NCBI GenBank assembly: GCA_021372235.1 | Contig: JAJFUW010000060.1 | Location: 1-36,577, forward strand | DNA length: 36,577 nucleotides | Direction of reading: 5' to 3' | Source: Spirochaetia bacterium | GTDB taxonomy: Bacteria; Oederibacteriota; PGYV01; Palsa-1178 | Part shown: in pieces, positions 1 to 36,577 of the stretch | Layout: every line of letters begins with the position of its first letter | Position numbering within the stretch: the first letter of the stretch is position 1 | Translations under genes and position numbers: made by a program | Notes under the pieces: generated by a model | What the model saw: only the letters and a program-made list of their open reading frames with translations | The model's database searches: none | What the model was told of the DNA's origin: nothing

Positions 1-1
1 T

Positions 2-88
2 TTGAAATATTCCAGAATAAGCCGCGGCACAAGTCAGTCCGGTACGTTTGAACCGGCAATGGTGGCAATTACGACAAGCGAGGAGTAA
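2..88 (+). CDS. C-terminal end of an unidentified protein (partial)
   Basis: The frame is open from the window edge to a TAA at 86-88 and encodes 28 residues ending ...AMVAITTSEE. The composition (Ser, Thr, Gly, Pro) would fit the end of a secreted or surface protein like the others in this window, but no family can be recognised from so short a piece. The same frame continues open beyond the stop to a TAG at 161-163; I read that as chance. The gene start lies outside the window. Confidence 0.35.
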   Translation: MKYSRISRGTSQSGTFEPAMVAITTSEE

Positions 89-479
89 AAAAAAGAAATT
101 GAAAAGAATGGGGTTGTGATGGATATAGGGGAATTACCTGAGATTTATGGAGATGAAAAATAGTATATAAAACTGTTTTACAACCGGTTCGGCAATGTAA
201 TTAGATTTAGAGGCAAAGAGCGGACCCGTATCAGCGTTCGATGCCTGAGACGTGACGGTTTTCATGTTTTTCCCGCGGAGGACAACGGTATGGAGGAAAC
301 CGGATTTTTATAACAGAATATTTGTTATGTTCCAAAAGTTGTTTGCAAAACAGGAATATACCGGTACGAACGCAGCCAAAAATATTTGCAGAGCGCTACG
401 GCGGTTATATGTGTACCGGGTCCGGGGGCAGTAATGGAACGGTTTTCATTTTTTTCATAACTGAGTGGAGGCATGAATC
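89..479. other. Intergenic region before the first kinase gene
   Basis: This 391-bp stretch has no convincing gene. The 60-codon open frame at 252-434 lacks a good ribosome binding site and has an unnatural composition. Seven-base arms CCGGTAC (361-367) and GTACCGG (413-419) could close a stem over about 45 bases, the only structure noted. The ribosome binding site of the next gene, GGAGG at 467-471, lies at the right end. No clear sigma-70 promoter was found. Confidence 0.4.
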
Positions 480-2174
480 GTGAATTCGGATGATAACAAG
501 GTAAAAATCGGGGAGAAAAAGCGGCTGAAAGTCCTGATAATAGAGGATAATCCGTCAGATGCGCAGCTGATAGCGGAGAATTTGAGAATCGAGGAACCGG
601 ACGGGGTTGATATAACCATAAGCACAAACTTAAAGAGCGGCATTGAAGCTGCTTCGGCCGGAAATGACATAGTTCTGCTCGACCTGTGGCTGCCGGACAG
701 CACGGGCATATCAACGCTAAAAGAATTCAAGGCTCAAAATAATATTATGCCCGTTATTGTGATAACCGGGTTAGAAAACGGCGAATTGGCGATAGAAGCC
801 ATACATTCGGGAGCGCAGAATTATATAGTAAAAGAGTCACTGGACGGAAAATCTCTGGCAAGATCGATCCGGTACGCCATCGAGAGGATGACAATAGAAA
901 CAAAATTGAAACAAAGCAGGGACGAACTCTCGGATATATTTGAAAGTTCTCCGGTAATAATGTTTGTGGTAGATCCGGCCATGAAAATACGGAAGACCAA
1001 CAAGACCGCTGCTGATTTTATGGGTATAGAAAGCGTAAAGGCTGTGGGAATGCTCATAGGCAACGCCATGGGATGCTGGAATTGTGAAGGCTATGAACTA
1101 AAATGTGGCGACACTCCGGAATGTTACAGGTGCCCTGTAAGGCTCGTGGCCCTGGACACTTTAAAAACAGGAGAGATTTATCAGCGTATCGAGATTGGAA
1201 AGGAACTGGTGATTAACAAAAAAAAGGGAACCTATCATTTTTATTACTCTGCCGCGCCCATAGAGTTTGAAGGCACACACATGATATTGTTGAATCTTGT
1301 GGACATAAGTTACAGGATCGAAGCTGAGTCAAAAATGCAGAAGGCCATGGAAAGTATGAGGGAAGCCGAGATGATAAAGTCGAACTTTTTGGCTATGGTG
1401 TCGCACGAACTGCGCACACCCCTGACATCGGTGAACGGGTTTCTCTCGTTTCTTATGGCAGGCGCCGCCGGGCCTATGACGGAACGGCAGGCGGAATTTT
1501 TGGCCGCAATTAAGAATAATTCGGACAGGCTGCTAAACCTCATAAACGACATTTTAGATGTGTCAAAAATGGAATCGGGAACTTTTTCCATTGAAAAACA
1601 CAGTGTTTACCTGGAGAAGATATTAAACAGGGCATGCGCGGATATCGCAGGCATGGCCGTAAAAAGAGGAATCAAAATAGATAAAAAGATCATGTCCAAA
1701 AATATAATTGCGGATGCTGACGAGCAAAGGATGGTGCAGGTAGTGACAAACCTTCTCGGCAATTGTATTAAATTTTCATATGACAATTCCACCGTTGAGG
1801 TAATACTGGAACTCAAAAAAGACGGGGATTTCGTACCGCCTTCCGGTTTTGAGCGCACGGGTAACAGCGCCGGTTGGGCGATGATAACAGTTATAGACAA
1901 CGGTATGGGTATAGAAAAAGACGAATGCATCAGGATATTTGACCGGTTCTACCAGGTACGCGGGATAAATCAACGGGAGTCAAAAGGCGTAGGGCTCGGC
2001 CTGAACATTTCGAAAAACATAATCGCCGCGCACGGCGGAATGATCTGGGCGGAGTCTGATGGATTGAATAAAGGTTCTTCCTTCAGGGCGGTAATACCAT
2101 TAGGAAGCGGCATGAAATCCGCGGAACAAACGCCCGGGACTGCGGAATTGTCAACACGGGAGGATGTCCAATAA
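480..2174 (+). CDS. Receiver-PAS-histidine kinase (hybrid sensor kinase)
   Basis: Predicted cytoplasmic two-component protein of 564 aa. An N-terminal receiver domain (about 16-137) has the acidic pair E22/D23, phospho-acceptor D68 and conserved K118. A PAS domain (about 150-280) follows, with a cysteine cluster C199, C202, C209, C215 and C218. The HisKA domain has H309 in VSHELRTP. The HATPase domain shows the N box (NLLGNCIKF), G1 (DNGMGI) and G2 (GVGLGL) motifs. There is no membrane segment, so its signal is probably cytoplasmic or arrives by phosphorylation of the N-terminal receiver. The start is GTG behind GGAGG at 467-471; an ATG at 473 is out of frame and stops at once. It heads a signalling block with a DUF4388 protein and a lone receiver. 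The cysteines could bind metal or sense redox, which is inference. Confidence 0.9.
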   Translation: MNSDDNKVKIGEKKRLKVLIIEDNPSDAQLIAENLRIEEPDGVDITISTNLKSGIEAASAGNDIVLLDLWLPDSTGISTLKEFKAQNNIMPVIVITGLENGELAIEAIHSGAQNYIVKESLDGKSLARSIRYAIERMTIETKLKQSRDELSDIFESSPVIMFVVDPAMKIRKTNKTAADFMGIESVKAVGMLIGNAMGCWNCEGYELKCGDTPECYRCPVRLVALDTLKTGEIYQRIEIGKELVINKKKGTYHFYYSAAPIEFEGTHMILLNLVDISYRIEAESKMQKAMESMREAEMIKSNFLAMVSHELRTPLTSVNGFLSFLMAGAAGPMTERQAEFLAAIKNNSDRLLNLINDILDVSKMESGTFSIEKHSVYLEKILNRACADIAGMAVKRGIKIDKKIMSKNIIADADEQRMVQVVTNLLGNCIKFSYDNSTVEVILELKKDGDFVPPSGFERTGNSAGWAMITVIDNGMGIEKDECIRIFDRFYQVRGINQRESKGVGLGLNISKNIIAAHGGMIWAESDGLNKGSSFRAVIPLGSGMKSAEQTPGTAELSTREDVQ

Positions 2175-2237
2175 TTGCAGAAAGGGTAAATGATCTATGC
2201 GGGATTGAAATCAGCCGTTTAGCAACCGAAATAAATC

Positions 2238-2265
2238 TTGTAAAATGTCTCTGCTGTGATAAAAT
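2238..2265 (+). promoter_or_regulatory. Possible sigma-70 promoter for the DUF4388 gene
   Basis: TTGTAA (2238-2243) and TAAAAT (2260-2265) are separated by 16 bases in an AT-rich gap, about 48 bases before the ATG at 2313. Both boxes are imperfect, so this is a tentative call. Confidence 0.35.
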
Positions 2266-2312
2266 TATTATAGGTTTTTTGTTAAAAACTAATAAAATCC
2301 CAGGGGGCGGGC

Positions 2313-3095
2313 ATGCATGGAACGATGAGCAGTATCAGTGTAGCCGGCATGCTGAGACTTTTGTGCAGTTTCGGCCGGAGTGGCGAACTTTTGATTGATT
2401 CCGGACGTATCAAAGGGAAAATAGTGATAGATTCCGGAAATATAGTTTCAGCAACCGCCGAACGGACACTTTTTAAGACATCCGGTCTCAGAGATACAGT
2501 TGTACAATTGCTTTTAGCTCTCGAAGAAGGTTCCTTCAGTTTTATTGAGTTGGCACCACGTAATGAAAAACCATCCGGGATAGGTATTGAGGATGTCATA
2601 CTCGAAAGCGCCAGAGAGATATGGAAAAATCCGGGTAATTCGGTAAATATTAGGGACCTTATATTTCCCGAAGATGAAGTCTTAAGGACGACCAGGCTCG
2701 CCGCCGGCAGGGAGATTACGGTCAGTTTCCAGGCCGATGAATGGAACTTGCTGGCCGCATTTAACGGTGATTCGGATATTGGCACGGTTCTTGAAGATTC
2801 CGGTATAGAGCGCGGCAAAGCCGAAATAATACTGTACGGGCTTACTTCGGCGGGGTTGTTGCGCAGGCTCCGTTTCAAAATACCGGAGCTGTCAAAGATA
2901 GCCCGTGAAGAACTGGGGAACATAGGCGCGGCGATAGTCGACAGCGAATTTATCAGGCAGAAATTTGACCGTAAAAAAATGGGGATGAAAAATTTCGTCA
3001 GCCTTTTAAACGGATTGGAAGCATCTATTTCCGAAATAACCGGCAGAACAAGGGCAAAGGTTATAATTGAAAAAATGTGGGCCGCGACCAAATAA
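2313..3095 (+). CDS. DUF4388 (PATAN-like) signalling protein
   Basis: Soluble 260-aa protein. Residues about 5-85 match the DUF4388 pattern: a short helical start (SVAGMLRLLCSFGRSGELLI), then D/G-rich strands (GRIKGKIVIDSGNIVSA) and EEGSFSF. This domain is common in bacterial two-component and chemotaxis-like networks as a non-catalytic module. Residues about 115-190 look like a winged-helix-like domain often joined to DUF4388. The helical C-terminus (about 193-258) is not assigned. The start ATG follows a purine-rich site (AGGGGGCGGG); an in-frame ATG at 2325 is an alternative. It lies between a histidine kinase and a receiver, which supports a regulatory role. The partner is unknown. Confidence 0.75.
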   Translation: MHGTMSSISVAGMLRLLCSFGRSGELLIDSGRIKGKIVIDSGNIVSATAERTLFKTSGLRDTVVQLLLALEEGSFSFIELAPRNEKPSGIGIEDVILESAREIWKNPGNSVNIRDLIFPEDEVLRTTRLAAGREITVSFQADEWNLLAAFNGDSDIGTVLEDSGIERGKAEIILYGLTSAGLLRRLRFKIPELSKIAREELGNIGAAIVDSEFIRQKFDRKKMGMKNFVSLLNGLEASISEITGRTRAKVIIEKMWAATK

Positions 3096-3135
3096 AATTT
3101 TTGGCCGGTAAGAGAACGGCCGGAGTGGAGATAAT

Positions 3136-3477
3136 ATGAGTGAAGAGGCGATGCAGGTTTACAGCCATATCGCGGTTGTTTCCGCAGGAGTGTTGTTCTG
3201 GGCGGGATTTATGGTTTTTGGTTTTATAGCCGGGCGGTATACGAAAGTTTTTAACAGGGAAACTTTTTCAGGGCTGCTTATGACGGCGCCATCGGGCATA
3301 CTTATATATGCAATACTGATGCTCCTGAGGTCCTCGACAATGGTTAAAAGTCAGCAATTCAACGACGGGTTGCAGGTTGCTGCGTATGTATTTCTTCTGG
3401 TTTCTGCCGTATTGTGCCTCGCGGGTATGATAAAATTCGGCAAGCTCCTTGACGAGCTGTTGAAATATAAGGGGTAA
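3136..3477 (+). CDS. Small membrane protein, three predicted helices
   Basis: The 113-aa product has hydrophobic segments at about 11-33, 44-63 and 80-103 and a short basic C-terminus, so it should sit in the inner membrane. I do not recognise a family. The start ATG follows GGAG at good spacing. It ends 2 bases before the next gene, which encodes a second small three-helix protein, suggesting translational coupling and a two-protein membrane unit. It sits inside the block of kinase, DUF4388 and CheY-like genes, so a sensing or anchoring role is possible, but that is inferred only from position. Confidence 0.7.
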   Translation: MSEEAMQVYSHIAVVSAGVLFWAGFMVFGFIAGRYTKVFNRETFSGLLMTAPSGILIYAILMLLRSSTMVKSQQFNDGLQVAAYVFLLVSAVLCLAGMIKFGKLLDELLKYKG

Positions 3478-3479
3478 AA

Positions 3480-3878
3480 ATGAAATATGACGTGCTGTTA
3501 TACCAGTCAGGGCTGATTGTGCTCATGGCTGCGGTTATATGGAACGCGGTTGTCATCTTTAAACTGTCAGCTGTAATAAAGCAAAATAAACCCATCTGGA
3601 TATTGCCGGCTTTTGCCGCTGTTTTGTTGGCTGCGGCATTTTGTTTTCACGCTTATGCCAGCTATAGCCTGCTGCCGCAAATGACGGAACTCATTAACAG
3701 GATGGCATCAAGCGACGTTATGCTTGACCCGGCGAGGCTCGGCACGCTAAAAATTCAGATGGCACAGGTAAAAGACGCACTGATATGGCTAAAAATGGCG
3801 TCATTCACAGCCTTTGGCGTTGCGGCATTAATGCTTTTGATGTCAAATCTGATATATTTAAAATGGATATCGAAATAA
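3480..3878 (+). CDS. Small membrane protein, three predicted helices
   Basis: The 132-aa product has hydrophobic segments at about 9-29, 40-62 and 103-125. The loop at about 63-102 is probably outside the membrane (PQMTELINRMASSDVML and following). No family is recognised. The ATG lies two bases after the previous stop, with AAGGGG just upstream inside the preceding gene, so the two membrane genes are probably translated together. The CheY-like gene begins 20 bases downstream behind a strong ribosome binding site. The pairing suggests a heteromeric membrane component of the signalling block, but nothing in the sequence shows the function. Confidence 0.7.
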   Translation: MKYDVLLYQSGLIVLMAAVIWNAVVIFKLSAVIKQNKPIWILPAFAAVLLAAAFCFHAYASYSLLPQMTELINRMASSDVMLDPARLGTLKIQMAQVKDALIWLKMASFTAFGVAALMLLMSNLIYLKWISK

Positions 3879-3898
3879 AAATTTTTTAGGAGGAACGG

Positions 3899-4276
3899 AT
3901 GGCCGACAAAATAAATATCATGGTTGTTGACGATGAACCGGATATAGTAAAAATAGTAAAGATAGCCATGGAACTCGCGGGTTTCCAGGTAATAGAAGCC
4001 TGTAGCGGGGAAGAATGTCTGGATAAACTGTCCAAAGGAGCAAAACCGGACCTGATACTTCTCGATATAATGATGCCGGGTATAAGCGGTTACGAAACTT
4101 GCACTAAAATACGCGCTATTGATGATTTCAAGAAAACTAAAATAGTAATGCTCACAGCCAAGGGACAAAAAGGGGATGCGGAAGAGGGATTGAACTCGGG
4201 CGCGGACGACTATATTATCAAACCATTCGATCCCTATGAACTTATCGAGCAGGTGAAAGAAATAATGGAACAATAA
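3899..4276 (+). CDS. CheY-like single-domain response regulator
   Basis: A stand-alone receiver domain of 125 aa. It shows the acidic pair D11/D12, phospho-acceptor D56 in LLDIMMP, T86 of the switch and K108 in the IIKPF motif, so it should be phosphorylated by a histidine kinase. There is no output domain, so it probably acts by protein binding or as a phosphorelay intermediate. AGGAGG precedes the ATG. The kinase at the start of this block (480-2174), which carries its own receiver, is the obvious candidate phosphodonor, though the second kinase at 16505-18352 is also possible. Confidence 0.9.
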   Translation: MADKINIMVVDDEPDIVKIVKIAMELAGFQVIEACSGEECLDKLSKGAKPDLILLDIMMPGISGYETCTKIRAIDDFKKTKIVMLTAKGQKGDAEEGLNSGADDYIIKPFDPYELIEQVKEIMEQ

Positions 4277-4809
4277 AGCAACCGATGTATACTTCGCCGC
4301 AGATGCACGGGATTCAATATCAAGGATTTTATGCCTTTCAATATTGCAAAACGTTTCCACGTCGGCCCCGGACCTTTGTAGGTCTGTACGGTTACCGCAG
4401 TCAGGCCGACACAATGCACTTTTAGATTCCCGAAAAGTTAAATGATGAATAGAACCGGGTCGGCAAGTGATTTTAATATGCGAAAGCCCGAAATATCAAG
4501 CCGGAAGTAACGTCTCCGGCAGTATGCGGATAAATACGGATATTGTGCAGACACACATAAAAGTAATAAGTCGGGCGTGTCATCCGGATATGTGTGGAAA
4601 ACCGCCTCCATGCCATCCCAATATTACAAGGTGTATTACCACCCGTATACGGTGTCTTTCCTCATTCCCATTTGTACTTTACAACCCCTACGTATTTATG
4701 TTAATATTCAATACTTAATGCCCCTATATTTTTGGGCAAAAACTGGGGTTACCGTTTTAGCCGACGCAATCCCGGTAAATTACATCACAAGATGTGAAAG
4801 GAGATTTAA
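4277..4809. other. Intergenic region between cheY-like gene and rpsO
   Basis: This 533-bp gap has no convincing gene; the open frames at 4467-4718 and 4577-4822 lack ribosome binding sites and coding character. Possible RNA structure is present. An outer stem GTCGGCC (4361-4367) with GGCCGAC (4404-4410) encloses a hairpin GACCT/AGGTC (4371-4384) and a palindromic CGGTTACCG. A small TGCCC/GGGCA hairpin lies at 4719-4738. TTTACA (4678-4683) with TAATAT 18 bases later is a weak promoter candidate for rpsO. Confidence 0.4.
4749..4803 (+). promoter_or_regulatory. Candidate rpsO leader structure with ribosome binding site
   Basis: Two stems lie just before rpsO: TTACCG (4749-4754) with CGGTAA (4773-4778), and ACATC (4782-4786) with GATGT (4791-4795) around an ACAA loop. 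The second ends two bases before the ribosome binding site AAAGGAG (4797-4803). Ribosomal protein S15 is known to repress its own translation through leader RNA structures that differ between bacteria. Assigning that role here is inference. Confidence 0.4.
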
Positions 4810-5079
4810 ATGGCTCTGGTAAACGAAGAAAAGAAGGAACTGATTCAGAAGTACAAAACGCACGAGAAAGACACAGGGTCTCCGGAGGTACAGGTTGCGC
4901 TTTTGACCACCAGGATAAACGGCCTGACCGAGCACCTAAAAAAACATGACAAGGACCGCAGCTCGAGGCACGGCTTGCTCCAGCTGGTAAACAAGAGGCG
5001 CAGGCTTCTCGATTACCTGAAGACGGTTGATTACGACAGGTATAAAAACCTGATCGAAAAACTCAAGTTGAGAAAGTAA
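4810..5079 (+). CDS. rpsO: 30S ribosomal protein S15
   Basis: The 89-aa product has the normal length of S15 and its signatures: the early [17 protein letters not shown] segment, the [19 protein letters not shown] stretch and KRRRLLDYL before the C-terminal helix. S15 binds 16S rRNA early in assembly of the 30S platform. The ATG follows AAAGGAG with ideal spacing. pnp starts 9 bases after the stop, the classical rpsO-pnp order of many bacteria. Regulation by S15 binding to the leader is likely from what is known of the family. Confidence 0.97.
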
Positions 5080-5088
5080 GGTGAGATA

Positions 5089-7203
5089 ATGGAAGGATAC
5101 ATAGCAGAGGAACTGGAACTTGCGGGTAAAAAACTGATAATAGAGACCGGCAAGATGGCAAAACAGGCGGACGGCGCCGTTGTCGTCACATACGGCGACA
5201 CTACCGTGTTATCGACGGTTGTGGCGGCCAAATCCGCGAAAGAGGGGCAGGATTTTTTCCCGCTGACCGTTGAGTACAGGGAAAAATTTTACGCTGCGGG
5301 CAAGATACCGGGCGGCTTTTTCAAAAGAGAAGGAAAGATGCGCGAAAAAGAGGTGCTGACATGTCGCCTCATCGACAGGCCGATCAGGCCGCTCTTTCCG
5401 GAAGGCTACCTGAACGAAGTGCAGATTATCTCGACCGTTATCTCGGCGGATACGCAGAACGACCCGGATATCCTTTCCATCATCGGCTCGGCAGCGGCTC
5501 TATCCATATCGGACATCCCTTTTGACGGACCGGTAGGAGCCGTGCGCGTGGGCAGGGTGGACGGCAAGATTGTCATCAATCCGACGGCGGATGAGCTGGA
5601 TACGTCGGACCTAAACGTGGTCATCGCCGGCACCGAGCAGGCTGTCACCATGATAGAGGGCGAGGCAAAGGAAGTTACAGAAGAGGAAATGCTGGAAGTT
5701 ATCCTGGCCGGCCACGCCGAAATTAAAAAAATAGCGCAGTTTGTAAAGGCACTGGCGGCAAAATGCGGCAAGACAAAAAGGGAAGTCGAACTGGTAACTA
5801 TAGACAGTGCGATAAAGGCAAAGGTGGATGCCGAGGCGCACGCGAAGATTAATACAGCCGTGAAGATAACCGACAAACTGAAACGTCAGGAAGAGATTGA
5901 AACCATAAAGACGGCCGCCAGGGAAAAACTGGAAAAGGAACTCGGTGAGGAAGTTTTTGCGGAAAAGAAAAGGGATATAAACATGTCCCTCGAAGAGATA
6001 GAGATGAACGCCGTTCGTCTGATGATCGCAAAGGACCACATCAGGCCTGATGGCAGAAAATTTGACGAGATACGCGCGATATCGTGTGAAGTCGGCCTGG
6101 TACGCCGCACGCACGGCTCGGCACTTTTTACGAGAGGCCAGACTCAGGCGCTCGTCATAACGACGCTCGGTTCCGAGGATGACGCCCAGATACTGGACGA
6201 CCTCGAGGGCGAGGCAAAGAAACATTATACCCTGCAGTATAACTTCCCTCCCTTTTCGGTCGGAGAGGTAAAGAGGGTTGGAGGCCCAGGCAGACGTGAA
6301 ATAGGGCACGGAGCGCTGGCTGAACGCGCGCTCAAAGCCGTAATACCGGACAGGGAATCCTTCCCGTACACGGTACAGGTAGTCTCCGAGATACTCGAGT
6401 CTAACGGTTCCTCGTCAATGGCCTCCGTCTGCGGCGCGACGCTCGCGCTCATGGATGCCGGAGTGCCGATCAAAAAACCGGTCGCGGGTATAGCGATGGG
6501 GCTCATCGAACACGAGAACCAGCACGTTATCCTGACCGACATCCAGGGCGCCGAGGACCATTTCGGCGACATGGACTTCAAGGTTGCGGGTACGCGCGAC
6601 GGCATAACGGCCATACAGATGGATATCAAGATAAAGGGCGTAACGCCGGAACTCATGAGCGATGCGCTCGCGCAGGCCAAAAAGGCCAGGCTTTTTATCC
6701 TCGAGGAAAAGATAGTAAAATGTCTGCCTGAACCGCGCAAGGAGATGTCGCCGCACGCCCCCAAAATGTCGCTGATAAAGATTAACAAGGAACGCATCAA
6801 GGACCTGATTGGGCCCGGCGGCAAGAACATAAAGGGAATAGTCGAGGAAACCGGCGCGAAAATTGACGTTGAGCAGGACGGAACGGTACGCGTGTTCGCG
6901 GCCAACGGCGAGATAATGCAGCGCTGTGAAGAGATGATAAAGGCGCTGACGGGCTCCCCGGACGTGGGCGGGATATACACCGGCGAAGTCACGGGCATCA
7001 AGGAGTTCGGCGCGTTCGTTGAAATTATGCCGGGCATTGACGGCCTGCTGCACATCTCGCAGATATCAGATGAGCGGGTCAAGCGCGTCGAGGACGTCCT
7101 GCACATGGGGGATGTTGTGACCGTTAAAGTATTAAAGGTTGACGAATCGACAGGCAAGATATCGCTCACCAGGAAAGACGTGCCGCAGAAACCGCAGGCA
7201 TAA
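5089..7203 (+). CDS. pnp: Polyribonucleotide nucleotidyltransferase (PNPase)
   Basis: Full-length PNPase of 704 aa, the phosphorolytic 3'-5' exoribonuclease of the RNA degradosome. Two RNase PH-like domains (about 1-140 and 315-540) flank an all-helical linker. The second carries the active-site region with DHFGDMDFK (about 486-494). A KH domain follows (about 563-620, with GPGGKNIKGI) and an S1 domain (about 625-698, with GEVTGIKEFGAFVEI). The ATG at 5089 has AAGGTGAG just upstream. It is co-transcribed with rpsO. The next gene starts directly after the stop codon, but a terminator-like hairpin 107 bases downstream may end much of the transcription. Confidence 0.97.
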   Translation: MEGYIAEELELAGKKLIIETGKMAKQADGAVVVTYGDTTVLSTVVAAKSAKEGQDFFPLTVEYREKFYAAGKIPGGFFKREGKMREKEVLTCRLIDRPIRPLFPEGYLNEVQIISTVISADTQNDPDILSIIGSAAALSISDIPFDGPVGAVRVGRVDGKIVINPTADELDTSDLNVVIAGTEQAVTMIEGEAKEVTEEEMLEVILAGHAEIKKIAQFVKALAAKCGKTKREVELVTIDSAIKAKVDAEAHAKINTAVKITDKLKRQEEIETIKTAAREKLEKELGEEVFAEKKRDINMSLEEIEMNAVRLMIAKDHIRPDGRKFDEIRAISCEVGLVRRTHGSALFTRGQTQALVITTLGSEDDAQILDDLEGEAKKHYTLQYNFPPFSVGEVKRVGGPGRREIGHGALAERALKAVIPDRESFPYTVQVVSEILESNGSSSMASVCGATLALMDAGVPIKKPVAGIAMGLIEHENQHVILTDIQGAEDHFGDMDFKVAGTRDGITAIQMDIKIKGVTPELMSDALAQAKKARLFILEEKIVKCLPEPRKEMSPHAPKMSLIKINKERIKDLIGPGGKNIKGIVEETGAKIDVEQDGTVRVFAANGEIMQRCEEMIKALTGSPDVGGIYTGEVTGIKEFGAFVEIMPGIDGLLHISQISDERVKRVEDVLHMGDVVTVKVLKVDESTGKISLTRKDVPQKPQA

Positions 7204-8271
7204 ATGAAACAGTTCCACCGCGGTCTTGTGCCGCAGTTCAATGAAAAAGCCTCCTTTCCAGCCGAAGTTGTAAGGGGAGAGGGAATGATAGAGTCGGTTT
7301 TGTACGATGAAGGGGCCCACAGGGCCCCTTTTGTATTTGCGGACGAATATGTCATGAAGGTTTACGGAGCAAAGATAAAAAAATCAAACCCGTCTCTTGC
7401 TTCCCTGAAATTTTCCGGCTCGATAGATCCCGGCGAATTTTACAGGGTAAAGAGCACACTGGCGCAGGCCGGATCGGGCCTGCTCGTTGCCATGGGCGGG
7501 GGCAAGACGATGGACCTTGCCAAACTGGTAAAAAGGGACATGCCCTCTATAAAACTCATCAACATACCCACATCGGCCGCTACCTGTGCAGCCATGACGC
7601 CCGTGGCTGTCATGTACGATAAACAGGGCGTTTACATGGACACGCTCGATGCGGCTGTACCCGATACCGTTGTAATAGACTATTGTGTCATGGACGCGCT
7701 ACCATCCGGTTTTTTCGCGGCAGGGGCGTGCGACGCGGCCGCAAAATATTTTGAAACCCTTGCCGCAGCAAAAAAACTGAAAAAAAGCCTGACCCCGGTC
7801 GACACGGCGTGCCTCGCCATGGCTGCGGACAATTTCAAGAGGATAAAGGATATGGCTTTCCTGAAATGGAGCAGGCTCGACAGCACGGCAAAAAGGGAGC
7901 TGGCCGAGATAAACATAGTGCTGTCGGGCATGGTATCGTGCCTCGGGGTATCGACCATAACCGCCCTGACCGCGCATGCCGCCGCACACGCTTTTACAGC
8001 CTCACCGGGCGCGCGGCAGTATCTGCATGGGGAACATATGGCGCCGGCCCTGCTGTTGCAGGAGGAAATGCTAAAGAACACGAAAAACAGCACGCTTTTA
8101 GCCTCTATGTTTGAATGCATGGAACTCGGCGTTTCGCTGTCACAGATAGGGGTAAAAAAACAGGACCTGAAGGATGTTTTTGCATTGTATGAAAAGATAG
8201 AAATACGGGAAAAAATATCGGTTTATAGCGGAAAAAAACCGGTGTATAATGATTTTGAAAGGTTTCTGTGA
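7204..8271 (+). CDS. Iron/zinc-containing dehydrogenase, glycerol dehydrogenase-like
   Basis: A 355-aa member of the group III (glycerol dehydrogenase-like) alcohol dehydrogenases, expected to oxidise a polyol with NAD. The nucleotide-binding GGGKTMDLAK lies at 98-107 and the IPTSAAT segment at 121-127. Likely metal ligands D177 (GACDAAAKYFE), H258 and H275 (LHGEH) are at the positions expected for GldA. The substrate is not certain; an sn-glycerol-1-phosphate dehydrogenase is less likely from the motifs. The ATG at 7204 abuts the pnp stop and lacks a strong ribosome binding site. An internal ATG at 7285 has GGGGAGAGGG before it, but starting there would lose the first beta strand. A terminator-like hairpin lies within codons 36-43. 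Confidence 0.8.
   Translation: MKQFHRGLVPQFNEKASFPAEVVRGEGMIESVLYDEGAHRAPFVFADEYVMKVYGAKIKKSNPSLASLKFSGSIDPGEFYRVKSTLAQAGSGLLVAMGGGKTMDLAKLVKRDMPSIKLINIPTSAATCAAMTPVAVMYDKQGVYMDTLDAAVPDTVVIDYCVMDALPSGFFAAGACDAAAKYFETLAAAKKLKKSLTPVDTACLAMAADNFKRIKDMAFLKWSRLDSTAKRELAEINIVLSGMVSCLGVSTITALTAHAAAHAFTASPGARQYLHGEHMAPALLLQEEMLKNTKNSTLLASMFECMELGVSLSQIGVKKQDLKDVFALYEKIEIREKISVYSGKKPVYNDFERFL
7310..7334 (+). terminator. Terminator-like hairpin inside the dehydrogenase gene
   Basis: AAGGGGCCC (7310-7318) pairs perfectly with GGGCCCCTT (7322-7330) over a three-base loop, followed by TTTTGTATTT. This is a textbook intrinsic terminator shape, 107 bases after the pnp stop but within the coding frame of the dehydrogenase. 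It could end rpsO-pnp transcripts or attenuate the downstream gene when ribosomes are absent. Confidence 0.5.
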
Positions 8272-8299
8272 CCGGGCCCGCTGACCGGGCGGGGGATAA

Positions 8300-8746
8300 A
8301 TGACTCCAAAAGATAACAAGGACAAAAAAGAGGGACAGGCCAAAGAGCCGGCGGAACTGCTGGAGATAATAAAAGACAGGGATAAGAACATAAGCCTCCC
8401 CAAAACCCTACTAAAAAAAGAGGAGTGGGGCTTGCTAACCATATTAAGCCTTTTGCTTGCCGGGATATTTCCCGCCTATTTTGTGAACATACTGCTCATA
8501 TCGTTTTTTACGGAGGTCGGGCACCTGGTTACGACGCACATGACGGAAGTGGAGCGCAAGCGTCTGATCGAGTTTGAAAAGGAGTTCAGGATGGGTTATG
8601 ACCTGGAATCAAAAGGCGACTGGGACGGGGCGATAAAAATATACAAAGAACTGGCCCCGAAGTATAAAGATAACAAAAAAATAGAGGGCATTGCCATACA
8701 GCGTGTCGAATGGATAGAAAAGAACCGTTCGAAGGGAAGGGGATAG
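8300..8746 (+). CDS. Membrane-anchored protein with TPR-like C-terminus
   Basis: A 148-aa product of unknown function. A charged N-terminus (about 1-43, rich in Lys and Glu) precedes a hydrophobic stretch at about 44-75 (GLLTILSLLLAGIFPAYFV and on) that could form one or two membrane helices. A soluble C-terminal part (about 84-148) resembles a TPR hairpin, with the pattern GYDLESKGDWDGAIKIYKEL. The ATG has GGGGG upstream. The next gene begins 3 bases after the stop and is also a TPR protein (a sigma-54 activator), so the two may interact at the membrane. That interaction is inferred from position and the shared TPR character. Confidence 0.7.
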   Translation: MTPKDNKDKKEGQAKEPAELLEIIKDRDKNISLPKTLLKKEEWGLLTILSLLLAGIFPAYFVNILLISFFTEVGHLVTTHMTEVERKRLIEFEKEFRMGYDLESKGDWDGAIKIYKELAPKYKDNKKIEGIAIQRVEWIEKNRSKGRG

Positions 8747-8749
8747 CAG

Positions 8750-10576
8750 GTGTACTGCGAAAACTGCGGCACCAAGGCAGAAGAGGGTTCGAAATTTTGC
8801 GGCAAATGCGGCAGGCAGTGGAAGGACATATCCCGGTTAAAAGCGGAAATAGAGGACGGATTAAAGAGCCGCAGGCCGGACGGCCTCGCTGAAAAAATAA
8901 AAGCGATAGAGGAAGAGACAGGCAAAGAAGATTTCATGAAACTAAAAGGGGACCTGGCTTTTGTAAAAGGCAATTACCGTGAATCCTATGAGGACTACTC
9001 GGGCATACCGTCCGTGGCCAGGCCGTGGGACGTGCTGTTCAACATGGCCTTGATCGACATATCTGTGAACAGGCAGGAACAGGCGGTAAAAAACCTCGAG
9101 ACCCTGATATCCGCTGACGTGGACCCGTCAAAAAGCGTCCTCTACTCGGAAAAATACAAATCCAAAAAGAATTTCTTCGCCGACGTATACCTATACCTTG
9201 GCGTTCTGCACAAAAATCTCGGCCTCTCCACGGAGGCACTCAAATTTTTTGAAAAGGCCCTGCAGTTCAACCCTGACAGCGATCTGGCTAACGCCAACCT
9301 CGGGGACATCTATTTCAAGCAGGATAATTACGATACGGCGATCAGTTGTTATAAAAGGGCTGCCGAGTGCGCGGCCGATGACATTAAAAAGTCCCACATA
9401 CAGAACGACCTGGGGCTTGCGTATTTCAGGAAAGGCCTTATAGAAGAGGCCGTGAGTTCGTTCAAGTCGGCGATATTCCTGAATTCGGATAACAGTAACG
9501 CGGTATATAACCTCGGGCTCATCTATGTGAAAAGCGGCATGCAGGATGCCGTAAAGGACGACTATAAGGAGTTTTTAAAGCACGAGAGCGGTTTGGATAT
9601 CGTTTTTAATTTGTCCCGTTCCATAATGGACGCCGCCAAGCAGGAGTCCATGATGGATATAGGAGTGGAATTCATCGGAACCGATGAATCGGTGAAAAAT
9701 GTAAAGAGTGTGATTTTAAAGGCCGCGGCCACGGATTCTACGGTGCTGATAACGGGGGAGAACGGCACCGGCAAGGAACTGGCGGCCCGCGCCATACACC
9801 AGATGTCAAAACGTTCGGACCGGCCGTTCATTGTGGTCAACTGCGGGGCACTGCCGGAAACCCTGCTCGAGTCCGAACTGTTCGGCCATGAAAAGGGGGC
9901 CTTTACCGGCGCTGTGAGGGAAAAGCCCGGCAGGTTCGAACTGGCAGACAGGGGCAGTGTTTTTCTGGATGAGATAGGGGATATAACGCCCGCCATGCAG
10001 GTCAAACTGCTGCGCTTTGTCCAGCAGAGGGAGTTCGAGCGTGTCGGCGGGACGCAGCTGCTAAAAGTGGATGTGAGGATAATAGCGGCGACGAACAGAG
10101 ACCTGAAAAAAATGGTGGAGCAGGGAAAATTCAGGGAGGATTTGTACTACAGGTTATACGTCCTGCCGGTCATGCTGCCACCATTGCGGGCGCGCGGCAG
10201 GGACGTCCTGCTTTTGGCGGAACACTTCCTGCGCAATTTTTCGGAAAAAAACAGGAAGGTTTTCACATCAATATCGGAGCGGGCGCAGGAGGCGTTTTTG
10301 TCATATTCCTGGCCGGGAAATGTGCGAGAACTTGAGAATGTGATAGAAAGAGTGGTAAGTTTAAATGACGGGCCTGTTGTGGAATTGGATAACCTGCCTG
10401 ACGAAATAACGGCGGGCAGATTCAACGATGAAAAAACTGTCAAAGAGTACGGGGAAAAAGAGGTAATACTTAAAGTACTTGAGGACACAAAATATTCAAA
10501 AACAAAAGCCGCAAAGGCGCTGGGTATATCAAGGGTTGCGTTATGGAAAAAAATGAAGAAATTGGGGATGCAGTAA
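8750..10576 (+). CDS. Sigma-54-dependent activator with zinc ribbon and TPR sensor
   Basis: A 608-aa transcription activator. A zinc ribbon opens the protein (C3, C6, C17, C20). TPR helices fill about 60-300, including [20 protein letters not shown]. The AAA+ domain (about 305-540) has Walker A GENGTGKE (336-343), the sigma-54-contacting GAFTGA loop (383-388) and Walker B VFLDEIG (404-410). A Fis-type helix-turn-helix (about 569-606) closes the protein. It lacks a receiver domain, so the TPR/zinc-ribbon part probably senses a partner or ligand. The start is GTG behind AAGGGAAGGGG. A consensus sigma-54 promoter with phased upstream palindromes lies 200 bases downstream (10773-10790) and is its most obvious target. 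Confidence 0.93.
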
Positions 10577-10588
10577 ATGGGCCCAGGG

Positions 10589-10637
10589 TTCAAGACTCAA
10601 GACTCAAGACTCAAGGCTCAAGGCTCAAGGCTCAAGG
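10589..10637. repeat. Heptanucleotide tandem repeat (CTCAAGA/G)
   Basis: Seven perfect-length 7-bp units are seen: TTCAAGA, two of CTCAAGA, then four of CTCAAGG, starting 13 bases after the activator stop. This resembles the short tandem heptanucleotide repeats known from intergenic DNA of heterocystous cyanobacteria and several environmental genomes. A 10-bp direct duplication (GATAATAATA) follows at about 10649. Confidence 0.85.
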
Positions 10638-10685
10638 CTTTCATCAAGGATAATAATAGATAATAATAAGAGAAACTTCAATCGC

Positions 10686-10722
10686 GTTAACATATTGTTA
10701 ACTATATGTTAACCAAGTTAAC
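10686..10722 (+). promoter_or_regulatory. Four phased GTTAAC palindromes (candidate activator sites)
   Basis: GTTAAC occurs at 10686, 10697, 10708 and 10717, with centre spacings of 11, 11 and 9 bp, so all copies face nearly the same side of the helix. The array ends about 50 bases before the -24 box of the sigma-54 promoter. That is about 75-115 bases upstream of the expected start site, the usual place for enhancer-binding protein sites. Confidence 0.65.
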
Positions 10723-10772
10723 ACCAACGAAATAAAAATCCAAAATACATCAATAATATATAATGTATAATA

Positions 10773-10790
10773 TTGGCATGGGTATTGCTT
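10773..10790 (+). promoter_or_regulatory. Sigma-54 (-24/-12) promoter
   Basis: TTGGCATG-GGTA-TTGCTT fits the sigma-54 consensus YTGGCAYG-N4-TTGCW. The GG at 10775-10776 and GC at 10787-10788 are exactly 10 bases apart. Transcription would start near 10799-10800, directly before the AGGTGA ribosome binding site (10802-10807) of the 61-aa gene. TATAAT strings nearby (10759, 10766, 10792) are not paired with good -35 boxes. Confidence 0.75.
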
Positions 10791-10811
10791 ATATAATAGT
10801 GAGGTGATAAT

Positions 10812-10997
10812 ATGACATTTGAATGTACGGTAAAAAGGGGGCATACAGGCGCCGGTAAGTTTAATGAAGCGAAAATATATATAAGTGCTTCCAATATATT
10901 GCAGGCAATGGATATAGCAAAAAACAGGGGTGGAGTAAAGAAAGGTAAGTGTAATATGTACGGGCAGTCGATATTATCGATAAAACAGGTGCAATAA
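10812..10997 (+). CDS. Small protein of unknown function (61 aa)
   Basis: The product is basic and has no membrane segment or signal peptide. It starts MTFECTVKRGHTGAGKFNEA and ends with QSILSIKQVQ. The Gly/Lys-rich first third and a central helix (SNILQAMDIAKNRGGVKKG) suggest a compact alpha/beta fold, perhaps nucleic-acid binding because of the Lys/Arg content, but I recognise no family with certainty. The ATG has AGGTGA five bases upstream. It is the only gene between a sigma-54 promoter and an intrinsic terminator, and it lies next to a sigma-54 activator gene. This indicates a separately controlled small protein. Confidence 0.7.
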   Translation: MTFECTVKRGHTGAGKFNEAKIYISASNILQAMDIAKNRGGVKKGKCNMYGQSILSIKQVQ

Positions 10998-11081
10998 AAA
11001 AAGTACTAAAAGCAGAAAGTGTATGTGCTGCAGGATTTTATCCGGCAAATATTAAACCTGCATCCGGGAAGTCAATGTGGG

Positions 11082-11103
11082 GCCGGCTCAAAGCCGGCTT
11101 TTT
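11082..11103 (+). terminator. Intrinsic terminator after the 61-aa gene
   Basis: GCCGGCT (11082-11088) pairs with AGCCGGC (11092-11098) over a CAA loop and is followed by five T. A second possible stem (TGCAGG at 11029-11034 with CCTGCA at 11057-11062) lies between the gene and the terminator. Confidence 0.8.
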
Positions 11104-11110
11104 AAATTTA

Positions 11111-11159
11111 AATCACAAATCCTAAAAACCCAATCACGAATCTCAAATCACAAATCCCG
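11111..11159. repeat. Imperfect heptanucleotide repeat (AATCNCN)
   Basis: Seven consecutive 7-base units follow the pattern AATCACA, AATCCTA, AAAACCC, AATCACG, AATCTCA, AATCACA, AATCCCG. It has the same unit length and copy number as the repeat at 10589-10637 but an unrelated sequence. The two arrays bracket the sigma-54-controlled small gene. Confidence 0.75.
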
Positions 11160-11311
11160 GAATAAACAAAACAAAAAAAATTACAACATCCATGCCGCTT
11201 GTGCTAAAATTCATATAATAAAACAGACGGAGGAGATTTCTGGATATCGGCTCGGGACGAAAAAAAAATACATATTTCACAATTGCGGCGCTGACAACGG
11301 CCGCTTTTGGG

Positions 11312-12970
11312 ATGATGTGGCTCGGACGGTTCGGCATTTTGTTCAGTTTGTTTGCCGGGCTTATATCGGGCGCGGCAATGTTCCTGTTATACCGTTTTGG
11401 CGGGTTTATAACCACCGGCGCGGAGGAACAGGACAGGGCTCTTTTCATAATCGTCCTGACGGCAGCTGTGATACCGGCGGTTTTGAACGCGTATAAGGAT
11501 GTAATGTACCACCACCATTTCATAACCCGCGCGCAGGAGACGGGGGTATTTGCCAACGTTATCTGGCGCATATCCCACGGCCTCTCCCAGGTAAACTGGA
11601 TGGAGGCAACAGACCACCGAGGCATCCACTGGCAGCCGGCCTTATATTTTTTCGCGCTTTTGTACAGGGCGGCGCCGCTCCCGGAGATGCTGCTCATCAT
11701 GCAGGCGGTCGCGGTATACGCTGCCGTTGTATATCTATACTTTTTTACGGAAAAGGTATTGAACAACAGCCGTGCCGCTTTTTTTATATCCCTTGCTTTC
11801 GCTTTGAGCCCGTACGTAACCCGCATACTGCAGTCTGATTTCCACCTGGCGCCGTTTTATTGTGTCCTATTCTTCGCATTTTTCTATTACGCCGAATCAT
11901 CTATGTTCCTGCCCGCGGCCGGGTGTTTCATAGCCGCAGTCATGCTGCGTGAAGAGGCGCCGGTCTTTTTGGGGCTGGCATCGTTTTTCCTGTGGACGCG
12001 TAAAAGGGAGAGGGTGTGGTTTGTGCTTGGGGCAGCGGGGCTTATATACGGGGCGCTGGCGTTCCTATGGTTCATACCGGGATATAACGCGAGGCCGCAG
12101 GAGATACTGCAGTTAATCGGTCTGAATGGGGCGGGGTTAACCGCCGATAAACTGTTGCAACTGCTTGTAATGCTGTCATCGGTGCTGTTTTTTGCTGCTG
12201 TGCCGTCCATGGCAGCCCTGCTCATAGCCCTGCCGCCGGTTGCCGTATTTACATTTATACACAGGGGCGGCTCAGTAGATGGCATATATCTCTTCCACAG
12301 CTATTACTCTTCATTCGTGATACCCGCGGTCTTCGCGTCAACGGTTTACGCTGCCGCGAAACTGACGGATTCCGGGCTGCTGAACCGCACAGGAGCGGTG
12401 AACGTATCCGCCGCTGTTCTTTTTATGCAACTCGGAGTGTACTGCGCTTTTTACCAGTCGCGTTTTGCCGCAGCCGGCGTGCTGCTTACTGCGGCGCTCC
12501 CTTTTGTCATGAAAAAGATACCATTCCATTGGAAGGCCGCGGCCCTCGCAGCAGTATCGCTGGCTGTTTACCTGCCGGGCTATATGGCGTTTTATTTTGG
12601 GGATTTTTACGGTAAACATTCCATGCCGGCCTATGCGGTCACGGGCGTTCAAAAGGCTATCTCAATGCTGCCGTCCAACAAGGACATACCTGTTATAACA
12701 AATGGAAACATAATCCCGCATATAGCCGCAAGAAAATACGTGATAGATTTTGACGAGAGACCGGATATGGCGGCGTTGAACCCGGTACTGGCCGGAAATT
12801 TCAGAGAATTTTACGTGCTCGGGTTCATGAAGTTCAAAAAATACATAAAAAAGGACCCCGTGGAAAGCCTGGATAACATCGCCCGGGCTGCGCAAAAGGC
12901 GGGTTATAAAAGCGAAACACTCCTGGACGATACGGACGCAAAGGTCCTGCTTGTGCGGTTCTACAGGTAG
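11312..12970 (+). CDS. DUF2079-type polytopic membrane protein
   Basis: A 552-aa inner-membrane protein with about a dozen hydrophobic helices. It carries the DUF2079 hallmarks after the first helices: an HHHFITRAQETGVFANVIW segment, then HWQPALYFFALLY, then QSDFHLAPFYCVL with the charged REEAP motif. DUF2079 proteins resemble membrane glycosyltransferases of the GT-C type, but their reaction is unproven. A soluble, mainly alpha/beta tail lies after about residue 440. The ATG at 11312 has no ribosome binding site. The frame is open upstream, and GGAGGAG at 11229-11235 lies just before an in-frame CTG at 11240, which would add 24 residues. The stop codon abuts the stop of the convergent hydrolase gene. 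Confidence 0.75.
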   Translation: MMWLGRFGILFSLFAGLISGAAMFLLYRFGGFITTGAEEQDRALFIIVLTAAVIPAVLNAYKDVMYHHHFITRAQETGVFANVIWRISHGLSQVNWMEATDHRGIHWQPALYFFALLYRAAPLPEMLLIMQAVAVYAAVVYLYFFTEKVLNNSRAAFFISLAFALSPYVTRILQSDFHLAPFYCVLFFAFFYYAESSMFLPAAGCFIAAVMLREEAPVFLGLASFFLWTRKRERVWFVLGAAGLIYGALAFLWFIPGYNARPQEILQLIGLNGAGLTADKLLQLLVMLSSVLFFAAVPSMAALLIALPPVAVFTFIHRGGSVDGIYLFHSYYSSFVIPAVFASTVYAAAKLTDSGLLNRTGAVNVSAAVLFMQLGVYCAFYQSRFAAAGVLLTAALPFVMKKIPFHWKAAALAAVSLAVYLPGYMAFYFGDFYGKHSMPAYAVTGVQKAISMLPSNKDIPVITNGNIIPHIAARKYVIDFDERPDMAALNPVLAGNFREFYVLGFMKFKKYIKKDPVESLDNIARAAQKAGYKSETLLDDTDAKVLLVRFYR

Positions 12971-15900
12971 TTAACGTTCAAATTCCATATAATACAAAAG
13001 GGCTTTTGAATTCTCGTCTGTCTTGATAATGACGGTGTTCTTATCCGGTGTGGTGTAATTTTTGTACTCGTCCTTTTTATAGTTGTTGGCGTCCAGCCTG
13101 TAAATCTTAACCGATTTGAACCTTTTAACGTTTATCTTCAGGGTAGAATACACAGGTTCTATGAGTATGGGTGAAGTCCCCCCGAAAATGACGGAAGTAT
13201 GGGCCGGCGAGTATTTTGTCCGCGAATTGTCTATCCTGGCCGAAGTGTTCAGCACCAGCCTTGAGGAACCTGTCACAGGCTCGTTGTCGAGCGAAGCAAG
13301 GAAGATGGAGGCATAGTTGTTCGACGACTTTATTTTTATGTTTCGGAACTTGAGCCAGTCTTTTTCAGCACTTAAAAAGCCCATGGCGCCCTGGACCTTT
13401 TCGGTCGTTACCTGGAAAATGCCGCGGCTAAAGTTCCAGTAGAGCTCGCCGGAAAGCGAGAGGGCCGTGTCCTTTTTCAGAACCGGGTTGAACTTTTTAT
13501 CCTCCATGGCAGGGTCAAACGTCTTGTACGACCTCATCATGAGCGGGGTGGTATAGTCGTCATTGATGAGCTTGTACGAGGAGTCCTTCGTAAAGAAAGC
13601 GTCGTTATCGGAGGAGTAATCCACGATTTTTTCCTGCGTGGCCGAGACGGCGCCTGCCCTGTATATGAGGACGGCTATCGGCCAGTTCGAGATGGTATCG
13701 GGCCATACCGAGAAGTCCGCGAAATGGGCTATGTATTTTTTCCACTCATAATTCGAAAAATTGAACTGCAGCATTGCGTCCCAGGCGTTTAAGGAGGCGT
13801 AGGAGGCCATCAGTATCGGGGCGCCCGCACGGAACTCGTTGGGCACCAGCGCGTTCCACTCGGAGCATGTGAAGGGTTTTTTGTATATCCTGGCGTGGCC
13901 GAGTTCCGTCACGGAGTTCATTTTGGATTTTATCATGGGCAGGTTCTTAAAAGTTATGTTTTCCTGCATGGTCCACCCGCCCGAGGGGTGGTCCCAGTAG
14001 GAGTGGCGGTCTATGAAATCCAGGGCCGCGTTGGCGCGCAGGTCCGGGTCCCACAGCTCCCAGTGGTTGGAGCCGGTGATGAGGCCTTTGAAACCGAGGC
14101 CTTTCATGTGGCCGTACATTTTTTTATAGAACGCGTACTCTGTGGCGTAGTAGAATTCCTTGGTATCCGCCCCGCGGCCGGAACAGTTCGAACCGAACAT
14201 CATGGCCCAGTCATCCCGGTTGATCCTGAACATCTCGCGCCTGACCGTGCCGTTGTTAAAATCCTCGTTATCGCCCAGGTCCGAGTCGCCGAACCTGTCC
14301 CACTCCCGGCGCAGGTTTGACATGTTCTTGTATTTCTTTTTCAGGAAGTCGTTGAACATGGCGTTTAACTTCTGCGTGTGGCGCCGCGGTATCTGCTTGT
14401 TGCTCTCCCAGTAGAACAGCGACGTCTCGTTCACGGTCTCGGACATCACTATGGCAGGCTCGTCCTTGTATGCCGTGGCGGTGTAACGGTTGACGTGGTT
14501 TAACAGGTTTGTCATGTACTCGCGCGTCAACTCTTGCAGTTTCTCATCGACGAAAATGACCTCCTTGAAACCGAGCGGTATTTTGTCAAAATCAGCCATG
14601 CCGTCGCCCTTTTTGAGGCCGCGGTGGACGAGCATATCCATGAAAACATAAATGCCGGCGTCTTTTAATTTGTATATCAGGTAGTCCAGTTTTTCCAGCG
14701 AATCCTCTGAGAATGTCCTCGTATCGTCAGCTGTTTTATCGAATATCGACGGCTCGGCCCATGGCGCGTCCATGTGGTGCAGCCTCACCAGGTTAACCCC
14801 GAGTTTGGAAAGCCTTTTTACCATTTTGTCCGTTGCGGCATGGTCCCTGAAAACATCACCCGCAACCAGGTTGGTGCCCCAGAAACGCACGGGCGTGCCG
14901 TCGGAAAAGGCGAGCGAGCCCTCCTCGGTTGCCGTGATGGGGCCGTGTTTGCCCGCGGGCCTGTCCTGCAGGTAATTGAAATCGATGGCCGCGTCGGCCG
15001 TATAGCGGTCCTGCTCAAATTCAAATGGCCACCAGCCCGTGCGGTCCTCTTCCTTTGGTACCTCCGGCAATACGACGTTTCCCTTTTTGTCCTTGCAGGT
15101 CATTTTCAGGCTGTCGAGCCACATGGTGCCGGAACAGTTCAAAAGCCCCGCCGATACTATTATATTCTTTGAGCCGGCGGGCACAACATAATCACGGGAC
15201 CACTCCGTCCACGTATCCATATTATAATCAGCCTCACCTGTGACGGGAGGCCACCAGTTGTTGACCAGCTCGCCATTTTCATCGCGGAACTCGACCGATA
15301 TCCTGGCTTTTTCCCAGACGTTGGCGCCTGCCGTGACCCCGGAGACCTTGACATAGCCGGAGATGGTGACGGAGAAGATTTTTGACGTGTCTACGGGCAC
15401 CGACTGGGTTATCATGGAGTAGGGGTTGGACGGGTTATATATCCTGAAACATGTGGCGGAATCATGGCCGGGCGATTCAAAGACAGCCTCGCCGGCGACC
15501 CAGCCGCCCCAATACAGGGGGAGAGTGGAACCGAATTCCATACCACCGTTTAGGAGCCAGTTATCAGGGTCGCGTTCTATGATGAGGTTATTGCCGTCGG
15601 TGACCGAAACGGCGTCGAGCCACATTTCGCCCGTGCAGTTGGTGAGCGAAGGCTGTATCTTCATGGTGCGCGCATTATCGGGCACGTTTATGACGCAAAC
15701 CTTTTGCGCCCAGTCAAACGAGCCTTTCCAGCGGCCGAGTTCGGGCCAGCCGCCCACCTGTGCGCCATCCCTGTCGTAAAAGAGCACCATCACACGGGCC
15801 ATTTCCCAGTCTTCTCTGCCCTTCACTATATCTTTTATCTTTACAAGCGCTTTGACGGTCACAACCCGGGTCTTTTCCGGGTCTATGATGACAGTCTGGG

Positions 15901-16120
15901 TGATGTCGTTGTAGCGCGGGGCGGGGTTTGACATGTACAGGTAAAAATTATCCGGCGCGGCGACAAGGGTGACCCCGTCAGAGAGCACGGGAACCCATGG
16001 CGCGAGGACGCCGCCGCCATCGTCAAAGGTGCCGTTTTTTATGAGATTTTCAGCTTCTGCGGCCAATACAACATTGACGGAGAGGAGCAATAACGAGAAT
16101 ATAATGATGCCTTTTTTCAC
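12971..16120 (-). CDS. Secreted glycoside hydrolase with two N-terminal CBM-like domains
   Basis: A 1049-aa exported enzyme. A signal peptide (about 1-20, MKKGIIIFSLLLLSVNVVLA) is followed by two similar beta-sandwich domains (about 24-175 and 186-345), each starting with a GTFDDGG- or GGMEFGS-type motif as in CBM4/9-like carbohydrate-binding modules. The catalytic domain (about 360-810) looks like a clan GH-A (GH5-like) TIM barrel: FWGTNLVAGD near the start, a VRLHHMD strand, the likely acid/base E565 in SETVNE and the likely nucleophile E754 in CSEWN. A beta-rich tail follows. The substrate is unknown; a plant or microbial beta-glycan is plausible. The start is GTG behind AGGAGG on the - strand. 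It is transcribed alone. Confidence 0.85.
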   Translation of the reverse strand: MKKGIIIFSLLLLSVNVVLAAEAENLIKNGTFDDGGGVLAPWVPVLSDGVTLVAAPDNFYLYMSNPAPRYNDITQTVIIDPEKTRVVTVKALVKIKDIVKGREDWEMARVMVLFYDRDGAQVGGWPELGRWKGSFDWAQKVCVINVPDNARTMKIQPSLTNCTGEMWLDAVSVTDGNNLIIERDPDNWLLNGGMEFGSTLPLYWGGWVAGEAVFESPGHDSATCFRIYNPSNPYSMITQSVPVDTSKIFSVTISGYVKVSGVTAGANVWEKARISVEFRDENGELVNNWWPPVTGEADYNMDTWTEWSRDYVVPAGSKNIIVSAGLLNCSGTMWLDSLKMTCKDKKGNVVLPEVPKEEDRTGWWPFEFEQDRYTADAAIDFNYLQDRPAGKHGPITATEEGSLAFSDGTPVRFWGTNLVAGDVFRDHAATDKMVKRLSKLGVNLVRLHHMDAPWAEPSIFDKTADDTRTFSEDSLEKLDYLIYKLKDAGIYVFMDMLVHRGLKKGDGMADFDKIPLGFKEVIFVDEKLQELTREYMTNLLNHVNRYTATAYKDEPAIVMSETVNETSLFYWESNKQIPRRHTQKLNAMFNDFLKKKYKNMSNLRREWDRFGDSDLGDNEDFNNGTVRREMFRINRDDWAMMFGSNCSGRGADTKEFYYATEYAFYKKMYGHMKGLGFKGLITGSNHWELWDPDLRANAALDFIDRHSYWDHPSGGWTMQENITFKNLPMIKSKMNSVTELGHARIYKKPFTCSEWNALVPNEFRAGAPILMASYASLNAWDAMLQFNFSNYEWKKYIAHFADFSVWPDTISNWPIAVLIYRAGAVSATQEKIVDYSSDNDAFFTKDSSYKLINDDYTTPLMMRSYKTFDPAMEDKKFNPVLKKDTALSLSGELYWNFSRGIFQVTTEKVQGAMGFLSAEKDWLKFRNIKIKSSNNYASIFLASLDNEPVTGSSRLVLNTSARIDNSRTKYSPAHTSVIFGGTSPILIEPVYSTLKINVKRFKSVKIYRLDANNYKKDEYKNYTTPDKNTVIIKTDENSKALLYYMEFER

Positions 16121-16192
16121 AGGAACCTCCTGAAAAGTGTTAAATACGGGAACATGCCGTCATTAATTATAGATTATATTATAACATAAAAA

Positions 16193-16220
16193 TTGAAATA
16201 TTGGATTGTTGGTGTATAAT
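16193..16220 (+). promoter_or_regulatory. Sigma-70 promoter upstream of the 7TM kinase
   Basis: TTGAAA (16193-16198) and TATAAT (16215-16220) are separated by 16 bases. Transcription from here would give a leader of roughly 275 bases before the kinase start at 16505. Confidence 0.5.
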
Positions 16221-16246
16221 TATTACGGCAATAAGGGAGGCGTTTT

Positions 16247-16291
16247 ATGGAAAATCGGTGCGGGATTTTTTTGGTGTTTGCTCGAAAATAA
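16247..16291 (+). CDS. Possible 14-aa leader peptide
   Basis: ATG at 16247 follows AAGGGAGG at ideal spacing and about 20 bases after the expected start of the 16193-16220 promoter. The frame encodes MENRCGIFLVFARK and ends in TAA. The strength of promoter and ribosome binding site makes translation plausible. A leader-peptide role for the kinase downstream, or chance, cannot be told apart from the sequence. Confidence 0.3.
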   Translation: MENRCGIFLVFARK

Positions 16292-16504
16292 CTGCTACAT
16301 CAGTATGTTTAGATGTGAATACGGATATGGAACGAGGATTGCGGAAACTCCGGAAACACAAAAAGAACACAATTGCAGCGAGTACACGAACAAATATATT
16401 TTATAAGACAAATGGCTGAGAGATACATGGTGCTTAAAGTACAATAATTGTATCTGCGTTAATGCATATATGTATCCATAAAAAATGATGAAACCGGGTG
16501 AAAA

Positions 16505-18352
16505 TTGACAGCGCAACTCTTTGTGCCGTTATTACATTATACCGCCTTGCTGGTGTATATGACCATGGGTTTTGTTGTTTTATGGTTCAATAAAAAAAAC
16601 CCGCTCAATATTATTACGGCGTGTATGTTTTTTTGTTTTGCTCTATGGACGGCCGGGATGCTATTGACAAATGACCTTCAGATGGGAATGGACCGCGCAA
16701 AAACAGTGTTTCGAGTAACTTCAATCGGATGGCTGCTTTTCCCGGCCTTTATGTTATCGTTTGCGGTTATTTTTGCGGAGAAAAGATCGGTTTATCGGTC
16801 GGTTTATTTCCCCGCCACGCTTGCCATCATATCGGCTTTATTTGTGGCCCTGTACGAATACGGCCTGCTCATGGGGCCGATAAGACCCGAGATGTTCGGA
16901 TGGTTTGAAACGTGGCAAAACAATGTATGGGTCTATCTGTTTTATCTATATTATATAACTGCCTGCGTCCTGTCGCTTCTATTGTTTTTTGAATCTGCGT
17001 CCAAAAGTAAGCATGTGTATAAAAAAAAGACATCCGTTGTATTGTTTGCAACGTTATCATTGTGCCTGTTGACGGGGACTATTAATGAAATAGTAATGCC
17101 GCGGTTGAATGTTATAGTTGATATAACAAATATTTTTGTGCTCATATGGGCTCTCGGCATTTTTTACGCACTGGTAAAATACCGTTTTATGAGCATCACG
17201 CCAAAGTCTATTACCGATGATATCATTGCACAGATGGCGGAGTCTTTGATAATACTGGACGATTCTTTTACGGTTGTTTTTGCAAATAGAGCCGCTTTCG
17301 CGATGTCCGGATACACAGAGGGCGAACTGAAAAACATGCCGTTTGCAAATCTGGCGCATAGTATCGGCGCGCCAACGGGCTGGATGAAACAGCTGCTGGT
17401 CGAAGGGCTGATAAAAAACAGCGAAATGGAACTGCGGGATAAAACGGGGAAAAGCATCCCGATATTGCTCACCGCATCGCTGATTACGGACGAAGGCGAC
17501 ATAAAGGGCTCAATCTGTATAATTAATGATATTACCGAACGCAAGGTTTACGAACAAAAACTCAAAAACGATATTGAAAAAATGAAAGAACTCGACAGGC
17601 TGAAAGATGATTTTTTATCGATCGTTTCCCATGAACTGAGGACTCCGATAACTGCCATCAGGGGGTATCTGTCGTTTTTTTTAAACGGTGCATTTGGAGC
17701 AATGTCGCCGGAACAAAAGGACGTCATGGAAAGAGTAAGATCAAATACCGACAGACTCCTGACCCTTATAAACAATCTGCTTGATATGTCAAAAATCGAA
17801 GCCGGTTTTCTGACAATCGAATTTTCGAATATCAATATTGTACGGGTCGTGGAAGAATCAATGAATGAGATACTGCTGCTGGCGCAAAATAACGGCATAT
17901 CGCTGTATTTTAAAAATAAACCTGCGGGTGAAATTCTTTTGGAAGCGGACAGGGAACGAATCAAACAGGTTATGCTGAATCTGCTAAGCAATGCGATAAA
18001 ATTTTCCGGGCCAAACACGGAGGTAGTCGTTTCTATTGTTGAAAACTATGTTATGGACAGGGCCAAAGCAGAGACGATTTATGATTCTACGGGTAACGCT
18101 GTACGTGAAGGAAATTATGTGATGATATGTGTAAAGGATGAAGGCGTTGGATTAAATGAAGAACAAAAGAAGAAGATATTCGGACGTTTTTATCAGGCGG
18201 AAAGAGCGGATAACAGGAAACATTCCGGCACGGGGATCGGGTTATATATTTCCAGGAAAATTGTGGAGGCACATGGCGGTTTTTTCGTTATCGAGTCGCA
18301 GGGCCTCGATAAGGGAACCGCGTTTTCTTTTTACCTTCCTAAAAACAGGTGA
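16505..18352 (+). CDS. Histidine kinase with seven-helix membrane sensor and PAS domain
   Basis: A 615-aa membrane sensor kinase. Seven hydrophobic helices occupy about 5-228, matching the 7TM N-terminal sensor type found in many kinases. A PAS domain spans about 236-345 and ends in the usual DITERK. The HisKA domain has phospho-acceptor H376 in VSHELRTP. The HATPase domain shows NLLSNAIKF, DEGVGL, FGRFYQ and GTGIGL. The kinase core is close in sequence to that of the kinase at 480-2174, suggesting paralogy. No receiver lies beside it, so its partner is elsewhere, possibly the CheY-like protein at 3899. The start is TTG at 16505 with only a weak GGGTGA site; later in-frame ATGs would cut the first helix. 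Confidence 0.9.
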   Translation: MTAQLFVPLLHYTALLVYMTMGFVVLWFNKKNPLNIITACMFFCFALWTAGMLLTNDLQMGMDRAKTVFRVTSIGWLLFPAFMLSFAVIFAEKRSVYRSVYFPATLAIISALFVALYEYGLLMGPIRPEMFGWFETWQNNVWVYLFYLYYITACVLSLLLFFESASKSKHVYKKKTSVVLFATLSLCLLTGTINEIVMPRLNVIVDITNIFVLIWALGIFYALVKYRFMSITPKSITDDIIAQMAESLIILDDSFTVVFANRAAFAMSGYTEGELKNMPFANLAHSIGAPTGWMKQLLVEGLIKNSEMELRDKTGKSIPILLTASLITDEGDIKGSICIINDITERKVYEQKLKNDIEKMKELDRLKDDFLSIVSHELRTPITAIRGYLSFFLNGAFGAMSPEQKDVMERVRSNTDRLLTLINNLLDMSKIEAGFLTIEFSNINIVRVVEESMNEILLLAQNNGISLYFKNKPAGEILLEADRERIKQVMLNLLSNAIKFSGPNTEVVVSIVENYVMDRAKAETIYDSTGNAVREGNYVMICVKDEGVGLNEEQKKKIFGRFYQAERADNRKHSGTGIGLYISRKIVEAHGGFFVIESQGLDKGTAFSFYLPKNR

Positions 18353-18459
18353 AATAGATATCGGTGCGCCATTTGTCCCCGGAACAGAGGCAATCCGGCG
18401 GAATCTCCTTTTTTGGCGAAACCCTGCGGAACCACACGCGACAGGCCATACGTGATATC

Positions 18460-18488
18460 TTGTTTTTAATCCTATTATTTGGTAGTAT
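18460..18488 (+). promoter_or_regulatory. Possible sigma-70 promoter for the 228-aa gene and pepA
   Basis: TTGTTT (18460-18465) and TAGTAT (18483-18488) are spaced by 17 bases, 24 bases before the ATG at 18513, which has AGGAGGTG upstream. Confidence 0.45.
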
Positions 18489-18512
18489 TAATTTTGCGCA
18501 CCAGGAGGTGTC

Positions 18513-19199
18513 ATGGAACTCTCAACCAGGCTTTTTGCCATGATTATTGAACTTGTCTATGTTCCTGTCCAGATAGAGGATAAGAAGATACGGGAACTTT
18601 TCAATTCCGTATCCGACAACCATTCCATCACATCCTACAACGCCGCGCCCGACGGTACGGTTGTCATGTCCTCAAAGGATGAAAAGAACAATTTTGTCCG
18701 TTACAGGATAATGAAGGACAGGGTGGTATTGTCCTACGAATACTGCCGGAACTCCATTAACTATTATCAGGGGCTCGCCGGCGATTTTATCGAAAAATTC
18801 ACAAAAAACATAGGCGTTTCGCTTTTTCTCGCGGAAACCACGGTCCTGCGCAGGCATGCCAACATACAGGGGGTCTCCGATTCACGCGATTACCTTATCA
18901 AAAGAGTCTACGGCATGGACGAAGAGAACCTGAAAAAATTCAACAGGCCTCTGCATATGATGGGGACACGCATTTTTTTCCCGCCCGTGCCGGACGACCC
19001 GTGCGTATATGAGGTCAAAATAGAGACCGTAATGGAGGATTACAGGACGCTTTTTCTGGAATGCCTGGGCGTCTACGCGGCGGCAATCGATACCCGACAG
19101 GGCATAACGGGCATATTTAATAACCTGAAGAAAACAGACGATTTCCTGATAAATAATATCGGCGGGTTCATAACCCAGTTTGCGGAGGAAAAACAATGA
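18513..19199 (+). CDS. Unrecognised 228-aa protein coupled to pepA
   Basis: I do not recognise the family. The N-terminal quarter contains a hydrophobic stretch (LFAMIIELVYVPVQIEDKK) that reads like a buried strand rather than a signal peptide. The rest is a mix of strands and helices with many charged residues, as in a soluble cytoplasmic alpha/beta protein. The gene has a very strong ribosome binding site (AGGAGGTG) and its stop overlaps the pepA start by four bases (ATGA at 19196-19199), so the two proteins are probably made together. Function is unknown; it may be an accessory or regulator of the aminopeptidase. Confidence 0.65.
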   Translation: MELSTRLFAMIIELVYVPVQIEDKKIRELFNSVSDNHSITSYNAAPDGTVVMSSKDEKNNFVRYRIMKDRVVLSYEYCRNSINYYQGLAGDFIEKFTKNIGVSLFLAETTVLRRHANIQGVSDSRDYLIKRVYGMDEENLKKFNRPLHMMGTRIFFPPVPDDPCVYEVKIETVMEDYRTLFLECLGVYAAAIDTRQGITGIFNNLKKTDDFLINNIGGFITQFAEEKQ

Positions 19200-20662
19200 A
19201 ACTCTCGACGGATAACAGAAAGATTTTTGACATCAACGCGGATATTTACCTGGCCGCGGTAATAAACGGGGACAACAGGCAGTTTTCGTCCCCGGTTTAC
19301 GGCAAGGCAGGTGCGTCCCTGGCAAAGGCATTAAAAGATGGCACCATAAAGGGTGATACGAGGAAAAAGTCAGTTATTGTTTTGAACGGCAAAAAGGTGC
19401 TGTGTGTGGGCCTTGGTGAAAAGGAAAATCTCACAGCGGAGAAAGTCCGCGAGGCTGCCGGTTTCGCGCTGCGCGAGGCAAAAGCGCTGGGCTGCAGGAC
19501 AGCCGCGACAACGTGCTGGCTGCCGGGTGAAAAGGAGTTCAGGGCGCAGTGCGAGGGCATGATGCTCGCCGATTATGTATATGACGAGTACAAAAAGAAA
19601 AAAGAGGACAGGTTTGAAAGCGTTGCTGTTTCTGCTGCGGGGTTGTCCGCGAAAAAGGTCATAGACGAGACAGGGATAGTGATTGATGCGGTTTTTGCGG
19701 CAAAGGACCTGATGAACGGGCCGGGTAATTCAACGACACCTTCAAAGATGGCATCTGAGGCAAAAAAAACGGCCGGCAAAAATCAGAAGCTGAAGGTAAA
19801 GGTATTCGGCAGGGAAGAGATAAAAAAGATGGGAATGGGAGCTTTTTACGGCGTGTCAAAAGGCACTGCCGAGGAACCCAAATTCATCGTGGCAGAGTAC
19901 AAGAACGCCGGAAAAAAGAGGCCCATGATATTTGTGGGCAAAGGCATCACTTTTGATTCCGGCGGGATATCCATAAAACCGTCGAACAGGATGGAGGACA
20001 TGAAATATGATATGTCGGGCGCTGCCGTGGTGCTGTCCCTGATGAAGATTGTCGCGGCGATGAAACTGCCCGTGAACGCGGTGTTTATAACGCCGCTTAC
20101 AGAGAACCTGCCCGACGGCAGGGCCGACAAACCAGGGGACATCCTGACGTCCATGGCGGGGATAACGATAGAGATAATATCCACGGACGCCGAGGGACGG
20201 CTCATACTATGCGACGCCATTGCCTATGCCCAGCAGAAATACAAACCGTTCTTCATAATAGACATAGCAACCTTAACGGGTGCCTGTTCCATGTTTTTTG
20301 GCAACTATGCTACAGGGCTCATGGACAACGGCACGGAACTGGTTGAGGTCATGAAAAAAGCGGGCGACGAGACGGGCGAACGCGTGTGGCAGCTGCCCAT
20401 GTATGACGAGTACCGCGAGATGATAAATTCCAAGTACGCGGATATAAAAAATTCCGGCGCCGGTAATTCCGGTACCATCACCGCCGGCATGTTCCTGCGC
20501 GAGTTCGTAAAAAAAGGCACGCCGTGGATGCACCTGGACATAGCAGGTACGGCGTATGGAGTTGCGAACAAATCCTATATACCGGACGGAACAGCGGCTA
20601 CAGGAGTCAGGTTGCTTTATGATTTTGTAAAAAAAATCCTAAAAGGAGGGTATTATGCTTAA
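19196..20662 (+). CDS. pepA: Leucyl aminopeptidase (M17 family)
   Basis: A 488-aa metallo-aminopeptidase, close to the normal length of about 500. It removes N-terminal residues from peptides in the cytoplasm, as a hexamer in known members. The N-terminal M17 domain spans about 1-150. The catalytic domain has all expected metal ligands: K249, D254 (in KGITFDSGG), D272 (KYDMSGAA), D331 and E333 (TDAEGRL). The catalytic residues K261 and R335 are also present. The ATG overlaps the stop of the upstream 228-aa gene. The next gene, a small outer-membrane protein, overlaps its end by 8 bases, so the three genes probably form one operon ended by the terminator at 21191-21232. Confidence 0.95.
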   Translation: MKLSTDNRKIFDINADIYLAAVINGDNRQFSSPVYGKAGASLAKALKDGTIKGDTRKKSVIVLNGKKVLCVGLGEKENLTAEKVREAAGFALREAKALGCRTAATTCWLPGEKEFRAQCEGMMLADYVYDEYKKKKEDRFESVAVSAAGLSAKKVIDETGIVIDAVFAAKDLMNGPGNSTTPSKMASEAKKTAGKNQKLKVKVFGREEIKKMGMGAFYGVSKGTAEEPKFIVAEYKNAGKKRPMIFVGKGITFDSGGISIKPSNRMEDMKYDMSGAAVVLSLMKIVAAMKLPVNAVFITPLTENLPDGRADKPGDILTSMAGITIEIISTDAEGRLILCDAIAYAQQKYKPFFIIDIATLTGACSMFFGNYATGLMDNGTELVEVMKKAGDETGERVWQLPMYDEYREMINSKYADIKNSGAGNSGTITAGMFLREFVKKGTPWMHLDIAGTAYGVANKSYIPDGTAATGVRLLYDFVKKILKGGYYA

Positions 20663-21173
20663 AAAGTTAATTGTTGTTGCATTGGTTCTGGCTGTTGCTT
20701 TACCGGTTTTCGCTGCGGAAAAAGGCGGGTATTCGGCGTTGTTAAAGGACAAACAGTCGTTGGGCTGCGGAGTGACCGGAGGTTATGCGTCATACAGGAT
20801 ATGGCCGTCGGACGATTTCGGAATCCAGGGTTCTGTCGGCTTATCGCTCGGGGAAAACTACGTCAGTATGCCGCTCACAATCGCGGCGCTTTTTCCCGTG
20901 TTTGAGGCGGGTAATTTCGCGATTATTGCCGCGCCCGGCATCACATTTGGCTATACTTCTGTTGCGGAAAATACCAGCACGGTTGAATTTGGCGCCGGCG
21001 CGGACGTGTTATTTGAGGTGGCTCTGCCGGTTATCAGCAATGCGTTATCCATAGGCAGCGGTATAGGGCTGTGGCTGGGGATGAACGCGAACAACTATGG
21101 GGGCACGAGCAATTCGAGTTTCTTCCTGAACGCTCTGACTGTCACACCGGTATACGTCAGGTATTATTTCTAA
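20655..21173 (+). CDS. Small outer-membrane beta-barrel-like protein
   Basis: A 172-aa product with a signal peptide (about 1-20, cut after VFA) and a mature part rich in Gly, Ser and aromatic residues with alternating hydrophobic strands. It ends in VRYYF, the aromatic C-terminus used by outer-membrane proteins for BAM recognition. The length suits an eight-stranded barrel. The family is not certain. The ATG has AAAGGAGGG upstream and overlaps the last codons of pepA. A link with pepA is not obvious from the sequence. Confidence 0.7.
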   Translation: MLKKLIVVALVLAVALPVFAAEKGGYSALLKDKQSLGCGVTGGYASYRIWPSDDFGIQGSVGLSLGENYVSMPLTIAALFPVFEAGNFAIIAAPGITFGYTSVAENTSTVEFGAGADVLFEVALPVISNALSIGSGIGLWLGMNANNYGGTSNSSFFLNALTVTPVYVRYYF

Positions 21174-21190
21174 CGGCAATTAATTAAAAA

Positions 21191-21232
21191 AAACAACGGG
21201 CGGATGATAATACATCCGCCCGTTGTTTTTTT
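21191..21232. terminator. Strong bidirectional intrinsic terminator
   Basis: AAACAACGGGCGGATG (21191-21206) pairs perfectly with CATCCGCCCGTTGTTT (21213-21228) over a six-base loop, followed by more T and preceded by A-runs. It ends the 228-aa gene-pepA-barrel operon. Confidence 0.9.
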
Positions 21233-21322
21233 ATGACACTTTTAAAACAAGACGAAAAACCAAATGGTTAAACGAATGATTTAAAGTATTGCAAAAATGC
21301 CATATAACAGGAACCCTATACC

Positions 21323-21350
21323 TTGACTTTTTATAAGTATATGGTAAAAT
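21323..21350 (+). promoter_or_regulatory. Sigma-70 promoter for the large secreted protein gene
   Basis: TTGACT (21323-21328) and TAAAAT (21345-21350) are separated by 16 bases, 36 bases before the TTG start at 21387. Confidence 0.55.
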
Positions 21351-21386
21351 TCAACTATATTACCCTAAAAATTTTAGGAGGCTAAT

Positions 21387-24300
21387 TTGGGAAAAATAAC
21401 GAGGAACCTCGTTTTTGCGTTTAGCCTGTTTGTTATATCAATTTTCTTTTCTGCCGGCGCCAATGCTGCGTACATCATCTCCTCGCTGAATTTCCAGTTA
21501 TCGCCCGTGGCCACAACAGCAAAGATAGGGGACTATGTCCTGTTCCGTATGTGCGTTGTGAACGCCACGGACACTTTTCAGAACGTGACGGTAAACAGCG
21601 TCACAAATACTTCGATCGTAGTATCGTCGCCCGATTTCAACGGGATATTTCCTCTGTATGTATATGACGGCGTCAGGACATGGGTGGTCAACGCCTATCA
21701 GAACACTTCCCTGAAGACGGTTGCATTATCGGACACGAACCTGGCCGCCGGCATACCTCCGTTGGGGACCGGTTACGCGACACTGCAGTACGCGGATTTC
21801 AACGCTTCGACCGGTTCGCTCGCGGCCGGCGGGACGGCTTCGATAAACATAGGAACAGCTATATACGGCATACCGATGTACGACGACGGGTTGGCCGCTC
21901 ACAATGACACCGGAGCTCTGCCGGACGGCGTATACGGAGCCAGGTTCCAGGTCAGGGAATCATACCAATTTAACATAACAAACACCGCCATTGAAGGCAA
22001 CTTTACAAAAGCGGGCGTCAAGGCCGGTAACTCGCCCTATACTTCGGCTAACAGGATCAGCATTGACGGTATCAGGCCCAAAATCGAACTTGTTAACGCA
22101 ACACCCAACCCGTTCAACCCGAACAAACAGCTCCTGCAGCTTTTTTACTATCTCACCGAGAGCTCGGCCTTAACCTGCGTGCTTTTAGACTCCGTGGGAA
22201 ACACTGTCATAACACTTTCGACTGACGGGATATTCGGCTACAACAACCCGCTGCAGTGGGACGGGCTGGATTCGGCCGGCAACTTGAGGACCGATGGCGA
22301 TTACTGGTACAGATTTGATATCGCGGACGGCGCTGGAAACACAGGACTCGCGTTTACCGGAAAACTAAAAGTCACAACCATCGAGCTTGTGGCGTCGATA
22401 TACTCCATTGACGCCGAATACATACAGACGTCACAGGATGAAACAATGGTAACGCTCAATCTCGAGACGCTATTGACAAACGCCACGACTGCAAACCTGG
22501 CAAACCTCGGGTTTGATTATACGGCTTATGAGGTCCCGGGGGTCAGCCATGATTATGAGAATTACCCGTGGCAATATGTGGATCTCAGGATATATGACTC
22601 GCAGGGCTCGCTGTTCAGCCCAACCGTCAAAGATCACACAGCGTTTGATACCGACCTGCTCTATATGAACATACAACTCGACCCGCTTTTTTATGACGGG
22701 CTTCCAATGGCGGGATTTACACCCAACCCGCTGCCTGATTCGGGATGCGGCATAATCAATACGGGCACTGTTTATACAAAAGGCGACGGTGATGACGGCA
22801 ATGACTGGGATTGCGTTTTCGGAAGTCCGTTCGTTGACCAGGGAGCCGGTGTGTTCAAAGCAGACACGGCATATATATATCATCAAATTGGAATGGCGGC
22901 GGGTACCTATATAGCTGCTTTTAAGGCGGTGCTTACGGGGAAGACAATAATTTCCGTCTCGGAGAATGGGCCTTCCTCGGAAACACTGGAATGTTCCATG
23001 GGAGGGACAACAACTTCATACACCGTCACCAGCAACCCGTACCATGTCATCCCGAGTTTCTTCTATGATGAATCATATAACGTGTCCGGTGACGAGAGGG
23101 GATATGGCCTGTCTTCCAACGACAGAACTGTATCATTCATAGTGGAGCAGAATCCGGCGGTTCCGAATGCGGACTCCACGCCGCCATCGGTTGTGGCGAA
23201 CTCGGAGTATCCTTCGAACAACTCGGTCAAGGAACCGGGTATAATCAACTCTTCAAATTACGTAAAAGTGACACTGACTGACGATGGAGTGGGAGCAGGG
23301 CCTGTGAACCTCTCCACGATCATACTAAAGGACCCGTACGGCAACCAGGTACAGGGCCACACGGCCTGGAACGCGGGTACGCCCGGGACCAAGACATGGG
23401 AGATATATTACATACCGGACAGCCCGATTACGCTCGGAGGCGTTTACAAACTGCAAATAATCCCCATTGACGCGGCTTACAACATAGGGGCGGCCGTGGA
23501 ATACACGTTCGAAGTGAATGACACATCGATACCGCAGGCCGGCAACATGAACGTGCAGTCCGGTTCGGGCGGGTCGCTGAATCTGACGGAATCCACGGCC
23601 ACACAGGTGAACTTCCTCGTATCAAAGATGGAAGTAACACTGATACCGGGCGGCAGTGCCGCAATCGACTGGACCAATTGCAGCATAAGCGTGTCGGGCG
23701 CAGCGGGCACATACGACCACGAATCAGGGACGAACATAATGAGTTTCACCCCGTCGACAGTCATAACCGACGGCCAATACACGGTTTATGTGACAGCCGT
23801 ATCCTCCAATGGGTATCAGGGGGTCTATACATACGTGTTCTATGTGACCACTGCGGGCATGGTATACGTGAACCTGGACGCCACCACTGTTGAGAGCGTA
23901 AACACGTGCATGAGGATATCTTCTTTTGACACGGCGGTTTCCGGTATTACAGACAACAACGGCACCATGGTTCCGGCAAACCTGATAACGGTCGCCGCGC
24001 AGACGGGCCCGCAGTATCCGCCGTCCGGCTATACTATTGTCGGCAACACCGTAGCTTTCTCGGCGGGCGCGACATATCAGATGCCTTTCACATTCAACAG
24101 CAATTTCTGTATGGCCACGCTCAGGATGCACTACACCGATGCACATCTGGCGGCGCTGCTGGCGTCGGGTAAGAAAGAAACGGACCTGACAGTATGGTAC
24201 TGGAACGGATCGGTCTGGACACAGATAACCACTATCGGAACGCCAGTAACCGGCGGCGCTGACCATTACATTGATGTGTCACTCTCCGGGTTGCCCGCGA

Positions 24301-24686
24301 ATAACAAATACGCGCTGATGTACCAGACGCCTGTCGAGGCGCCCGCAACGTTCCATTTTAACAACACCAAGGCATTTGATCCATCAAGCGGACCGGCGGT
24401 CATATATTACGCCGATTCGATAACCAACCTCACGGAAGCCAGAGTATATATCTACAATCTGACAGGCAGCCTGGTGAGGACACTGCAGACCGAGGATGTG
24501 GCCGATCCGGCCAACGTCGCCTCCGACCCCATGAACCCGGCTACGATAAAGTATTTCTTCGTCTGGGACGGGAAAAACGACAGAGGTTCAACGGTCAGAA
24601 ACGGGATTTATGCCGTTAAAATATCGCTTAAATACAGCGACGGGACGACCTCGACTGCCTCCAGGCTGATTGCGGTGGTGAAATAA
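21387..24686 (+). CDS. Large secreted surface protein with FlgD-like domains
   Basis: An exported 1099-aa protein. The signal peptide covers about 1-27 (LVFAFSLFVISIFFSAGANA). A FlgD-like Ig domain with NATPNPFNPNKQ and YFRFD/GNLRTDGDYWYRF motifs lies at about 234-335. Further beta-sandwich repeats with many Asn, Thr and Gly follow. The C-terminal domain (about 985-1099) again has a FlgD-like or T9SS type A sorting-like shape: ARVYIYNLTGSLVRTL, then FVWDGKNDRGSTVRNGIYAV. Such C-terminal domains are known in secreted proteins of Bacteroidota and several candidate phyla. It starts at TTG behind AGGAGG. The PorV-like barrel gene begins one base after the stop, so cargo and barrel are probably made together. 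Confidence 0.8.
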   Translation: MGKITRNLVFAFSLFVISIFFSAGANAAYIISSLNFQLSPVATTAKIGDYVLFRMCVVNATDTFQNVTVNSVTNTSIVVSSPDFNGIFPLYVYDGVRTWVVNAYQNTSLKTVALSDTNLAAGIPPLGTGYATLQYADFNASTGSLAAGGTASINIGTAIYGIPMYDDGLAAHNDTGALPDGVYGARFQVRESYQFNITNTAIEGNFTKAGVKAGNSPYTSANRISIDGIRPKIELVNATPNPFNPNKQLLQLFYYLTESSALTCVLLDSVGNTVITLSTDGIFGYNNPLQWDGLDSAGNLRTDGDYWYRFDIADGAGNTGLAFTGKLKVTTIELVASIYSIDAEYIQTSQDETMVTLNLETLLTNATTANLANLGFDYTAYEVPGVSHDYENYPWQYVDLRIYDSQGSLFSPTVKDHTAFDTDLLYMNIQLDPLFYDGLPMAGFTPNPLPDSGCGIINTGTVYTKGDGDDGNDWDCVFGSPFVDQGAGVFKADTAYIYHQIGMAAGTYIAAFKAVLTGKTIISVSENGPSSETLECSMGGTTTSYTVTSNPYHVIPSFFYDESYNVSGDERGYGLSSNDRTVSFIVEQNPAVPNADSTPPSVVANSEYPSNNSVKEPGIINSSNYVKVTLTDDGVGAGPVNLSTIILKDPYGNQVQGHTAWNAGTPGTKTWEIYYIPDSPITLGGVYKLQIIPIDAAYNIGAAVEYTFEVNDTSIPQAGNMNVQSGSGGSLNLTESTATQVNFLVSKMEVTLIPGGSAAIDWTNCSISVSGAAGTYDHESGTNIMSFTPSTVITDGQYTVYVTAVSSNGYQGVYTYVFYVTTAGMVYVNLDATTVESVNTCMRISSFDTAVSGITDNNGTMVPANLITVAAQTGPQYPPSGYTIVGNTVAFSAGATYQMPFTFNSNFCMATLRMHYTDAHLAALLASGKKETDLTVWYWNGSVWTQITTIGTPVTGGADHYIDVSLSGLPANNKYALMYQTPVEAPATFHFNNTKAFDPSSGPAVIYYADSITNLTEARVYIYNLTGSLVRTLQTEDVADPANVASDPMNPATIKYFFVWDGKNDRGSTVRNGIYAVKISLKYSDGTTSTASRLIAVVK

Positions 24687-24687
24687 C

Positions 24688-25692
24688 ATGATGAAAAAAC
24701 ATATGGCAAGGTTCTTTTTATTCCCGGTCTTAACCGCACTCGCATGCGTTCCTGTTATGGCAGCACAGTCGGGAATGCTGGGAGGGGCGTACACGGACAA
24801 CGGGATATCAACGAGGGCGCTCGGCATGGGCTCCGCGTTCACGGCCGTGTCCGATGACGGCAACGCTTCGTGGTGGAACCCGTCAGCCATGGCGTTTTTG
24901 GGCAAAACAAAATCGGTATCGTTCACCTATGTCCCGGAGATGATAACCGGATTTACCGGAATATCGGACATATTTATCTCCTATGCGCAGGGCGATACTA
25001 TGGGTTTTGGAGCACTGGGAGGCAGTGTCCGCTACCTGTCAGCCAGGTTTGAGGCGGATTACACGGGCGACGACGAATATAAATGGGCCGAGTACATAGC
25101 GGCCATTTCCTGGGCCTACCGGATAGACAGGTACATAGGGCTTTCAAAGTTCAATTTCCCAAAACTGGCCATAGGCCTGAACGCAAAATATTTCGGGTCG
25201 TCCACGGACCTCATGATCGGCTCCACGGAGGTATCCGCAAGCGGGTTCGGCGTGGATGCGTCCATAACGCTGGCCATGAAGGATAATTTCAGGATTGCGG
25301 TGATGGCAAAGAACGTCTTTTCGCAGGTAAAATGGCAGTCAGGCACACAGGAAGCCGTGCCCTATGACATAACAGCGGGGCTGTATTACGGGATAACAAA
25401 CGAGCTCGGCGTAGCGTTCGACCTGAAAACAACGCAAAACGACACTTCCCTGGAGGTGGCTTCCTGCAACGCGGGCGCGGAGTACAGGTTTGATTTTGGA
25501 AAGAACGCACAGATACAGTCTGCAGTGGCACGTGCGGGCGTACAGTATTCGCCCTTCATGGATACGCTTGTTTTGTGCGGCGGCGCCAGCGTGGGCATGG
25601 AAACTTTTTCCGTTGATTACGCCATACAAAAATACATGCGCACGGACTTAAACGACATGACGCACAGGTTCGGATTGACGGTCAATTTCTAA
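24688..25692 (+). CDS. PorV/PorQ-like outer-membrane beta-barrel protein
   Basis: A 334-aa outer-membrane protein. A signal peptide (about 1-25) precedes a long-strand beta barrel of the PorV type (UPF0164-like). The typical opening motif is present at about 42-68: RALGMGSAFTAVSDDGNASW followed by WNPSA. The protein ends in LTVNF, an aromatic C-terminus. In Bacteroidota, PorV shuttles T9SS cargo carrying a C-terminal sorting domain to the attachment complex. Here the upstream gene (one-base gap) encodes a protein with a sorting-like C-terminus, so a similar partnership is inferred. A second in-frame ATG at 24691 is an alternative start. Confidence 0.8.
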   Translation: MMKKHMARFFLFPVLTALACVPVMAAQSGMLGGAYTDNGISTRALGMGSAFTAVSDDGNASWWNPSAMAFLGKTKSVSFTYVPEMITGFTGISDIFISYAQGDTMGFGALGGSVRYLSARFEADYTGDDEYKWAEYIAAISWAYRIDRYIGLSKFNFPKLAIGLNAKYFGSSTDLMIGSTEVSASGFGVDASITLAMKDNFRIAVMAKNVFSQVKWQSGTQEAVPYDITAGLYYGITNELGVAFDLKTTQNDTSLEVASCNAGAEYRFDFGKNAQIQSAVARAGVQYSPFMDTLVLCGGASVGMETFSVDYAIQKYMRTDLNDMTHRFGLTVNF

Positions 25693-25715
25693 ACTGCCCT
25701 CAAAATAATCAAGAA

Positions 25716-25738
25716 AGGGCGGGCTAAAGGCCCGCCCT
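25716..25738 (+). terminator. GC-rich hairpin between the barrel and pilT-like genes
   Basis: AGGGCGGGC (25716-25724) pairs with GCCCGCCCT (25730-25738) over a five-base loop. There is no run of T after it, so termination would be weak or factor-assisted; the hairpin may instead protect the 3' end of the upstream transcript. Confidence 0.4.
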
Positions 25739-25762
25739 ATACTTTAGACAGAGGGGTACCCT

Positions 25763-28027
25763 ATGAACATCAATGAACTTCTCCATCTTATGATAGAAAA
25801 AAAGGCTTCGGATCTGCACCTCAAAGAAGGCAGGCCGCCCATCATGCGCGTGGACGGCAAACTGGCGGCCCTCGACATGGAAATACTGTCCCGCACGGAC
25901 ATGCGCGAAATGATGTACGCCATGATGGACGAGAAACAGCGCCGGAAATTTGAACTGACCAACGAGATGGACCTGGCATATAACCTCGAGGGTGTGGCTC
26001 GTTTCAGGGCGAACGCTTTCCAGCAGATGGGAAAGTACGAGGTGGTGTTGAGGGCGATACCCATAAAAATACCGACCATGGAGGAACTGATGCTGCCCTC
26101 GGCGCTCGCGGAGATAGCCCTGCTACCCAGAGGGCTTGTGCTGGTGACCGGGACCACGGGCAGCGGGAAATCCACAACTCTCGCATCCATGATAAATAAG
26201 GTCAACGAAAACTACGCGCATCACATAGTCACGATAGAGGACCCCGTAGAGTTCGTGCACCAGGACAAGCGTTCCAGCGTTTCCCAGAGGGAGGTAGGGC
26301 TGGATACGGAGAACTTCACCACGGCCCTAAAATACGTGCTCAGGCAGGACCCTGACGTCATACTCATCGGTGAAATGCGCGACGCGGAAACTGTCGCCAC
26401 CGCCATATCGGCGGCTGAGACCGGGCACATGGTATTTTCCACACTGCATACCATGGACACAATACAGACAATAAACAGGATACTTGATTTTTTTCCAAAG
26501 GAACAGCAGGGGCAGATCAGGATGCAGTTGGCAGGTGCGCTGCGTGCAGTGGTGTCGCTCAGGCTGATAGCGAAATCAGACGGAATGGGCAGGGTTCCGG
26601 CTGTGGAGATAATGGTGGTCACTCCCACGGTGCGCGGATACCTGGAGGACGGCAGGATAAACATGATAAAGGACCTTATAAAGGACGGGGCGCAGTCCGG
26701 AATGCAGACCTTTGACCAGGCCATCGTATCCCTGTATAAAAAAGGGCTGATATCCATGGAAGAGGCGAAGAAAAACGCCACATCCCAGCAGGAGATAGAC
26801 ATGGCTATGAAGGGCATCACTTCCAGCAAGGCTTCGGCCCAGTCCATACTGGACAATATGCTTAAGGAACAGTCGAAAAAGGAGTACCAGGCCGAGATTC
26901 GCACAGCAAAGGACATGGCATCCTCGGGCAGAGTCAAAGACGCGTTCGCTGCCTTTGAAAAATTGCGCAACAAATATCCGAACGATACAGAAATAGCCGA
27001 ACAGCTTGAAACGTTGCGGGCATCGGTAAACCGCGAGCAGTTCGGTACCAATGTAAAAGCCGTCATTTTGGACGGACTGGGCATCTATAAAAAGGGAAAT
27101 ATCAGGGGTGCGATAGTAAAGTGGCAGGAGGGGCTCTCGCTGGACCCGGAGAACGTTCAGTTGAAATCATATATAAAATCAGCGGAGGAGAGGCTGCAGG
27201 TCTCCGCCAAAATACCCGGAATGCTGGCGGAGGGAGTGGAGATATATAAAACCGGCCATGTTGAAGAGGCTATCCGGAAATGGCGGGAGATAATGCTGCT
27301 GGACCCGGCAAACGCGCAGGCTGAGTCCTACATAAAAAGTGCGGAACTGAAACTGAGGGAACTGCAGGTTAAAAAAGAGGTGGAAACGTTCCTGGTAAAG
27401 GGCAACGAGGAGAGCGCCAGGGGCAACCTGATGGAAGCGATAATACTGTACAAACGCGCGCTTGATATCAAACCCGATTCAAAGGATATACGGGCAGCGC
27501 TTGATAAGACTTACGCCGGCCTCATGAAAGAGGATTTTGGCAGCGATGTGGAGGCGGCCATTATCGCCGAGGCTTTTCAGAAAGGCATAGAAAAGCTCAT
27601 GCAGGAGGACTACATGGGCGTCATAAGGGAATGGAAGAAGACAATAGAAAAACGGCCGCTCGAGAAGAAACTGAAAAACTATGTGGAAAAGGCAAAGCAG
27701 CTTTTGAAACAGAGGATGGAAGAGTTGATGGAGCAGGTGGACGGGTATTACAGGGAAAAACGCATCGTGGAAGCCATGGCAACCCTCGATAAAATACTGA
27801 AAATAGACCCGGCGAACGAGTTTGCGTTGAAATACAAGCGCGATATTAAACCGTTAATGGACGAAGAGGTCTCAAGGGCATACACGGAGGCAATGCAGTT
27901 TTATACTGACAGCAGGCTGCAGGAGGCAAAAGAGCGTCTCATGCACGTGCTCAGGCTCGACCCCGGCCATCTGACAGCACGCAAGCGGCTGGAGGAAGTC
28001 AATGAAAGGCTGGCGGCCCTGGGATAA
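25763..28027 (+). CDS. PilT-family ATPase fused to a TPR tail
   Basis: A 754-aa protein, about twice the usual PilT length of 350-370. Residues 1-350 are a normal type IV pilus retraction ATPase: Walker A GTTGSGKST (130-138), Asp box IEDPVEF (158-164), Walker B DVILIGEMRD (198-207) and His box H222/H229. The PilT-like end is SGMQTFDQAIVSLY. Residues about 370-754 form TPR repeats of the type EAIRKWREIMLLDPANAQAE. It should act at the cytoplasmic base of a pilus or related machine, with the TPR tail docking a partner. The ATG has GAGGGG upstream. PilT or PilU subgroup is not decided. No pilin or pilus assembly gene lies nearby. Confidence 0.92.
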   Translation: MNINELLHLMIEKKASDLHLKEGRPPIMRVDGKLAALDMEILSRTDMREMMYAMMDEKQRRKFELTNEMDLAYNLEGVARFRANAFQQMGKYEVVLRAIPIKIPTMEELMLPSALAEIALLPRGLVLVTGTTGSGKSTTLASMINKVNENYAHHIVTIEDPVEFVHQDKRSSVSQREVGLDTENFTTALKYVLRQDPDVILIGEMRDAETVATAISAAETGHMVFSTLHTMDTIQTINRILDFFPKEQQGQIRMQLAGALRAVVSLRLIAKSDGMGRVPAVEIMVVTPTVRGYLEDGRINMIKDLIKDGAQSGMQTFDQAIVSLYKKGLISMEEAKKNATSQQEIDMAMKGITSSKASAQSILDNMLKEQSKKEYQAEIRTAKDMASSGRVKDAFAAFEKLRNKYPNDTEIAEQLETLRASVNREQFGTNVKAVILDGLGIYKKGNIRGAIVKWQEGLSLDPENVQLKSYIKSAEERLQVSAKIPGMLAEGVEIYKTGHVEEAIRKWREIMLLDPANAQAESYIKSAELKLRELQVKKEVETFLVKGNEESARGNLMEAIILYKRALDIKPDSKDIRAALDKTYAGLMKEDFGSDVEAAIIAEAFQKGIEKLMQEDYMGVIREWKKTIEKRPLEKKLKNYVEKAKQLLKQRMEELMEQVDGYYREKRIVEAMATLDKILKIDPANEFALKYKRDIKPLMDEEVSRAYTEAMQFYTDSRLQEAKERLMHVLRLDPGHLTARKRLEEVNERLAALG

Positions 28028-28030
28028 TCG

Positions 28031-28690
28031 ATGCTGAAAAAAATATTATACGGGATATTTACCGCTGTTTTTGTGGTGCTCTCTTTTTCCGCAGCCCTAC
28101 AGTTAGGCAACCTGGTCAGGGGGTACACCGCCAGCAGTTACCGCGAACTGGCTTTTTTCGCGGGTTTTGCCCTGTACCTGGTAATTCACTTCCTCCTGTA
28201 CAGGCCCGTTTTTGCCCATGTAATGGCGCATGAACTGACACACATGCTATGGGGGGCGGTATTTGGGGCCAAAACAAAATCCATCTACGTGTCAAAAGAC
28301 GGCGGCAAAGTCCTGATATCCAAATCCAACTTTTTAATATCACTGGCGCCATATTTTTTCCCCCTGTATGCCCTGTTCGCGCTCGGCATCTACGCAATCG
28401 CCAGGGATGAGCACCAGGTCTGGCTCGCGGGAGTTGTCGGGGCGGCGCTCGCTTTTCACATAGCGCTTACGATATTTTCGCTCACCACTTCTCAGACAGA
28501 CCTGAAGGAGGATTCAAATATAGTTTTTTCACTGGCTTTTGTGCTTTTTATGAACATGATAGTGATAGCGTTCATACTATCCGTTATCGCGGGCCCCAAA
28601 AAAGTTGAGTTTCCGCACTATCTCATGAGTGTATTCACGGGAGTTGCTGATATGGGTAAATGGGTAATAAACATGTTTAATAAAATATAG
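28031..28690 (+). CDS. Membrane protease-like protein with HExxH motif (M50-like)
   Basis: A 219-aa inner-membrane protein with about five hydrophobic segments. A zinc-binding HELTH motif (H67, E68, H71) lies at the edge of the second helix, and a following LAPYFFPL segment resembles the second conserved region of M50-like intramembrane proteases. A later TDLKEDSN segment lies near where M50 members have their third metal ligand. It may be a zinc-dependent intramembrane protease, but its substrate is unknown. It starts 3 bases after the PilT-TPR gene and is probably co-transcribed with it. The upstream site GGGATAAT is weak. Confidence 0.7.
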   Translation: MLKKILYGIFTAVFVVLSFSAALQLGNLVRGYTASSYRELAFFAGFALYLVIHFLLYRPVFAHVMAHELTHMLWGAVFGAKTKSIYVSKDGGKVLISKSNFLISLAPYFFPLYALFALGIYAIARDEHQVWLAGVVGAALAFHIALTIFSLTTSQTDLKEDSNIVFSLAFVLFMNMIVIAFILSVIAGPKKVEFPHYLMSVFTGVADMGKWVINMFNKI

Positions 28691-28813
28691 CACTTTTAAT
28701 CATAAAAGACCGAAAATATTCCGCACGGCGGGCAAAATCAGCGCTGTCAGTAAAACGCAGGATTTATCCTATTTGTGCCAAAAAACGGACAGCACTGAAT
28801 TTTCAGAGTAAAC

Positions 28814-30505
28814 CTACCACTCAAGTTTTTGTTTCTGCAGTTCCAGGTACTCCTTTGTAATCTTCTCCATATTGTTTTTTGCATCTTTGCTTTCCGGGTC
28901 GATTTTCAGCAGGTCTTTCCATGCCTGTATGGACCCTTCAAAATCGCCTTTTGAATACAGCAATACTGCCCTGTTAAAAATGGAAGATTTCTGTTTTTCC
29001 AGGGAGGATTTTTTTTCTGTTTCCGCGACCTCGATCTTTTTAATCTTGTCCTGCGCCTGTTTGATGTAGTTGTATACCTGGCGCTGCAGCGGGGAGGCTT
29101 TGATTACCTGGTCCCATTCACTTATGGCTTTTTCATAATTGCCGGCGGCATAATTGTTCAGTCCGCTCTCGAAATGCTGCCTGATTACGGCCTTGTTGCC
29201 CTCTTCGATACCGAGGTTATTCTCGCCGAGGGTTCTGATGAGTTCCTGGGCGCGTGCAAATTGTGTTTTAGCGGAGGAGTTTTCCGGATCCAGGTCGAGG
29301 ACGTTCTTTAATGAGACCAGAGCGTCAATATACAGGTTTTCCTTCATTAATCGGTCCGCGTCGCGCATATAAGCCTGTATCCTCGATTTTTTTAACAACT
29401 CATCAACCTGATTGCGGAGCCTGATAAAATCCGGATAATACGGGTCCCACACGAGCGCTTTGTCGACTGTCGTACGCGCGTTCTCGTAGGAACCCAGCAT
29501 TATATCCATTTCTATCCATTCCTTATATTTTTGGATTGTTTCACGTTTAATCTTTTCTATGAGTTCGTTCTTGACCATGGCTTCCCGGGCCACAAGGCTG
29601 GATTCCATCTGCCTTATGTTATCGCCGAAACTATAAGAAACGGAAAATTTATGCAACAGGGCGATGTCGCCTGTTACAAGGGCATAATCGATTTCGGCGC
29701 CAAATATGGACAGCGTAGCTCCCGCGGCGAATCCAAGACCTGATATGCCTGCGCGCAGGCTGTACATATCATACAACGAGTACTCGGCACCTGCCGAGAA
29801 TAAATATGTTCCGTATTCTGCCAGTGAGGCATTTGCGGATAACCTCAGGGTGCTTTTTTTCTCGCCGGGGAACATATGTTCCCAGCCTATGCCGATTTTG
29901 CCTGTCATTGGCATGGAGTCCTGTGATGATCCCGAACCATAGTCAAACACGGGTTTTACAAGATTGTCGGCGGAAACGGAAATACCGATATCGAGCGGAA
30001 GCGTCAGCATCAGGCCGGCATCAATGCCGGCGGACCCGAAACTCTTATGGTAGAAAGAGTGGTTCAGGTATTTTATTGAGGCACCCGCGCTCAAATAAGG
30101 AAGCAATGTAATACCGTATGAAACATAGTAGGATGCGTAACTGTCGCTGAATGAAGATACAAGTATGTTATTGGCGTCACGTTCTTCGATGCTGCCGGCG
30201 TCCAGCGTCAGCGCCGAAACAGAGAGTGTCCCCCTGTCAAAGAATGGAACCGCGTAAGTTACGGCTCCCAGCAAGCCGGATTCATACAGGTTGTAGTAGG
30301 TCATGCCTATCCGCTGGCGCGCGACAAAAGCAAGGCGTGCCGGATTTGAGAATTGCGCAAACCCGTCCTCTATGAATGGCGCATATGCTCCGGCCATGCC
30401 GGCGTCTTTTATTCCGATTGATCCGGTATAGGGAACATCATTTGCAAAGGAAATTGCGGCAAAAACAGAGATGAGAGCGAGTGCCGGTATGGGTGTTTTT
30501 TTCAT
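28814..30505 (-). CDS. PorV-like outer-membrane barrel fused to TPR repeats
   Basis: About 563 aa. A signal peptide (about 1-22) precedes a PorV-like barrel (about 23-305), whose opening motif GIKDAGMAGAYAPFIEDGFA is followed by FSNPA. The remainder (about 310-563) is soluble, partly coiled-coil and TPR-like, with EKAISEWDQVIKASP and EGSIQAWKDLLKIDPESK. The TPRs closely resemble those on the PilT protein at 25763. They would lie in the periplasm if the barrel orientation is usual. The ATG at 30505 has AAAGGCGG upstream; a TTG one codon earlier (30508) is possible. It follows the FlgD-like gene by about 10 bases, making a second cargo-barrel pair. Confidence 0.8.
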   Translation of the reverse strand: MKKTPIPALALISVFAAISFANDVPYTGSIGIKDAGMAGAYAPFIEDGFAQFSNPARLAFVARQRIGMTYYNLYESGLLGAVTYAVPFFDRGTLSVSALTLDAGSIEERDANNILVSSFSDSYASYYVSYGITLLPYLSAGASIKYLNHSFYHKSFGSAGIDAGLMLTLPLDIGISVSADNLVKPVFDYGSGSSQDSMPMTGKIGIGWEHMFPGEKKSTLRLSANASLAEYGTYLFSAGAEYSLYDMYSLRAGISGLGFAAGATLSIFGAEIDYALVTGDIALLHKFSVSYSFGDNIRQMESSLVAREAMVKNELIEKIKRETIQKYKEWIEMDIMLGSYENARTTVDKALVWDPYYPDFIRLRNQVDELLKKSRIQAYMRDADRLMKENLYIDALVSLKNVLDLDPENSSAKTQFARAQELIRTLGENNLGIEEGNKAVIRQHFESGLNNYAAGNYEKAISEWDQVIKASPLQRQVYNYIKQAQDKIKKIEVAETEKKSSLEKQKSSIFNRAVLLYSKGDFEGSIQAWKDLLKIDPESKDAKNNMEKITKEYLELQKQKLEW

Positions 30506-30518
30506 CAATTTTCCGCCT

Positions 30519-32882
30519 TTATTTTATATAAGTTATTTTTCTTACAATGGTTTCTGTTTTTGCCGAACCTGTCTTTTCTATTTTTACCAGGTAAGTCCCG
30601 GCTATTATGCTCCTGCCGGAGGAGTCCGAACCGTCCCAGGTGTCTTCGTCATGTGACCCGGGGTTCTTTTGGACGGAATCAATGACGGTTTTTATGAACC
30701 TGCCGGACAGGTCGTATATTTTAATCGTGATGTCAGAAGAAGCATCCAGGTAATACGCAAGCCTGGCGTATGAGCCCTTTTTAAATGGATTTGGATAAGT
30801 TGAGAATGATAGCGAATCAGATGTACCTGCCAGTACGCCGTTCCCGGAGAACATGGGGAAAGAGTAACCGGATGCGGCATTGCCAAAAACATCCCTTGCC
30901 GGATCATTGTCCTGGAAGGCAAAAATCGAACCGGAATCCAGAGATATCCGGCAGGAAGATGATGAAGGGTCCGGCAGGACGTCCAGATATACTGAAATAG
31001 TGCTTGTTAACGGCATCGCGGGTATGGTAACAGGGGATGGAAAAGCCATGTATATACGGCTGCCGGACGGTGACGAAACCACTGAAGTGACACCGGCACA
31101 GGCAATTTTTAGGGTTGATACGGTTGCGGCAAAATCAACCGCGCCGCCTGATGAATCACGGGCCGTCAGCGTAAGCCCCTTAATGAGGATGTTGCCGTTA
31201 CCGAAAGAAAGCGGCGATGACAGAGTGATATCCATTGCATGGATGTTTTGCTGGCCCGTATAAATGTTAGGAGCCATCAGCGGGTTGACCGATACCAGGA
31301 AAGAACTTGAGAGCAGGGCAAGCGGGGAGACATAGGGCATTGATACGGCAGGGTTGACTGCGGCAGCATAGAGGGAGTTTTTATCCCTGCAGTTAATGTC
31401 GGACGCACTGTTAACGGATACCCTGAAGTTGTTTACAACCGTCGATATGGAAATATCCGCCGAGACCACAACGGTCACTCCTGAAGCGGCAGGGATTATG
31501 GCCGTGTTGGAAAGCGAAAAAGTAACCGCATTCCCGGAGGACTCGATGTTATCGGATAGTTTGACGCGGTATTTGACGGTTCCGCTGGAATCTGTCAGGG
31601 CAATCCTGGAAAACAGATCTTTTGGAATAATTGGAGCATTGTTGTTGTCGGTGATGTGGAGTTTTAGGTTGTAAAGTTCGGCTGAAGCCGAAGTGGAATT
31701 ACCCGGATTTTCAAGGTAGATGGATATCAATTCAACGTTTGTCGCACCTTTGTTTATGTAGCGCGGATCCGGGCCCGTCAGATAATAGTAACTGTTTATA
31801 GAATTACAGGCGCTGACAAGTTTTGAAAAATTCGAATACATGGGGAAACCCGTCGGGTCGGCGGATGAAGCGGAAACACTCACAGGCTTCATAGTGTAAG
31901 AATCAACCGCGTTCACACAGGGCGCGGAGTCCAGACTGAGGACAAAGTCCGCGGCCGGAGGGGCTGTGTCAGCCAGCGTGATTATGACGTTTGCCTGTAC
32001 GGTAACGCCTGCCGGGACATCCAGAAGAGAGAGCGGGATATTCAGCGGCACGGCGCCTCCGGGCATAAGCGCATGTGTTATTTCACCGTATTTTGTTCCC
32101 TGCTCCTTGTCCGTTATTTTTATGGTGGCAAGTATTGAAGCCGGCGCCAGGACAGCCCCGGGAGAAGGGTATGCCTCAACTGTTATGGTAAGGTTCCTGA
32201 CGTTGATGTCCGCGGATGACTGCGGCGAGTTGTTGTAAAAAATAATATCACACGGGATTACGTTGTTTGACTGGCCGGTTGATACAAAAGGCTGCATGGA
32301 ACCGGGAACGTGGGATACCAAAAGTTCTCCGGCCGGGGTAATATCGGTAACCAGGAGGACCGGAGGCACCCCGGGCTCGTCCGATGATGAAACTCCGGGA
32401 GCGTTGGCAAAGACAAGGGAATCGGTCTGCATCTCAATCGTTCCAAAAACCGGTGAATCAGCGATGTCAACGGTTATCCAGAGCCCTGAACCATCGGCAA
32501 CTGCCAATGAAAAAACGTTGTCCCATGTATTAACGCCGGATGAAACGAGGGTTGTGACATACACCGCTGAAAAGGTGTCAAATTCGGGACTATCAACGGC
32601 CATGTACCATAGTTTAACCCCGTGCTGTGCTATAGATGATGGTTCGTCCGCAGCGCCGGCGTACCAGGAATCAAGTGTGTTTTTTACACCGGCTTGCGTA
32701 AGCACATCCCCGCCGGGTGCGTTGATTGAAATGTGAAGTACCGGATTATCTTTTAAAGTTGCCTCCAGATATTGCCCTGAATATCCAAACGGTTCCACGG
32801 TAACCGATGTGGCGGCGGAAAACAGGGAATGGAACGGAGACAGACAAAAAAATAGCATTAGAAATATTTTTCTAGTTTTCAT
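30519..32882 (-). CDS. Large secreted protein with FlgD-like C-terminal domain
   Basis: An exported 787-aa protein with a signal peptide (about 1-22), a Ser/Thr/Val-rich middle of repeated beta-sandwich domains, and a C-terminal domain (about 695-787). That domain has the FlgD-like or sorting-like pattern TYPNPFKKGSYARL, IKIYDLSGRFIKTV, TWDGSDSSGRSIIAGTYLVK and a basic end (VRKITYIK). Short repeats in the middle share the pattern of alternating strand and ITLADTAPPAADF-like loops. The start ATG follows GAGGAGT on the - strand. It is the upstream gene of an operon with the PorV-TPR protein, and a promoter is seen at 32918-32946. It is probably surface-anchored or released; the ligand is unknown. 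Confidence 0.78.
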   Translation of the reverse strand: MKTRKIFLMLFFCLSPFHSLFSAATSVTVEPFGYSGQYLEATLKDNPVLHISINAPGGDVLTQAGVKNTLDSWYAGAADEPSSIAQHGVKLWYMAVDSPEFDTFSAVYVTTLVSSGVNTWDNVFSLAVADGSGLWITVDIADSPVFGTIEMQTDSLVFANAPGVSSSDEPGVPPVLLVTDITPAGELLVSHVPGSMQPFVSTGQSNNVIPCDIIFYNNSPQSSADINVRNLTITVEAYPSPGAVLAPASILATIKITDKEQGTKYGEITHALMPGGAVPLNIPLSLLDVPAGVTVQANVIITLADTAPPAADFVLSLDSAPCVNAVDSYTMKPVSVSASSADPTGFPMYSNFSKLVSACNSINSYYYLTGPDPRYINKGATNVELISIYLENPGNSTSASAELYNLKLHITDNNNAPIIPKDLFSRIALTDSSGTVKYRVKLSDNIESSGNAVTFSLSNTAIIPAASGVTVVVSADISISTVVNNFRVSVNSASDINCRDKNSLYAAAVNPAVSMPYVSPLALLSSSFLVSVNPLMAPNIYTGQQNIHAMDITLSSPLSFGNGNILIKGLTLTARDSSGGAVDFAATVSTLKIACAGVTSVVSSPSGSRIYMAFPSPVTIPAMPLTSTISVYLDVLPDPSSSSCRISLDSGSIFAFQDNDPARDVFGNAASGYSFPMFSGNGVLAGTSDSLSFSTYPNPFKKGSYARLAYYLDASSDITIKIYDLSGRFIKTVIDSVQKNPGSHDEDTWDGSDSSGRSIIAGTYLVKIEKTGSAKTETIVRKITYIK

Positions 32883-32917
32883 ATGACTCCTCGGAATTTT
32901 TTTTGTCCTTTTGTTAA

Positions 32918-32946
32918 ATTATAGTTTAAGGAATTACAAAAGTAAA
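32918..32946 (-). promoter_or_regulatory. Sigma-70 promoter for the - strand FlgD-like gene
   Basis: On the - strand TTTACT (32946-32941) and TATAAT (32923-32918) are separated by 17 bases, about 36 bases before the ATG at 32882. Confidence 0.55.
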
Positions 32947-33141
32947 GGTTAAAAAATGGGTTTAAAAAATGGTAAAAAAGAAAGATAGAAATACAAAAAA
33001 TCGACATAAATAGAAATTTCATTTCCACTATGTGAAACCGCAGTCTATTGTATGGCTTGGACGGTATAATAACTATATATGGTATTTTTTTAGCCATATT
33101 TTTAAGGATAAATATATCAAAATTTGTAGATGATTTGATTT

Positions 33142-33173
33142 ACTTGACAATACTGTTGTCAAGTAGGTATAAT
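33142..33173 (+). promoter_or_regulatory. Promoter with HAIR-like operator before the HspR-like gene
   Basis: TTGACA (33144-33149) and TATAAT (33168-33173) are both exact consensus with an 18-base spacer. Overlapping the -35 box and spacer is a perfect inverted repeat, ACTTGACAA-TACTG-TTGTCAAGT (33142-33164). Written as CTTGACA-N7-TGTCAAG it resembles the HspR operator HAIR, CTTGAGT-N7-ACTCAAG. MerR-family regulators commonly bind in such a spacer. The gene it serves encodes an HspR-like MerR protein, about 225 bases downstream, so autoregulation is likely but inferred. Confidence 0.7.
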
Positions 33174-33397
33174 TAAATATGTAATGATTTGCAGATAAAA
33201 AGAGTATTGATTTTTGGACTATTGCAGACAGGCAAAGTGATTTTTTTAGTTGCGTTTAATTTAAGGAGGATTCGTCCGGGATAGTGTTATAAACTAAAAA
33301 CAGGTTTTCGCAATGTAAAGAACAAATAGCACAATAGAACCATGCTTTATGGCAGTATGATTTATATTTTAAAGCGGCGGTAAAAAAATATGGAGGC

Positions 33398-33691
33398 TTG
33401 AACATGTCAAACGGGGAAAATGTTGTGTTGAGCGAAAAACAAGAGAAATCAGGAAGCAAGCAGATTTATACTATTAATGAAGTGGCGCTCATGCTGAATG
33501 TCCATCAGCAGACGTTACGCAACTGGGAGAGAAAAAAGGTGATAGTCCCCCTGCGCGCGGGTTCCCGCAGGATATACACCCATGAACATATTGAATTGTG
33601 TAAAAAGATAAAAGAATACTCGGGGAAAGGAGTGCCGCTCAAGTGCATAAAAATGCTGATGGAAAAAATACAGGGAGGAACACATGGCTAA
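33398..33691 (+). CDS. HspR-like MerR-family transcriptional regulator
   Basis: A short 97-aa DNA-binding protein. A flexible N-terminus (1-19) precedes a MerR-type winged helix-turn-helix at about 20-90: IYTINEVALMLNVHQQTLRN, then WERKKVIVPLRAGSRRIYT and HIELCKKIKE. The closest shape is HspR, the repressor of heat-shock genes, because of HQQTLRNWERKKVI, the RR before YT and the GVPLKCIKMLME end. A ligand-binding dimer helix is short or absent, as in HspR. The ATG has GGAGG upstream. It is the first gene after a promoter containing a HAIR-like inverted repeat and overlaps the ComFB gene by 8 bases. No chaperone gene is in the window, so its targets may be different ones. Confidence 0.82.
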   Translation: MNMSNGENVVLSEKQEKSGSKQIYTINEVALMLNVHQQTLRNWERKKVIVPLRAGSRRIYTHEHIELCKKIKEYSGKGVPLKCIKMLMEKIQGGTHG

Positions 33692-34049
33692 AAAGTCCGG
33701 TAAGAAGACCGTGAAAAAAATAATGAAGAAAGCGGTAAAAAATAAGCCTGCAAAAAGCGCCGCGTCAGCCGTGCCGCGGGAAATAGTACTGAAAAATTAC
33801 ATGGAAGACATTGTAAAAAGAAACCTTGACGACCAACTGCAAGCAAGGTCCGATATATGCGGTTGCTCCAGGTGCAGGATGGATATTTTTGCCTACTCCC
33901 TGAACCACCTGCCTCCGAAATATGTAGTCTCTGGGAAGGGGCATATATTCACGAAATTGCAGGAGATGGAGATGCAGTTTAACGCTGATGTTACAAGGGA
34001 AGTGTATAAGGCGGTTGAGTTTATCAGAACCCACAAACGGCATGAATAA
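33684..34049 (+). CDS. ComFB-family protein
   Basis: A 121-aa protein. The first 30 residues are very Lys/Ala rich and probably disordered. Residues about 35-118 match the late competence protein ComFB: NYMEDIVKRNLDDQL, then CGCSRCRMDIFAYSLNHLPP with C59, C61 and C64, and KYVVSGKGHIF. ComFB-domain proteins have been reported to bind cyclic dinucleotides such as c-di-GMP in cyanobacteria and to influence motility and pili. Whether this one does is inference. The ATG overlaps the HspR-like gene by 8 bases with GGGAGG upstream, so both are translated together. A pilus ATPase gene (25763) elsewhere in the window makes a motility role conceivable. Confidence 0.85.
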   Translation: MAKKSGKKTVKKIMKKAVKNKPAKSAASAVPREIVLKNYMEDIVKRNLDDQLQARSDICGCSRCRMDIFAYSLNHLPPKYVVSGKGHIFTKLQEMEMQFNADVTREVYKAVEFIRTHKRHE

Positions 34050-34088
34050 ATAATTGCACTCCCTGTTTTAGTAAAGGTGACGGGAAAT

Positions 34089-36577
34089 ATGAAGTCAGGA
34101 ACAACAAAAGACCCCAGAGGCATTATAATAAAAATTGCAATGAACGTCATAATAGCAGCATGCCTATTTTTTCATACGGCCGGGTTATTCGCGGCTGCTG
34201 AAACAGCGGGCCATGAGACTGTTCCTGCTTTTGTCGCATATGATCCGGCGGCAGGGTCGTTTATCCTGAAAATCCGGGAAACCAGGGCGCCAAAAGAATT
34301 CAAAGAGAGGTTCAAATATAGGGTTGTGGGAAAAAGCCGGAAACCAGGAGACGGAATCCTGGAGATGAATATACCTGCGAAAGAGGCGGAAAAGACAGCG
34401 GAATTTATAGGGCAGAGGCTTGAGGCTGCGGAGATCACCGCGGCAAAGGTTTCCTCCAGGCGGATCAAGGATGATGTCGTAAGGGTTGAACTCAGCAACA
34501 AAATGGACGGTCAGTGGTATCTTTTGAGCGCGGATATACCGGCCGGATATAATGTGAAACGCATTTACAGGGATGACGGTATGGCGCTCGACAACACGAC
34601 GGTTTTTGATGATGAAGGGGTTGCCGTCCAGGATGTCAAATGGTACAGACAGGGCAATAAAGTCTATTTTTACGACGATCCCGTATTCGGGTATTCGGTC
34701 GTATTATCCCCGCCGCAGCCGTATATGTCCATAGCTGTTCTCGAGGCTACGGGCGGCGCCGGACAGATATCCAGCATTGTTTACCCCTATGCCGGTGAGG
34801 ACATGATAACCACCGACGCGTATGACAAGCTGGACCATATTGGCAGGATTCAGGACAATAATTGGGGGGCAGATACAGACATAGACTGCGGGACCAAGAT
34901 AGCTTTTCGTTATACTTCCGGGGACAATACGTACCAGTATGGAAACCCTGCGCGCGTTGTTGCGGGAACCGGACGTGACAGAACGTTCGAACATGTTGCA
35001 TCGACCGAGTACCAGCTTCGCACGACCCCGTGGGGAGAGACCGAGTCCGTAATACTGACTACTTTTAGGACCACAAGAACTAACGGAACTGAAATACCTA
35101 TCCTTGGCACAAAAAAGACAATAATACGCGGCAACAAAAAATGGTTCGCGACAATATTTTATTTCAGGAATAATTATACCGGAGGCACTCCCAGAAATGC
35201 GATAAACGTAAGGTTCTTCCAGGGACTCGACTGGAATTTTAACGGAACGATCGCGGACGACAGCTGTTCATATGACGCAGTAAAAGACACTGTGTTCGGG
35301 TATAAGCCGGCCGGGGTCCCGATATCATACGGAGGGTTCAGCGGCGGCAAACCCAGCGCAGCACATCAGGTAAGTGCTTATAATGCCATTTGGACCAATA
35401 TAAGAAATGCAGGCCTGTCAAACTCGACAGATTTTACCGGCGATGCGGCTATAGCCATGGAATGGAACCTGGGGGCAATTATGCAGGGGGCGACAGGCAT
35501 AGCTGAAATCATATATGGATATGGAAACACGCTGAACGGCCAGGCGCAGACAGACATGCAGAACGAAATTGATTATGGCATGCAGAGGCTTCGTGATACC
35601 GGCGTCATGGAGATCAAGGCGCCGGAAGCGGGTACGGTTTATCAGAACAGCCGGTCGTATGTCATGATAACCGGTACGGTTGTGGACTATGGGCTTCGTG
35701 ACTGGACCGGCCTGACGGTACATGCGCGTATCACGGGGCCTGCCGGTTTTACCGCTATTGACACTCCGTTCGCGTGGGTGAACCTGTCTGTCCCGCTGGC
35801 CGAGAGCGCGGAGGTGGGGTACAGATTTGACATATCATCGGTGCCACAGGGAGAATATACTATAACGCTGTATACGGACCTGGACAATGATAATTTGATA
35901 GCGGACCAGAACCGGCAAAATGATTCAAAGAGCGTTACCATAATAGTGGGCGGGGTTTCCCTGTCACCCTCGGTCTTGCAGGTGACCGACGCCGGCATGG
36001 CCGGGACAATCGATTTAAGCCTGACGAATACCGCGGGAGCGGACGACTATTTTGACATTGACCTGACATCCTCGACAAAAGGGTGGCCCACGGATTTGAT
36101 ACGGGGCGATACAGGCGTGGTTATAGCGTCGGATACCGACGGCGATGGAAACTGGGATACAGTTACGCCGGGTTACGATGCGGAAAATGGCAATAATAAA
36201 CCGGAGGTCCGTGTCGCCAACATGGCAGGGTTCATGATGCGGCTTAAAAAGTATGTGCCTGATTCCGCAATATCAGGGGAAACGGATACAACTACGGTAA
36301 GGGCAACGGGAATAAGCAACGCTCTCCTCACTGCCTCGGTAAAAGAGTACACGAGGGTTTCGTCCGCGGGATCAGTTAATAAGACGCTCTGGCTGCACGG
36401 CGGCATACAAGCCCCGGCGCAGAACAACTACAGCCTGACCACACTGACGGATACGGCGGCAGTTCAGACATATTCGATTGTGGGACCGCTGCAAACACAA
36501 TCGTGGAGCCTTTCGCCCGTGTTGTACAGAGAACTCAGGATAACGCAGGATATAGCGGTTAACCTGTACTGTTCGAA
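34089..36577 (+). CDS. Very large secreted protein (partial, runs off the window)
   Basis: The frame is open from the ATG at 34089 to the window end, giving at least 829 residues with no stop. A signal peptide with a long basic start (about 1-37, hydrophobic core IAMNVIIAACLFFHTAGLFA) is followed by an unassigned alpha/beta and beta region. A CARDB-like beta sandwich (about 515-620) has SVPQGEYTITLYTDLDNDN. A NEW3 or DUF11-like domain (about 620-735) follows. More beta domains rich in Asn, Thr and Gly run to the edge. GGTGA lies 8 bases before the ATG. It follows the ComFB gene by 39 bases, so it may belong to the HspR-like operon. Its end and any sorting domain lie outside. Confidence 0.75.
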   Translation, partial: MKSGTTKDPRGIIIKIAMNVIIAACLFFHTAGLFAAAETAGHETVPAFVAYDPAAGSFILKIRETRAPKEFKERFKYRVVGKSRKPGDGILEMNIPAKEAEKTAEFIGQRLEAAEITAAKVSSRRIKDDVVRVELSNKMDGQWYLLSADIPAGYNVKRIYRDDGMALDNTTVFDDEGVAVQDVKWYRQGNKVYFYDDPVFGYSVVLSPPQPYMSIAVLEATGGAGQISSIVYPYAGEDMITTDAYDKLDHIGRIQDNNWGADTDIDCGTKIAFRYTSGDNTYQYGNPARVVAGTGRDRTFEHVASTEYQLRTTPWGETESVILTTFRTTRTNGTEIPILGTKKTIIRGNKKWFATIFYFRNNYTGGTPRNAINVRFFQGLDWNFNGTIADDSCSYDAVKDTVFGYKPAGVPISYGGFSGGKPSAAHQVSAYNAIWTNIRNAGLSNSTDFTGDAAIAMEWNLGAIMQGATGIAEIIYGYGNTLNGQAQTDMQNEIDYGMQRLRDTGVMEIKAPEAGTVYQNSRSYVMITGTVVDYGLRDWTGLTVHARITGPAGFTAIDTPFAWVNLSVPLAESAEVGYRFDISSVPQGEYTITLYTDLDNDNLIADQNRQNDSKSVTIIVGGVSLSPSVLQVTDAGMAGTIDLSLTNTAGADDYFDIDLTSSTKGWPTDLIRGDTGVVIASDTDGDGNWDTVTPGYDAENGNNKPEVRVANMAGFMMRLKKYVPDSAISGETDTTTVRATGISNALLTASVKEYTRVSSAGSVNKTLWLHGGIQAPAQNNYSLTTLTDTAAVQTYSIVGPLQTQSWSLSPVLYRELRITQDIAVNLYCS

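Follow-up and report, generated by a model that had tools for sequence, protein, structure and literature searches.

The DNA analysed here, a stretch of 36,577 nucleotides (contig JAJFUW010000060.1, forward strand; hereafter the window), carries the gene of a sigma-54 activator followed by a repeat array, a -24/-12 promoter and the gene of a 61-aa basic protein. This unit is probably a one-component sigma-54 switch dedicated to one local target, the product of which acts together with the activator's sensor. The make-up of the unit, its conservation in the uncultured phylum (Ca. Goldiibacteriota) and the fusion of sensor to product in some members are observed by sequence and conservation. Array, promoter, small gene and terminator together span 10686-11101, and the elements were annotated as follows.

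8300-8746, plus strand: 148-aa protein with a hydrophobic stretch, preceding the activator gene
8750-10576, plus strand: sigma-54 activator with zinc ribbon, TPR sensor, AAA+ domain (Sigma54_activat) and Fis-type HTH (Pfam, translation, orthologues)
10686-10722, plus strand: GTTAAC array of four sites (10686, 10697, 10708, 10717), a predicted upstream activating sequence
10773-10790, plus strand: -24/-12 promoter TTGGCATG-GGTA-TTGCTT (TTGGCATG-N4-TTGCTT), score 32/32, shuffle p 0.001
10800, plus strand: transcription start predicted from the usual sigma-54 geometry, about 24 nt past the -24 GG
10801-10808, plus strand: Shine-Dalgarno GAGGTGAT, read from the sequence
10812-10997, plus strand: 61-codon ORF of the 61-aa basic small protein with a GHxGAG loop, predicted beta-beta-alpha-beta fold
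11079-11101, plus strand: intrinsic terminator GGGGCCGGCT-CAA-AGCCGGCTTT with T-rich tail, 1 found versus 0.6 expected in shuffles

A preliminary description of the stretch had reported a zinc-ribbon/TPR sigma-54 activator ending at 10576, four GTTAAC sites spaced by 11, 11 and 9 bp, an exact -24/-12 promoter and a 61-aa gene followed by a terminator. All of these were recovered, the activator by Pfam and translation, the array with those spacings, the promoter with a perfect score and the ORF with a terminator-like stem behind it. The regulatory reading given there is supported overall by the presence of RpoN, by promoter conservation at 11/11 loci and by the array in the source order.

Activator and conservation of the locus

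The activator contains a Sigma54_activat domain (Pfam, 1.1e-71), with a GAFTGA loop in the translation, and a C-terminal Fis-type HTH (HTH_8, 1.4e-12), the features looked for in a bEBP. Its zinc ribbon (CxxC...CxxC) has a Pfam score of 23.6, just below the cut-off of 25. Activator orthologues are 61-64% identical. The 148-aa protein encoded ahead of it gave no Pfam or NCBIfam match, and a homologue of it lies directly upstream of the activator or fusion in all loci that reach that far, including those of two genomes outside the phylum (G172 and G309).

By profile search the small protein was found in 12 of the 14 genomes of the source order and in three distant genomes of the phylum, giving 15 phylum genomes in total; the two order genomes lacking a match are 86% and 61% complete. 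A full-length activator lies directly upstream at all 11 readable unfused loci, the G024 locus, which begins at a contig end, being left out of activator and promoter counts. The gene order rpsO, pnp, araM-like, 148-aa protein, activator, small protein is maintained throughout the order and, for the most part, also in the distant G023 and G025. As read from these sequences, the whole unit of activator, array, promoter and small gene is inherited together. A gene for a large CBM-bearing protein of secreted type (12971-16120 in the window) lies near or adjoins the small gene in families f1 and f6 and in G038.

Sigma-54 promoter

The GG of the window promoter falls at 10775-10776 and the GC at 10787-10788, in agreement with both GG-N10-GC and the consensus TTGGCAYR-N4-TTGCW. 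The pattern TTGGCRYR-N4-TTGCW had 5 matches in the 2.38-Mb assembly versus 0 for the reversed control. The 120 bases preceding each small gene received a weighted -24/-12 score, with consensus weights set from general knowledge, against a background of 1000 dinucleotide shuffles; 183 other ORFs of at least 200 codons from the same loci served as controls. A GG-N10-GC box was present at 11/11 unfused phylum loci with readable upstream sequence, 10 of which scored at least 30/32 (p 0.001) and the remaining one, in G025, 26 (p 0.02), and none of the 183 control ORFs reached 29. Since the homologues had been found by protein sequence alone, this test is independent of their discovery.

RpoN is encoded in the source genome (two PF04552, Sigma54_DBD, matches of 1e-52 and 2e-36) and was found in 42 of 45 phylum genomes. 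Retention of the boxes by homologous pairs was a check proposed in the preliminary description, which also named a missing rpoN gene as a ground for refutation; both results speak for the promoter. The Sigma54_DBD matches lie at G000:C31:91-564 and G000:C41:1456-1905, one of them at a contig start, and may represent two RpoN paralogues.

Other strict -24/-12 sites were seen in the assembly. At L010 (G000:C55, minus strand from 1501) the site TTGGCACGGGTATTGCT is followed after about 90 bases by the MAKVIGIDLGTT start of a dnaK-like gene, which suggests sigma-54 control of this chaperone gene. Further strict sites at L011, L012 and L014 (G000:C92, C150 and C182) precede genes named by reading alone as gatC-like, a UvrD-like helicase and a 122-aa PilZ-like protein.

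Array upstream of the small gene

Simulating the intergenic region that holds the array 20,000 times under a Markov-1 model never gave three or more GTTAAC. The seven further GTTAAC elsewhere in the window are all dispersed, and a search of the 2.38-Mb assembly for three GTTAAC spaced by 11 bp, tolerating up to 3 mismatches, gave no second match. In a scripted test for a chain of four hexamers 9-11 bp apart, the array was significant (p < 0.05) in 8 of 9 order members. The repeat unit is GTTAAC in families f1 and f5 and GTTTAC in f2 and f4, and GTTGCA-like repeats at 10-12 bp, outside the script's spacing limit, were seen by eye in G036. Where order members have a clear four-site chain, the start of the last repeat lies 58-77 bp upstream of the -24 GG.

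The array sequence appears to vary along with the recognition helix of the activator, SRVALW being paired with GTTAAC, SRMALW and SRVALY with GTTTAC, and NRSTLW with GTTGCA (by eye), a correspondence that spans few independent lineages. Such co-variation is what binding of the array by the activator would predict. The sites had been described earlier as enhancer sites of the neighbouring activator; the conservation of the array and its shift with the helix agree with this, and binding is predicted from sequence. The stress then laid on palindromic sites applies to the window, where GTTAAC is a palindrome, but palindromy is probably not essential because the GTTTAC unit of related families is non-palindromic; the conserved property, as far as these sequences indicate, is direct repetition at intervals of about one helical turn.

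Outside the order, the repeat array was not seen in the distant phylum member G023, and G025 carries an upstream dyad, ATGTCCG-N5-CGGACAT, with a shuffle p of about 0.15. Convincing palindromes were few in scans for single dyads upstream of loci outside the order. Between activator and array the window holds short tandem repeats of CAAGACT/CAAGGCT type (10590-10640), which were not found in the intergenic regions of relatives.

Homologues outside the phylum

Among 384 genomes searched, nine outside the phylum encode small-protein homologues; those of G393 and G389 came from an additional search. A -24/-12 box scoring at least 29/32 was present at 8 of the 13 loci examined outside the phylum, 5 of these 8 lying behind an activator gene. 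Upstream of the small gene, G172 and G309 encode the 148-aa protein and a zinc-ribbon/TPR activator at 35-36% identity. In G287, G393 and G389 the small gene has a -24/-12 box, and the gene upstream encodes an activator of receiver-AAA+-HTH type that lacks TPR. G078, G223 and G357 have the box, but no activator was seen directly upstream; at these loci (L079, L080 and L081, family f50) a TGTCCCAAATGGGACA-type sequence, found repeatedly at about 250 bases from the small gene on its upstream side, is likely to be an activator site. No -24/-12 box was found at the other five loci, three in G214, one in G191 and the second copy in G172, which means that sigma-54 control is not universal in the family. 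Two of the three homologues in G214 (L076, L077 and L083) carry a C-terminal C2H2-like zinc finger.

The small protein

Most relatives share a GAGGTGA-like Shine-Dalgarno, and GH-x-G-x-G as well as a Lys of the VKKG region are among the residues invariant in the family. The AlphaFold2 model is a beta-beta-alpha-beta fold (mean pLDDT 85.6), for which Foldseek returned archaeal ribosomal protein LX/eL20 and RNA polymerase epsilon (YkzG) as the nearest solved folds at a TM-score of about 0.6 and E-values of 0.19 or worse.

Several assignments of the family were considered. Its members lie below every Pfam-A cut-off and have no convincing PHROGs or NCBIfam match. Identity with LX/eL20 or RNA polymerase epsilon was rejected on those E-values and the lack of a sequence match. 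Several members match DUF4288 (PF14119) weakly along a common stretch (E about 0.003); with 18.2 bits against a cut-off of 27 for the best member among the matches listed, and with no match for the window protein itself, the assignment was rejected, and DUF4288 may be kept as a weak lead. The match to L7Ae is short, confined to a VKKG-like stretch and not significant (E 0.075). A phage or mobile origin was rejected, as phage records and viral contigs held no relatives. The Rfam search of the window returned no known RNA element, and a limited search of open-access full-text literature returned nothing on the family.

Basic charge and fold class in the model weakly suggest RNA, the ribosome or RNA polymerase as the target. 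The product may be an effector that binds one of these and, once the sensor fires, changes translation or transcription, a reading to which we give somewhat less than an even chance. It draws on the net charge of the Goldbacteria members (+5 to +10), the predicted fold and its nearest neighbours, the VKKG motif and the position of the locus beside rpsO and pnp. Against it, the Foldseek E-values are poor, small beta-beta-alpha-beta folds are common and gene neighbourhood is weak evidence.

Fusion of sensor and small protein in family f6

In G042, G043 and G044 (family f6) the small protein forms, in-frame, the C-terminal end of a protein of about 340 aa, the N-terminal part of which is the activator TPR region (42-43% identical to that of the window). 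These loci lack zinc ribbon, AAA+, HTH, array and promoter, with a significant -24/-12 score in 0 of 3 fusion genes. The alignment of fusion and activator breaks exactly where the sensor region ends, and one deletion that began within the activator gene and ended immediately ahead of the small gene would remove AAA+, HTH, array and promoter together. Loss of RpoN was rejected as the cause, RpoN being found in 2 of the 3 f6 genomes.

Pairwise dN/dS within f6 was 0.06-0.09 for the TPR part and 0.03-0.04 for the small domain, versus 0.2-0.4 for the linker, and thus both parts are under selection and the linker is looser. In a structure model of the fusion, built from an alignment without small-protein rows, the TPR solenoid was confident, the linker disordered and the small domain of low confidence; the placement of that domain is therefore uninformative and no docking is claimed.

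The fusion with the TPR region, in which the transcription machinery is dropped, suggests that the small protein functions next to or on the TPR domain, either as feedback partner or as effector. The earlier proposal of a regulator or effector for the TPR sensor is strengthened to this extent by a natural fusion, and the molecular role within it is the inferred part. If the product is an effector, the fusion could make it directly sensor-gated, which we likewise hold at a little below even.

The other candidate role, which we entertain tentatively, is feedback: by binding its own activator's TPR sensor, the small protein would turn that activator down (like PspA on PspF) or up (like RtcAB on RtcR), making the unit an autoregulatory loop and not an output pathway. 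This would accord with the in-frame fusions in three genomes and with a single target, the array being unique in the assembly. There is also precedent among sigma-54 targets. A passage of PMC3128695 describes PspA, the product of PspF's sigma-54 target, in complex with PspF, and in a passage of PMC9650030 the products of RtcR's targets, RtcAB, bind the activator's sensor domain. Against feedback, f6 has no AAA+ or HTH, yet sensor and small domain are both kept under selection, so the small domain there does more than regulate an activator; moreover, the activators of G287, G393 and G389 have a receiver domain and no TPR.

It is very improbable that array and -24/-12 box arose by coincidence in AT-rich intergenic DNA and that the small gene uses a sigma-70 promoter, for although the region holds 8 sigma-70-like matches versus 3.1 expected, this reading was already largely refuted and is rejected on conservation, with exact GG-N10-GC spacing at every one of the 11 loci, no control ORF at 29 and an array found once in the assembly.

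Proposed mechanism

For the dedicated sigma-54 switch we infer array binding, RpoN dependence, TPR sensing and a role for the product as follows. A signal would be sensed by the TPR region, possibly together with the 148-aa protein encoded next to it, and the activator would bind the array via its Fis-type HTH. The activator hexamer would then spend ATP, opening the RpoN polymerase complex at 10773-10790, and a short transcript ending at 11101 would result. The small protein would act in the sensor's own pathway. A wider proposal, that the GHxGxG family is the output of dedicated sigma-54 switches in several lineages, a sensor-coupled factor acting on the ribosome, RNA or RNA polymerase and wired either transcriptionally or, once the activator parts are lost, by sensor fusion, is conceivable but less likely than not.

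Comparison with known systems

The unit resembles PspF-PspA in that a sigma-54 activator would drive a neighbouring target. PspF is not known to have an N-terminal sensor, whereas the activator described here has a zinc ribbon and TPR sensor and a single downstream target, and its product is unrelated to PspA in size and fold. With RtcR-RtcAB it shares a local sigma-54 target; however, the RtcR sensor is a CARF domain and not TPR, the RtcR targets are two enzymes and not a 61-aa protein, and the NCBIfam RtcR model scored 306 bits on the window activator, far below its cut-off of 650. NtrC-type regulation is approached in the three genomes outside the phylum where a receiver-AAA+-HTH activator lies directly upstream of a small-gene homologue that carries a -24/-12 box, but a receiver domain is absent from the window activator.

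A unit conserved in the phylum and made up of a single sensor-activator, array, promoter and tiny protein, the last from a family that is sigma-54 driven elsewhere behind another type of activator, would point to an undescribed response, and the f6 fusion, in which transcription is replaced, yields a concrete, testable statement about the product's partner. The kind of sigma-54 switch is already known; what is new is the sensor architecture, the output of one small protein and the bypass by fusion.
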